A stretch of DNA of 64,000 nucleotides, from contig SMSO01000035.1 in NCBI GenBank assembly GCA_004764695.1, forward strand, positions 4,221,040-4,285,039, written 5' to 3'. Below, in pieces: positions 1-64,000 of this stretch. The notes under the pieces were generated by a model. The model was not told where the DNA came from and did no database searches. It saw only the letters and a list, made by a program, of their open reading frames with translations. Source of the DNA: Schizochytrium sp. TIO01. Its lineage: Eukaryota > Sar > Bigyra > Thraustochytrida > Thraustochytriidae. The position numbers and the translations under genes are program-made. Numbering within the stretch: position 1 is the first letter of the stretch; each line of letters begins with the position of its first letter.

Positions 1-1
1 C

Positions 2-3000
2 TCTCTTGACCCTGAAACTGAAAAGGCGTTGCTTATTCAGTCCATTCGTGTTAACACGCTTTCAAAGCTAACATTTGAGGATGCTAGTGCATTCCAAGGT
101 CTAATTCGAGACATCTTTCCGGGTGCAAAAACCTCCGATGTTGCTGATGAAGCTCTCGAGGAGGCAATCCGTATCGTCATGACAGATGAAATGAAGATCA
201 CACATAACGAGACTCAGGTTCGGAAAATGCTTCAGCTAAAAGAGTCTCTTGATCAGCGTATGGGTTGTGTCATAGTGGGTCCGAGTGGGTGCGGTAAAAC
301 TACCCTTTGGCAAGTTTTGCGTTCAGCTCTGAAAAAAACAGGCACCCAAATTAAGGTCTACGAGATGAACCCCAAGTCAATGCCTCGTGAGCGACTTCTT
401 GGACATATGGATATGGATACACGCGAATGGTTCGATGGTGTACTGACAAATGCTGCCCGTCAGGTTGTGAAAGAACCTGTTGAGGTCCGTTCGTGGATTG
501 TATGTGATGGTGATGTTGATCCAGAGTGGATTGAATCGCTCAATTCTGTGCTCGATGACAACAAGCTTCTCACAATGCCCAATGGTGAACGTATCTCTTT
601 TGGTCCCAACGTAAACTTCATTTTCGAGACGCATGATCTTCGATTTGCATCGCCAGCTACCATTTCACGTATGGGTATGATTTTTCTCTCTGATGAAGAC
701 GTCGATGTACAGCGACTCGTGGAATGCTGGGCTCCTACTATCCCGAGGCAATTTTATAAGGCGCTCGACTATGTTCTCAAGCGTGCCGAGCAAGTTGTTG
801 ATACCACATTGGTAGGACTTGTGCGGAATGGTCTCTCCCATGTGAGCAAAGTAGATTCAGATGATATCCCTGGATTTGTTACAGGTCTCATTCGTGGTCT
901 CGGTGGAAATCTTGCTCAAGATGCGCGAGAGGATTTTGCACGATTTTGTTTTGATTTGTTTGGAGAAGCACCTCCATCAGCAAAACGCCCGTTGGATTGC
1001 TATGCTGACCGCGGTGTTCTAGTTGCTTATGCTGGAAATAATTCACTAGAAGGTGAATTTGATCGACTTGGTTCAAGCGGTGCAATTCTTCAAACACCAT
1101 CTGTGCAGCGTAATGTTGATATGATCATGCCCTGGATGCACAGCATGGAGCCATTCATTCTTGTTGGCCCCCCAGGCTGTGGCAAAGGCATGATCCTGTC
1201 ACACTGTTTCCGTGAATGCTCTAAGACAACTGCCGTCACCACTCTTCATTGCAATGCTCAAACCACCGCAACTCACGTCATTCAAAAGATCCAGCAAGCT
1301 TGCTCGTTATACTCCACTAACACTGGTCGAGTATATCGACCACGTGAGGCAGAACGCTTAGTTCTCTACTTGAAGGACATCAACTTGCCCAAGCCAGATA
1401 AGTATGACACTTGCATGTTGATTGCATTTTTGCAGCAGCTACTTACGAGCAAAGGCTTTTACGACGATAATCTTGAGTTTCTCGGTATTGATCGTATTCA
1501 AATTGTTGCTTCAATGAACCCAGCAACTACTGTTGGTCGCCATGTTTTGTCGTCTCGTTTTACTGCAGCCATGCGAATTGCATACGTGGACTACCCAGAT
1601 GCGTCTGAGCTTGTGACAATTTACACTTCAATCTTGCAAACCGCTTTTGAAGATAGTAACACAACAACAAACCTGCGCAAGCTTGCAGAAACAATGGTTA
1701 ATATCTATTTTGAGGTTAAGCAGAAGTTTTCTGTGGATGACTACCGCCACTACCAATTCACGCCTCGCGATCTGACCGAGTGGGTGCTTGGTATGCTGCG
1801 GTATGATGATCCCGAACTTCTTGATGTCTTCGCGTACGAAGCACGCCGCACCTTTCGAGACCGCTTAGTTGGAGAGTCTGCTCGATCTGCATTTGATTCA
1901 ATTCTTACAAATATCATCCGTAAGGAATGGCAACACCGAGTAGATTATGACATTCTGTTCAGCTCGCTTGGCAATAGCGAAGATACTAAGCTTGTTCGTA
2001 CACCGATGAACGACTTTGAAGAAATCGTTAGCCATGGCCTTATGATGTATGAGCGTGAGGAGTCCGAACTAAATCTACGCTTATTTCCGCAAATGCTTGA
2101 GCACGTCGCCTATGTTGATCGTGTACTCAGTCAGCCTGGAGGCTCTATCATGCTTGTTGGACGCAACGGTGTGGGCCGTCGTACTTCAGTCATGTTGGTT
2201 GCACACATGCGAAAGATGCGTTTCATGACACCCACTTGTGTCTCGCAGCTCAAGGCCTTTCATGCTGATCTGAAACAAGCGATTGAGTCTGCTGGCGTTG
2301 GCGGAACCCCCACGGTATTATATGTGGAAGATCATCATTTGTTTGCGTCTGATGTGCTTGAGACAATCAACTCTCTCTTGTGCAGTGGGGAGGTTCCTGG
2401 TTTGTACAAGCACGAAGAACTTGCTCCGTTACTTGAGTCCTTACGAGAGGCCATGCAGGATGAGTCCGCTGAGGTACGATCTCCGTATGAATTCTTCCTG
2501 AGGCGCGTACAAAAGAATTTACATGTTTGCGTGTCTATGGATCCCACTCACAAAGAGTTCGCGCTTCGTTGTGAGAGCAATCCTGCACTTTACAACCGTT
2601 GTAATATACTCTGGTTCGGAACATGGTCCAATGATACAATTCGGGACTTTCCGCATCGTTTGCTGCCAGAATATTTTGGTGACTCAGCCCCTGAGGAGTG
2701 GGATGTGGAAATGCTTGAAAATGCTGCAGCTGCTGTACACTCTTCGGTTGCTGGTGCAACACCCCGAGAATTTGTTTACTTCTTGGAAACATTCAAGCAC
2801 TTATATGAGACCAAGGCAGGTGCAATCACAAAGAAGGTTTCGCAATTTTTAGGAGGTCTTAGTAAGCTTGAGGAAGCTGCCGCCACTGTTGATGATCTAA
2901 GTGATGAAGCCGCTCAGCAACGCGTGGAACTTCAACGTAAGCAGCAAGCTGCTGATGCTTCCATGGACGAAATCACCGAGGCTCTACAGCTGGCCAGTAA

Positions 3001-6000
3001 AACCCGCAAAGAGACAGAGACACTCTCCGAGGAGCTCAAGCAAGCTGAGGAAGAGACATTAGCACGTAAGGCAAAGATCGAAGAGGAGCTTTCCGAGATT
3101 CAGCCAGTTCTTGAAAGCGCAAAACAAGCTGTTGGCCAGATCAAGTCCGAGAACCTCAACGAGTTACGCAGTTTGAACACACCACCTGATCCTGTTCGAG
3201 ATGTCTTGAGTGCTGTCTTGATGCTCTTGGGTATTCGCGATACTTCTTGGATGTCTATCAAGCGCTTTCTTGGCAACCGTGGAGTGAAAGAAGATATCTT
3301 AAACTTTGATACGCATCGTATCACTGCTGATATTCGTTCGCAGGTCATGAAACTTTTGCGTGCGAAGGGTAGTTCTTTTGAGAAATCTGCCATTCAGCGT
3401 GTCTCTGTCGCTGCTGCCCCAATGGCTGCCTGGGTTAAGGCTAACGTGCGGTACAGCCTCGTTCTTGACAAAATTCAACCACTGGAGGAGGAACTTAATG
3501 AAGCAACCCGTGCCTTAGAAGGAGCCCAAGAGCGTATGAAGGAATGCGAAGAGGAACTTGCTGAGATTGACGAAAGGGTCAAGGAGCTTCAAAATAACTT
3601 TAAGAAGACAACACGAGAGGCCGCTCAGCTGGATGCAAAGCTTCAAGATACAGAAGAAACCTTGGAAAAGGCACAAAATCTACTTGGAAAGCTTAGCGGC
3701 GAGCAAGAGCGATGGGCTGAACAAGCTGAGACACTGAAGCGTACAATTGGTAGCCTCCCTTTGCGAATTCTCTTATCTTCGGCTTTTGTAACGTACCTGG
3801 GTAAGGAGCCTGAGCGTAAACGCGCAGAGCGAATTGCTGAATGGCGTGAGCTTGTAGCAATCGATGAAGATGAGTACGATTTTCTCCAAATGATGAGCTC
3901 AGAATCTGAAATGCTCGTATGGAAGTCCCAGCAAGGACTTCCAGGCGATTTACTCAGCATGGAGAACGCAAATATGATTTTGAACAGTCATATGCGTTGC
4001 CCTTTCATTGTTGACCCTGCAAGTGCGGCAACGGGTTGGTTACGCAAAAACTTGCAGACCTGTGAAATGGTAGCTCAGCAAGATGCCCGTTTTGTAAATC
4101 AAGTAGAGCTTGCAGTGCGTTTTGGAAAGACCCTTGTGGTCCTTGAAGTAGATGGTGTGGAACCAATGCTGTTCCCTCTTGTACGCCGTGACTTGCGTAG
4201 GCAAGGGCCCCGCTGGGTTGTGCAAATTGGAGAAAAAAGTGTTGACTATCACGAGAACTTTAGACTCTTAATGGTGACTCGTAATCCTACGCCTGACCTG
4301 ACTCCTGATGCAGCTGCTCTAGTGAATGAAGTTAACTTTACAGTGACTCGATCAGGTCTCGAAGGGCAACTGTTGGGTGTTACAGTGCAGCATGAACAAC
4401 CCGAACTTGAACAGCAGAAGAGTGAAGTCCTTCGTCAAGAAGAGGAGCTAAAGGTTCAGCTCTCTGAGCTAGAGCGAGAACTTCTTGATACTTTGGCTGC
4501 TAGTGAGGGTAATCTTCTAGAAAACCAAACACTTCTTGATACTTTGACGAAGACGAAAGAGAAGAGTGCGAGTTTGTCGATAAGCTTGGAAGACTCTGCA
4601 AAGGTGTCAAAGCAGCTGGACGAAGAGCGTGATCAGTACCGTGCTTTTGCTAAGGCAGGTTCAGAAGTTTTCTTCTCCTTGGAAGCCTTGGTCAATGTCA
4701 ACCATATGTACCAGTTTTCTCTTCGTTCGTTTGTTGGCCTGTTTAGAGATGTACTTCGTGAGTGCAAATCAAGTGGTGATGGTAATGTTGAGGATCGTAT
4801 GCAAATGCTGATTGGTGCTCTTGAGCAGAGAGTATTATCTGTTTGTTCTCGAGCGCTCTTTAAGGCTGATCGCTTGATGTTCGCAATGCATTTAGTTCAC
4901 ACTTTGCGTGGACATCTATTCCAAAAGGGAGAGTGGGAGTTCTTTGTTGGAGAGTTGGCCACAACAGAAGTTGAGCAAGACGAGGATGAAACGAAGGAGG
5001 AAAAATCCCAAGATCATCTGCCCTCATGGGTCGCCCCCGATCGTGCAGGTGATTGGCGGAACTTCTGCGAAAGTTTCTCACGATTATCGTTAGACCTTAA
5101 CAGTGATTCTTGGAGTCGCTGGGGTCGTCATGCGGAGTGTGAGCGGGTGTTTCCCACTGAAATCAACATGACCCATTTCCAGAGAGTACTTGTTACTCAA
5201 GCTCTTCGCCCAGATCGCCTCGAAGCAGCAATGACACAATTCTGCTGCGACAGTCTTGGTTTGGACAAATTGCTTTGCGCTCCAGCCTCGATTGCTTCTT
5301 TGGCTGAACAGGAAAATACTTCTTCCCCAGTTCTCTTGATTGCGACACCTGGAGCGGACCCCACATCTGACCTTGAGCAATACGCAAGCCAAAAGATTGG
5401 TCGTGAACGATACCATGAGTTAGCAATGGGTGGTGGTCAGACCGATGACGCCATTATTCTTCTCCGAGACGCGGCGAGAAATGGCGATTGGGTCTGCCTC
5501 AAGAATTTGCATTTGGTATCCAGCTGGATTCCCCGGCTCGAGAAAGAGTTTAACGCGTTGCAAAACCCTCATGAGGAGTTCCGCTTATGGCTCACAACCG
5601 AGGAGACACAACAATTTGCTCCGATCCTTCTTCAGCAGAGTGTGAAGGCCACCTTTGAGGCACCTCCTGGACTTAAAAAGAACTTACAGCGAATTTATGC
5701 TGAGGACCACGTAGGAGAGGGGCGACTCTACTTTCTCCTTGCATGGCTTCATGCTTTGCTACAAGAACGCCGCACATACATTCCTCAAGGCTGGACAAAG
5801 TTTTATGAATTTTCCCTTGGCGATCTTCGGTCTGGTGCTGGTGTAATCTCCTTGGCAGCTGGAGGCCAGGATGACCAGCAGGAGATTGACTGGTCATATA
5901 TTCATGGTCTCATGGAGAACTCTGTCTACGGTGGCCGTATTGATAATCCTTTTGATCTACGAGTCCTTCGAGCATACCTCAAACAATACTTTTGTGATGA

Positions 6001-7027
6001 TAAGTTGAACGGCAACATGCTTGTTGATGGTTTAGCTATGCCAGAAGACGGAGAGGTAGAAGAATGGATAGATGCCCTCGACGACGCCGATGCTCCAAGC
6101 CTCTTCGGACTCGCTCCAAATGTTGAGCGTTCAGTTTTGCGCTCTCGTGCGCAGTCAACTGTTGCTTCACTAAAATCTTTGGCGGCCCTATCCACTTCTG
6201 TTGCTGCCTTTGATCGTAAGATGTGGCGCCAGAAGCTGGATCCAATTATCGCATTATGGGAGCGTAACTATCAGCACCAAGACCGTTCTAGATCACATAG
6301 CAAGGAAGCTAAGGGAGAAGAAGAAGATCCAGTAGAGGTTTTTCTTCGATCTGAGACCCAACGCGCAGACTATATTGCTGAAAAGGTGAATACTTCGATT
6401 CGAAACTTGGCTGGAGTGTTAACTGGTTCGGGTCTATTAACTCCACAGATTCAAGCCCATGCAAATGCTCTACTTCGCCATGAGCTTCCAAGCGATTGGG
6501 AATCCCTCTGGGAGTATGGCCCAACAGCGCCTCGAGCATGGTTGCGATCTGTTGCCTCACGGCACGCTGCTATTCATTCTTCCTCATTATTGGAAGGATC
6601 CATTGACCTGGCGGATTTCTTCAACCCTGCTACCTACATTAAAGCTCTGCAGCAACGAACTGCTCGACGTCTAGAAGTCTCTATGGATAGCTTGTGTATG
6701 AAGACTTCATTTAATAACACTGCAAAGGACTGTATTACTATCACTGGATTATCGATGCAAGGAGCTCAATTTGATGGGCAGAATCGTCTTCAAGAGCCTG
6801 CGCATGATGCACCAGAGATTATTCCAGCCCCTGATTGCCATATCAGCTTTGTGGAAGCTTCAGAAATAGATGTAGATGAAGAAGACGAATCGTCAGGTGT
6901 TGCTGTTCCTCTCTACACGAACGTTAACCGAGATAATCTTCTACTTCAACTTTATGTCGATCGCGAGAATGTTCGTGACAAACGTATGGTGACGACTGCA
7001 GGAGTAGCTGTATTCATCCGAGAGTAA
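2..7027 (+). CDS. DYNC2H1: Cytoplasmic dynein-2 heavy chain, 5'-truncated by window
   Basis: Motor subunit of the retrograde intraflagellar-transport dynein, acting in cilia. The frame is open from base 2 with no start, so the tail and AAA1 lie outside the window; about 2340 codons are present. Walker A loops are visible for AAA2 (278-301, GPSGCGKT), AAA3 (1166-1189, GPPGCGKG) and AAA4 (2159-2185, GRNGVGRRT). Heptad-rich stalk helices at about 2810-3170 and 3470-3740 flank a microtubule-binding tip, and a buttress-like coiled coil follows at about 4390-4650. The C-terminal domain ends in a VPLY motif and VFIRE before TAA. Stretches such as LLGHMDMDTREW, NVNFIFETHDL and STNTGRVYRP are typical of dynein-2 rather than axonemal or dynein-1 chains. 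Arginine replaces the AAA4 Walker lysine, as I recall for animal dynein-2. No intron is seen across 7 kb. Confidence 0.96.
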   Translation, partial: SLDPETEKALLIQSIRVNTLSKLTFEDASAFQGLIRDIFPGAKTSDVADEALEEAIRIVMTDEMKITHNETQVRKMLQLKESLDQRMGCVIVGPSGCGKTTLWQVLRSALKKTGTQIKVYEMNPKSMPRERLLGHMDMDTREWFDGVLTNAARQVVKEPVEVRSWIVCDGDVDPEWIESLNSVLDDNKLLTMPNGERISFGPNVNFIFETHDLRFASPATISRMGMIFLSDEDVDVQRLVECWAPTIPRQFYKALDYVLKRAEQVVDTTLVGLVRNGLSHVSKVDSDDIPGFVTGLIRGLGGNLAQDAREDFARFCFDLFGEAPPSAKRPLDCYADRGVLVAYAGNNSLEGEFDRLGSSGAILQTPSVQRNVDMIMPWMHSMEPFILVGPPGCGKGMILSHCFRECSKTTAVTTLHCNAQTTATHVIQKIQQACSLYSTNTGRVYRPREAERLVLYLKDINLPKPDKYDTCMLIAFLQQLLTSKGFYDDNLEFLGIDRIQIVASMNPATTVGRHVLSSRFTAAMRIAYVDYPDASELVTIYTSILQTAFEDSNTTTNLRKLAETMVNIYFEVKQKFSVDDYRHYQFTPRDLTEWVLGMLRYDDPELLDVFAYEARRTFRDRLVGESARSAFDSILTNIIRKEWQHRVDYDILFSSLGNSEDTKLVRTPMNDFEEIVSHGLMMYEREESELNLRLFPQMLEHVAYVDRVLSQPGGSIMLVGRNGVGRRTSVMLVAHMRKMRFMTPTCVSQLKAFHADLKQAIESAGVGGTPTVLYVEDHHLFASDVLETINSLLCSGEVPGLYKHEELAPLLESLREAMQDESAEVRSPYEFFLRRVQKNLHVCVSMDPTHKEFALRCESNPALYNRCNILWFGTWSNDTIRDFPHRLLPEYFGDSAPEEWDVEMLENAAAAVHSSVAGATPREFVYFLETFKHLYETKAGAITKKVSQFLGGLSKLEEAAATVDDLSDEAAQQRVELQRKQQAADASMDEITEALQLASKTRKETETLSEELKQAEEETLARKAKIEEELSEIQPVLESAKQAVGQIKSENLNELRSLNTPPDPVRDVLSAVLMLLGIRDTSWMSIKRFLGNRGVKEDILNFDTHRITADIRSQVMKLLRAKGSSFEKSAIQRVSVAAAPMAAWVKANVRYSLVLDKIQPLEEELNEATRALEGAQERMKECEEELAEIDERVKELQNNFKKTTREAAQLDAKLQDTEETLEKAQNLLGKLSGEQERWAEQAETLKRTIGSLPLRILLSSAFVTYLGKEPERKRAERIAEWRELVAIDEDEYDFLQMMSSESEMLVWKSQQGLPGDLLSMENANMILNSHMRCPFIVDPASAATGWLRKNLQTCEMVAQQDARFVNQVELAVRFGKTLVVLEVDGVEPMLFPLVRRDLRRQGPRWVVQIGEKSVDYHENFRLLMVTRNPTPDLTPDAAALVNEVNFTVTRSGLEGQLLGVTVQHEQPELEQQKSEVLRQEEELKVQLSELERELLDTLAASEGNLLENQTLLDTLTKTKEKSASLSISLEDSAKVSKQLDEERDQYRAFAKAGSEVFFSLEALVNVNHMYQFSLRSFVGLFRDVLRECKSSGDGNVEDRMQMLIGALEQRVLSVCSRALFKADRLMFAMHLVHTLRGHLFQKGEWEFFVGELATTEVEQDEDETKEEKSQDHLPSWVAPDRAGDWRNFCESFSRLSLDLNSDSWSRWGRHAECERVFPTEINMTHFQRVLVTQALRPDRLEAAMTQFCCDSLGLDKLLCAPASIASLAEQENTSSPVLLIATPGADPTSDLEQYASQKIGRERYHELAMGGGQTDDAIILLRDAARNGDWVCLKNLHLVSSWIPRLEKEFNALQNPHEEFRLWLTTEETQQFAPILLQQSVKATFEAPPGLKKNLQRIYAEDHVGEGRLYFLLAWLHALLQERRTYIPQGWTKFYEFSLGDLRSGAGVISLAAGGQDDQQEIDWSYIHGLMENSVYGGRIDNPFDLRVLRAYLKQYFCDDKLNGNMLVDGLAMPEDGEVEEWIDALDDADAPSLFGLAPNVERSVLRSRAQSTVASLKSLAALSTSVAAFDRKMWRQKLDPIIALWERNYQHQDRSRSHSKEAKGEEEDPVEVFLRSETQRADYIAEKVNTSIRNLAGVLTGSGLLTPQIQAHANALLRHELPSDWESLWEYGPTAPRAWLRSVASRHAAIHSSSLLEGSIDLADFFNPATYIKALQQRTARRLEVSMDSLCMKTSFNNTAKDCITITGLSMQGAQFDGQNRLQEPAHDAPEIIPAPDCHISFVEASEIDVDEEDESSGVAVPLYTNVNRDNLLLQLYVDRENVRDKRMVTTAGVAVFIRE

Positions 7028-7285
7028 GACTTAACTCTCTGGGCTTCAGTATGCCTAAACAGGTCTACACATGAGAATCTGACAATCTATATAATTCCCA
7101 AAATAAAAATAAAAATGTAAACAAAAATGACATTTCATGATAGTGATTTTGCTCAGAAGATTTTATGTACTACCATATTAGACAGGTATAGAAGAACGAT
7201 TGCTTACTCATTCAGTAGCTTATGCGTTCAGTTTACAGCACAGACTAAAGGTAACTTAATATGAGGGTCACACGAGTGGCCTCAC

Positions 7286-8144
7286 TTACTGACTTCCTTT
7301 GTCAAAAAACTTAACAACGTAAACTGTAGTTGTCCCCTTGTCATTCTGTGGTGTGACAGCACGAACCGAAGCTGGAAATTGCGCAGCGTGTAAAAGACCG
7401 CGGATTAATCCTGCATTAAACGAGGCACAGTTAAGGCGGCCCTGTAGCTCCTTTGGCATAGAGATGAAATGGCTCGGAATAGGGTTCTCTTCATAGATGA
7501 AGAACTCATTCTCGTTAGCTGTACTACGCTGCAACGAGTTTGTCTCCTTGTCGTACAGGGTCTTCCAGCAAGTTGATGTGATGAACTGTAAAATACTGAC
7601 TGGCGTAGTATCTCTTTTCTTAGGGCGCTCCCGAGCAATGATCAGGTTAAGCATGCGCCAGCCGACACTATGACCAAGTTCCTTGAGCCTACATGCAGTA
7701 AATAGTAAATAACAGCAGCAAGCAGTATGTTTTCAGGATGCACATGACCAAAGTATGATTTACATCGTAAGTAGGTTAGTTGTCATGAGATCCTCCCTTT
7801 TGCTTAGCACAATATTTCAGGAATCGAAAAGGGTCAACATTTTGGATATTATCGTCTTGAAAGATGAAGAATCTGCATGATCTCTCTTGCATTCAGTATA
7901 ATTACAAGGCAGTCTATGCGACCGGATGCGAAGGACCGTGGATGGTAGGCACGCGTGTGACTCCAATGATCCTGTGAAGTGCTGAGAGATGAAGCACATG
8001 ACATCAAACGTACCGTTCTTCAAGGTCTTGTGCATCGACAACTTTGTGTTGGCAGTACTGAAAAATCTCTGCAAAGAGAAGCGAAAAGGCGCTGCGGCTT
8101 ACTTGTCGGTTGCCCTGTGGCAAGGGCCTTGCGACAATATCCAT
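7286..8144 (-). CDS. TRAPPC5: TRAPP complex subunit 5 (Trs31-like), two exons
   Basis: Bet3-family subunit of the TRAPP vesicle-tethering complex, the Rab1/Ypt1 exchange factor at ER-Golgi. The CDS is complement(join(7286..7688,8014..8144)), 534 nt or 177 residues, near the usual length of about 190. The 325-nt intron has donor GTACGT and acceptor GCATGTAG and splits an arginine codon (CG|G). Exon 1 encodes ARPLPQGNRQVSRSAFSLLFAE, exon 2 continues LKELGHSVGWRMLNLI, and the C-terminal part holds FISMPKELQGRLNCASFNAGLI. These match the family pattern of SAF..LF.E, then ISVPKE..LNCASF.AG and a final KGTT segment. An in-frame TAA lies two codons before the chosen ATG, which fixes the start unless an upstream exon exists. 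The gene is convergent with the dynein gene, 258 bp away. Confidence 0.9.
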
Positions 8145-10551
8145 TGTTTACCACCTGAGAGTGGATGCTTCGTTCACGAGAGCTTGACGGGAGGGTTGAT
8201 TCAAAGTTTGTTTCGATTATCGCAGTCTCGGCCCATGCTTCTACTGTAGTGAACATTTGGAACATTCGGATCATTTGGATTTGTCACTCGATCTTTAGTG
8301 CTTACAAGTGTTCCGCACATCTCATTTGCTAGTCTAGCTCACCACAAAAGATACTTTTTTGCTTATAAATTGCGAGACTGGGAGATAACAAACTATTTAG
8401 ACAGGATCTCCTACCCTTTCAATCAATATGTCAAGTTCTTTAAGAACAAATAATAAATTTCTTACTTGTTAGATGCACGGGATTACGTGATATAGCCCCC
8501 TGTACAAGCCATATTGCAACCGTATAAGTATATATGCATCTCGACATGTCGAAGATTTCATAAATAATACTTATATTATCAGCATATCACGAATTATTGC
8601 TTTGCATACTAGGGAAAGGGTCGTTTCCTGAAGACTTTAAAATTTCAGATTGTACAAAAACATCCTAAACGACCTTTCAACGACTGTATGTGCATTATAG
8701 CGCTCAATTTCGTTTGAATTTATTATAATTGTTGCAGTTTAATCCTTTGCTTTTTGTATTTAATAACGTTACAATCGAGTAACGTGGACAATAGTTCGGG
8801 TCCAGCCTGCAAATGACTAAATAAAGCTCTTTATAGAGTCGCGCTCTTCAGCGTATTGCACTACCAAATGATATATATACTTCGTATTGACTGTAAAAGA
8901 CCTTACGAGTCCTTTTTCAAATAATTTACTCAGTCTAAGTATCGGATTACCCCATTGTATTGTACGGATGTTTTGAACATGAAAATATACATCTGTCCAA
9001 GGAGCATTTTAGATAGCAGAATCCTGGATAAACTACATCACAACGCGTGACCAGCTCTGGCTAATCCAAAACCTCTGCAAAGGCAGGTTATAAACCGTGT
9101 GCTAAGATAGGCATAATCTTTTTAGATAATGATGCACATAAGTACTTTGCTCAATTGACTAAACATAGCATTGCGGCCTCTATTCCGATGGAATTCATAC
9201 AATAGGATACATGCAAGTAACCATTCCATATAAAAATTTGAATTTTGTATTCTGTAAATAGATAAATTCACGAAGTCAATCACGATCACATAAGGACCGC
9301 ATCTACTGGAAATCAGTGCATTCATTCTGCCAGCATGCTAAATCTAAGTAATAAACCTACGATTTCAGATGACTTAAGTTACATCATGTCTATAGTTCAG
9401 TTATGGTATTCCTGCAATAAACATCAAGCACATTCCGGGCCCGTCTTCTGTGAGTATTCATGGACTCTGTTTTCGGTTTTGCCAAGTGAAATTGTTGAAT
9501 GAATGACTTCGTAAATACTGAAAGGTTCGAATAACATAAACTTAACTGCATTCACTAATCCGTACTTATGAAGTCAGTTATTCATACATTAAAATTCTTT
9601 TCAATTTTTGAGATCATGATGCATTTCAGAACATATTCGTAAATATGCTCAGCCAGAATTGTTGTCATAAAACAATCACAACAAGCAATGACTTGTCATT
9701 TACAAAAAGAAATACGCCTACTTAAAGCATCAACAGAGAGTGTTTGCAAAAAGTTAGCAAGGGTACCTAGATCGCAAACTTCCTAAGCATTCAGTAGGGA
9801 TAAAGCTCAAGATCTTTCAGCACTCAACTTGCGGGGAGGTAAAAAGATACTCTCTTGTAGTTATGCAGGTAACGTATTGTGACATACGATGCCTGCAATG
9901 TCGCGCGCAGCTTGTAGCCCTACCGCACATAGTCGTTGGTATGCAAAATAAAGCTATCATGCGTTTCATACCTATAATTACTGACGAATGAAGCAAAAGG
10001 TCGGTCAAATTTCTGCACGCCATAACATGGGAAATTGATTATGTAATATAAGTAGGCTCCACATTGGTAGAGCGAATTCCGACAGTCGCGCCACATCTGC
10101 CTATTGTGTGAATCTACCTTCTACCCCCAAGTCGTAATCTAGCAGATCCGATATTCACACAAGGGTTACGTAATTAAGGTAAGGAAGCTGGGCCTGGTGT
10201 GTCCAATGTCCCAAAATGCACTTAAAGAAAAAAAAAGGAATCACAACATTCCACCTCATTAAGTCAACTCGATAATTGACGCTGTTCTCATATCGTTAAC
10301 TGCTTATTCTGTGAATAGGCGGAAGTTTACAACGCGCTCACGAAGGCACTCTCCTTAGCTTGTGCTAGGGGAACATTAGAGGCAACCCAGCAACTTGTTG
10401 AACGAAAATTGTAATTAAAAATAAAAAGTTGATTTCCTAGGTAGGATGCAATAGCTAGAACTATTAATAGTCCACATAACAAGTAAATTCGATTAAAAGC
10501 ATCGACGTTGATCAATCATCAATCCAGTCTCGCCTGCCTCGACTAGGCGCG
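8145..10551. other. AT-rich intergenic region
   Basis: It separates the divergent TRAPPC5 and TMEM104-like genes and must hold both promoters. I see only short open frames with no family resemblance, scattered A/T runs and no clear repeat array. No gene is supported here. Confidence 0.6.
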
Positions 10552-12256
10552 ATGGGAGGCGCCGTTGTTGAGGATGGCGCCACTTACTCAGGCACGATGG
10601 CCTTCGTGTACGTCTTCAACCTCGTTGTTGGGTTCGGAGCTCTGACTCTACCTTCAGTCTTTTACCAGGCCGGCTATGTCCTAGGTGGACTGTTCATGGC
10701 TGTTCTGGGTGTGATCTCCTTTGTGACGGCGACCTTCGTCGTGGAGGCAATGTCTCTGGGTAACGCAGTCGAGTTCCTCGGGCTGCACAACAGCGGCAAT
10801 AAATATGAAATGGTTAGTACTTCCACAACTCTGGAGGGGGATTCTTCTGATACCGTGGACATCAGCAATCACGCTCAGAACAAAGGTACTTCCCCCAAGA
10901 ACACTGGCAAACAGGTTGCTCCGGATGCCACGAAACTCCGTCGACCTCGTTTGCAGTCTCGTAAGGACGACCATCACCCAATCGACATAGGTCACATCGT
11001 AGCAGGGTCGTCTTCTGATGGAGGTATTGACGATGACGAATTTGACTCTAGGATGAAGAATGAACCTTTTGAACTTCGCAATAAGCTAGAACTTGGAGAC
11101 ATGGCCAAGCTCTTCATGGGAAACTTTGGCTACAAAGTCCTCATGGCAATCACTGGTATATACCTATACGGAGACCTGGCTATCTACGCCTCTGCGACAC
11201 CGACAACATTGATATCATTATTCCCTGGGGATCGTAAAGAAATCACCATTCCTCTGCTGGACTGGACTTATCCGGTAGATCAGGACTCTTCCTATAGCGC
11301 TTGGCTCATGCTATTTTCTTGCATTGTAGTCCCTCTGTCGTGCTTAAATTTCCAGAAAACCAAACATTTACAGATATTTACATGCACATATCGCAATGCT
11401 GCGTTAGTATCCATGATCGCTCTGGCAGCGATACGATATGAAAAGCATGTACTTTCAGGGCGCGGTGGTGATGATGAGCCAGATCTCGAGCTCAAGCAAT
11501 TTAATCCTGCAGGGCTCCCAAAGCTGTTTGGCGCCGCAACTTACTCCTTCATGTGCCACCATTCGCTTCCATCAATTATATTCCCGATTGATGCAGAGTC
11601 ACGCCCCTATATCATGAAAATTCTTGGCTTGGACTATGTAGCTATTCTCATCACCTACTTGATATTGTGCATTCACTGCTTTTTTGGCTTTTGCATCGTA
11701 CAAGGACATCATATGTGAAGAGGAGCCTAGTACATTGTCATGCGCTATCCAGGGTATTTATATTCTCAACTTTAGTTCAGGAACGAATCCGTTCTTTGGG
11801 GATTTTTTAACTCTTCTCCCAGTCTTCATCTGCTTTACAAATTTTCCTCTCATTGCAATTACCACGAGGAATAATCTGATTGTTTGGTTTAATTGGTTTT
11901 ACAATCGCATTACGGGTGGTGTCATCCCACCAGGTGAGGTGCGACTGTGGCATTCTCTTATTGTCGCTGTTCCACCAATCATTATTGCTTTTGTTATCCA
12001 CGACGTCAGCATTATTGTTGAGTTCACAGGTAGCTATGCTGGACTTGCATTGGAGTTTCTCTTCCCATGTTGGCTTGTAGTCTCAGCACGCAAAGCAGTT
12101 AATCGTCTGGATCCTGAAATCCGGCAGGGTAACCCGTACAGGTCACCGTTCCAATCAAACGTAGCTGTGGCCATTGTGTTACTATGGAGCGTGACTTCCT
12201 TGTGTTTTATATTTTTCCAGCAAGCTGGCGCCTTTGCTACTGACGACGATTATTAA
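10552..12256 (+). CDS. TMEM104: TMEM104-like multipass amino-acid-transporter family protein, frame changes once
   Basis: Member of the amino acid/auxin permease-like fold, multipass membrane protein. The N-terminal half (10552-11718) has the family start (a short polar lead, then VFNLVVGFGALTLPSVF), a polar insert at residues about 82-180, IYLYGDLAIYASATPT and YSFMCHHSLPS. The C-terminal half (11684-12256) has LLPVFICFTNFPLIAITTRNN and TGSYAGLALEFLFPCWLV. The halves lie in frames offset by +1. Two explanations fit: one surplus T in the T6 run at 11680-11685, giving 567 residues with a polar loop, or a 55-nt GT-AG intron at 11698-11752, giving 549 residues. The intron version lies closer in length to the human protein I recall, but the site lacks a strong polypyrimidine tract. 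Product identity is confident; transport substrate is unknown. Confidence 0.88.
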
Positions 12257-12603
12257 GGCCTTTTGCCCAGACTTTGGCCATTCTCATGATCACCATGTCT
12301 GATGAAGCTCGATAGTAGTAGAAAAACTCTTCAACAATCAACCCGGTTCAAAGCCAGGTCTGTGTAAACGAATTGAATTTAACTCATTTTCCAAATTACA
12401 TTCTTTTCACATGATGGACAGCAAACGCACGCAACCTTTATCTCAACGATGACTATGAAAGAGGCTTTCCTACTCATTAAAAAAAAATGCTGTCTTCTCT
12501 CAATACTTGACCCTATCTACATTAAAAACTAGCTTGCTACGTAGGTGAAAGTTGCTATGAAAGCCTGAGAATAGAGCAATAATATTTCACTACTTCACTA
12601 TAC
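12257..12603. other. Intergenic, 3' of TMEM104-like gene
   Basis: Ordinary AT-rich spacer before the tRNA array. Nothing recognisable beyond an A8 run near 12480. Confidence 0.5.
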
Positions 12604-12669
12604 TATATATTGTCCAAAAGACTCTGTGATCTCAGCTGATCCGAGTCTTCGCTGACTCAATATCCGCCA
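12604..12669 (+). promoter_or_regulatory. TATA plus 37-nt leader module, copy 1
   Basis: TATATAT begins at 12604, 29 bp before CAGCTGA at 12633. The 37-nt module (12633-12669) ends at the tRNA and contains GAGTC-TTCGCT-GACTC. It belongs to leader subfamily A. Confidence 0.7.
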
Positions 12670-12756
12670 GCCGGAATAGCACAGTGGCAGTTGCGACCGT
12701 CTCATAGAACAAACTAAGATAGCGGCAGGTCGTGAGTTCGATCCTCACTTCTGGCA
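12670..12756 (+). tRNA. tRNA-Met: tRNA-Met (CAT), elongator, 14-nt intron
   Basis: Removing a 14-nt intron (GAACAAACTAAGAT) between positions 37 and 38 gives a 73-nt cloverleaf. The acceptor stem GCCGGAA/TTCTGGC has one G-T pair. The A box is TAGCACAGTGG, the anticodon loop is CTCATAA with anticodon CAT, the variable region is AGGTC, and the T arm is GTGAG-TTCGATC-CTCAC. C32 can pair with the intron G three bases from the 3' splice site, as tRNA endonuclease substrates require. G1-C72 and the normal T loop mark an elongator. Position 27-43 is an A-C mismatch and 13-22 is unpaired in every intact copy. A T5 run follows as terminator. Confidence 0.92.
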
Positions 12757-12800
12757 TTCATTTTTGGATTTTTTCCCTTCCTAAAAACTTGTGTATGTTG

Positions 12801-12866
12801 TATATATACGGCATTGAGATTTCATCTTTCAGCTGATCCGGGTCCTTACCGACTCATCATCCGCAA
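12801..12866 (+). promoter_or_regulatory. TATA plus 37-nt leader module, copy 2
   Basis: TATATATA at 12801, CAGCTGA at 12830. The hairpin is GGGTC-CTTACC-GACTC, in which the A-to-G change leaves a G-U pair so the stem survives. Leader subfamily B; the module ends in CCGCAA. Confidence 0.7.
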
Positions 12867-12953
12867 GCCGGAATAGCACAGTGGCAGTTGCGACCGTCTC
12901 ATAGAACAAACTAAGATAGCGGCAGGTCGTGAGTTCGATCCTCACTTCTGGCA
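12867..12953 (+). tRNA. tRNA-Met: tRNA-Met (CAT), elongator, 14-nt intron
   Basis: Identical to the copy at 12670 in exons and intron, only 197 bp downstream of it. A run of six T's within 10 nt of the 3' end is the likely Pol III terminator. The flanks differ from copy 1 beyond the leader module. Confidence 0.92.
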
Positions 12954-13256
12954 TTTATTTTTTCATCTTTACATGTAATCTTTTTTTTTGTTTGTGAAAA
13001 ATTAAACTAAAAGTTAACATTTACAATGATAATAATAGGAATAATAAGTAGCGAAAGGGGCTGATATATTATACTATTGTATTTTTCGTAGTTTTAGAAG
13101 AATCAATTTCATAATTAACTAAAATAAAAACTGAAAATTAATTAAACTTTAAATTTTAAGTAGAAACTGCAAATCTCTGCAAACTGACTTTTTTTTTCTC
13201 CAATCAATTGTGAACAGTTGTTGTAGGTCGCCGAGGAATTCGCTGCAACAAACCAT

Positions 13257-13342
13257 GCCGGAGTAGCACAGTGGCAGTTGCGACCGTCTCATAGAACAAA
13301 TTAGAAAGCGGCAGGTCGTGAGTTCGATCCTCACCTCTGGCA
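13257..13342 (+). tRNA. tRNA-Met: tRNA-Met (CAT) variant, 13-nt intron, no leader module
   Basis: The mature cloverleaf is intact with one compensated change: A7-T66 became G7-C66 (GCCGGAG/CTCTGGC). The intron is 13 nt (GAACAAATTAGAA) and keeps the G that pairs with C32. It lacks the CAGCTGA leader and any TATA-like motif at the expected distance. The A and B boxes are intact, so it may rely on internal promoters alone or be silent. Confidence 0.8.
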
Positions 13343-13469
13343 TAGATTCACTTTTTGTTGATCTGTGATTGCTGCACTCCTTTTTTAATTTAAAATGGAT
13401 GGTTCAGGTCAGTGCCTTGGCTGCATGTGAGAAGATACAAAGGGAGAATCCCTCGATTATCCAATCTAA

Positions 13470-13556
13470 GCCGGAACAATACAATGGCAGTTGCGATCGT
13501 CTCATAGAATAAACTAAGATAGCAGCAGGTCGTGAGTTTGTTCCCCGATTCTGGCA
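13470..13556 (+). pseudogene. Decayed tRNA-Met copy
   Basis: It aligns end to end with the family and keeps the acceptor stem and CAT loop. The T arm is broken (GTGAG against CCCGA, loop TTTGTTC), position 8 is C, and the anticodon stem has lost a pair (29-41). The B box is destroyed and there is no leader module. Confidence 0.85.
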
Positions 13557-13893
13557 AATGACTATTTTTTGTCGTGGTTGGTTATAGTCAGATGGGTTGG
13601 ACATGGAGATTTGCATCATTAACCTTTTTTTTTGTTTAAAAAAAAAAAAAAATTACATTCAAAAAAAGAAAAGAATAATTAGTTTTTATTCTTTCATGAG
13701 CGAAGTGCAGATTTCTAAACCGAGATCAAAACTACACGTGCGTGTTACCTTCTTTGTTAAAATATATCATCCCATATTCTTTTGTGTCACATCGCAGTTG
13801 TTTTCATATTTAATTATCTACTCTGGAAGGGGAAAAGAATGAGAGTCTTAAAAACGGAGGCTTGTTTTGCAAGAGCAGAAATTCACAACTTCA

Positions 13894-13960
13894 TTTATTT
13901 ACTACCTTGGCCGCATCGTCTCTCAGCTGATTCGAGTCCTTAATGACTCATCGTCCGCCA
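13894..13960 (+). promoter_or_regulatory. TATA-like plus 37-nt leader module, copy 5
   Basis: TTTATTTAC at 13894, CAGCTGA at 13924, hairpin GAGTC-CTTAAT-GACTC. Leader subfamily B. Confidence 0.65.
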
Positions 13961-14047
13961 GCCGGAATAGCACAGTGGCAGTTGCGACCGTCTCATAGAA
14001 CAAACTAAGATAGCGGCAGGTCGTGAGTTCGATCCTCACTTCTGGCA
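13961..14047 (+). tRNA. tRNA-Met: tRNA-Met (CAT), elongator, 14-nt intron
   Basis: Exons and intron are identical to the copy at 12670. A T-rich terminator follows the discriminator A. Confidence 0.92.
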
Positions 14048-14380
14048 ATTTAATTTTTTTAATGGTTGGTCATCATACCCCATCTCACACATGGTCATTT
14101 GTAAAACAAACCTTTTGTTGTTTCTTTTTTCACACAAAAAAGAGACCTATTTTGTTTTTATTCCTACATGAATAAAATGCATTTCTACACCGAGATCGAA
14201 ACCAACAGCTCGTTTTAACTTCTATATAGTTTCAATATGGTATCCTATTTTCTTCTTCGTCACATTACACTTGTTTTGATAATTAATTATCTACTTTGGA
14301 AGGGAATGTGAGTATCAAAAAATTAAAATTAATTTTAAAAATTCAAGTTTATTTTGTCAGGGCGGAATTTCACAACTTCA

Positions 14381-14446
14381 TTTATTTACTACCTGGCCGC
14401 ATCGTCTCTCAGCTGATTCGAGTCTTCACTGACTCAACATCCGCCA
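14381..14446 (+). promoter_or_regulatory. TATA-like plus 37-nt leader module, copy 6
   Basis: TTTATTTAC at 14381, CAGCTGA at 14410, hairpin GAGTC-TTCACT-GACTC. Leader subfamily A, although the more distal flank is shared with copy 5 of subfamily B. Confidence 0.65.
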
Positions 14447-14532
14447 GCCGGAATAGCACAGTGGCAGTTGCGACCGTCTCATAGAACAACTAAGATAGCG
14501 GCAGGTCGTGAGTTCGATCCTCACTTCTGGCA
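14447..14532 (+). tRNA. tRNA-Met: tRNA-Met (CAT), elongator, 13-nt intron
   Basis: Exons match the other copies. The intron has lost one A (GAACAACTAAGAT, 13 nt), so the only change falls in spliced-out sequence. A run of eight T's follows. Confidence 0.92.
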
Positions 14533-14917
14533 ATTAATTTTTTTTGTTTTTGTATTTTGTTGCTGGATCAACATAGAAGGAAAAGGAGGTTGACACCTCT
14601 CTCCAAGTCTTCCACAAAGTTTGACTCCAAGTAGGTACCTAGGCATTTCTACTATAAGTGTTTTAAATATTGTGAAACGAGAAATTGGAAAACCAGCGCC
14701 AGGTATGCATTGCATTGCATTTCTTTATGAACTGTTGCAAACTCTGTACGTACTACTCCTTCGTTGCTGAGTTATACTGCTTTGCAGTTGTTTTTTTGAA
14801 TGCGGGGTTATCTTTTAAAAACAAATGAAAGGCTGGGAGTATGAGTTGTTTGCTCGGGAGACCAATCACAGGTCTGTGTTCATGCAGAATGCACTGAAGA
14901 TTATTTATCAAACTTCA

Positions 14918-14984
14918 TTTATATGTGGCCTTGGCCGAATTGTCTCTCAGCTGATTCGAGTCTTCACTGACTCAACATCCGCCA
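14918..14984 (+). promoter_or_regulatory. TATA plus 37-nt leader module, copy 7
   Basis: TTTATATG at 14918, CAGCTGA at 14948, hairpin GAGTC-TTCACT-GACTC. The leader is identical to that of copy 6. Confidence 0.7.
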
Positions 14985-15071
14985 GCCGGAATAGCACAGT
15001 GGCAGTTGCGACCGTCTCATAGAACAAACTAAGATAGCGGCAGGTCGTGAGTTCGATCCTCACTTCTGGCA
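14985..15071 (+). tRNA. tRNA-Met: tRNA-Met (CAT), elongator, 14-nt intron
   Basis: Identical to the copy at 12670, with a T6 terminator a few bases downstream. Confidence 0.92.
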
Positions 15072-15690
15072 TTCTTTTTTCAAAACTTTTTCAACTTTGG
15101 AATTCAATTTCTCAATTTTTACCTTTTTAGATATCGTAATATCCTATTTGTAACTTTGTAGGCGAGCACAACCGTAAGCACATGCAAATTTACAGCAATA
15201 CTTTGAAGTTGTTTGTTAGCAAACCACTGCAACACTCTCGAGTAGTTGTGCTTCCACCGAATTGCAGTAGACTCAGACTCTCCAGCAACCCTTTGGGTGA
15301 GACTTGAGTATTGCTGCAATATCTTGCAAGCAGCGTTGGGATTTTATGTCAGCAAATCCTTTCTTTGTGATCGACAACATCTGCCAGATTGTTTGCCAAC
15401 CTCAATCATCAGAGTGTAGCTGCAAATCTTTTACCTATATTCATGATATTTTGAAGATGATCGATCATATTGAAGAAGAAAATAGTTACTAATCTCATCG
15501 TGCACGCATGCTTCAATAAAAGGACTTTACTCTCTAAGGTATACGTGAAGAACTTGAAAAGGAATGTGTGGATAGACAAGACGCTTCACATGGTCTAATT
15601 ATTGTTGATTGGAAGATGGCGCTTGTAAGTTTATCAGCTCGGGAGACAACGCAGAAGCACGTTGATAAGAGAGGATTCAGTTGGCACAGG

Positions 15691-15742
15691 ACTCTTGTGG
15701 TGCTCTTGTGGTGCTCTTGTGGTGCTCTTGTGGTGCTTTTGT
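15691..15742. repeat. 12-bp tandem repeat
   Basis: About four copies of a TGGTGCTCTTGT unit, the last with one change. It lies in the decayed stretch between tRNA copies 7 and 8. Confidence 0.9.
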
Positions 15743-15782
15743 AATGTACTTCAGAAGACGGAAGGTCAAAGTATGATGCCAG

Positions 15783-17421
15783 ATGGCTATCCTGGAGAGG
15801 AAATCGTTGCAGATCGTATGTAGGTTTTATCTCGGTCAAACTTTGCTTAGAAAAAAACAAGCGAACGACAGCTGTCGTAGCTTTGATGCTAAAATCTATC
15901 GTTATTTGAATGAAGACTGGGGTTCCATCATTGTAAATAACATATTTAAAAGTAATTATGATGGTTGTTGTTTTTCCTTACACCGATTCAGCTTCATTGT
16001 AATGCTCAATACGCGTTGACCTGATCAAAATCGAACAATATCTTCATTTTGAGACTCAATATGGAAAGTTGCCAGCATTGAGTCATGCTTCGCAACTGCA
16101 AGAAAAATGTGAAATCCTACATGAAGAGAAAATGAAAGAAGCCGTGCAAAACATGCCATGTCACCTACAGGATTTAAACGTGCTCTGGCGTGCTCTGGCG
16201 ATGTCCAACACTACAGTGTGCAGTTAATCGCCACGACTTACGAGACAATTCCTAGGCTAGATTGCACTCTTCGACTTACTGCAGATGCATCAAAAAGGCT
16301 AATGAAACGTTGTGATGCCACGTTTTTCAAATTTGACTAAAGCTCCAACTATTTCCAAACCTACGGAGGTGTTTTAGGCTGCACAAGATGACCGGAAGTT
16401 TCCGATTTGGGTACAATCCTACTTTAAATCAGCGATCCCTTCACTATTTCTTTTGCTCTTGGTAATAGACATTAATGAGGTGATCAAAGCTGTATGCCTC
16501 GCTCAAATTCTCCAGCATTTGCGAGTTTCCCACGTCTGGACGAGAAATTTAGAAATGTCGGTCCATACTGTGACCACGAGGTAGGTGTGATGGTAGAGAG
16601 TGATGACGAAAGAATGTCAGGAAATGACGAACAAAACGTTGCCACATATATTGAAAATTCGATAGATTACCTGATTGATAGCGAGACTCCTCCTCATACT
16701 CAAAATAGCCCATTTTAGCAAAAGATTCGCTGGGGTCATCAGTTGATTATGATGGAGAATCTGACCATTCCGGGTCCACTTTTGATGTAAGGTCTATTGA
16801 CAGCAATCAAATTGCTGAGTATTCTAATTTCCTGATGTTGCAATCGATACCCAGTTAAAAATTGATGTTCCAAGCAAAAGATACGAATATGCTCACTATA
16901 CCTCAATGGTAAATCCACCCTTACCGGTGTTAGGATAGTTACACTTCAAATTCTAAGGTCATCAAGGGCTCTATGCACGCATTAGAACCACAGGTTTCGC
17001 AAATCAGAGACCTCTGGTCCTTTCAAGGCTCTGATTCGCCATTATCTACAGCGAGAATTGGTTTTTCTATGCTGCATTCTCATAGTAAGATTAGTACTGA
17101 TCATACAGATATGTTCGACTACAAGTTTGCACAATCCACTACCGTCAAGTCAAGTGCACAGGGTTGGTGAGAAGACCTAAGAAGAGTAACGTATACGGCG
17201 GAGACTATGCGTTAATGCACTACAACGACATTAGAGTACGCTATAACAAAGACACAATCAATTCATCAGACGGGCTGGTGCCTTCTAATATGCTCGAAAG
17301 ACTCAAAGCCAAGCAGGGTAGGCAGTGCTCATACCCTAGCGTGTCGAACATCCACATGAGGGTTTCATTTCTGGTGAAGTTGTCTAAGCAGTCTGATTCC
17401 TGTGTCCTAATATTATCTTAA
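15783..17421 (+). pseudogene. Possible decayed or intron-split protein gene
   Basis: Coding-like fragments occur on the + strand in changing frames. About 16005-16228 reads RVDLIKIEQYLHFETQYGKL and ends at TAA. 16494-16718 is acidic, and about 16750-16857 contains DHSGSTFDVRSID. 16973-17170 contains QIRDLWSFQGSDSP. 17164-17421 contains MLERLKAKQG and YPSVSNIHMRV. The fragments look like protein sequence more than chance frames do, but I recognise no family and see no consistent splice sites. It could be a pseudogene, a dead mobile element or a rapidly evolving gene with introns. Confidence 0.3.
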
Positions 17422-18296
17422 GATAATTTGGATCGATAAGTGAGGTTGCAAATCTAATGTTTTTTCTAAGTACAGGGCAAAGTAACTGAAACGTATATAA
17501 ATATTAAGAAAATGAAGCCGAGAAATTTGATTGCCAAGCTGATCAAAGACTTGCCAGAAACACAAATAAATCCGGAATCAAAGAGGAGTTAATATTGGAT
17601 AACGAGGTACTTCCCAGGCGTGAACACAGAAAAATATCAAATACATTTAACAACATTATTAATCCGAAGTTAATGGACATATTCATTGCGTGAGTAGACG
17701 TATTATCCACTGCTGCCTTGTTGCGGCTACTTTAAACTGATCTCATCCATGCGTTTCACCATTGTTTACAAACTTGAAAATCTGTTCTAAAGCCTCGTTG
17801 CGGCAGACACTTTGCCAAGCCCTGGAGACAAATACGATAGCGCCTTCCGTTCTAGTTCGTCGCATCTGCAGCGCACTGGAAATGTCTTATTAACCTTTCA
17901 AAGGGTCGCTTGCTAGGCAACATTCTTATTCATTCCGGAAGTCTCTGATCTTGCGACGATGTGCCACACACTATCATTTGCACTAAGCAACAAAAAATTT
18001 AACCCATCATGATGGTAGATTTTTAGTCCTTATAAATAAAAAAGTAAATAGTAAAAGAGAGAAAACAAAAAGTACGACATCTGCATCAATCGATCAATAT
18101 TCGATTTCTTAATGCACTAGCGAGACCTTATTACCTCATGAAAAATGTGTAGTAAATTTCAAATACGTTTTCTTAGTTTGAGATTTTCTTCTGCAATTTG
18201 TCCAGAGGTCTTACCTGTGGGGCACGCGTTAAAGTCTGTAGCTCTTGGTGTCGTTTGATGTAAAAAATGTGAAACGATGTTTTGCTGACTTTAAGT
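17422..18296. other. Spacer inside tRNA array
   Basis: AT-rich. I see no gene, repeat array or tRNA-like sequence before the TATA element of copy 8. Confidence 0.5.
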
Positions 18297-18362
18297 ATAT
18301 ATATGTTCATAGCCGCTTCGTCTCTCAGCTGATTCGAGTCTTCGCTGACTCAACATCCGCCA
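18297..18362 (+). promoter_or_regulatory. TATA plus 37-nt leader module, copy 8
   Basis: TATATATATG at 18297, CAGCTGA at 18326, hairpin GAGTC-TTCGCT-GACTC. Subfamily A. CGTCTCT directly before the module is shared with copies 5 and 6. Confidence 0.7.
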
Positions 18363-18449
18363 GCCGGAATAGCACAGTGGCAGTTGCGACCGTCTCATAG
18401 AACAAACTAAGATAGCGGCAGGTCGTGAGTTCGATCCTCACTTCTGGCA
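18363..18449 (+). tRNA. tRNA-Met: tRNA-Met (CAT), elongator, 14-nt intron
   Basis: Identical to the copy at 12670 although 3.3 kb of unrelated sequence separates it from copy 7. A long T run follows. Confidence 0.92.
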
Positions 18450-18761
18450 TTTCTTTTTTTTCTCCTCGCTTTTTTTTTTCAATAAATGACTCAAATGCAA
18501 AAATTGTATATTAGTGTTTTGTCTTTGACGAGAGCTGCTTTTTGCTTAAAGAGCTGCTTCAGGAATAGATCACTTACGCTTATGGCCCTTGCTAGGTTTC
18601 AATGTATTTCTGCAGAATAAGGACACGGCTGATTTCAATTTCCTAAATCGGCTGCAGTCCAATATCTGGGATGGAAAATCATTCGCTCGGTTATTATATG
18701 GATAGATAGATAGTTCGATCAGAAAACATGCGACAACAAAAAATAAATATTTTATCCATAG

Positions 18762-18826
18762 TTATATACGCATGAGGGCTCTTCACTTTCAGCTGATTCG
18801 AGTCCTTACCGACTCATCGTCCGCAA
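18762..18826 (+). promoter_or_regulatory. TATA plus 37-nt leader module, copy 9
   Basis: TTATATAC at 18762, CAGCTGA at 18790, hairpin GAGTC-CTTACC-GACTC. Subfamily B, ending CCGCAA like copy 2. Confidence 0.7.
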
Positions 18827-18913
18827 GCCGGAATAGCACAGTGGCAGTTGCGACCGTCTCATAGAACAAACTAAGATAGCGGCAGGTCGTGAGTTCGATC
18901 CTCACTTCTGGCA
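18827..18913 (+). tRNA. tRNA-Met: tRNA-Met (CAT), elongator, 14-nt intron
   Basis: Identical to the copy at 12670, followed by TTTCTTTTTTT. Confidence 0.92.
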
Positions 18914-19441
18914 TTTCTTTTTTTATTTCTTTTTCATATTTATAATTTAACCACTTCGTTACCTTAACACTCTCACGAGCCCGAGGGAATGAGGTTTTAT
19001 TTTTATAAAAACTTGATTAAAACTCAATCAAAACAATCAAACACTGATACTACAATGACAGACCAAGTTGCAGATCATCTTTAAAAAACCAGTTCCCCTC
19101 CCCCACTGTTTATGTATGTGACAACCTAATCTCTCATGGCTTGACTGACAACCTCAATGTCACAATCTGATTGTATTCTTCCGTTTTATTATTATTTTAC
19201 TTGTACTTAAAGCTTGGCATTGTATAAGGAAAGCCCTTCGTAGGTGCACAGGGGTCAGGATCACTAAAATTTTCCAAAGCAAAACGGGTTTTCTGTGAGT
19301 TCTGCCCAAAAGGTACATTTTAACTCATCGCCTCTGTACTTCTGAGTAGTGAGAGTGAAGGGTTTTCAAACAATTTGTTATTGATACCTATAGCCAAAGA
19401 CAGACTCGAGTTTTTAAGTACACAAAACTGTAGAGTAGGTT

Positions 19442-19506
19442 TATATATGGCATTAGCTTGCGGAAGTATCAGCTGATTCGAGTCCTTACCGACTCATCAT
19501 CCGCCA
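19442..19506 (+). promoter_or_regulatory. TATA plus 37-nt leader module, copy 10
   Basis: TATATATGG begins at 19442, CAGCTGA at 19470, hairpin GAGTC-CTTACC-GACTC. Subfamily B with a CCGCCA end. Confidence 0.7.
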
Positions 19507-19593
19507 GCCGGAATAGCACAGTGGCAGTTGCGACCGTCTCATAGAACAAACTAAGATAGCGGCAGGTCGTGAGTTCGATCCTCACTTCTGGCA
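19507..19593 (+). tRNA. tRNA-Met: tRNA-Met (CAT), elongator, 14-nt intron
   Basis: Identical to the copy at 12670, followed by TTTCTTTTTC. It is the last member of the array; the next gene begins 611 bp downstream. Confidence 0.92.
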
Positions 19594-20204
19594 TTTCTTT
19601 TTCAATTTTTTTTTACAAAATTATTATTATTTTTTTTTTCCCTCCTATCTATCCAATGAAGGCCAAGCAACTTGAAGTTTAGTCAATAAGTTGAGTTTGG
19701 GTCAACAATGATAGTTTTGATGGGCTTGACCCGATCATGATACCGAAGAACCGATGAGGTTTGCGTGTATCTATCTAGGCAGCCTTGGTTTCTTTAACTT
19801 CACAAATGTGATTCTCTGTTATTCGCAATCTAAATCTGGTACTGCCTATTTTAAGTAAAAAGAAAGAAACCAGAAGAATAACGTAAGTATGAAGGCCTGT
19901 GGATGCACCAGCCAACTTGATGTTTTTGGGCTTTAGCAAATTAGGTTTGCAACTTTGTGTTTGTGAAGGAACTTGTGTTTAGAAGCGTTGTGCCGAATGC
20001 GAGAGTAACGTTCTCAGCAGGGTTGCTAGACTTGGGTTGGGGATAAGGATAACTGATTTGGTCAATATCTGTGCCATATCGATATATTATTTCTAAGAAA
20101 ATGTCTTGGAGGTTTGAGCTTTGACGCCTCAGACAACAGAAGGATAATCCTCAAGCGCTGGCACGTGAGACCTTGCAGTCCCGTTTGCCAGCGGCCAGAT
20201 CGCA
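19594..20204. other. Spacer and promoter region
   Basis: T-rich near the tRNA end, then ordinary sequence leading to the PAP2_C gene. No further feature seen. Confidence 0.5.
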
Positions 20205-21059
20205 ATGTCGCAAGAAGAAAGCCTCGCAACCCCACTGTTGACTGAGGCTGGGTTTCCAGACTCTGAGGTTCACAACGTTGAAGATGATGACGTTCACCTT
20301 TTGCAGAACATCCGCAGTGGGCACGAGCTTCGCTTGCTTAAGCACAAGGCTCCAAAACTCGTAGCGAGCGTAGCGTATTTGGTATACTTTGGAGTTGTTG
20401 TTTTTCGAAATCTGGCGTTTCTGAGGGTAGATCTTAATCCTGAAATACGGCGCCTGCCAGATGTTGGAATGGATCTGCTGCCCCTGATTGAGACCTGGTG
20501 GTCAACGATCACTTGTGAGGTGTGTTTCTGGTTGGTGCAATTGTCTATGCTTGCCCTCTTATGGTCTGCATCACGCCATCCACAAAGTCCTGAGGGAAAG
20601 AATAAACCATTTGCAGCAGAACTCCTCGAGACTTTTGTTTTTATGCTCATTGTAGGTCACACTCTACGTTTTCTCACATATATTTCAACAAGTATGCCTG
20701 GCCCTGGTCACGCATGTTTAGATAGTGATTTTACAGACACAAGACCCAAGACTGCGTTTGATGTGTTTTTGGGTCGTTTTTCCTGGGAGGTAGAACAGAA
20801 CTGCGGTGATCTCTTATTTAGCGGCCGTATCTACCAGTGTCTCGTTGTATTTCTAATAGTGCATCGCCATGGCCGTTCTGTCTTTGAGTATTCCTCTTGC
20901 TCTCACTTCATTTGCCTCTTGGCGGTTGCTCTTTGCACATTTGTGTTGGCTTTGTCAATGCTCCTAAGGCGCAATACATACACCGGCGATATCTTGTTGG
21001 CCATTTATACTGCACCATTGTTGTACCATTATGTAACGCGTGAACTCAAGTTCGTGTGA
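20205..21059 (+). CDS. Sphingomyelin-synthase-like PAP2_C membrane protein, catalytic histidines replaced
   Basis: 284 residues with several membrane helices, resembling the sphingomyelin synthase / SMSr / PAP2_C family of phosphoalcohol transferases in Golgi and plasma membrane. The family's PVPGMHC-like segment appears as MPGPGHACLD (about 164-173). The third motif, normally CGDxxxSGHT, reads CGDLLFSGRI with Arg208 in place of the first catalytic histidine. The fourth motif, normally HYTxDV, reads NTYTGDI with Asn257 in place of the second histidine, and Asp262 is kept. With two of three catalytic residues gone, the usual transferase chemistry is unlikely. A binding or regulatory role, or a different reaction, is possible. 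The frame is intact, so it is not a simple pseudogene. It is convergent with the J-protein gene. Confidence 0.78.
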   Translation: MSQEESLATPLLTEAGFPDSEVHNVEDDDVHLLQNIRSGHELRLLKHKAPKLVASVAYLVYFGVVVFRNLAFLRVDLNPEIRRLPDVGMDLLPLIETWWSTITCEVCFWLVQLSMLALLWSASRHPQSPEGKNKPFAAELLETFVFMLIVGHTLRFLTYISTSMPGPGHACLDSDFTDTRPKTAFDVFLGRFSWEVEQNCGDLLFSGRIYQCLVVFLIVHRHGRSVFEYSSCSHFICLLAVALCTFVLALSMLLRRNTYTGDILLAIYTAPLLYHYVTRELKFV

Positions 21060-21413
21060 GTGCTGCTCTACTTCTTCAAATCTTCATCTTGATGTCCTTT
21101 TAGTTTACTTAGCAGCTTGGTAAGGGTTCTTGCTGCTTTGCCAAATACATACAAATGATAGTTTAGGGGCAGGAGAAAACAAAAGTTGGTGTATCAGCGG
21201 CTTTTATTTAGGTCTACCATTCTAATCTTTAAAGCAGGATCCCCTATGCGCAATCAGTCGTTTTTCTTAAATCAGGAAAATTTCAAATAACTACAAATAT
21301 TATGATTATCAGAGTTTTTATGTCAAACAAACATCTACTGCGAAATATACGAAGAGGTACAAATGACATAAGGTTTGTGCTGGCTCAACCCCCTTGTTGG
21401 TGGTTCATGCAAC
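21060..21413. other. Convergent 3' flanks
   Basis: Shared 3' spacer between the PAP2_C gene and the J-protein gene, AT-rich, nothing else seen. Confidence 0.5.
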
Positions 21414-22592
21414 TCAAGAGTACTTTTCTGCAAATCTTTCGAACGCATCTGAGCGAGCAGCATTGCGGTTGCGGAACATAGCCAGGAGGCTTGGGTCGAC
21501 ATCAGCAAGGTCATCCTTGGAGCTCTTTTTCGCCTTCTTTGCCTTCTTGTCCTTGGAGTCATCAGTCGTCTGGGACTTTCCACGTTTCTTGACCCCAGAG
21601 TGCTTGACAACACGCTTCTTCTGGCGCGAAATGCGAACAAGGTTTGCCGGAACGTGTTCCTCAAGGTAGCCATCGTCGTCATAGAGGATATCATACTCTG
21701 GAAGCTCTGGAACATCGTCGTCATCGTCATCATCGTCATCGTCATTTTTAGCAGGTTCATGAACTTTGACAATTTCACCAGCGAACCAATTTGTCCCTCT
21801 GCGCCACTTCGCCTCTACAAGGGTGCCTACCGCAAAAGCAGGCGCCGTAGTTTCCTCGTCGTCGTCATCGTCATCAGCGGCAGCAGCATCTTCAATCTTT
21901 TCGGTCTCATCGGCAACGATAAAATCCGCTAGGGTGGGGTCATCCTCCTCTTCATCCTCCTCTTCTCCATCAAAGTCCTCATCCTCAGAGTCGTCAGAGT
22001 TGATATCAACCTCTTCTGCTGCATCGAGCTCGGCTTCAGTCATAATCTCGCTATTCTTAATGGTGTCAGCAAGCTCTTTTGGCAGTCGGCCATCCTCAGT
22101 CGCAGCGAGTGCAATCTTGCGGAAGCGCTCTGCATCCTCATCTCGAGATCCAATGATTGAGGAGAGAATCGTAGTCATGTCACCTTCATGGTCCTTGCAA
22201 TAATCGATGACATCACGTTCCTCAGCAGGTGAGTTGCGGAATTTGCCCAGGAACTCGTCAACATCTTTTTCGGTGACCTCCGTGCCACGAAATCTCTCGT
22301 ACGCAGACAAAAAAGTGTCACTCTCAATAGATCCTGTCCGGTCATAGCGCTTGCGCTTCGCAGGGTCTTTAAGGACCTCATACGCTTCTTGGAGTGCCTG
22401 GAAAGCTTTGCCATCATCATCTTTAGATTTGCCAGCTTTATCAGGGTGCACCACGAGAGCCCTGCGGTGGTATGCTTTTCTCAACTCTGCTGGAGTTGCA
22501 TCCTTCTTCACACCAAGGATCTCATACAAGTTAATCTTGCCGCCAGACTTCTTCTTACCGGCGTTATCGCCAGAGCTTTTGGGCTTGGCCAT
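21414..22592 (-). CDS. DNAJC9-like J-domain protein with inserted Tudor-like domain
   Basis: 392 residues. The J domain spans about 20-86 with HPD at 49-51, so it should stimulate Hsp70 ATPase. Residues about 95-175 (FRGTEVTEKDVDEFLGKF, then EGDMTTILSSIIG) match the segment after the J domain in DNAJC9, a histone-binding cochaperone. The C-terminal FRNRNAARSDAFERFAEKY also resembles the DNAJC9 end. A long acidic tract (about 190-250) is followed by a Tudor-like module at 253-324 (VGTLVEAKWRRG..WFAGEI, then YDILYDDDGYLEEHV), interrupted by an Asp10 run. A basic lysine-rich segment precedes the tail. Acidic tracts plus a Tudor-like fold fit a nuclear histone or chromatin role; that is inference. 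Confidence 0.85.
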   Translation of the reverse strand: MAKPKSSGDNAGKKKSGGKINLYEILGVKKDATPAELRKAYHRRALVVHPDKAGKSKDDDGKAFQALQEAYEVLKDPAKRKRYDRTGSIESDTFLSAYERFRGTEVTEKDVDEFLGKFRNSPAEERDVIDYCKDHEGDMTTILSSIIGSRDEDAERFRKIALAATEDGRLPKELADTIKNSEIMTEAELDAAEEVDINSDDSEDEDFDGEEEDEEEDDPTLADFIVADETEKIEDAAAADDDDDDEETTAPAFAVGTLVEAKWRRGTNWFAGEIVKVHEPAKNDDDDDDDDDDVPELPEYDILYDDDGYLEEHVPANLVRISRQKKRVVKHSGVKKRGKSQTTDDSKDKKAKKAKKSSKDDLADVDPSLLAMFRNRNAARSDAFERFAEKYS

Positions 22593-23290
22593 CTTGCTTT
22601 TCTGTTGTTGCCTTTTCTTGTCTCGGTGGTGGTTGGGCCGTCGTTAGTTCTATTCAACTACCTAGTAGGCGAAAGAAACTACGCCCAGTCGATGATGCGC
22701 CAACGACCGCGTAGGCGCGCGCCAGAGGCTCCTAGGTCTTGAAAACGTTTGCAACAGAAGCTTTGAGACGTCTACGTCTGGTAGCGGCACTGTTGCGTGC
22801 ACGAACCAGAGAGTTTTCAACGTTATTTCGGAATTGCTGAAGAGCTAGAAGGCTAACTTGTTGAAAATTATGCTTTTGGATACTTACTCACTTCTACTAA
22901 CCACCTAGGTGTTCATAGCTACATATTACCACTATTGCCTCATCTAAGAACATGAAAGCGCAGACTTGAAAGGTTCTTGAGAGCACTTGCGACCGCAGGA
23001 TGATATTACAGGTTTCCGCAGGCCGGGTCTACTTTTGAAAGAGCTCAACAATGACTTTGACGTCTGGAAACATATAATCTATGCTACGTGGTAGTGCTAT
23101 TTCGTGAGATGAGTCGACTCTCCACAAAGAGCTCAATGTCAGAGAATTAACTACATTGAGGCAGCTGACCAAACTCTGATTCGAGCCGGTTCACGGAAGC
23201 ACTAATGCTTTAGGCGTAGCGTATTAGATAAGGCTGGCTCAAGAAAAGGATTATTGCGGAAACAAATAAAATCGTAATAATAGAGCAGGA
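22593..23290. other. Intergenic region
   Basis: Promoter of the J-protein gene on the left (a pyrimidine-rich stretch just upstream of its ATG) and the 3' flank of the first P450 on the right. No gene seen. Confidence 0.5.
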
Positions 23291-25012
23291 CTAGCTGGCA
23301 GATGTCTTTGGAACGACAATGTCGGAGCGAGCCTTGGGGACGAGCCAAAGGTTGTGTGTAGATTGATCAGAGGAGTTGCATAGGCCCATAGTAAGTCCGA
23401 TTGTAGGGCATATGACGTTCGGGTCCTCATTTGACTCTAAAGTAAAAGAAAAATTCTGCAAAAGCGTTGCGGCCAAAAGCTTTGCTTCGAATTTTGCCAT
23501 ATCCTTACCAAGGCAGCTACGATTTGCAGCCTGAAATACAGGGAAGGCAAATGCATCAGGCTCAACAAATGGGATCCAGCGCTCCGGATCAAATTTCATA
23601 GGATCTGGATAGTATGCAGGATTGCGGCCCATTGCATAAGGAGAATACACGAATCGAGTGCCGGCAGGGAATTCTGTGCCATCAGGAAAGCAAAGGTCCT
23701 TCTGTGCGATTTTAACATTTTGGGGCACTGCAGGGTGTAGTCGCATGGCTTCATAGAGACAGCCATTCAAGTATGGTAGGTTGTATACCACTTCTTCGTA
23801 GGTCGGGGATTGGCCATTGAGGGTGTCGAGTTCCTCTAAGAGCTTTTGTTGAACTTGAGGGTTGATTGAGAGCTCATAAAATAACCAAGTAAGCGTGCAT
23901 GCTGTGGTATCGCGGCCTGCGATTACAAAATTGAGGACGATAGCAACAAGTTCCTCATCTGTCCAAGAAACGGCCTTAGAAGGGTCTTTGCTGAAGCGGG
24001 TGTCGCTTTTCAGAATGTTCGAGATTAAGTCTTCCCGGTTTTCGCGATCAGTTACAGCACGCAAGCGGGCAACCTTTTCGTACGTCATTCGGTGAAGGTC
24101 AGATATATGGCGCTCAAAGCTCTGATACTCCTTGCTTCTTTTCTGAAGAAGCTTCATGCAAAGACTTGTCGAAAAGTCATAAAAGAGAGGGCCAAAGGGG
24201 AAGGGCAGGCAAGCGATGGCAAGAAGTGCAGGCGTTTCACCCCAGTAAAATTGCAACATGGAGCGGTGTGCACCGTCGAAGGCGATAGAAACAGCCTCAC
24301 AGTCCTCCTTTGATGCTTCCTCATCCCCAAAAAGGATTTCTTGGATCGATTCAAACGTAAATGTGAAGAACTCCTTTTGCATGTCTATTGGAGTCGCCCC
24401 CTTGGTCTTATCGCACGTGTTCTGAGCAGAGTTCTTTTCTGCAATCGGGCGCAAAGCTTCAACCATAGATTTAGCATGGCGCTGAAATACGGCAAACATC
24501 ATATTGGAGAATTTTGCCCGAGTAAAAATCAACGCAGCAGCTTTCCGCTGCCGATACCAACGGTCGTGCTCATCAGGGTGCATATCACCATGGCGAAGAA
24601 CAAAAATTGAATGCCCAATAAATTTGCGCATTAATCCGAAAAGCCTGTCATCAGGACCAGGTTTGGTTGCATTAGCGAACTCATCCTTTAGCATAAACTT
24701 GATTGCCTTTGGAGAGTTAAAGACAACTTCAAAACCTGGCATTTGCCATTTGACGAGATCTGCATCTCCATAGGGCAGAACCTCGTTGGCGGAAAAGTCG
24801 AAGAAGTGATTGAAGTTCTTGGCAACCTCCTTGCCACTCCAATCCGTGGGTTTTCCGGGAAGGTTTTTGGTGGCTCTCTTGAATCTTATCATCATCCGTA
24901 GAAAGAGAAAGCCCTTTACAGACATTTGTATAATCACAAAAGCCGCATACGCTTTAAGTAAAGTTTTGACCTTGTTGACTCCCTCGAGTCGGCTCAGGAC
25001 TGATTGCCCCAT
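23291..25012 (-). CDS. Cytochrome P450, membrane-anchored, tandem copy 1
   Basis: 573 residues, resembling the CYP4/CYP86/CYP704-type fatty-acid or alkane hydroxylases; the substrate is inferred only from that likeness. An N-terminal anchor helix lies at about 18-43. The I-helix oxygen-binding motif is AGRDTT (365-370), the K-helix ExxR is E421/R424, and PERW is at 476-479. The haem loop FQAANRSCLG (493-502, ligand Cys500) has Ala where the FxxGxRxCxG consensus has Gly. Intact, single exon, same strand and length as the next gene, with which it shares long stretches such as RWYRQRKAAALIFT. The two are therefore tandem duplicates. Confidence 0.95.
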   Translation of the reverse strand: MGQSVLSRLEGVNKVKTLLKAYAAFVIIQMSVKGFLFLRMMIRFKRATKNLPGKPTDWSGKEVAKNFNHFFDFSANEVLPYGDADLVKWQMPGFEVVFNSPKAIKFMLKDEFANATKPGPDDRLFGLMRKFIGHSIFVLRHGDMHPDEHDRWYRQRKAAALIFTRAKFSNMMFAVFQRHAKSMVEALRPIAEKNSAQNTCDKTKGATPIDMQKEFFTFTFESIQEILFGDEEASKEDCEAVSIAFDGAHRSMLQFYWGETPALLAIACLPFPFGPLFYDFSTSLCMKLLQKRSKEYQSFERHISDLHRMTYEKVARLRAVTDRENREDLISNILKSDTRFSKDPSKAVSWTDEELVAIVLNFVIAGRDTTACTLTWLFYELSINPQVQQKLLEELDTLNGQSPTYEEVVYNLPYLNGCLYEAMRLHPAVPQNVKIAQKDLCFPDGTEFPAGTRFVYSPYAMGRNPAYYPDPMKFDPERWIPFVEPDAFAFPVFQAANRSCLGKDMAKFEAKLLAATLLQNFSFTLESNEDPNVICPTIGLTMGLCNSSDQSTHNLWLVPKARSDIVVPKTSAS

Positions 25013-25979
25013 GACGTTGAGGCTGCAAACAGATAACTATCTTCTGGTCTGGAGTGGTCCCAGGTCTCTGAATCTCCGTAGGGTCTCTGCGTTCGCCTAC
25101 CTTGTAGTCGAGGTGTCGTCGGCGCCTCGCGGTCAAGACGTGCCCTCGCAACCCAAAAGTAATGAGAGAAGTACAGTTTGAAGTTTGGTTCGTGCATTTT
25201 TGACACCTAAAGTCTTTTACCACTTTCCAGGGGACTCTGTTTCTAATTTCCAAACCTGCAAAATTTCAGGAAAGGTCAAAGACATGAGCTCCGGAACGAG
25301 TGCATCATTCGTGTTGATTCTATCGACGCCGCGCCGCACATGCGTAGCTGCAGCCTCAGACAACCCAGATTTTCATGGGCACAAGTCTTCAAGTTCTGCT
25401 AATTTGATGAAATGTTGTGCGCCTGAAAAAATCTAGATGATACCTTTCTTTTTATCGCTGTTTTATTTTAATTTTTATAAATTTTAATTTGTAGTAAAAT
25501 AAAAAAATATTAAATTAAAAAAAAAAAGTTTTCGTTCACATTGACGGTACCTAAGCCATTGCAAAAATGTATCTATATGAAGCACGTGCCAAGATACCTA
25601 CTAGTGGTTTATATTTTGCTTGTCCAAGCAGACTGCAGATTTAGAATGTCCGGGTCATTAAGCTATTTCTAACTGTGATGAAAGTTTGCTTTTGTGAATT
25701 GGCAAGTGGCTGGGTTGGTGAGAGGGATTGACATCCGCGTTGACGTCAGAGAAATGACCTCGCAAAATGAAGGTTGCATAAACCGTAGTGAAGTTAGTAT
25801 TTTGCCGAGGTCAGGAGCTTTACAAGAGGACCCCCCTCCCGAACGGGGTTCGATTGCTACGAACTGAGGTGGGGTAGTCAAGGTCACTGCGCAGGTTTGG
25901 CTATTTTGATACGAAATAGGGAGTATGAAATGACTTGATATTTAGTTGGCGATGAGGTAAGAGAACACGTGTCTAATTA
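25013..25979. other. Spacer between tandem P450 genes
   Basis: It should contain the promoter of P450 copy 1. A perfect CRE-type palindrome TGACGTCA lies at 25741-25748, and an A/T-rich stretch at about 25440-25530. A GGTTCGATT at about 25848 resembles a B box but has no cloverleaf around it. Confidence 0.5.
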
Positions 25980-25991
25980 TTAATTAGACAC
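25969..25991. repeat. Perfect 23-nt palindrome over a P450 stop codon
   Basis: The 11-nt arms GTGTCTAATTA and TAATTAGACAC are separated by one base. The TAA stop of P450 copy 2 (25980-25982) sits at the centre. Confidence 0.9.
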
Positions 25992-27701
25992 CTCTCGAAG
26001 ACGAGGTACCAGCCAAAGTTTGTGTGAGGACTGGTCAGATGAGTTGCAAAGGCTCATAGTAAGCGCAACGGTGGGGCAAATCACGTTAGGATCCTCGTTG
26101 GCTTCAAGGTCAAACGTAAACTTTTGCAAGAGCATTGCAGTGAGTAGTTTGGCCTCGAACTTGGCCATATCGCGACCCAGACAGCTTCGGTACGCGGCCT
26201 GGAATACTGGGAACTCAAAAGGGTCCGGCTCTGTAAAGGGAATCCAACGTTCAGGTTTGAACTTGAGGGCATCCGGATAGCGCTCTTCGTCGCGACCCAT
26301 AGAGTAGGGATGAAAGATAAGGCGACTGCCCTTGGGAATCTTTGTGCCATCGAGGTATTCTAAGTCTTTGGTGGCAAGTTTGATATCTTGGGGAACTGGG
26401 GGATGCATTCGCAGAGTCTCGAAAAGACAGCCATTTAAGTATGGCATGCCATTGACAATCTCTTCATACGTAGGAGAGCGGTCTCCAAGAGTATCAATTT
26501 CAGCTTGCAGCTTTTCTTGCACGTCCTTATTCACGGATAGCTCGTAAAAGAGCCATGTCAAAGTACAGGCTGTGGTGTCCCGCCCTGCAATAATGAAGTT
26601 TAACACAATTGCGAGAAGTTCCTCATCGGTCCATCCGATGCTTTCACTTTGGCCATTCTTTGCAGCAAAGCTCTTGTCATGATTAATGAAATTCGAAATA
26701 AGATCCTTGCGATCAGCAAGATTAGGGTCGCTTCGGAGCTGTTGAACTTTCTCACGAGTAATGCGGTGCAGATTGTTTCTATGAAAGGAAAACTCACGAT
26801 GATCTGGGTGTACCAGACGTAAGATCTGATAGCATGGGCTAGTCCAAAGACGATCAGAGCGCAGGGCGCCAAACGGGAAAGGGAGGATCTGTAATAAGAG
26901 CAGCAACGGCGCTTGCTTGATGATGCAACGCATCATGGCACGGTGCGTGCCATCGAAGGCGATGGCTGCATCATCGCGATCGCGACCACTTACGGTGTCA
27001 ACGTCATCCCCAAAGAATATTTTTTGGATAGAGTCAAAGGTGAATGCAAAGAATTTTTCTTGCATGTCCACCGCGACTGCTCCTTTATATTTGTCGTTTG
27101 TTTTCATTTTCGCATTTTCTTTGGCCGCGTTCTCTAAAGTCTTCAACATGATACGCGCTTTTGCTTCAAACACACCAAACATCATGTTTGAAAACTTTGA
27201 CTTGGTAAAAATGAGCGCAGCAGCCTTGCGCTGGCGGTACCAGCGGTTATGATCTCCAGGGTTCTCTTCGCCATGACGCAAGGTAAATATAGAATCTCCA
27301 ATGAATTCTTTGAGGAGAACAAACAATTCGTCTTCGTCGCCTGTTTTGGTAATGTGTGCAAATTCATCTTTGAGCATAAACTTCACAGCGGGCGGAGAGA
27401 GAAAAAGAATCTCGCGCATGTTTCCTTGCCATACGATGAGGTCTTCGCGCTGATGAGGTTTTACTGTCTCTGCGCAAAACTCCGTGAATCGAGGAAAGTT
27501 GTGAGCAAGCTCAATGCCTGACCAGCTAAAGAGGCTACCGCTAAGATGAGCAGTTGCCTTTCTAAAACGCAAGTACAAGCGTGCAAAGATGGCCAGCTTT
27601 ATCGCCATGTGCAGACCAGCCAAAACAGCATAGATCCCGAAGATTCTCCGAGCAAGCTGTTTATTTGGACTTGAAGCGATCTTGGTACTGATAGCTCCCA
27701 T
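25980..27701 (-). CDS. Cytochrome P450, membrane-anchored, tandem copy 2
   Basis: 573 residues, paralogue of the gene at 23291-25012 and most similar to it in the I-helix, K-helix and C-terminal third. It has an anchor helix at about 20-45, AGRDTT (372-377), ExxR at E428/R431, PERW, and a haem loop FQAAYRSCLG with ligand Cys507. It carries the same Ala-for-Gly change, so the substitution predates the duplication. Differences cluster in the substrate-recognition region (about 230-310), so the two enzymes may differ in substrate. The stop codon lies inside a perfect palindrome. Confidence 0.95.
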   Translation of the reverse strand: MGAISTKIASSPNKQLARRIFGIYAVLAGLHMAIKLAIFARLYLRFRKATAHLSGSLFSWSGIELAHNFPRFTEFCAETVKPHQREDLIVWQGNMREILFLSPPAVKFMLKDEFAHITKTGDEDELFVLLKEFIGDSIFTLRHGEENPGDHNRWYRQRKAAALIFTKSKFSNMMFGVFEAKARIMLKTLENAAKENAKMKTNDKYKGAVAVDMQEKFFAFTFDSIQKIFFGDDVDTVSGRDRDDAAIAFDGTHRAMMRCIIKQAPLLLLLQILPFPFGALRSDRLWTSPCYQILRLVHPDHREFSFHRNNLHRITREKVQQLRSDPNLADRKDLISNFINHDKSFAAKNGQSESIGWTDEELLAIVLNFIIAGRDTTACTLTWLFYELSVNKDVQEKLQAEIDTLGDRSPTYEEIVNGMPYLNGCLFETLRMHPPVPQDIKLATKDLEYLDGTKIPKGSRLIFHPYSMGRDEERYPDALKFKPERWIPFTEPDPFEFPVFQAAYRSCLGRDMAKFEAKLLTAMLLQKFTFDLEANEDPNVICPTVALTMSLCNSSDQSSHKLWLVPRLREVSN

Positions 27702-29555
27702 GATTGGTTGCTTGCTTGCTTCGGTTCCTTTCGTTTTGCAACCTTCTTTGTCGTCGCAGCTGCCAGCAGTCTTCTGGCGTCAATCTAAATCGCTGTTGTG
27801 ATGGTTCTTTTAAGGAAATAATCAATGTCGTGTCTTCTTTTCGTTGTGCTTGTTGTGCTTGTTGAGCTTTCACGATTGGTCAGCAGATAGCTTCTTCGTT
27901 CACGATTTGATTTCCGAATTTGAAAGGACTTTTCCTCCAAGAAAACGAAAAGGGAACTTTGCGTTACAGGTTTGCAAGGCATTCTGTCCCATAATAGCCA
28001 TCTCCATGTCAGAGGAGTGAGGTTTCGGAACTTTAGAATATTCTATCTTCTCTGCCGGCGTGTTCTATGTTCGTGTCACGCCAGATTGGGTCATCATCCC
28101 GCAAGTTGTTTAGGTCCACTTTCCGCCATGCGTCAGATCGCGCAGTGCGTTATAGCCTGGCGAGACTGCCTATTGACACTATGGTGGCGGGTTCAGTTGT
28201 CAAGTCTAACTTAAATCACCACACCCGCCCTGCCTATTCTTCTGCACCTCAGTCTCTAGGATAATAGATCCAACGGCACCGTCATTGCAGACACCACAAT
28301 GACGCTATGGGTTCAACTCCGCTTTCCGCCACGGGCAGATCCTCGCTATAACCTCCATTCGAGGCTTCTCTGTACCTGGCTTTGTATTTCGCGCAATATG
28401 ACGTGATCAAAGCTGTGTCCAACCGCACCTAATTCTTCAACCCCAGCAAGCAGTCCCTTAACTATGGCTGCGGCAAATCGCATCGACTGGGGTCTCTCGC
28501 CACTTCCTCCGTAGCAGCATCAACAGCATCAGCATCAGCAGCAGCGGCGGCAGCAGCAGCGAAGACTGTTGCCGGGTTTGGCGATGGCCTGAACGAAGCT
28601 TTCCTTAGAGCGAAAGCACGAGATTGCTTTTGATGATTTTGTGAGTTCACAAGACGATACGGAGGGACCCCGAAGTTCCGTACGCTACTAACTACTGCTA
28701 GTCGATCTGGTAAGATTGAGGCAGGTAGGGGAAAGGCTAGCAGTCGCCGTGGGGCGTAGTCCCTAAAAGTATGTGTGTAGCACACCCAACTAAATGGAGA
28801 TTGCACCTGGACGACCGAAACCTGTGAACGACGAACGCATTGGGTTCCAAGCAGTCGCTAAGGCTACCATTTCTGAGTGGGCTTGCACAAGTACAGCGCC
28901 ATGTTTTGGTCACACACACGGGTCGGAGAAAACCTCGAATTCTAGACGCCTTTCCACGGCTGGTAGTGTAGGAGCCCTGCATTGCAATCGCACCATCCTA
29001 TCCATACCTTGTTATGGTTTTATTTTTACACACACCGCGATAATGATAAATAGAAAAGGGAAAAACAAAGGTACGATTCTGAGGAGGGTGAGCAAGATCC
29101 ATAATCCCGTATTTCAAGCTAGCTGCCCAGGAACCTATCGATCGGCAGCGCCCGCCAAGCCGGGGAAGGCCATCGCATGGACCTCAGCCAAACTCCAGCC
29201 TGGGGCCTGTCCGCAATCTCACAGCGCTCGCGGCAGCTAACTCGAAGCTTTCTTACACAACAAACTCACTCAAGATTGATCATCCATCTCTCACATGCAT
29301 AAGAGGGTGTGTACCGGTGCCCACTTACCGAAAGCAGTATAAGAAACATAGATCCACAACCTCACTCCTCCAGAGCGGAGATACTTGCCGGCAACCTCAG
29401 CCAGGGAGGCGTCCAGCGAAGGGGCGTCTGCGTGGCTGACCTGCCTGCCTGCTCCCCATTCGCAGAGCGAGCGAGCGAGCGAGTTCTCTCCTTGAAACAA
29501 GTCCGCCCAAAACGAGTAGTCAAAGAGAAAGCGCAAATTACATTTTTCCTTTTGC
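27702..29555. other. Intergenic region with decayed short repeats
   Basis: No supported gene. Two related segments (near 28117-28160 and 28323-28362) share CTTTCCGCCA, CAGATC and a TATA-CCT end, suggesting an old small duplication. A CAG/GCA-rich tract lies at 28513-28562. Confidence 0.45.
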
Positions 29556-29615
29556 AAGAAAATAAAATAAAATAAAATAAAATAAAAGAAAAGAAAAGAA
29601 AAGAAATAAAATAAG
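29556..29615. repeat. AAATA / AAAGA pentanucleotide tract
   Basis: About six AAATA-type units, then AAAGA units. It borders a GC-rich island at 29640-30240. Confidence 0.9.
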
Positions 29616-29639
29616 ATATCGCAATACTAACATAACAAA

Positions 29640-30241
29640 TAACTAAAAATCATGAAAGCGGATATGTGCAGGAAGACGGCGCGGAGGAGCGAGGGAAAGG
29701 AAGGACACGGCGGCGCCAGGAGCCGCGAGAGAGGGAGCGGGTCCCTCTCCCGAGGCCCGCATCCCCCTGCGCCGCAGCCCGCCAGCGGGTGTGCGCGTGC
29801 GCGTGTTTGTGCCTGCTTGCGTGCAGGCGCGGGTTTCCTTCGAGGTCTGCTGCGCCGAGGCCCAGCTGCCCCTTTTGATTTTACCCACCGTTCCACAGGT
29901 GAGAGGACAGTTTAGCCATTTTTGTCGCCGTGTATCGCCCAAAAACCGTCGGGGCCGGGCTGGGAGAAGGGGGAAAGCAGGGAGAGGGGGTAAACTGGTA
30001 TGAGGTGGAGCGAGCCGCGCTCATTTGCCGAAGGCGCCACCGCAGAATTCTGCGCCAAAAGCAAAGAAGGAGCGGCGCCGAGCCAAGCCAAGGCCTGCGT
30101 AGCCGAGGAAGAGGGAGATGAGGTCCAAGGCCTCTACCGCGCGGACGGCCTGGGCCTCGCCGGAGAGAAACGAGGAGCTGGGAGCCCAAGTGCTTCGATG
30201 CTTCGATCGATCGATTGATTCATTCGCATTCTTTCGATTTC
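29640..30241. other. GC-rich island without a supported gene
   Basis: GC-rich and open in several frames on both strands only because stops are rare. There is no protein family resemblance. It is bounded by pentanucleotide repeats on both sides. Confidence 0.5.
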
Positions 30242-30348
30242 TTTTAATTAAATTAAATTAAAATAAAATAAAATAAAATAAAATAAAATAAAATAAAATA
30301 AATTAAATTAAAATAAATTAAATTAAATTAAATTAAATTAAATTAAGT
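30242..30348. repeat. AAATT / AAATA pentanucleotide array
   Basis: About 105 bp of mixed TTAAA and AAATA units. Confidence 0.93.
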
Positions 30349-32460
30349 TTAATTTTAAAAAAGCTAATTTACCAATTCTTTCTTTTATCGAAGGATCGAT
30401 TGGAAGAATGCACAAATGAAAAGAAAAGTGAGCGCAGAGAAAACAAAGGTACGTACATTCTATAATTGACTATCACATTTCTGTTGTTTTCCTAAGTTTG
30501 GCCTTTCGAGGAGGAGGAGGATCTACGAAAGGGTGTGTTTGCTTGTACGGAATGCATGTGCTGCAGCTGAGAGGCGGTGGAAAGGAGCTCTGAGAGAAGG
30601 CTTCGCAGAGAAGGGGCTCGGAAACCGCTGTTTTGCTCTTCTCCGTCTTCAATTCCATTCCGGTTCATTGATTCGCGCTTTTCATTGATGTCTGTCTATA
30701 TCTATCTATCTATCTATCTCACAGTTGTAATATGAATTAAGTTAATTTGATAAGAAGAGTAGGATTAGAAGAGATGAGAGCACTCACAAATGATTCATTG
30801 TCAGAGAGTCTCATGTTCATCAAAGACAAAACAACAGAGTTGAGTTGAGCATGAACAGCTAAAGATGGCAAATGAATACAATGGAATGGAATAAGAGGAA
30901 TGGAATGGAATGGAAATATGCTCCAAAGTAAACGTATTCTAAAGTGAGGTAATGGAAAGCGAAGTGCGAAAGAAAGTCCTCTTTTTTTTTCTCTTTCCTC
31001 GAGCTTGGACACCATCGTGTTCAGGGCGAGAAAGCCACATTCTCAGACAGGTGATAGATACTCCTGCACACGGATGCGAGGAGGGAGAGGCGAGCAGGCA
31101 GACCCTCAGACTGGTGCCTTCGAGGGTTAGGTTCTGCTTCATCTAGCTTTCTTCATACGAAGAAGAGAGCTTACGCTGAGGAGGAGTCTGCTGAGCTCAA
31201 TTTACATTTATTTATTTATTTATTTATTTATTTATTCATTCATTCATTCATTCGTAGTAAGATATCTATTGATTGACCTAGCGGCATTTACTTAGAGTAC
31301 TTAGAACGAGGGATCGTAAGGCCCTCTTAGTGTTCTCAGTAATCTTCGTCTTCTTAGTATGCTCAGTATTTTCTTAGTTTCGAAGAAAGAAAGAAAGAAA
31401 GAAAGAAAGAGGAATGTCTCTCTATTATGTACCAATCTTTCTTTTCTTTTCTCGTCTTTGTGAACACATACCGGTACTCCTATCATGAAGCTAGTGTTTA
31501 CGCTATCAGCGCCCAAGCCCTCTCTCGTCGTACCAACTAAGAGTCGCGCTAGCACTGGCTAGGCGTGGATAGTGAAGGAGAAAGGGAAAGGGCCTCCGCC
31601 AGTGGAGAGGAGGGAAGAAAAGCCCAGTGGGGTGTGAGAAGGATGCGTGTGCGTGAGAGGGGGGAGTGTCCCCAGGTTCCCCCTCTCGCCGCACTGGCCA
31701 TGTTGGGAAAGGGGGATGGTGGAGAGAAAAAGAAGGATTGTGAGGGCCGCCACTGGGCGCCCTCGAGTTGGACGGGTGTAGAGCCTTAAGTACACCTGGA
31801 AGCGCGCACACAAAGAATGGACTTTTAAGGTGCTCGTAAGGGGGGGCGTGTGCGATCGTCCTTCCCAGTGGGGCCAGAGGAGCTCGCACGCCCACCTCCG
31901 TGTTTACCGTCCCCCGCTCGCCTCTCAGACACACTGAGGGTGGTTGCCTCTTAGATGAGCGCAGTAGCGCTTGAGAGGAACCGTGGGGGTCTGCGGAAGC
32001 TGCAGAGGGACCGTTGTGACTGTAAAGACTACATCACGGATGGGAGCAGTGGGCGTAAGAGGAGCTGCGGGAGAACTGGCAGCGCGGGAGGGTGGGTCTT
32101 CTTCATGTTTGCACAATGATGAATAAATAAATGTTGATTGATTGAGTGATTGATTGATTGAGTGAAATAATGGAATGAAGTAAATAGTTGATTGAATTGT
32201 TGACCTGTTGATTGATTGCCGTCGAAATCGAAACGAGTGATATCGGGAAAGATGACGATGTCCCGGCACTGAAGAAGGTATCGCGACGCACGTGACGTCC
32301 GATGCATGAAAAGGACACGCGGTTTGGTCCTTCGTCTTCAAGATGAATGAATTCTTTCCAAGCCGCAAGTTCTTTGTTTATTTCTTTGTTTGCCTTTGTT
32401 TGATTGTTTTTGTTTCTGTATATGAGTAAAAAAATCCAAAAATCTTTCCTTTATCTCTCT
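30349..32460. other. Intergenic region with several microsatellites
   Basis: It holds TATC units near 30700-30720, a TTTA then TTCA array at 31205-31253 and GAAA units at 31383-31411. A GC-rich stretch lies at about 31510-32100. No gene is supported. Confidence 0.5.
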
Positions 32461-32549
32461 TTCTCTTTCTTTTTCTTTTCTTTTTCTTTTTCTTTTTCTT
32501 TTTCTTTTTCCCTCACTTTCGTCGGATTGATTGATTGATTGATTGATTG
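32461..32549. repeat. TTTTTC hexamer tract then TTGA tetramer tract
   Basis: Pyrimidine hexamer units at 32461-32510 and TTGA units at 32525-32549, about 110 bp upstream of the coronin ATG. Confidence 0.9.
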
Positions 32550-32657
32550 GAATTGATTTATTTGTTGAGGGAAAAAGAAAGGAGAAATAGAGTCAAAGAC
32601 GGCCGAAGTCTGAAGCAAAACCCAAACTCGCTACAGCTATAGAAAGCACAAAGCACC

Positions 32658-35094
32658 ATGTCTCGCTTCGTCCGCGCCTCCAAGGTCCGCCATGTGTACT
32701 GCCAGGTAAGTAGCTAGCTAGCTCTGGGATCGACGGTGCCCGCGTTCACCTTCCCGCGTCGCTGCTCTCAAGATACGCTTTAACGGGGCTGGTCATTGTG
32801 GTCTTCTTCAAGTCCTTCTCCTCCTTCTTTTTTATCTTCTTCTTCTTCTTCTTCTTCTTCTTCTCTTTGAACTCTTCTCGCGCCACGTTGGATTCGTGTG
32901 GGCGATCAAGCAGTGCGGCTGCCAAGCAAGGCACACGGCCTGTGCAGCTGGTGAACCAACCCTACGACAAAGGTCGCCGAGTTGGTGTAGTCCATGTAAT
33001 GTCAAGTCATCATCCTCGGTGCCTGTGTGATTGATTATATGGCCAGCTCTTTTCGATGAGTATCCAGCTCATAATAAACTCTTTAGTTTATACGGTTTAC
33101 TCCATCGACCAAGCGCGCTTGAGCTGTAGCCTGAGGCTGAGCCTGCGGCGACAGGGAATGACGACGACAAAGAAGAAGAAGAGACAAGCTCCGCCAGGGA
33201 GTGCAGAGGGGCAAGAGTTGAAGCGCACACTCGATTATTTTTTTTCTTCTTCTTGTTTGCTCGCTCGCTCGCTCGCCCGAATCGTTGAGTCATCATCGAT
33301 TCTTTGGTGAGCGAGGGAATAAGCAATTGAGTAGTGAGAAGGCTCTTTTTCTTTCAACTTTTGGCCTTCCTCCATTTATGTCTTTACGATGTAGAGGCGG
33401 GGGAGGCAGTCAAGGTGGAGAGCTGGAGGGTGACTCAATCATGGACTGGTGTTGTATTCTTTTTTATAGAATGTTTCGCCTCCCCTGATCGAATATCACA
33501 CTCTGGGCCTTCCAACCCCCTGCCCCACCCACCCCACCCCGTTGAAGAGCCATCAAGGGCGATTTGGAATCTCATGAAAACCTGATCTGATGACTAACAC
33601 ACACCTTCGCACACCCACCTCTTCTGTAACAATCATTTGTTATTATCGCACACACATTCACTCGTTTTGCTCTCGTTTGTGACTGCTTTGAACATATCTT
33701 CTGCCTCTGCTTCATTTGCTTGCATTGATTGATTATGTTTTTTGACGACTATTGCAAATGTGTTCTTTGGATGGATTGGTGATTAACTTGGTTTTCAATC
33801 ATCACAGCCTTCCAAGCCGGAGGAGCACTACAGCAACATCCGCTTGAGCACAGCAACTGGTGACCACAACTACATCAAGGTCAACACCAAGTACTTTGCC
33901 ATCCCCGTTGCCACCGGTGGCGGCTCCCTCGCTGTGCACAACCTCGACCAGCCTGGTCGTCTGCCCGCGCAGCCTGCAGTTTTGGATGGTCACCGTGGTC
34001 CTGTTCTGGATTTCGACTTCAATCCTAGTCATGAACAGTTGATTGCCACTGGTGGTGATGACTGCACTGTCAAAGTGTGGGGTATCCCCGAGGAGGGCCT
34101 GACCGAGACGATCTCCGAGCCCCTTGTTGACATGGCTGAGCACCAACGTAAGGTTGTTGTGATCCGCTTCCACCCGACCGCTGAGCACGTCTTGGCAAGT
34201 GGTTCCGCTGACCACACCGTCAAGATTTGGGATGTGCAGAACGGTGAGTCCAAGGTTGACATTCCCCACGATGAGCTCCTCCAGGATGTCGTCTGGAACT
34301 ACGATGGATCCATGCTCGCCTCTAGCAGCAAGGACAAGCTCATGCGCATCATCGACCCGCGTACCGGCGAGGTCACCGCCTCCGTCGAGGCCCACAACGG
34401 TACCAAGACCAGCAAGCTCACCTACCTTGGCGAGCACGGCACCCTCTGCTCGGTCGGTTTCACCCGCCAGAGCAAGCGCCAGTTCAAGATCTGGGACCCG
34501 CGTAACATCACCACCCCTCTTCACACCATGGATATTGACCAGGCCGCTGGAGTCATCATGCCCTTCTTCGATGAGGGCAGTAACATGCTCTACTTGGGTG
34601 GTAAGGGTGACGGTAACATCCGTTACTATGAGATCGTCAACGACGAGCCCTGGGCATTCAGCATCGAGACCTACCGTGCCGCCTCCCCATGCCGTGGTCT
34701 TGCTATTATGCCCAAGCGTGGCGTCAACACTGAGAAGGTTGAGCTCGCCCGCCTGTACAAGCTCACCTCGAACACTGTCGAGCCCCTCTCCTTCATCTGC
34801 CCGCGTAAGTCGGAGCTCTTCCAGGAAGACCTCTACCCGGACTGCTTCGCCGGCAAGCCTTCCATGTCTGCCGACGAATTCTTCGCCGGCAAGAACAAGA
34901 ACCCCATTCTCATGTCCATGGACCCGGCCAAGCGTACCGATATTGACAAGTCCAACATGGCTTCCATCTCTCACCAGCTCAACAAGCAAAAGAGCGCCAA
35001 GCAGCTTCAGGACGAGATTGACCACCTCCAGGCTTACGTCGATAAGCTCACCTCCGCCCTCGAGTCGGCTGGTGTCTCGGTCCCTGAGCCGTAA
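32658..35094 (+). CDS. Coronin, actin-binding WD-repeat protein, two exons
   Basis: The CDS is join(32658..32705,33808..35094), 444 residues. Exon 1 encodes MSRFVRASKVRHVYCQ, matching the coronin N-terminus SKFRHVFGQ. The 1102-nt intron has donor GTAAGT and acceptor TCATCACAG and contains a TTC microsatellite and GCTC repeats. Exon 2 carries the WD-repeat propeller (GHRGPVLDFDFNP; TGGDDCTVKVW; ASGSADHTVKIWD), the DUF1900-type segment with ARLYKLT and PRKSELFQEDLYP, and a short C-terminal coiled coil (LQDEIDHLQAYVDKL) for oligomerisation. It acts at cortical actin with Arp2/3. Codon use is strongly biased to C/G-ending codons, unlike the neighbours, which suggests high expression. The large intron near the start codon is common in highly expressed genes. 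Confidence 0.96.
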
Positions 35095-36741
35095 ATGTTA
35101 AAATTGGCTATGCCATATCTACAACCTCTTTTGCACCTGCCATCATTACCATCTCCATCACTTCTGCTACTACTTCTCACATACCTTTTTACTTTCCAAA
35201 TATACCTCCTTTCGTAACTCGACCATAGTTATTTTCGTCCTTCGTTTTTGTGAACAATAAACGACGTATTCTTTTTACTTTTCATCTCTTCTTAGTACTT
35301 GAGTTGTTTTAGTAGGTAGTAGGTCAAGATGAGTCTTTTGTTTCTTCGTAAATTTTTCAACAGGAAAGGAGGAAGAGGCAGACACATCATTTTAGACTTG
35401 TCTGAGATTACTCATAGTACTTTGGACTTTGACACTCCTGCGTTAATTCAACTTCGAAGCATTGGTTTAAAAGATAACACCTTTCCTTTGGATAATTCTT
35501 CAAAAAAGCCTCAAGAAATTATTTCGACCATGATGCGCAGGGATTTGCACATGCAAGAAAATGTAAACAAGGTAGCTGGGAACCATTATATAGCTCACTC
35601 TTTGTCAGGTACAAAAAACTCAATTCCCCAAATCCTACACCGCCGTGTCGGTGCTGTAGTCAGTAGTATGTTTTACTAAGCTACTGTTTCTGCCGTGACT
35701 TTGGCCAGCTATCTGGGAGCTAGAACAGTCGCTTTTGGTAGATTCTTGGCCAGAATCTAGTTCGTACCTATCGTCTTACTAGTAACGTGCGTAGGGGATG
35801 ACGGCATGGTCAAAGTTTACCATCTTTTGTCTGAACCAAGTTCTTGGGTAGGTTAGGTGTTGAATGGTGCTAGGCAAACCTTGCGTTAAATTTTCATACA
35901 AAATCAACAATTCATTGATAAAGACCAATCATATTTTATGCTAGTTTAGAATTGTGATTGTCAACTCGGAATCAAATGGCATCTCTATTTGTTAGGACTC
36001 TGAAGAAAACACAAAGTTTGCCTATCTTGATCTAGCTAGCGTTTATTGGGTTTCTACTTCGTGGAAAGGTATCATCGTGACCAAATCATACATAGATGCA
36101 AACCAAATAATTCACATTTCTATGGGTCGAGACTGCGTGGTATTATTTGAAGGAAAGTGCACTAGGCTTAGTCAACAACCCATGAGGTTTGATTCGACGA
36201 ATTAGACAGCTGCATTCTCCAAAGATTCACTGTGAGATAGACAAATCAAGGAACGATTCGTAGAGACAGACTTGGCTGAGGGTTTCACTTTAATCTTTTC
36301 TTAAAACTAGTTATTTAAAAAGAGGGCTCAACAAGAGTAAAGGAACAGAGAGCGTTGTTACGCAATTTGTATAGATCGAACAAGGTGCAGTAGAAGGCGG
36401 CGGCACCAAAAACAACGGAAGGGGGAAAAGACAGCAGGGGAACTACTCATAATCTCCTCCTCAATTGGTTGACTCGCACTACACTATCGTCTCTTGCATA
36501 TTTTTTAATTCGAAAAGAAGTAGAATCTGGCATAAAGGCAGCGATCGTTTTATTTGTACTAGTTGCGTGCTGCGTAGAACTTGACGCACAGCCCTCTGAA
36601 TAAATTGAATGCATAATACGATAATTGAGTGTTTCAGCCAAAATTTATACTAGAAATACTGGCCTGAGAAAGGTCGAGTCAAAAGAACACTTGCTCTTAG
36701 AGATACATTTGTACCAACGCTGCGCAAGGTCAGGCGAGTGT
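35095..36741. other. Intergenic region 3' of coronin
   Basis: AATAAA at about 35257 is a plausible coronin polyadenylation signal. A 116-codon frame at 35329-35679 has no family resemblance and sits where a 3' UTR would be, so I do not call it a gene. The rest is AT-rich. Confidence 0.5.
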
Positions 36742-38724
36742 TTAAAGCTTAGCCTTGGCTTCCTCTCCGATAGTGGCAATGAGGCGCATCTCCTCGAGTG
36801 CAGCCTCCATGTTGGCAGTGAAGCGCGACACCCATTTCTCAGACGGGTGGCGGGAGGTTACGGTGAAGCGAAGCTTGTCGTTCAGGACCGAGTATCCAAT
36901 GCCGAGGCCGTGAGGTACAACTTCACCAAAGCCCCATCCATCCATCAGTTCACCGACGAGGCCCGAGGTAGAAAGTGCCCAGGTTGATGAGCGAATGTAG
37001 CCCTGGTCAGAGTACAGCTCTGCACTCTCTCCATCGCGCATCATCATCTTAAGGCCAAGCAGGTGGCGGTCGCAACCATTTCCGGCACTAGCCTTGCTGG
37101 TGTAAGCAGAGTGGGCTGACGTGGCGGCGCGCATAAGCTCCAGACACTGCTTCGGTGAAGCGTTTGTAGAGGTCATGGCCTTGCAAAAGGCCACAGACTC
37201 ATTTGTGACGGAGCGTGTGACCTCGGTACGGCCATGGAGGTATGTGCGGGTCTGTGTAGACTCGTAGGTACCGCGGCAGCAACCAAAAGTCTTGTAGTAG
37301 GCGTACTGAATGGCGAGCTGTGCGAAGGCATCAGGGGAGACCTTGAATTTCTTGATGGTGTTCTTACCGTAGCCGTGGTACATGCAGACAGACATTTCCT
37401 TGGTGGCAAGAATAGCGTCGAAGGTGGCTTCGGCCTCACGGATGGCCTCCTTAGCAGCAGAAGAGAGCTTGAAAACTGCGGGTTCCGGCTCCGGAAGTAC
37501 GGAGTTGGTGAAGTTCTGGCCAGTGACAACTTCAGGGCTGTCCGCAAAGACGCGCTCGAGGGTGTAGTTGACAAGACGAGTTGTGGTGGTACCGTCCATC
37601 ATGGCGTGTTCACCAACGTAGCCGCCCTTGCCGTTCTCAAAGAAGACGAGCTGCATAGACTTATCCCAGAAGCGGTTGCGTCCATTTCCAGCAATGAGTG
37701 ACATGCCAACCTCCTCGCGGGTGGTTGGGCTCCAGTCCTCAAGGACAACGCACAGAATTGCGGACTCAATGCGCTGCAGTGAAGCGGCGTTAAGAGCTCC
37801 ATCAGATTCACCACCCAGCTCTGTGAGTAGAACTCTCTTTGCGGCCCACACGTCGCGGTCTTCAGCGGTAAGAATTCCTACAGGAGAAGTATCTGTGCCC
37901 TGGCGGTCGGCCATGTCCTTCACACGTTGTAGCTGATAGTGGATATCGTCAATGCTCAGGCCGGCCACGTCGAATGTGTAAAACCGGTTCTTCCGCACCA
38001 CTACAATGTGGTTGTACACATCCGGCGCATAAGTTCGAACAAAGTCCATGCCGTTTTCACCAGGCATGCGCGTGGCGTTGAACATGAACTTGTACTGCGT
38101 GTTGGACCAGGGTGCCTTCTTGCCCATATCGGGCTCCAGAGAGCCACTAACGACTTGATCGCGAAAAGAAAGCGCGTGGAACACGAACCTCGCAGCGCGA
38201 CGAGTCTGAGAGGCCATACCGCTTGCAAGTTCATCCTTAAATTGTAAGTAGTATGAGACATTCCACACAACGCTGTCCCTGTAGCTGAGGTAGGCGTACT
38301 CGTTCCACATCTTAATGAACCACGAGCTGTCGCTACGCTCGCGCTTGAGTTCCTCAAGGCGGGCATGGAGGGTCTCAGCGAGGCCGCCCTTGGCGCTGTA
38401 CTCACGGACCTTGCGTTCGGTCTCCGCGAACTCAGACTCGGTGACGTGCGGCTTGACGCTCTTAAGGAAGAGCTCAAAGGTATGAGCGAGGTCCGGCAAA
38501 GGCAGACGAGGTACGTTGGCCTGTTGCGCAAACAGCCGCTGGTTTGAGGGTTCCATGTCGCGGCCCTCGAGGTAGTCCGCGCCGTGGTCGCGGTAGAGCG
38601 ACCGCTCATACCCGGCTAGTTTAGACGCAGGCATGGTGCTTTCGAAGAGGAGCGAGCCTGACCGACAGCGACGACTCCTGGAGCTCACGCGAGAGGAAGT
38701 AAACCTAGCGAGCAGTGCGAGCAC
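36742..38724 (-). CDS. Carnitine O-acetyltransferase family, likely dual-targeted
   Basis: Reversible acyl transfer between CoA and carnitine. 660 residues with family signatures: the catalytic His373 in YVGEHAMMDG, a PLPxL-type start (RLPLPDL, about 73-79) and a C-terminal GLGIGYSV segment. The N-terminus (residues 1-30) is rich in Arg, Ser and Leu with almost no acid, like a mitochondrial presequence. A second in-frame ATG at 38634 (MPASKLAGYE) would remove it. The C-terminus is AKL, a peroxisomal PTS1-type tripeptide. This matches the yeast CAT2 arrangement, in which alternative starts send one enzyme to mitochondria and peroxisomes. Intact single exon. Confidence 0.93.
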   Translation of the reverse strand: MLALLARFTSSRVSSRSRRCRSGSLLFESTMPASKLAGYERSLYRDHGADYLEGRDMEPSNQRLFAQQANVPRLPLPDLAHTFELFLKSVKPHVTESEFAETERKVREYSAKGGLAETLHARLEELKRERSDSSWFIKMWNEYAYLSYRDSVVWNVSYYLQFKDELASGMASQTRRAARFVFHALSFRDQVVSGSLEPDMGKKAPWSNTQYKFMFNATRMPGENGMDFVRTYAPDVYNHIVVVRKNRFYTFDVAGLSIDDIHYQLQRVKDMADRQGTDTSPVGILTAEDRDVWAAKRVLLTELGGESDGALNAASLQRIESAILCVVLEDWSPTTREEVGMSLIAGNGRNRFWDKSMQLVFFENGKGGYVGEHAMMDGTTTTRLVNYTLERVFADSPEVVTGQNFTNSVLPEPEPAVFKLSSAAKEAIREAEATFDAILATKEMSVCMYHGYGKNTIKKFKVSPDAFAQLAIQYAYYKTFGCCRGTYESTQTRTYLHGRTEVTRSVTNESVAFCKAMTSTNASPKQCLELMRAATSAHSAYTSKASAGNGCDRHLLGLKMMMRDGESAELYSDQGYIRSSTWALSTSGLVGELMDGWGFGEVVPHGLGIGYSVLNDKLRFTVTSRHPSEKWVSRFTANMEAALEEMRLIATIGEEAKAKL

Positions 38725-39632
38725 CGAGCTCGGGAACCGGGGCCCTTGCGCACAGAGCTGCTCTCACCTGCTGCAGTTCGGGGTCTGGTGTCGCTCTGCG
38801 AGGCGTAGTACTTGGCCACTTGCTTGGGTATTTCCGGATTACATCTCCTGAGGTTGACCAAAAACTATTTCACACGAGTCTCCGCCCCCCGCTATCGCCC
38901 TCCTACCCCAAACACTAGGACCTCCAATTTCTTTTACAGGGTAAACATATTTTTTAATCCCATCTCGAACTGCAATTTCTTGGCATTGCAGTAACATTAA
39001 TATGGGCCAAAAGCCTTTTATGATCCTTTCTTTCTTTCTTTCTTTCTTTCTCTTAATAAGTGTTTAATGAGCTGAGAATGAAAACGATTCTCTCTGTAAA
39101 TCTTCGAAGAGAAGAGAGAAAAGAGATTGAGATTGAGATTGAGATTACAATTGAGATTACAATTGAGGACTGTCGCGAAAGCTCACAGGAGAACGGAGAT
39201 CGGCGCAGACCGCGACTCCAATCCACCAGCCAACCAGCCAATCAATCGACCAGGAGCTCGCGAGCCCAGGTCCCTGGCGCCGCTCGAAGCTCGGGTCGGC
39301 ATGTGAGAATGAGAGATGGACGGAGACCCAAAGAAAGAGGGGCGACAGAGGCCATTCCGCTCCATGCGTCAGAGACCCCGAACTTCGAGCGGCGCCCGCC
39401 CGCCTGCCTGGGGACCGAGCTGGGCCTGCTCGCCTGCAGCAGGGCCGGAGGAGCGCGGGGTGCAGGGCCGGCAGCCGCCTCCGCTCGCTTGGCTGCGCAG
39501 GACCGACGCGAAGGTCGGGGCGTCATTCGAAGCTGAGATCTTGAAAATGTAATGTAATGTAATGTAATTCTCTTTTGTTTAGTGCTGTGTTGTTTATGAA
39601 TTCTCCGTATTATTAACGATGTTTTCATTGCT
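38725..39632. other. Intergenic region
   Basis: Promoter side of the acetyltransferase gene, then TTTC units near 39028-39051, a GAGATT-type tract at 39123-39167 and a GC-rich stretch at 39200-39530. No gene supported. Confidence 0.5.
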
Positions 39633-39836
39633 CTTTCTTTGTTTCTTTGTTTCTTTGTATGTTTGTATGTTTGTATGTTTGTATGTTTGTATGTTTGTAT
39701 GTTTGTATGTATGTTTGTTTGTATGTTTGTATGTTTGCATGTTTGTATGTTTGTTTCTTTGTTTCTTTGTATGTTTGTATGTTTGTATGTTTGTTTGTAT
39801 GTTTGTATGTTTGCATGTTTGTATGTTTGTTTGTCC
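39633..39836. repeat. TGTTTGTA / TGTTTCTT octamer-type minisatellite
   Basis: About 200 bp of 4-bp and 8-bp units. It leaves open frames on both strands that are artefacts of the repeat. Confidence 0.95.
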
Positions 39837-42800
39837 TTTTCCAAACTTCGATAGAAAGGATTCTTTGTGATCATTGCGTAACAAATGATGAGCGCGATGG
39901 ATGAAATTACGAACGTGTTAACCTTTCAGGTATGGGTTTCGCGCAGCAGAACATCCACCTTAAATAAGCCGCAGAGGAGGCGGGGTAAAAGCAGGGAGTT
40001 CGCCGCCGCGCAGTTAAGAGCATGTGCGAAAATCCACCTTAAAGTGGCGCGAAGGCCGCTCGCTGCGGACTACGCGGCACTCGACACGCGTGGAAACGCG
40101 TGGATTGCGGCAAAGTTGGCTGCGAAAGGCCGTCACATCAGGACGAAAGGCACCTGCCTTAGGGAGGCTGCCTTGACACCCAGCTCCGGGCCCTGGGACC
40201 TGCTACAGGCTGAGATAAACGGCCTGGCGTAGGCGTGTGCTGCACATTACTGCTGTACGAAATGGCGTTTCCGTCTCCTTTGCAACAGAGAACTAAAAAA
40301 CTCTTATTTGTCTTATTATTATTATTATTCTCATATTAATTAAACTTAGAAAGAGAGAAAAGGAAAACAAGACAAAACATGAGGCTGGCGAGTGCTACTG
40401 TGGGATAAGTGGGTTCTACTTGCGGTCATGAGAAAGAAAGAAAAAGGAGTCATAACTTTATTAAGGTTATTCATTTATTTATTGATTTCCTTTTATGAAA
40501 GTCGATTAAAGTTAAAATGTTTTATTAATATATATTTTTTAAGAAAGATAGAAATGAAAATAGAAATAACTGCGAATTCTCCATTTTGGGGAGACGAGCA
40601 AAGAAACAGAACTCATGAAACGCGACGAATTGGTCGATGGATTGGCTCCAACAGAGCTCCGGAGAGGCTGGCCGAGGCCACGGAGTCCCCGCGGCGTGCG
40701 CGGCGAGAGGCCTGCAGCTGTATTGTTCGCAGCTGACGACGAAGAGAACCGAGGAAGGGGTCGCAGTTTCGCGGATCTCGAACAAACAATTGGAGATCTC
40801 TCATATGTGTTTACATGATATTTGTATGGTTATTCTTAGATTGCGCAGAGACAAATTTGCTGGTTCTTGAGGATTGCTCGAGACATCGCGATCAACGACC
40901 TCGAGGAGCGCTGACAGTCTCTGCTTGGCTTTGGCGCTGGGGCGGCTGCACGGGCGGGTCTTTGATCGCGAGCGGGCGGGAGCGAGTGGGCAACGCAGAA
41001 CTTCGATGCGGGAATGGGCTTTTGGAGCCATGCATGCGCTCGTTTCTGTATACGGATACACGCGCGACTGCGACCTTTGTGGGTTTCCCGGTGGGGGGAA
41101 AAGGGTTGAGCGACCTTGGGCACTCGGTAGAGCAGACCCGGAGGTGGCCAACCGCGAGCTAACCACGAGCCTCGAGTGCGTGTCTGTGAATCGTGATTAT
41201 TCATGAATCGTGCGTGGTTCACGGTATCGCGCTCGTTCGTATTGACCGAGGATTCGTGCGGGTTCCCCGTGGCCACCACCTTGGCGGTTTGCTGATGGGA
41301 AAACTTGAAGAGCTGCGAAGCTGATGAGATCTTTGAAGAAGCTTCAAGCCCGACTCGTTCAGGTTGTTCTAGCTAGAGGAGAGCTGTGAAGAAGACCGTG
41401 TCTCGTCTGGGAAACTTTATGGACCCGACCAGCGCGTGAGTAGCAGCAGATCCACCTTTTGTGCAGGTGCTCGCCCACGGCACCAAATGCAAAGGCGTCG
41501 AAACGGGATGATCTCGTCGAGCTAGCTTTCCAAAGAGGCGCACGGGCCTCCTTATCATGCTCGGTTCTCTAGAGCTAGGAGCGATTGATTGATTGACTGC
41601 CTGCGAACCGTGATGGAAGCAAGCCAGTGACCGCGAAGCACAAAGTCGTACTGGGCTGGGCTGTCACTATTCAGGGCGTTCTGACCTTCGCTGACCTGGC
41701 AGACAATCACTCAGATCTTTTCTCTCGGACAGAGCCGCGGTAGTGAAAGGTACTTACTGAAGAGGATACGGGATGGATCCAGAGACCAGCGAGCTGCTAA
41801 GAAGAGACGATATCCATGAGGAAAGAGGAAAACACAGAAAATGCAATACCGATTCAGTCGCAATGCAAGTGATGAGATGCGTGAGGATCGATTCATGCGT
41901 GCAGCATCTCCTGAATACCAGGCACCTGCAACATAGCTTGTACAGAGACCCACGCCCGCAAGTCGAGGTGTGGCTGCGCGAGTCGCGAAAAAGCACCATT
42001 TTCAACTAAAATTTTAAAACATAAAAAATAAAATAAAAATTGCGATACCAAGATCTTTAAGCGAGCTACATGGGCATATTTTGGATCAGATTGACCAGCT
42101 GATCCAGAGCCAGTCCGTGACCTTTATGTTCGTAGTTTCGTTCCTTGGAGATCATGGCGACCAGATGAATGAACAAACAAGAGCACGATCATATCTAATT
42201 TAGAGACTACAAGCAAAAAACTGATTTACGCAATGCAAGTTGAAGAGCTAAGTTGAATCGACCATTGTATGCTTAGAGTTCATTACATGGTAGGATAAAC
42301 CCCAAACAAAAGTTGGGGACTATTGACATCGCAACAGACCATCTCTAGGGATGAAGTTTTCTTTTCGAAGACAGCTGGAAACTGGACTTCGAGGCTGATC
42401 ATGCGCTCATTATACTTGCAATTATGCTGCAAAGAGTAAACTGCTTCCGAAGGAGGGAGGAAAATAATCAGCAACAAAAGGAGAAGAAGAAGAAGAATCA
42501 GGAGAAAACATACATCATACAAAAAACAAAAAAGGCAGAGGAAAGAATAGTTTATTTCATTGCTGCGCGTTATACATGAGGACAAAAGTCTCCCCACAAG
42601 GGAGAAATAACCCACACAATGTGAGAGGGAATTTCAATCGCCCTGCTAAATTATTCCAAACAGCTTCGTCACAGTCAATTTCTTAGCAATGTCCATACAA
42701 AGTTCTTGCTTGCGTGGACACATGGTTTTATTGTTGGCCGCACCATAAAATCTTCAAAGTAGAAAACACGTGGCCAAGCTCACTCAGCGCTGATTAATTT

Positions 42801-43040
42801 CAATCCAGAGACTCGGCAAGGACCTGGTGGAAGCGGGCAGTTTCAAACAAAAGAAGATTAAAAATAAAAGAGAAAGATGGGAAACAGGGAACTGCAAGCA
42901 TGCGCAGCTTTTATGGGGTTGCCGGAAGGCTCTGCGAGAGAGTTTGTTCCTTATCTGTGTCACGAGACCTGACCCACTGCTTGTGAGCTGGTGGCGCAAA
43001 CCCCCCGCGACCACGGCCCCGAGACAGAAAACCTCCTCCG
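39837..43040. other. Long region without a supported gene
   Basis: GC-rich at about 39950-41300, then mixed. A 12-nt ATCCACCTTAAA occurs twice (near 39953 and 40033). The open frames here overlap on both strands and resemble nothing known. 42000-43040 is AT-richer and includes the 3' flank of the RGG-protein gene. Confidence 0.45.
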
Positions 43041-44327
43041 CTACCACCACCCTCGGCCCCTGTAAGGTGCACCACGATACGAAGATGAGCCTCTAAAGTA
43101 CGAATTGCTCGCACCCCTGAAGCCGGTGCTATTGCCACGCATAGCACCTGCACCCCACACGGATTTGCTGGCACTAGACTCCGACTGATCTTGACCTTCC
43201 TGATCATTGTTGCCGAGGTCGTTGTAATTGCTGTCACCTTCGTCGCCCTGCTGCTGATTCTGTTTATCCTCTTCAAGCCCCGGCCGCGTAAAGGTCATAT
43301 TTCTGTTCGCCGGCGAGGGTCCTGCATCTGGGATTTGCGAATTCTGTTGACCGGATACCTCTACAAGACCACCGTCACCGTCTTTGACAAAGGTGCGGTT
43401 TCCAAAGCCCCCAAAGCCACCGCGGCCTCCGCCTCTGGACGCAAAGGACCCGAAGCCACCCCGAACAGCCTGCGTCGCAGGCGCCCCGCCCATGATGCTC
43501 GAAAAGGCAGTCGAGGAGAAATCACCGTTCGATTTTGACGCACCGTCGTTACCAGCTTCATTGTTATTTTCACTTCTGTCCATGTCATCACCATTACCCT
43601 TATTGTTATCGTAGCTGTTGTCGTTGTTGTTGTTGTTGTCACCAAACCTAGACCACGTCATGGCGCCTCGCGCAGCAGCAGCCTCATTAACAGTTTCATT
43701 GGCAGCGTTGGAGGAAGATGCCTGTTCCTCCTTGGGCTGAGGCGCCTTGGGGTCTTTAGCGGCGCGGAAGGTTGCAAAGTCTGTAGCAGCGCCACTCTTG
43801 AGGTACTCGAGGTACATGGATGCGAGCGGTGACAACGGAGCAGAGCTACTACGGGGGTCGCGCTGCGCAGCCCCTTCAAGAGGGCGCTTACGGGATGAAT
43901 GGGCCGCATCAGAGGAGCCAGAGGGACCACGAGTGGACTCGGTTGCAGTTGACTTCTCAAGATCCTGCTGAAGACGAGCCTTTTCTTGCTCGAGCTTGGC
44001 CATCTTCTGGCGCATGATGGCAAGCTGCTCTTCGGGAGAAGGGCCGACATGAAGAGTCTTCTTGAGCACGCCAGTGAGCCACTCACAGAGCTCATCAGTG
44101 TAGTCACCATCAGCAACTTCAGCGAGAGAGCTCGCGATCTCTGCCATAGGCGTATGGTTGCTCAGCATGACCTGCAGGTACTCCACGAAGGTTGAATCCG
44201 CATCCTCGCCGGTGAGTTCTAGAATTTTCGCGGAAACGCGGGCGGAGAGGTCATCCTTCTCCGAAGAGCTCAGCTCACGGTCCTCCGGAAGCTTGAATTC
44301 GCGCCATGTGCCTGAAGAAGCGCTCAT
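43041..44327 (-). CDS. RNA-binding protein with PWI/Nab2-N-like domain and RGG tail
   Basis: I take the ATG at 44327 (MSASSGTWREF) over the upstream one at 44393, giving 428 residues. Residues about 30-90 (AKILELTGEDADSTFVEYL, then DELCEWLTGVLKK) resemble the PWI-like helical fold at the N-terminus of ZC3H14/Nab2 and RBM26/27, which bind mRNA-export or nuclear RNA factors. A short coiled coil (about 103-123) and a long polar, Asn- and Ser-rich middle follow. The C-terminal part has RGG/RGGFG motifs and ends RGAPYRGRGWW, typical of RNA binding and arginine methylation. No CCCH fingers are seen, so it is not a full ZC3H14 orthologue. A nuclear mRNA-processing role is inferred. Confidence 0.72.
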   Translation of the reverse strand: MSASSGTWREFKLPEDRELSSSEKDDLSARVSAKILELTGEDADSTFVEYLQVMLSNHTPMAEIASSLAEVADGDYTDELCEWLTGVLKKTLHVGPSPEEQLAIMRQKMAKLEQEKARLQQDLEKSTATESTRGPSGSSDAAHSSRKRPLEGAAQRDPRSSSAPLSPLASMYLEYLKSGAATDFATFRAAKDPKAPQPKEEQASSSNAANETVNEAAAARGAMTWSRFGDNNNNNDNSYDNNKGNGDDMDRSENNNEAGNDGASKSNGDFSSTAFSSIMGGAPATQAVRGGFGSFASRGGGRGGFGGFGNRTFVKDGDGGLVEVSGQQNSQIPDAGPSPANRNMTFTRPGLEEDKQNQQQGDEGDSNYNDLGNNDQEGQDQSESSASKSVWGAGAMRGNSTGFRGASNSYFRGSSSYRGAPYRGRGWW

Positions 44328-45561
44328 CGTAGCGGCCTCTCGTCTCGATACGCTTCTGCCTCTCCGCCAACTCCTCCTCCCTTTCCTTCCCAAGCTTTTT
44401 CCCGTCCTTCACCAAAGTAGACTATACCTTCTATTCTCTACTTCCAAGGCACCGCTCCAAATGAAGTATAGCTCTTCACTTCTGTACACTTTCCCGTTTA
44501 TCTCACTTGTCCATTCCATTTGTTCTACTGTGAAACTAAGCTTTGTTCCATTGTAGCTGCAAATAGATATACCTCACTATTTAGGCGATAGTGACTGGTA
44601 AAGGGGGCACGGGAACTTTCGGATCTCTGGGAACAGCAGAGAGCACACTCGGAACGTTGGGAACGAGAGCAACGCGAAATTGAGAGCCAGGAACGCGTGC
44701 GGAACCTGTGGGTAACGCAGCGGGGAGGAACGCGGGTGTTCTTTCAGTGTTCTCCGCCCCTTGCTTTGGCTTCCTGCTCGTTCTTTGTGGGGCCGCAGCA
44801 GGAAGAAAGAGGTCCACAGCAGAGAAAGCGGCGGGAAAGTAGAGTATAGCGGGGCGTACTATAGACAATCGGGGAGGGTACAGTAGAGTATAGCGGACCG
44901 GAAGTGGGAAATACGGCGAAAAGAGAGAGGAAAAGTGCCTAACGGTAGCTAGCTATAGCTAGCTAGCTAAGAGGAAGCGACACTTTGATTGCGTTGTTCT
45001 GGCTAGGTATACTGTAGTAGGCACCTGGGAATAGCGCAGTGTGTGCGGCGGTTTGTTCTACTTTGGGGAAGGATAGTGTACTGTGTGGCAAGTAGAGTAT
45101 ACGGGGTCCAAGTGGGTTATGGGGGGCGACGAATTTGGGTTGCGGCAGCGTACTTTGTATGTTTGATGATGATCATCGTTCGCCGTGGCTCTTTCGGTAA
45201 ACGCAGATCGAGGCGAAGTCCGCGGCGGTCGGGCTGGCTTTGGAAGCAGGCAGAGGCACCGCGAAGAGGTCAACAGGGGAGACCTCCCGGGCGGCAGGGT
45301 CGACCGCAAAGGTAGCTCTGCCACACCCAAACCGAGGCTAGTTTTTTTGGCTCGGGCCCGAAACCCGGCAAAGACCGCAATAGTATTTTAGAGGAAGTCG
45401 AAGCCTTGCGAAGGGAACGGAGGTAGAAACCGAATTAGGGCGCGTGGAAAAGCATCGCTAAGAGCTCGAGGATCCTGGGAAAGGTGGTCTTCGGGAGCGT
45501 GGGTAAAACCTGCGTTTAGGTGGTGAGTTGTCTTTAGTCTCGTCAGTGTCGTTGCGTGGAA
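44328..45561. other. Divergent intergenic region
   Basis: Shared upstream region of the RGG-protein gene (-) and the amidohydrolase gene (+). AGCTAGCT repeats lie near 44947-44970. No gene is supported. Confidence 0.5.
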
Positions 45562-46968
45562 ATGAGGGTTTCTGTGCGTGCAGCGAGGCGGCACTTGGCA
45601 AAATGCTCGGATCTGATGTGCGAAATTAATGCCAGTGATGCAAGACGTGGCGTTTGGCGAGACGCTTTTGGCGGAGCATTTTCTCAACGACGCTGGGCTG
45701 GAGTTGATACAGATATTGTTCGAAGAGTTCGCGAAGAGTGGGAACATGTTCGCAAGGATATTCACATGCACCCGGAGCTTGGTGGCGAAGAGGAGCGTAC
45801 GTCTAAATTGGTCCAGGCACGACTCGAGGAGTTTGGAATGGATGAGATTCGCACAGGTATTGGTGGCCACGGGCTCGTGGGCACGATCAAGGGGACGCAA
45901 GCGGCTTCCGAAGACGATCCCGCTGCACGCCGACAGATCGGTATCCGCGCAGACATGGACTGCTTGCCCATGGACGAGGCGAATGACTTCCCGCACCGCT
46001 CAAGAGTTCCCGGAAGGTTCCATGGATGTGGCCACGACGGACACACCACTGTGCTGCTTGCTGCTGCCGAGTACATTTCAAAGCGAAGAGAGTCCTTCGC
46101 GGGTACTGTTCACTTCATCTTCCAGCCTGCGGAGGAGAATTACGCTGGCGCTAAACTTATGATTGAAGATGGTCTCTTACGAACACACACTTTGTGTGAT
46201 GAGATCTATGGAATTCACAACTGGCCATACCCAGAAGTTCCTCCTGGGCGCATCTCAGTACGATCGGGAGCCATCATGGCCAGCTGTGATGAGTTCCGAA
46301 TTGTCATTAAGGGCGAAGGTGGCCATGCAGCAATGCCACATCTCACAGTGGACCCAATCACGATTGGATCCCAGCTCGTGTCTACTTTGCAGACTGTTGT
46401 CTCGAGAACTGGAGACCCTCTGCACCCGGTGGTACTCAGCATCACAAAGTTCACAGCAGGGTCTGCATATAATGTGATTCCAAACACTGCCGAGCTCTGC
46501 GGCACTGTTCGCGCGTTTCGAGAGGATGATCGAGGCCGTGTCCAAGCGCAGCTGGAGCGCATGTCACAGAGCGTGTGTATGGCATCGAACGCCACAGCTA
46601 CTGTAGAATATTTCCGGGGCTACCCGCCAACGGTGAACTCCAAAGTGCACGCTGCGCACGCTCAAAAAGCCGCGGAACTCGCTTTTGGCTTGGAGAATGT
46701 TATCACAGACTGCGACCCGTCCCTTGCCGCGGAGGATTTTTCATATATGCTCGATCAGGTTGGAGGAGCATATGCATGGGTTGGCGCTGCCTCGCCGGGC
46801 AAGTTACACGAGGTTAACTTCGATTTCGACGATGCTATTATTCCTGTGACTGTGCAGTACTTTGCCAACCTCGTCAAGTTGCGCCTTACAGCTTCATCCG
46901 CTCCCGATGATGAAAAGCCTAATGCGCAGTCTTCTTCTTCCTCTTCTTCTTCTGCTGCTGCACGATAA
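45562..46968 (+). CDS. M20-family amidohydrolase (hippurate / IAA-amino-acid hydrolase type), probably mitochondrial
   Basis: Zinc metalloenzyme cleaving N-acyl amino acids. From the ATG at 45562 it is 468 residues. Signatures in order are IHMHPELGGEE, RADMDCLPMDE, FHGCGHDGHTT (metal-ligand cysteine and histidines), FQPAEENYAGA, GGHAAMPHLTVDP (dimerisation-domain histidine) and AAEDFSYMLDQVGGAY. The first 45 or so residues (MRVSVRAARRHLAKC, later FGGAFSQRRWAG) look like a mitochondrial presequence. The C-terminus ends in a serine run encoded by a TCT microsatellite. Family members include bacterial hippurate hydrolase and plant ILR1; the actual substrate here is unknown. Confidence 0.92.
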   Translation: MRVSVRAARRHLAKCSDLMCEINASDARRGVWRDAFGGAFSQRRWAGVDTDIVRRVREEWEHVRKDIHMHPELGGEEERTSKLVQARLEEFGMDEIRTGIGGHGLVGTIKGTQAASEDDPAARRQIGIRADMDCLPMDEANDFPHRSRVPGRFHGCGHDGHTTVLLAAAEYISKRRESFAGTVHFIFQPAEENYAGAKLMIEDGLLRTHTLCDEIYGIHNWPYPEVPPGRISVRSGAIMASCDEFRIVIKGEGGHAAMPHLTVDPITIGSQLVSTLQTVVSRTGDPLHPVVLSITKFTAGSAYNVIPNTAELCGTVRAFREDDRGRVQAQLERMSQSVCMASNATATVEYFRGYPPTVNSKVHAAHAQKAAELAFGLENVITDCDPSLAAEDFSYMLDQVGGAYAWVGAASPGKLHEVNFDFDDAIIPVTVQYFANLVKLRLTASSAPDDEKPNAQSSSSSSSSAAAR

Positions 46969-48940
46969 CAAAATTTTGTACCTGCCCAAGACGACAGAAG
47001 AAGATGAACCAAACCAAAACACACAAACAAACTACACATACATTTGATATGCCCGCTATACACCTGAAACGCCTAGTAGTATTTGGCGATTGCCAGCAGC
47101 GTGTATTTATTTGTCCTCACTAGAGGTTCATAACCATAATAGAACTAGAGGTTTTCTTTCCTTCCGAGGGCATGCCGGTAGAGAGGCAATTTGTTGAATG
47201 ACAGCAAACAGGGTAGGGCAATTTCCGAACAAAAACCTCAAGTCAGTCAACGGGAGCTCTGCTGATCAAGTTCGCAAGCAATAGCACGTCATTACTTGTA
47301 TCACCAAGATTATCTGCAGCCTGTGTGCGAGAATCACCAGGTAGAAAATCGCACGAATGTTTGCGGATGTTAAGGGTCTTCTCTCTTATGTTTTGTTTCC
47401 CCTTTTATCTTCTCTTTACCTTCTCCAGTGTTGCCCCCCCCCCCATGATGGCTCATTACCGACCGTCACAATCCATTTTTCCCTTGCCAGGGCCCAGCAA
47501 ATCCTTGATTGCTAATCAGTAAGCATATAAACAATAAACATACATCTCGACAGGACCGGCTTACATCCAGGCCATCTCTCAAAAATCTCACGGAAAGCAA
47601 AATCATACGTAAAGATTAGCCAGAGAGTATTTTTTAAAAGTAAGATATGGATTTGAGCTCCCGTCACGATTCACTTGACGAAGGAAGACTAAATGGTACG
47701 CTGCGGTGTAGGTAGTTAATTTATAGGTCGCTGGCTTCGTGCTTTATTCGATTATTATCCTCTTTTTCTATTCGAGACTCCCGAATTACTATTTTGCCAC
47801 CTTAAATCTTAAAAAGATATCCATTTATTTAAAAAAAGTAAAAAAAAGAAAAAGTAAAAAAATCTAATTGCCCTTCAGCTATTCTTTCGTGCGTCTTTTT
47901 TCATGTCAAAATTTACATGTGAAGTTCGCTCTTGTTCTTTCCTCCCATCACAGCAGTCAAAAAGATATTGTAATCCAATCCAGGTCGATGTAAAGAGACG
48001 CAACAACAAGGTGCAAACGCCGACGGAAGGTTGTCTGGAATAACTAAGTACCCACGCCTTCCCATAGCTACCAAAGGATGCATGCCAAGAGTCAGTCGCA
48101 TTCGAGATGCCAAATCAACATTTCAAGCTTTCCTTTTTCACCTGCCATCGCAAACAGATGTTCCGTGAAATCAGCACATCCCAAAGGATACATGTACACG
48201 TACGTACACGTTCTTCTATCTTCTATTATGCCAAGTTGTCCCTGCGCGACATCGTTCCCCATTCACATGACAACATAAATAGTAGCCGTTTGACGCGACT
48301 CTCGTCTCCATCGTTGGACCCTCAAACTTCTCCTAGCGCTGGGCTGTGATCACTCCCTCACTCCCTCCCTCCAAGGCCTTGCCTGGTTATTTACTACCTG
48401 CGTACTTTCGCATGGCCATGTAATGCACGCACTACCTGGAGTGCTAAGCGTGCTAGGCACTACTGCTGCTAGCCACGCCTAGGCACTGCTACTGCTACAT
48501 GTACTCCTAGTAGCTGTAGGCACTTCTACCGTTTGGGATGTTCTCTTTCGGTCCACGGTGCCTTTTCAACGTCGTCGGCACCTCAGAGCGGGTCTTCTTG
48601 AAGTTGGCTGCAGCGAGCGAGGGTTCTTCTTGTCCTGGTTCGGACTGCCATCGCTGCTGGCGGCCTTGTGTGCTTTATCTGGGATGGCCGGCCGAGTTGG
48701 TCCACACGCACGCACGCCATCGTCCTCGCGCTCGAGTCGCTTGCGACCAATCAAGCGCGATTGAAGCATCTGTGGCCCAGCCGAGGCAGCGGCGGCGGCG
48801 GTGGCGAGGCCGAAAGCCCTGGCCTGAGGCCGAAGCGCTCGCGGACGGCCAAGAGAGAGATTCGCAGTAGCCCGACAGCCAAAGCGAGCGTACGTGCAAG
48901 TGTTTGCCAAGGGAATGTGGACATGAACTTGCGTGCTGAC
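46969..48940. other. Intergenic region
   Basis: AT-rich to about 48350, with a C9 run near 47436, then more GC-rich. No gene is supported. Confidence 0.5.
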
Positions 48941-48968
48941 CTGCTGCTGCTGCTGCTGCTGCTGCTGT
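48941..48968. repeat. CTG trinucleotide tract
   Basis: About eight CTG units in a GC-rich island at 48540-49600. No supported gene surrounds it. Confidence 0.9.
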
Positions 48969-50513
48969 CTCAAGGTGCCGTCTGCTCACCCGATTCAGGC
49001 AGGCAGGCAGGCGCACTCCGGCATCTGGTGTCCAGGTACTGTGCGTACCTCCATCTTCCCGAGTTTGTTCGGTCCTCGACGCAGAGGTTGTCCAAGAGCG
49101 GCTCGCTTGCGTTGCCGCCCGCCATGGAGATTGATCGACCTGGCCTCAGGTATCGTGGATCCGCCGCCATGGAGGCCGCGGCGTCGTCAGCCAGGCGGAC
49201 CGCGAGAGGTACCCATGTCTCGCGAGCAGCTGCGGCGGCCTCCGCAGGCAACGCGTGCGCAGCTCTGCGAGCTTGCTTGCTTGCTTGCTCGCTCGAGGAA
49301 GGAGGAATGGAGAAGAGCGCGAAGAGATCGACTGCTGCCAGAATGGCAAAATGGGCATTCCTATAGTAAACGGTATATGGGTGCTAGAGGTAGGGCTCGA
49401 AGACGAACTAAAGCAATTGCAGAAACTGACGTCGCGCGGATGAAGGAATGAATGAATACCTCGAGGCCAAGGACCTGAGGTCTGGAGGACGGTGGGGCTG
49501 GAGGACGCGAGAGAGAAGCGGAGACTCTGGCGAGGAGGTCTGAGGCCCTGGAGCAGGCAGCCGCAGCTTTGGAGGTCTACTGAGGCGACGGCCATTTTGG
49601 GCGCCGTTGACGTCCTCGAAAAAGTTCTTTCGACTGACTTGAAAGAAAGTTGGAAGAGAAACTTTTTTCTTAATTTAATTTAATTTAATTTAATAAGAAT
49701 TAATTAATTCTCTATTTTAACTGATTCTCTCGAAACGACTGCGTAGGAGTTACTTAGTCTGCATAGGCTAGAAAAGCTGAGAGGAAAACACTTCAAAGCA
49801 AAGAATGAAAGAATGAAAGAAAGAAAGAAAGAAAGAAAGGTGTTCTTACAAAAGAACTGTGACTGAAAGGAGACTTAGAAAGTTAGAAAGAAGAAGAAAA
49901 AAGAAAAGGAAAAAGAAGAGGAACAGAACAGGGCTCATTTTCATTCTCGTTCCCATTCGCATTCATTCTCAGCCACGAAGAAGAAGAAGAAGAAGAAGAA
50001 GAAGAAGGTGACTTGAAGGAGGGACGAGGCGAGCCCTCATTCTCAGAGCACAGCGGAGATCCCGCACAATCTCCACATTTCCCTGACTGCTCAGAGATTA
50101 TGGTGCGACGCTAGCTTGAAGAGCGAGTGCTGATGATAAAAAGACGTTTTCTCACTTATGACGGCGACGATAATGATCGATAGTATGTTTAATTGAAAAT
50201 AATAATCTTTGAAGAGTTGAATGATTGATAAAATGGTTATTGAGATTAATAAAAGTCGTTTGAACCATGGAATAACTAACAGGGTATTGAAAAGGAGGAA
50301 AGCTAAAGGCTTTCTCTTCGGTCTCCGGAAACTGAGACGCCATTGAAATGTGGTGTGTTTGAAATCAGAATGAGGGCGTTGGTTTGGAGAGCTGGCGAGC
50401 GTATGAATGAAATGGGCCTTGAGCCACTTGACGCTGGATCTGTTCATGGAAAGAATTGCGGAATGTACTAAAAGAGATCAAACTTGATGACCCTTTTTTC
50501 TTTTCTTTTCTCT

Positions 50514-50550
<37 letters not shown>

Positions 50551-51108
50551 CCGCCTGATTCCTTTTCTTTTATGGATAGATCGAATAGCAAATCCGCAAC
50601 CACGGCGAAGCGGACACTGAGATTGATCGCTCTGCGCGGCGGAGGCGCTTGCGGGGACAGAGGGAGAGAAGAGGCCGTTGCCAGGCACCGCTGCTGCGTC
50701 CTAGTGCGCCGCTACCAGCAGGGCCTGTAGCTGCCGCTCTGCTAGCGAAGAAAGCAAGCATCCACGGCGGCTTGGAGACTGCGACTGTCTCTTCTTTTTG
50801 TTATTATCTAGCTAGCAGAAAGTCAGAGCACTTGCGCGCTCCCGGGCGACAAAGACTGCGACAAAGACGGCCACGAAGACGTCGGGAGGGCGGCACGGAG
50901 GTATCTGGAACCGCTTAGCAGAGGAAGGGAATCTGTGTGGCCAAGAGAGGGTTTAAGAAGGCGTCTTTGACGTTTGACGGTGCCGAAATTGACCTGTAAA
51001 GGCGAATTGGATACGAGCCCATTTCGGAGGGCTTCAAACCGCAATCCCAAACAGGACCCAGAGGCCAAGAGAGTTTCGCGTGCGGCATTGCTGCAGAAGA
51101 TCAACAGT
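48969..51108. other. GC-rich island and microsatellites upstream of the acidic coiled-coil gene
   Basis: It contains TTTAA units (49669-49695), GAAA units (49803-49839), GAA units (49976-50007) and a T34 run (50517-50550). The frame of the downstream gene is open from 50974 but has no ATG before 51109, so a short upstream exon is possible. Confidence 0.5.
50517..50550. repeat. Poly-T tract, 34 T
   Basis: Uninterrupted run of T in the + strand, preceded by a CT-rich stretch. Confidence 0.95.
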
Positions 51109-54100
51109 ATGGACTTCAACGTATTGAACGTCGTCTCTGACGAAGGCGGGGTTGACCCCAGCAAGCGCCGAAAGCGCAAGAAGAAGAAGAACAATAATAA
51201 CAAGTCTAAGGATGCGCCGGCGGCCGCGAAAGCCTCGAATCTGGATACCGTAGAGGAATTCTGCTTGGCCCTAGGCTTTGACGAGGACGAGATTGCCTTC
51301 GGGCGCCAGGAGATGCAGGAAAGGGGTCTTGCATACAACAAGCCCGAGGTGGTCAAGATCTATCTTGAGGTGAAGCGGCAGCACCTTGCAGAACACCGCA
51401 CCGTGTCCAAACGCAAGGCAAAGGAGAACTCAGAGGCGAATGACTCGCCAAAGCCTTCTTCCACTTCTGCTTCTACTTCTTCTGGCATTGTGGCATCCGT
51501 GCCGCTCATGGCCACCGGCGCCAACGCTGGCATCAAGCCCCAAGCCCCTGCTTCTCAAAAAAACACTGGGCAAGACACCCCGCAGCAAAACTCTGCGTCG
51601 GAACCGTCTTTGGACTCAGCCTCGCAGGTCAAGAGCGCTGAACCAGCTCAGGATATCTCTGCTGTGAGCACTCGGGAGCGGCTTCTAAGCGTCCTAACCA
51701 CTGTGAAAGAGGTGGACGCCATCCTCGATGGCATGAAGATGTGGCTCCAAAAGGCGAACGAACAAGAGCGTCGTGTATTTGCAGAGGAAGACGTGCTTGC
51801 AAAGTTTTTTGAAACCGTCTTAGCAAGCATCGTATCTAAATCAGAGCCAATGGCCATGTCGACTCTCACAACACTCAAGCGGCAGCTTGCAGGCCTTCTG
51901 GAGTACCTCCTAGACGCTCCTGCAAATTCACTTGCAGAAAGCGCAACGTCTCTTATTGATGGAGCGAACCAAATGAAGGGCGTCAATGCGACAGACGTGA
52001 CGACTTTGGCTCAGTTCGCGGCCGCTGCAGTGGCCAGAGGCGTGCAGATCAAGAAGAAAAACACCGCTCAAGCTGCAGCAGCAGCAAACGTTGGTAAATT
52101 ACCAGTGAACGCTATTTCTGATCTGAACCAGGGTGCCAGCGAGTACCAACACCTGGAAAAGGCCATTGCTCCAGCTGTCCCGCAAGGAGACAAGTTCATT
52201 GTACAGTCCGGAGGCGCGAGCCTCAGCGCAGGCGAAGTAGGCCGTCTATTCCGCCTGCGAGATATTGGCAAGCGGGCAGCAGAGATCGCCAGCCGCTGTG
52301 TTCAATTGGCGGATACTCAGCTGCGCGAGCAAGATGCAGCAGGCGATGTGAAATTGCAGTTCCTCAGCTACAGACGAAGTACAGAAGTTTGTCTCACGAC
52401 TCGCAGAAGAAGCACAGCAGGCCGAAGAGGTTGCAGAAACAGCTAGAACAAACCTAGGACAAGCCACAATGAATGGTCAAGACGAAGATCTCGTGCAAGC
52501 AGAGGCCGAGCGTCTTGCTGCAGAAAGCCAACTCAACTCCCTTCAAAGCGAGCGTGAACGGCTCATTGAAGAACTAGCTGCTGTGGAGGAGAAGATCGCT
52601 GGAGCATCTGCAAACGTCCAGAGCTTAGAACAGAAAATCGAAAAGGCACGCTCAACTGCATCCGCTGAACTCAACGCGCTTACAACGCAAGCACAAACTG
52701 CAGCAACGACGGCGAAGGAAACACAACGCCGACTCGAAGCAGCAAAGCGTGTTCAGAAGTTTGGAGAGAGTTTGCAGTTGTCTCAGGGTCGGCAGCAACC
52801 TGCTGATGCTACAAACTCAGAACGCAATGGCAACGATAAGTTATCCTGGAAGGTCACCTCTGCCCTGGCTATGGACAGGTACTTGGCTGTGGAAGCCGCG
52901 TGCATTTCGTTCATGAAGGCTCGGGTAGATGGAGCTGACTCCCGCATCGCAGAGTATGACACGAAGTCCACAAACCTCAGTGCGTTAGGGATGCACACTC
53001 TGGCTCAAGAGGCAATTGTGCGCCGCGATCAAGAAACAAAGTTTAAGGCAGAGGACTCTCAGGCGTTGCTTGCGCTTACTCAGTCTGCCACAAACTCAGC
53101 ACAAATGCTTTCTGCGCTAATCGATTCTAACCTTCCTGTTTCCGCAGTTGCAGCTCTTCACCGATGCATTCGCCATCTTGAAAAGTCAGGTATCTCCATC
53201 TCTTTGCCTGGACTTCCTGATGTGGCAGCAGAGCCTGTGCAGGTCCCAGATAAATCATCAGCTCCTGCAGCTGTAGCTGCTAGCTGCTGCTCCTGCTACT
53301 GCTGCTGCTGCTGCTCCTTCTTCTCGATCACCAGCTTCGCCAAATGCTGCTACTGTTTTACCGGAGACTTCCTCAGGAGCTCAGGTATCCAAGAAATCAG
53401 CTCCCTCTTGGGGTGGCTGGGGCAAACCCCAAAAGCAGGCTTCGGCGCCTTCTCTGCGGGAGATTCTTGCTGAAGAGGCCGAGAAGCAAGATCGCGAGGA
53501 GCAAACGACCACGGCTGAGTCAAGCATGCCCATGACAAAAGAAGAGCAATCAAATGCTTCCGAGTCTGGCCAAGTAGACGAAAAGCCTGAAATTGTTGCG
53601 GAGTCAGGAGGAGAAGCTGATAAGCAAGCCGGTGGTGGTGATGATGACAACGATGATGTCGATGAGGAAGAGGAAAGAGGAAGAAGAAAATCAGTCTAAC
53701 ATCGCTGTTACCGAGGCTGAGTCGTCCGCTGAAGCTACAAGTGAGGCAGCGGAGGATGAAAAAAGTGATGAGGAAGAGCAGACTTGTGCCGATGTGACGA
53801 CCGCTACTGATGCTACGAGCTCTGCGGACTTAGACGCCAATGTTAATGTTGAAAATGACCAGGAAACGACTACGGAAAACATCGTTCCCGAGGGAGAAAG
53901 TGAAGTCGCTGAGGAGGCCGTCGAAGCAAGAGCACCTGAGGATGCTTCAGATAAGAAGGAGAATATCAACGTAGACAACGATGCCCGGAAGGAAGACGTA
54001 GACGATGCAGGCCACGTAGAAGAAACGGCACCCAAGTCTGAGTCCACAGAGGAAGTATTGGCTACCACCAAGTCGATCGATGTCACACTTGAGCAAGAGA

Positions 54101-54588
54101 ATGTCATTCCCGACGAAGAAGATAACCTCAATGTTGAAGTTCTAGAGCAAAACGAAGAAGACCCTGCGACTACTAGCGTCGATGCAGTTGGTAATGATGA
54201 TGACAATGATGATTCAACTCAAGTACAGCAAGACGAAGAGCAAGAACCAGCAAAGGAGAATGATGGCGAGGAAGAGGAAGAAGAAAACCCGGAAGATGAT
54301 AGCGGTACCCCAGCCGAATCGCATCAAGAGGTTTCGCGTACGTCCAAACTTCAGCAGGAAGAGGAAGTGGATCCGAATGATGACAAAGCAGAAGAAAGTA
54401 GCGACGAACCAGCTCTTGCAGGAGAGGAGCGAGATGAGGATGATGTTGTAAGTGATTCGGATATCGATAAAATCGAGGCTGCTGGTTCTTCGCAGAATGA
54501 GAAAGATGGTCTTCTGAATGGAAAAGTCAGCAGAAGTGAAGAAGCAGCCGAGGGAGCAAACCCTGAAATCAATGACGAGGCACAGTAA
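51109..54588 (+). CDS. Large acidic coiled-coil protein, reading frame broken three times
   Basis: I read one gene in frame steps 1, 2, 0, 1; removing one surplus base at each step gives about 1158 residues. Break 1 is near 52351-52356 (AAATTG). Break 2 is the A at 53282 inside a GCT tract. Break 3 is in GAAA at about 53673. Across each break the protein character continues: helical (DEVQKFVSRLAEEAQQAEEV), Ala-rich, then Glu/Asp-rich to the end. The N-terminal region is lysine-rich (RRKRKKKK) followed by FCLALGFDEDEIAFGRQEM, possibly a small UBA-like helical domain. SAPSWGGWGK and SLREILAEE occur near the middle, the latter a short motif seen in several RNA-related scaffolds. Function is unknown. 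Sequencing errors, real decay or frameshifting all remain possible. Confidence 0.6.
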
Positions 54589-54928
54589 TTAAATACACAA
54601 ACAATATTTAGCTCCATTTTGTATTGAAGAGTTTTCCTATGACAGATGCTCCACTTATTAATCACATTTGGCTTGGAACAGATTGGTACAGTTTCGGCTG
54701 ACTCCGTTGATATGAAGATTAAGATCGTTGATTCGAAGGCAAAAAGAAAAAGAAGAGTACATCTTTATTCTATACAAACAGTTTTGAACACATAAAACGA
54801 GTATAGTGGCAGCGCATGTTGCTACAGAAAGAAATCAGCACCGCCGGCTGACATTAGGTATAACCCAGAAAATGCAGAAAAGGAAAAGACAGTTTGTCAT
54901 ATGATAGACATTCATCTTGTTTTTCTCT
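54589..54928. other. Convergent 3' flanks
   Basis: AT-rich 3' region of the acidic gene and the LRR gene, nothing else seen. Confidence 0.5.
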
Positions 54929-57001
54929 CTATACAGACGATTGAAGAATCTGCTCTTGCTTATGTTTTTGCAAATCTATATCCGCGCGAACATTTATAAC
55001 TTGATTGTGAAGTTGGGCAGCACGCTCGTCAACGGCCTCAATCCGGGATGCGGTCTCAGGATCTAACTGATTAAAGACACGATCTTCATACTGCGCTAAA
55101 ACGGTCTGAACCTTTTCCTCCAGTTTAGAAAGCTTCTCCTCTACTTTTGCTGGAACTCCATCTGTATTACGCGTGAGCTTATCGCGGATAGTTTGTACAA
55201 GCTGCTCCAGACCTGGGTCGTGCGCTAAAGCTGTAGTAGGGTCAACCTCAGGAAGTTCGAGACTTGACAGAACCAGATATACATTTGGAGCAAGAAGCGC
55301 AGCATGCTGACTTTGCAATAGGTAGAGACACTCAGAAACACGGACAATCGGTCGATCATTAGAGAGGATAGATTCTGGTTCTGCGTCGAAACCCTCAGGA
55401 ACATCCATGACGTCCTGCGCAATATCGAAGAATAGCGTGCATTGGAGTACGCGGTACATACCACGCATATCAGCAGCAGCGCCAGAATGACGCGCTGCAA
55501 TGCGAGGGTTGGTGGAAAACCATATGTAAGAGCCAAGCGCTTCCATACCATGTGTCAGAGCTCGCTTCAAAATAGGCAAATCTGGAATACCTACATAAAC
55601 AGTCCTGGTCGGCGTAGCAATGTCCTGCTTGTTCCAATGTTCTCTCCAAAGAAAAGCATTGAAAACTTTGACAGCTCGATAAATTCGATAAACGCCTTTA
55701 GATGAACTTCCACCCTGGTCACTGTCTTTATACACGTCTTGTTGAGACGTTAAAATAGATTTTGCCAAGGCATGCAGTTCTGGCGGCAAGGTTGCCGTTG
55801 ATGGGGCTGAGGTCGAATCTCCATATAAAATTTGTACTGCAACACGTTTGATTACTGTTCCATCGTCGTCCGAAATACCTTGCATCAGCTCTGCAAGAGC
55901 AATGGACTCATTTAGTTCGAGTCTTGCCCGGCGAGATAAATGCGCAAAGGCCTTTTCTTCTTGCTCCATAATTACCCGTTCATCTGCAATTAAGCCTTCA
56001 AGGATATCTCGATGCTGCTTTCGGGCTTTCAAGAGCTCAATCTTTAAATACTCAAAGTTCTGGTCTCGAAGTCGAACCTGGCGCATTCGCTCGCTATATA
56101 CCTTTTCGCGCCCTTTCGAGACAACTTCTTGCAGCTTTGCAAATTGTTCGAGAAGTTGAGTCTTTAAATCCTCTGCTTCGTGTATACTTTTGACACGAGC
56201 AAGCTCAATTGATCGAAGCTCCTCTTGATGCTGTCTATGGAGGTCATCAACTTGGTCATGAAATTCCAATTGGCGTTGCAAGAAAGTATCTTCAGCACGT
56301 GCACGATCTCGGTCTTCGACGCGATCCCCATCGAGTACAAACAAACCCTTCAATACACATACAGTGTATGAGCGATAGTTTTCTTGGTATACTATCGGGC
56401 AGGCGCCGAACAGCTGACTTTGAAGGTGTAGCTCCCGAAGCTCTGGTAATGATGCAAGGCGTTCGAGTTCTTTTAACCGGGAGATTTTGTTTCTCGATAA
56501 GTCAAGGATGCGTAAGTACATGTTACCTTCAAGACCGCCTAGTTCGCGAATATTATTGCCCTGTGCACAAAATTCACGCAGATCGCTGAGGTTCTCTAGA
56601 TTCTCGATGCAGTCAATACGGTTCTCTGATAACCACAGCCTTCTCAGCCGAGGGCATCTGTCGAGGTTTTCAATTTTAGTTACATCGCACCGTGTAATGA
56701 AAAGCTCTGTGAGATTTGGGAGAACGTCAAGGAACTCCAGGCGTTGGAGATGCGGTTGCCTGCTCAGGGTTAGAGATCGTAAGGTAGCTCCAAGGCATCG
56801 CAAATTCGGTACCCGAGAGAGTCTGGTGTCAATTAGTGAAAGTTTCTGTAAGCTCTTAAGCTGCGCAAAATACTGTGTTGCATTGGTATCACTGAAAATA
56901 ATTTCTAGTTCACGCATTTTGCCAGGGTCTTCGTCCACGCCACATGCCTCCTCCACAAAGTTCACCGTGGCGCCGGTGGTGTCTCCACGGACGATCTCCA
57001 T
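54929..57001 (-). CDS. LRR protein with coiled coil and PARP-fold-like region (LRRC9-like)
   Basis: 690 residues. SDS22-type leucine-rich repeats cover about 48-195 (LPNLTELFITRCDVTKIENL; LRRLWLSENRIDCIENL; LRILDLSRNKISRL). A charged coiled coil spans about 235-360. Residues about 437-530 read VYRIYRAVKVFNAFLW, VYVGIPDLPILKRALTHGM, GSYIWFSTNPRIAARHSG and MYRVLQCTLFF. That order resembles the NAD-binding core of ADP-ribosyltransferases, with the usual His and Tyr positions replaced by Val and Trp, so no enzyme activity is expected. LRR plus such a region recalls LRRC9, linked to cilia in animals; assignment is tentative. A C-terminal helical tail follows. Intact, single exon. Confidence 0.7.
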   Translation of the reverse strand: MEIVRGDTTGATVNFVEEACGVDEDPGKMRELEIIFSDTNATQYFAQLKSLQKLSLIDTRLSRVPNLRCLGATLRSLTLSRQPHLQRLEFLDVLPNLTELFITRCDVTKIENLDRCPRLRRLWLSENRIDCIENLENLSDLREFCAQGNNIRELGGLEGNMYLRILDLSRNKISRLKELERLASLPELRELHLQSQLFGACPIVYQENYRSYTVCVLKGLFVLDGDRVEDRDRARAEDTFLQRQLEFHDQVDDLHRQHQEELRSIELARVKSIHEAEDLKTQLLEQFAKLQEVVSKGREKVYSERMRQVRLRDQNFEYLKIELLKARKQHRDILEGLIADERVIMEQEEKAFAHLSRRARLELNESIALAELMQGISDDDGTVIKRVAVQILYGDSTSAPSTATLPPELHALAKSILTSQQDVYKDSDQGGSSSKGVYRIYRAVKVFNAFLWREHWNKQDIATPTRTVYVGIPDLPILKRALTHGMEALGSYIWFSTNPRIAARHSGAAADMRGMYRVLQCTLFFDIAQDVMDVPEGFDAEPESILSNDRPIVRVSECLYLLQSQHAALLAPNVYLVLSSLELPEVDPTTALAHDPGLEQLVQTIRDKLTRNTDGVPAKVEEKLSKLEEKVQTVLAQYEDRVFNQLDPETASRIEAVDERAAQLHNQVINVRADIDLQKHKQEQILQSSV

Positions 57002-57876
57002 GGTTTCTAACGACCAGCAGACACCTTGTTTCCAAGGAAAGCCGCTGTCGCAAGGTCAATGCCGCAGCTCGCCTCTTCTAAATCAAACGAGCTCTAGGCA
57101 GCACAATCAGTCTTTGACAACACGAGTTGCCCTCCGAATAAATTTTGATTCGAGTACCTCCGCCGCTCCAAAGCAAAATAGTTATTACTATTGCCTATTA
57201 GCAAAACCCACGTTCTAATGAGACCGTTATCTATATAGTAATATGCTGAAACTATGGGGGCCTAGTATTACATATGCCCATAGTCACTTTACAAGAAGAA
57301 AAAAATACAAGAAAAAAGGTTACCAGCGCGAAGATGTGAACAGACTTACAGCGTTTTAGGATGAACCGAAAGGTAGTTTTTCGAAGCAGCTAGGTAAAGG
57401 TTGTATGAAAGATTAATGAGTGATTCGATTCTTATTTTCCTGAACATGAATAGAAATAGAGAGTCGCAAACGATAAATTCGGGTTGAACAGTGAAGGTTG
57501 AAACACAATGTCAGACATTGCAAATATACATTTTGAAGACAATGGGCGTATCTTGTTAAAAAAGAAAAGAAGATGTTTTGTGCATTGCTATGATATGGGA
57601 TACTGAACGAATGAGTGAATGAATGAATGAATGAATGAATGATGATGGAGTAGTACTTTGGGTTTTGGTGCAGTATTGATGGCGAGTATGTTCCTAAAGA
57701 CAATGTATGTAACATGGACCCGCCCCCAAAAGTCGAAATCAAAAAGAGCAAGGAGCACAAAAGCGATGATGTTCAGGCAGTATAGAAATTAATGCTTATG
57801 TACGTAAATGGCAACACCAAAAAGCCAGGAGTGCGGCTTCTCTCCGGATCGGGTCGCAAAGACCCTACGACAAATC
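57002..57876. other. Intergenic region
   Basis: Upstream of the LRR gene and downstream of the MYB gene. A GAAT/GAATG tract lies at 57609-57641. No gene supported. Confidence 0.5.
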
Positions 57877-59277
57877 TTACTTTTGAAGAACTCGAGCTGT
57901 TCTAGCAAGTTGCAAGAGCAGCGCAGCATCATGCTCGGGCCTGGAAATGACAAATGCTTCGGGGTCCATTGGCTGTGCATCATACTGCTGTTTATTTAGG
58001 CGCTCAGAAATCTGAGATGCAAGGTAGGGCTGAAATAGTGATGAAGATGCCGGCATCGAGATTAATGAAGAAGATGATAGAGGTTGCGGCGGGGGCGGAG
58101 GAGCACTAGAAGCTGCTGGCATGAAGTTAGTGGGCCCAGACATCATGTAGAGAGGTTGGGAAACCTTACCACTCGGCTCGATTTTGCGTTTCTTAGTCTT
58201 GAGTTGTTCAAGGCCATCCGCACCGCCCATTCCCAGGGTACGCGGAGTGCATACAGCTGCACCTTCAGCATTTTCGGAAGCTGCTGTCGAGGAGGAGGCG
58301 GATTCTATTGCGCGCTGAGGTGGCGAGGTCATGGCAATGGCTACCGTGGGCTCTGCTGCTGCTGCGCGCTGCGGCGGCGAGTTACACAGCTCGTGCTGCC
58401 TACGTGCCATTTTGCGGAGCTGGCGCTCCTGCTTACGAGCGCACGAGTAGTAGCGGTTCTTGACGCTGAGGTCCGTACGGCCTGGGAGATGCTTAGCAAT
58501 CTCTGCCCACAAGTTGCCATATCGCTGTTGATAAAAGTAAATTACAGCGTCTTCAGCAGGAGTCCAAGCACCCTTTTTGACCTGCGGGCACAGGTGATTT
58601 CTGTAGCGATCGCGACATTGCTTCGGTACCCGGCCAGGAAGGCTTGCCGCTACGAGTCTCCACTGAGATAATCCGTGTTGCTTGACAGCTTCGAGCAACA
58701 AGTTGTCCTCTTCAGCCGTCCAGAGCTGCTTGGGGGAGCTCACAATTGTGTTTCGCTTTGCTGTTGGCATGAGCAGCGCCGGAGGGAGAATCCCACGGCG
58801 ACCGTGCTCTGAGCCATGTGGAGTGCCGCTCGGGTCTCCGTCCTTGCGAGGCTGGTTCATGGACGCAAAGACCTCACTAGACGCGTCCTTGAAGTCGCCT
58901 TTGGCAGCCTGGCCGAAAGGCCCTTGCGATTCCAGGTCAAGGTGGATTCCGCTTGGAGAAATCCTGGTAAAGGAGTCGGGATCAGGCACTACGACAGATG
59001 TCTGCACGGCTGGCCAGCCCTGCTGGGCCCCGAGGCGGTGAAGACTCTGCTTGAGAATGTCCAATTGCAATTTACCTGTTCCCAAGGCGTCGTGGGGCGA
59101 GGCGTTCGGAGCCACGAGATCAAAGGTGAGCCGGTTCCCAGAACCCAGAGACGCCAGATTCAAGTGCGGAATTCGCGCCCGAGCGGCGGCTGCAAACGAG
59201 AAGACGGCCGCTGAAGGCTTGGACGCCTTCAGTTCGCATGAAGCGGCCCGAAGGTCGAGTTTTCTCGAGGTCTGCAT
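57877..59277 (-). CDS. MYB transcription factor with two repeats
   Basis: 466 residues. Two MYB repeats lie at about 183-231 (QLWTAEEDNLLLEAVKQHG, then QCRDRYRNHL) and 235-283 (GAWTPAEDAVIYFYQQRYG, then VKNRYYSCARK), with three regularly spaced aromatic anchors each apart from Tyr/Phe variation. A basic segment follows (RKMARRQ). The rest is low complexity: an Ala- and Ser-rich N-terminus and a Pro/Ser-rich C-terminus, both likely regulatory. Sequence-specific DNA binding of the YAACNG type is expected from the family. A site of that type and an imperfect inverted repeat lie in its own upstream region. Confidence 0.9.
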   Translation of the reverse strand: MQTSRKLDLRAASCELKASKPSAAVFSFAAAARARIPHLNLASLGSGNRLTFDLVAPNASPHDALGTGKLQLDILKQSLHRLGAQQGWPAVQTSVVVPDPDSFTRISPSGIHLDLESQGPFGQAAKGDFKDASSEVFASMNQPRKDGDPSGTPHGSEHGRRGILPPALLMPTAKRNTIVSSPKQLWTAEEDNLLLEAVKQHGLSQWRLVAASLPGRVPKQCRDRYRNHLCPQVKKGAWTPAEDAVIYFYQQRYGNLWAEIAKHLPGRTDLSVKNRYYSCARKQERQLRKMARRQHELCNSPPQRAAAAEPTVAIAMTSPPQRAIESASSSTAASENAEGAAVCTPRTLGMGGADGLEQLKTKKRKIEPSGKVSQPLYMMSGPTNFMPAASSAPPPPPQPLSSSSLISMPASSSLFQPYLASQISERLNKQQYDAQPMDPEAFVISRPEHDAALLLQLARTARVLQK

Positions 59278-59408
59278 GCGGTTGTCAAGCGATGAGGAGC
59301 TTCAGGTCTAGCGACGCCAAAAAGCGAACTTGGTGCCCTCCATGATTTCGGAATCACAGACACATGTGACTCTGTAAAACGCAAGCATAACTCGCACCAT
59401 GCCCCCCT

Positions 59409-59520
59409 GTGGGGTTTCACGCAACATATTCATCCTAAACAACATGTTACGTTACAGGGGGTTATGAAACCTCACCGTTACGGGGGAGTATAAGGTGATT
59501 ATGCAGCGCGTGAAACCCAC
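59409..59520. repeat. Imperfect inverted repeat upstream of the MYB gene
   Basis: The arms GTGGGGTTTCACGC (59409-59422) and GCGTGAAACCCAC (59508-59520) are complementary except for one extra G, 85 bp apart. GTTAC-GGGGG-type repeats and a TAACGG site (minus strand, 59475-59480) lie between them. It could be the MYB promoter's regulatory region or a small mobile-element relic. Confidence 0.7.
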
Positions 59521-59879
59521 GTTACTGCGCGGTTATATTGACGAGAGCGCTCGAGCCCGAGGCAAAAAACCGTCGCCAGAGCGCGCTTCGAGGCTTGAAG
59601 AGTGACCGTCCACAGCGGTGGTTACAGCTCCTCCGCCCCTCCTGCGTCGCCATCGACCTGCGAGATCGTGGCCCTGGTGCTGCCGGCCGGCGCAATTGAT
59701 CGCAGCGTAGGAGCTCTGCACATTGGTTGCTCCCTCCCATCATCGCTGTTTTTTTATTGTGCACAAATCAGTAATGGATCCCCATAATAAATATAGTACA
59801 ATTAATGGCGGCCCTTTTTTATCTGCTTTCTTCTTAGGAGTGGATACATACATAGTGCAGTGAAGAAACCATTGAACAA

Positions 59880-60205
59880 TCAATCAATCAGACAAATGAA
59901 TGAATGAATGAATGAATGAAAGATTGAAAGATTGAAAGATTAAATGAAGGAACGAAAGATTGAAAGATTGAATGAAGGAATGAATAGACAAATGAGTGAA
60001 TAGACAAATGAAGAAACAAGCGAAGAAACACATGAATGAATGAAGAAACAAATGAATAAACGAAGAAACATGAGTAAACAAAAAAACAAACGAAGAAACA
60101 AACAAACGAAGAAACAAACAAACGAAGAAACAAACAAATGAAGAAACAAACAAACGAACATACAAACGAAGAAACAAACAAACAAACAAATGAATGAACG
60201 ATGAC
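59880..60205. repeat. GAAT / AAAC tetranucleotide array
   Basis: About 320 bp of GAATGAAT, GAAAGATT and GAAACAAACAAAC units. The open frames on both strands here are repeat artefacts. Confidence 0.93.
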
Positions 60206-62974
60206 CAGAGTGAAAATGACAAAACCAAACAGCGTCAGAGTAGGTACCATTCATTACCTACATGGTCGCACTTTTTCCCTCGAGGTACATAGCAGAAAGT
60301 ACTAGGAAGCGGGTAGTAGAAGGAAGTTACACAACACCAAAACCACAAGACAGACGGGAGAATGCATGCGCTAATGGCTGACGAAGCGGGCATCGCCGAG
60401 AGGTCCACTGCGCGAAGCTGATAGTCGCGAGGTCGCCTCAAGATCCACGCACGCCCAATCTCCTTGACGGCGAGCCTCAGCTTTGCTCCTTTGCTTGCTT
60501 GCAGAGGGAATCGTGGCAGCAGCTTAAAGAACTTAGACCCCAAAGGGGGGGGGGGACCGAATGCACGTGTCGCTGGGAGAGAGAATCCATTTACGAAGGA
60601 GCGATCGCTGAAAATGGAGGATCGTGCTCGAGTTTGAGGCGGTTTGAGGAATCGACTGACGCTGATGGAGATTGGGTCGCCCCAGCAGAGCGGACGCTGG
60701 ACGTGCTGGGCATTTTGGCAGTGCCAAGATCTGCGACTGCACGACCAAGAGCGGCAATGTTGGCGGCGAAAGATAGGTTTTGCAGCTCAAGGTTTAGAAG
60801 GATGCACGCTTTTAGGGGCGACTTGCTTGCAGCAGCTCGAGGTTTGCTTCTGAGGCAAGCGAGAGATCACCGTGTGCGTGCGTGCGTGCGCTTGGGGTGC
60901 TTAGGTGCAGGATTGGCGGCCTGGAAGATCAAAGTTTGGTTGGGGGTACCAGGTTATTTGTGTGCGGTTGAAGGTTGAAAGAGCAAGCTAGTGGCTATCC
61001 CGTTTGCCTCCAGCGCAGTGGCCATGTTGGTCTGCTGGAAATGGCGGCTCTAAGTCGGGTCGCTAGAAGAAAGCGTCTGGAAACTAAAGCTTACGCGGGC
61101 TTAATCTGGATTGAGATTACAAGTTGCCATGGAGCTGCCACCGTTGAGGCCTCGCCACTTCCTATTTATCGCAGAAACATCCTGACCATCGTGACGCTGT
61201 CCATTCTTCCCTACTGCAATCGTCGAACTCTGTGTTGTTTGCCCTCCCTACATAAAGTCGCGTAGGTCGTGGAAGCCTCAGAGGCCGTGGCAACTGGCGA
61301 CATATTGGAACCGAGAGAGGAAAGCAAAGCCCTAAGTGGAGCCTAGTATTGTATGTGCATGGCATCATGATACGTGTGTATTTTTGATGAAACCGAAGCA
61401 ATCGATGCTTTGATAATAGGGGCCGACCCCAGCTCTTCGAGTGAGGTGCTTCGAGTAAGGGAAGCACCTCTTGCTCGGCAGACTTCGACGCGATTAGAAA
61501 GAGGGACCTGCACGTTCATTGTTAGTACACACGACATTTCTGTGGACAGGGTTTCGAAACAATGATATTGACTAATGTATTTCGTAGTATTAGGATGTTG
61601 TCAGACCGAATTTTATGAATACGTTTCAAGTCGCCGGATATCGTTTGAGTTAAAGATGTGGCAGCCCTAGCTCACTGCTGAAAGGTGAAACTGATTAGCG
61701 TGAGGTTGACTGTAAAGATGAAGGCAAGAAGCTTGATGAAGGTTATAAGAAGGTTGATTTAAGTGTTAGCGAACTGCTGTCCTGGGGAATGAATTCCAGG
61801 ACAGATGGATTCATGTAGTAATTTAGGGAGATTAAGACATTCTTGAATGTGGTTAGAGATAATGAATGTGGTTAGAGATAATCGATGGGGTTAGGTTATC
61901 CAACCTTCTCCAACCATCGATCCAAGCTAAACCAAGCTTGGGTGTCGGTGATGTGTATTCACACTTCTAGTTCTTGGCTTCAGCAGCCACATAAGTCTGG
62001 CTGCTTATTCTTATTCTAATGTAAACCTTATTTCCAATGGGTTTTACAAAGGGACACCAAGAACTCTGGCAATGTCTTGTCCACTAGTTCCTTCGATTGG
62101 AGATCTCAGCACTCACATTCTTGTGGCATCGCGCGTCTCTCCTCCTCCGTTCACTAGCTCATTCAGAGCACAATTAGAATGGGGGTTTATCCTATTTCCA
62201 TAAAGTCTACAATGTGCTAGGTACAACACCAAATGACCTCCTACTACCCTGCTGACTCGTGTTGCAATCGTCAGGTAATGAGCGATTATGTAACTTATTT
62301 GCTGCCGATAGAAGCGGCTAGAATTTGATTGTTAACCAAACACAGGCCTCCTTCGTTTCCAGAACGAGGGCATGTAACGTGTGCGAAGTGATGGCGAGGA
62401 TAAAGAAAAGACGACGAAGGTGAACACAATGAAGGATAATGAAGGAAATGTCTACATAGGTGGACCATCGTGCATCCCGCTCCACCACATCGCTGTTGAC
62501 TTCGAGGCTTCCCAGCTTTCAACTGTGTTTTGCATTGCTCCCAACCTTGCAGAACTTCTTCGCTCGTGGCATTTCGCTGTCTACAAGTGAATGTTCTTTC
62601 GTCAGCTCCGCTTCTCTCCGAGTTGCCTCCTCCCTGCATTGTGTCCTCGCTGCACTGCAAAGTTGCACTGCAATGGCTTGCTGTGCTTGACCCAAATTGC
62701 TGTGCGTGCTACATACAAAGTACATAGGCTAAAGCACTCGCAGGGAATATGGTACCGCGTAGTATCTTCTTTCGAGAGAGCTCTAACTAGGCCTGGCTAG
62801 CGCCTTGCTAGCAGAAAGAGAGCAAATCTATTTCCATGAGATTTTCAAGAGTTGTTCTTCGTATTACAATTGATTTGGAGTCTAAGTGAATGAATGCACA
62901 GATGACGAATAGGGACCTAATCGAAGTAGAATCCTCCTCCCAAGGACGCAGAGCAGCAACCAGCGAGCGCAGGG
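60206..62974. other. Region without a supported gene
   Basis: GC-rich at about 60340-61260 with a G9 run near 60547, then AT-richer. A tandem 19-bp repeat and a hairpin lie at 61845-61921. The open frames have no recognisable product. Confidence 0.45.
61845..61921. repeat. 19-bp tandem duplication and adjacent hairpin
   Basis: GAATGTGGTTAGAGATAAT occurs twice in direct contact (61845-61863, 61864-61882). It runs into an inverted repeat with outer arms ATCGATGG/CCATCGAT (61881-61888, 61914-61921) and inner GGTTAGG/CCAACC. Confidence 0.85.
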
Positions 62975-64000
62975 ATGCAGGTGGCGGACACGTCGGACGC
63001 TCCAAGCGGGCCCGGGACCAGCTCGGGCGGCTTGGACTTTGCCGGCGAGGCTGCCAGCGGAGTCCCCTTAGGGGAGGAAAGTGGAGCTGATGCCAGGGAC
63101 GAGAAAGATGAGGGTAACACGGATCTTGGGACTGGAGAACATGGAGAAGAAGACACCGGAGAAACAAGGAAAGCGGCTGAAGCCATGACATCTAGCCGCA
63201 CTGTGGCGGCAAAGGAAGGGGGAGATGACGAGGGAAACGTTGAGGACACGATTGAGAGCCCTGATAAGAATGGTGGTGGTGGAAGGAGTAATATTCTGGA
63301 TGGGGACAAGGGTCGTGATCCTACGCTAGGTGACGAAGATGGAAACGAAGATGTAGAAGCATCCGATGAAGAAGACGATGATGAGGAGAACCTCGGCGCA
63401 GCGTTGTTTGCCGATAAACTTATTGAAGAGCTGAAAAGAGAAAACCCACCCCTAGTACCGCGTGCACCGAATTTGCGAGCAGTTTTAGGACTCGCGGATG
63501 ACGTGCTACTTGTGAGGACCGCAGACCTTGTTCGAAAAGCCATGGACGAGCTCGCGCTTGCTCTACACTGGCATCTACTATACACACTCGTGCACTCAGC
63601 GTGGCATGCGCATCGGCACTCCAATCTGCATCTTGGGGTAATTCGATTTCGCGGAAAGTCGCTAGTACAACCAGTCCGAGGGCGACAACCTCGTGGGAAA
63701 CGCCCTCCCCCCCCTGAGGTTGAGCTTCGTGTGCAGGAAGATGCAAATGGGAATGTATACATCGAAGGTCTTGAGGAGTTCCAACAAATACAGTCTTTGG
63801 ATCTTCGAGTTCTATTGAGTCACGTTGTCCGTGTAAATACAACCTCGCGTGGCATGTGGACCTTTAAACACCGTCATACAACAGAAACCTACTACCCACA
63901 AAATATAGTACGCCTGGCACAGTTGTTGGGCACTTGTGCAAACTTTTTTTCGCATCGAAATGCAGTTGTTCCCCGCACTGTATCCGATAATCCTACTGAC
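62975..64000 (+). CDS. Uncharacterised acidic protein, 3' end outside window
   Basis: 342 codons open to the window edge. The first ATG after an in-frame TAG at 62927 is at 62975. Residues 1-155 are low complexity, rich in Gly, Asp and Glu, ending DEEDDDEENLG. From there the sequence looks structured (ALFADKLIEELKRENPPLVP, then ADLVRKAMDELALALHWHLL), followed by a basic link (GRQPRGKRPPPP) and IEGLEEFQQIQSLDLRVLLS. I recognise no family. The antisense frame at 62917-63762 is a Ser/Pro-rich shadow of it. Confidence 0.6.
   Translation, partial: MQVADTSDAPSGPGTSSGGLDFAGEAASGVPLGEESGADARDEKDEGNTDLGTGEHGEEDTGETRKAAEAMTSSRTVAAKEGGDDEGNVEDTIESPDKNGGGGRSNILDGDKGRDPTLGDEDGNEDVEASDEEDDDEENLGAALFADKLIEELKRENPPLVPRAPNLRAVLGLADDVLLVRTADLVRKAMDELALALHWHLLYTLVHSAWHAHRHSNLHLGVIRFRGKSLVQPVRGRQPRGKRPPPPEVELRVQEDANGNVYIEGLEEFQQIQSLDLRVLLSHVVRVNTTSRGMWTFKHRHTTETYYPQNIVRLAQLLGTCANFFSHRNAVVPRTVSDNPTD

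Follow-up and report, generated by a model that had tools for sequence, protein, structure and literature searches.

Upstream TATA elements and predicted folded 5' leaders at tRNA genes of Schizochytrium sp. TIO01

The 5' leaders of eukaryotic pre-tRNAs are usually regarded as short, throw-away ends. Eight tRNA-Met genes in the window (the whole stretch of 64,000 nt analyzed here, contig SMSO01000035.1, positions 4,221,040 to 4,285,039) are each preceded by the same 37-nt module and, beyond it, by a TATA-like element. This raises the question of where transcription of these genes starts, and whether the module is part of the transcript.

The tRNA-Met cluster and its upstream module

The window contains ten intron-bearing tRNA copies with anticodon CAT, which we assigned to elongator tRNA-Met after inspecting the anticodon loop. 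Nine of the ten were detected by ARAGORN, which labelled them Leu because it puts the intron elsewhere. A DNA search of the whole genome returned the same ten copies and no further ones; all lie in a single 7-kb cluster, and seven have identical tRNA bodies. Other isotypes form clusters too. Searches with an initiator-tRNA query and a glycine pattern gave no matches. The features of the Met cluster are as follows.

12604..12609, +, TATA element, Met copy 1 (-66)
12633..12669, +, 37-nt leader module, Met copy 1
12670..12755, +, elongator tRNA-Met(CAT) with intron, copy 1
12801..12808, +, TATA element, Met copy 2 (-66)
12830..12866, +, 37-nt leader module, Met copy 2; GGGTC/GACTC, one G.U
12867..12952, +, tRNA-Met copy 2
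13220..13251, +, different leader hairpin with 9-bp outer stem, before the module-less Met copy; TATA hexamer not found
13257..13342, +, tRNA-Met variant copy without module
13470..13555, +, diverged tRNA-Met copy, 86% identity, probably a pseudogene
13894..13902, +, TTTATTTAC element (-67), not strict TATA
13924..13960, +, 37-nt leader module
13961..14046, +, tRNA-Met
14381..14389, +, TTTATTTAC element (-66), not strict TATA
14410..14446, +, 37-nt leader module
14447..14531, +, tRNA-Met, intron one base shorter
14918..14925, +, TTTATATG element (-67)
14948..14984, +, 37-nt leader module
14985..15070, +, tRNA-Met
18296..18305, +, TATA element (-67)
18326..18362, +, 37-nt leader module
18363..18448, +, tRNA-Met
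18762..18769, +, TATA element (-65/-64)
18790..18826, +, 37-nt leader module
18827..18912, +, tRNA-Met
19440..19448, +, TATA element (-67/-65)
19470..19506, +, 37-nt leader module
19507..19592, +, tRNA-Met

The module is present at eight of the ten copies and is exactly 37 nt long in each, without indel; the copy at 13257 has another leader and no TATA hexamer, and the copy at 13470 has a diverged tRNA and is probably a pseudogene. Over the 37 nt before the tRNA the eight copies have a mean pairwise identity of 0.87, which falls to 0.41, 0.30 and 0.26 in the successive 37-nt stretches further upstream. Both the fixed module and the divergence beyond it, as described in an earlier sequence-only reading of this DNA, are thus borne out.

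The CAGCTGA motif that opens the module has a palindromic core and occurs 23 times on the two strands of the window, where 13.1 would be expected; among 100 shuffles, two reached that count. For the longer motif TCAGCTGATNCGNGTC, the 64-Mb genome contains eight exact matches, all at the eight module-bearing tRNA-Met genes. The sequence-only reading had named modules at tRNA-free loci as evidence that would count against it; this whole-genome motif search found none. A transposon arm or SINE head was rejected on the same result, with 8/8 matches preceding tRNA-Met.

A separate observation concerns a 3-kb part of the mitochondrial contig, in which ORFs avoid TTA (none of 15 Leu codons in a nad3-like ORF). 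A TTA near the end of an rps12-like ORF may be its stop. We take this avoidance to fit the Thraustochytrium mitochondrial code (table 23).

TATA spacing and predicted start sites

Loosely defined TATA-like elements begin 64-67 nt before the tRNA, which is 27-30 nt before CAGCTGA, in all eight module-bearing Met copies, as first noticed. Under a strict definition (TATA[AT]A or TATATG), an element lies at -67..-62 in six of the eight, while the copies at 13961 and 14447 have only TTTATTTAC. Dinucleotide shuffles gave a mean of 0.09 and a maximum of 2 strict elements at Met, and 0/5000 reached 6. The genome's own U6 gene has a TATA-to-5'-end spacing of 29 nt (5' end placed by the Rfam model), so the proposed likeness between the TATA-to-module distance and a TATA-to-start distance is matched within this genome.

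The distance from TATA to the tRNA is isotype-specific, at about -37 in Tyr, -50 in Thr, -60 in Val-GAC, -65 in Met and -77 in Lys. The spacing from TATA to the predicted start, by comparison, looks constant across isotypes, at about 29 nt, the value also seen at U6. In the 39 strict-TATA tRNA genes, 17 CAAC occurrences fall at TATA + 26..32 and five in the rest of the interval from TATA + 6 to the tRNA; CAAC also lies at -48..-50 in 9/19 tRNA-Asp genes. The Met genes have CAG, not CAA, at TATA + 27-30. Predicted leaders are 36-37 nt in Met, 26-35 nt in Val-GAC and 47-58 nt in Asp genes with TATA. They are 6-11 nt in Tyr, Val-TAC and Val-CAC genes with TATA, and are also short in four of five Phe genes with strict TATA. 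No strict TATA in range was found in 50 of the 89 non-redundant tRNA genes (reduced from 118), nor in 9/19 Asp genes. The TATA spacing resembles that of a gene-external, U6-type promoter, but the tRNA bodies retain their D and T arms.

Leader hairpins and their link to TATA distance

The Met module folds as one hairpin in which 80/80 pair cells are paired. Nine of its 11 variable columns are unpaired (p=0.006), most loop columns are variable, and the two changes in paired columns both yield G.U. Across isotypes, hairpins at -40..-1 are linked to TATA distance: far-TATA genes have a signal (mean z -1.46, n=16) and near-TATA genes have none (mean z +0.20, n=23; far vs near p=3.4e-5), and isotype means also differ (7 far vs 8 near, p=0.0019). 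Within Thr and Phe, the far-TATA genes carry a hairpin absent from their near paralogues. Only 5/16 far leaders individually reach p 0.05 or less, three far-TATA genes give no signal (Arg-ACG, z 0.45; Asn, z 0.30 and -0.18), and strong inverted repeats also occur in 72/178 upstream control windows. One comparison of near, far and no-TATA genes took 20/23, 15/16 and 47/50 genes, respectively, the rest having no clear tRNA length; ARAGORN found no tRNA in three of 20 stretches (L064, L066, L067).

A prediction made in advance for 19 tRNA-Asp genes held, with leader z below -1.3 in 18/19 overall and in 9/10 with strict TATA. None of these 19 genes has a near TATA, and their leaders form two hairpins.

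In the Lys leaders, three of nine pairs are changed on both sides (1/500 shuffles), counted in 14 of 16 distinct leaders, with L038 and one L042 copy left out for indels. The MAFFT alignment of the 16 leaders had misplaced an insertion in L038, which by eye still pairs GATGC/GCATC; the dropped L042 copy is weaker. The Asp leaders (18 of 19 counted, two of the 19 being identical over the part used) have 11 cells changed on both sides (0/500 shuffles), although the number of pairs so changed is reached by 71/500 shuffles. No two-sided change occurs among the eight Met modules. These counts point to a structured 5' leader whose pairing is kept by compensatory change in Lys and Asp, though not in Met taken alone.

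A proposed mechanism and its alternatives

We consider it likely that an upstream TATA sets the RNA polymerase III start, and that the resulting leader folds apart from the tRNA and is cut off by RNase P. The polymerase would be positioned to start about 29 nt downstream of the TATA. At the eight Met genes this would be at or near CAGCTGA, giving a primary transcript with a 37-nt 5' leader that forms a single, interrupted hairpin by itself, away from the folding tRNA, and the fixed length of the module fits such a leader. A start near -37 of Met is probable because other isotypes link TATA distance, leader hairpin and compensatory change; the U6 spacing, the CAAC positions and the link between hairpins and TATA thus lend support to the start and leader proposed from the Met genes. 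The layout is not special to tRNA-Met and is wider than first observed: TATA, about 29 nt, a putative start, a folded leader (predicted at about 26-58 nt) and the tRNA would follow one another in the Lys, Asp and Val-GAC genes and in single Thr and Phe genes.

An insulating role for the leader is suggested by folding, since leader folds raise acceptor-stem probability over shuffled leaders in 41/51 distinct cases; the effect fails in Val-GAC (2/7) and Thr (0/1). RNase P would cut the leader at the tRNA 5' end, perhaps as the protein-only enzyme PRORP, a gene for which is present in the genome. A search for nuclear RNase P RNA gave no match and is uninformative, as control genomes gave none either.

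The module could instead be a DNA element, an inverted repeat to which a regulatory protein binds. Transcription would then have a conventional start within a few bases of the tRNA (the CAAC-like site present at -12 in some copies is one candidate), and the TATA would act from afar or not at all. TCAGCTGA is indeed a palindrome, and CAAC lies 13-10 nt before the tRNA in three of the eight modules; five copies lack it at -12, yet all eight keep the TATA spacing. Taken together, the strand tests did not distinguish RNA hairpins from DNA palindromes: across all genes the two strands fold equally well, with no preference for the sense strand (p 0.85; 50 non-redundant genes of 76), far genes have 4 G.T vs 6 A.C, and in 7/8 Met copies the better fold is on the antisense strand. 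Asp, by contrast, favors the sense strand in 16/19, with 20 G.U cells against 1 A.C in the counted pairs, a structure chosen by RNA rules and so leaning towards G.U. The stems vary in sequence within families and between isotypes while pairing stays, so a single binding protein is ill-suited, and the hairpins track TATA distance. We therefore judge a protein-bound DNA element unlikely.

Much less probable still is that the modules are alike merely through recent tRNA-Met duplication or concerted evolution and have no function of their own. The confinement of all copies to one cluster, the seven identical tRNA bodies and the clusters of other isotypes would suit such a history. Identity nevertheless ends at -37, while the TATA beyond it keeps its spacing in diverged flanks; variation avoids the paired columns, and compensatory changes are found in Lys genes on several contigs and in the 19 Asp genes. 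We give equally little credence to a dicistronic unit, in which the module would be a separate small RNA co-transcribed with the tRNA and freed by RNase P. Its anatomy would match that of a TATA-set folded leader, and the leaders are structured and isotype-specific, with two hairpins in Asp. However, the Met loop columns are mostly variable, and box C/D or H/ACA RNAs are usually longer than these leaders. No recognized snoRNA family was found upstream of a tRNA: at gathering scores the Rfam scan of the window lists one tRNA only and no other family, a scan not fully sensitive, since the intron-bearing Met copies were also missed.

Comparison with other tRNA promoters

The TATA-set folded leader preferred here resembles plant-type tRNA promoters in its upstream TATA and CAA start motif, in the intron of elongator tRNA-Met and in the T-run after the gene (PMC11700998). 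Functional CAA motifs were reported at -1 to -10 in plant-type genes, although CAA motifs extend up to -50 and many plant tRNA starts may be further upstream (PMC11700998). Several isotypes here differ: their TATA is 20-40 nt more distant, and a folded leader occupies the space in between. Leader structure is undescribed in the excerpts of PMC11700998. The Met genes also differ in carrying CAG at the predicted start, and the predicted Met, Val-GAC and Asp leaders all exceed the short plant-type leader.

A TATA-like determinant of RNA polymerase III transcription is shared with TATA-dependent tRNA genes of fission yeast, insects and Arabidopsis, for which, unlike here, the excerpts of PMC11346459 describe no long structured leader. 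An upstream TATA-like sequence likewise sets the start of those red-algal tRNA genes whose halves are permuted, whereas the genes here have normal order with A and B boxes (PMC3978253, in excerpt). The problem proposed for the leader hairpin, pre-tRNA misfolding, is the one handled by La and modification enzymes; the guard there is a protein and here would be the leader's own hairpin (PMC5372738, in excerpt). None of the titles listed by searches of the open-licence literature announces structured leaders of nuclear pre-tRNAs.

Implications for tRNA transcription

Long leaders seem to be present in several isotypes of this organism and to be selected for their structure. More tentatively, an isotype-specific start distance with a folded leader kept by compensatory change may be a genome-wide arrangement, in which the leader might act as a folding guard in cis and as a handle for protein-only RNase P, and might persist as an isotype-specific small RNA that reports or regulates tRNA output. 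If the proposed mechanism is true, the TATA sets the RNA polymerase III start, which can move away from the tRNA provided that the added leader folds on itself. Leader function then becomes testable, with the Phe and Thr genes with and without a far TATA and hairpin as natural experiments.

tRNA-Met genes and their upstream module

The host genome of the window comprises 64 Mb in 37 contigs, and the intron-bearing tRNA with anticodon CAT occurs in ten copies at 12670-19592, the only ten listed by a whole-genome DNA search. A 37-nt module lies directly upstream of eight of the ten. Mean pairwise identity among these eight is 0.87 in the module and falls to 0.41, 0.30 and 0.26 in three successive 37-nt stretches further upstream, and TATA-like elements begin 64-67 nt 5' of the tRNA; the sequence-only reading of eight tRNA-Met genes sharing a TATA element and a fixed module is thus borne out. 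A strict TATA hexamer (TATAAA, TATATA or TATATG) lies at -67..-62, counted from the first tRNA base, in 6/8 module copies (shuffle mean 0.09; 6 never reached in 5000 shuffles). The same reading asked whether the module also occurs at loci with no tRNA; genome-wide, TCAGCTGATNCGNGTC has eight exact matches, every one at a module-bearing tRNA-Met gene and none elsewhere.

The eight modules share a common fold, ..((.(((..(((((......)))))...))).)).., in which 80/80 pair cells are standard. Nine of the 11 variable columns are unpaired (9/17 unpaired vs 2/20 paired columns vary, p=0.006), and both changes in paired columns yield G.U. Among the eight sequences no pair is changed on both sides, so Met alone is without covariation evidence. 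A module-less tRNA-Met variant (window 13220-13342) has a leader hairpin of wholly different sequence, CAAC 10 nt before the tRNA and no TATA hexamer.

TATA distance across isotypes

Our sample of 118 tRNA genes (76 + 42; nine of the first 76 from the window), biased towards isotypes listed by the searches, was reduced to 89 non-redundant genes at a 70% identity cut-off over -60..-1. A strict TATA hexamer occurs within -90..-30 in 39/89, the majority of the sample having none in that range. Among the 39, TATA distance is isotype-dependent.

TATA position by isotype (start of first hexamer)
Tyr: -35 to -38
Val-TAC: -37 and -39
Phe: -39 to -46, one gene -68
Thr: -49 to -51, one gene -62
Val-GAC: -55 to -64
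Met: -65 and -66 (non-redundant set)
Lys: -77 and -79
Asn: scattered, -43 to -75

In these 39 genes CAAC is found 17 times at TATA + 26..32, against 5 occurrences at other positions upstream of the tRNA, and the U6 gene has TATATA 29 nt 5' of its modelled 5' end. Given the isotype distances, CAAC positions and U6 spacing, TATA-to-start spacing seems to be constant, with leader length variable.

Genes for a given isotype often sit side by side in isotype-specific clusters (Asn on C30, Tyr on C31, Thr on C36, Phe on C13, Lys on C35, Asp on C24, Met on C34). Introns are predicted in several nuclear tRNAs besides Met, namely tRNA-Ser, Thr-TGT and Tyr genes (loci L028-L068).

Leader hairpins and far TATA elements

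In 50 non-redundant genes from the first 76, the mean folding z (against shuffles; negative is more stable) is -0.84 in -40..-1 and -0.14 to +0.15 in six 40-nt windows further upstream. Across the 89 genes, mean z in -40..-1 is +0.20 for near-TATA genes (predicted leader <24 nt, n=23) and -1.46 for far-TATA genes (n=16; p=3.4e-5), with -0.44 for genes without a strict TATA (n=50); comparing mean values per isotype (7 far, 8 near) gives p=0.0019. The predicted leaders of far genes average -1.37, compared with -0.43 and -0.40 in two equal-length stretches upstream. Individually, 5/16 far leaders reach p 0.05, and the misfits are Arg-ACG (z 0.45) and two of three Asn genes (0.30, -0.18). One Thr gene (TATA at -62) and one Phe gene (TATA at -68) each have a hairpin that is missing in near-TATA paralogues. 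A cruder score, the best inverted repeat in 45 nt, separates far from near genes less clearly (far 10/16, near 5/23, no TATA 22/50, upstream controls 72/178).

In the tRNA-Tyr array L048 (G000:C31:7396500-7398400), copies 4-8 have no TATA hexamer, yet the sequence upstream of them folds stably (up to -12.1 kcal/mol), unlike the four Tyr genes with TATA, which look short-leadered. By eye, many tRNA-Thr-AGT leaders (L049, L057-L059) end in GAGCTTGT immediately before GCTCGG, and their GAGC might base-pair with the opening bases of the tRNA, bridging the cleavage site.

That a far TATA should be accompanied by a leader hairpin was predicted before any tRNA-Asp gene was read. A strict TATA is present in 10/19 Asp genes, always at -76 to -87, and CAAC at -48 to -50 in 9/19. 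With a 48-nt leader assumed for the nine TATA-less genes, leader z is below -1.3 in 18/19 (mean -2.15; exception 0.04), with p 0.05 or less in 10/19; in the fixed window -40..-1, whose boundary falls within the first hairpin, the mean is -1.15. Asp leaders form two predicted hairpins with standard pairing in 98.0% of 198 cells (0 of 500 shuffles as good). Two-sided changes affect 11 cells (equalled by 0 of 500 shuffles), and the number of pairs with two-sided change is matched by 71 of 500. Lys leaders pair in 98.4% of 126 cells, with two-sided change in 3 pairs (equalled by 1 of 500 shuffles).

RNA leader or DNA palindrome

The hairpin sequence could instead be a palindromic DNA element recognised by a protein. 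Sense and antisense folding do not differ overall (50 non-redundant genes), and far genes have no strand bias (4 G.T vs 6 A.C). The better-folding strand is sense in 16/19 Asp genes, antisense in 7/8 Met genes, leaning to sense in Lys (11/16) and even in Asn (7/14). Because these strand tests are mixed, with no overall sense preference, the palindrome is still a candidate, although a less likely one, as the stem sequences change.

Possible role of the leader hairpin

What the hairpin may do was examined by partition-function folds of leader plus tRNA, native vs shuffled leaders. The acceptor stem is likelier with the native leader in Met 9/9 (copy 13257, the module-less variant, counted), Asp 18/18, Lys 11/15 and Phe 1/1, as against Val-GAC 2/7 and Thr 0/1; the total is 41/51 (p=3e-8), over leaders that are not independent. 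The effect is modest in the non-redundant set (far 11/15, p=0.04; TATA-less 30/47, p=0.049) and missing there in near genes (9/20, p=0.94), as it is with a 40-nt control from 5' of the TATA (9/15, p=0.23). From these modelled folds we infer that long leaders may be retained when they are self-folding. The genome has a PRORP gene; nuclear RNase P RNA had no match, in a search without a valid control.

Other features of the window and genome

23291-25036 and 25980-27779, minus strand: two adjoining cytochrome P450 genes
39638-39834: tandem array of the 8-base unit TTTGTATG, 25 copies

Contigs C37 and C15 (L001-L003) represent a mitochondrial contig of ~41.7 kb, which C15 appears to contain nearly twice, with tRNA positions recurring at 41.1 kb; ORFs of the mitochondrial contig avoid TTA.

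Relation to known systems

Dependence of tRNA genes on a TATA element has been described in fission yeast, insects and Arabidopsis (PMC11346459), and the permuted tRNA genes of a red alga have a TATA-like sequence upstream (PMC3978253). According to the available part of PMC11700998, plant tRNA genes have TATA and CAA motifs, with functional CAA at -1 to -10 and other CAA motifs up to -50; its authors suggest that many starts may sit further upstream, and intron-bearing elongator tRNA-Met is general among the plants studied. La and modification enzymes counter pre-tRNA misfolding (PMC5372738). The available parts of PMC4919922 and PMC9705548 have no bearing on eukaryotic leader hairpins, and no title in searches of open-licence papers matched isotype-specific structured leaders, which does not prove their absence.

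The fixed TATA spacing, the hairpin module and the far-TATA hairpins support the proposal that at tRNA-Met the TATA sets the Pol III start and the transcript has a long 5' leader. That proposal can be widened: sequence evidence supports a predicted TATA-set Pol III start and long folded 5' leader for several of the genome's tRNA isotypes.
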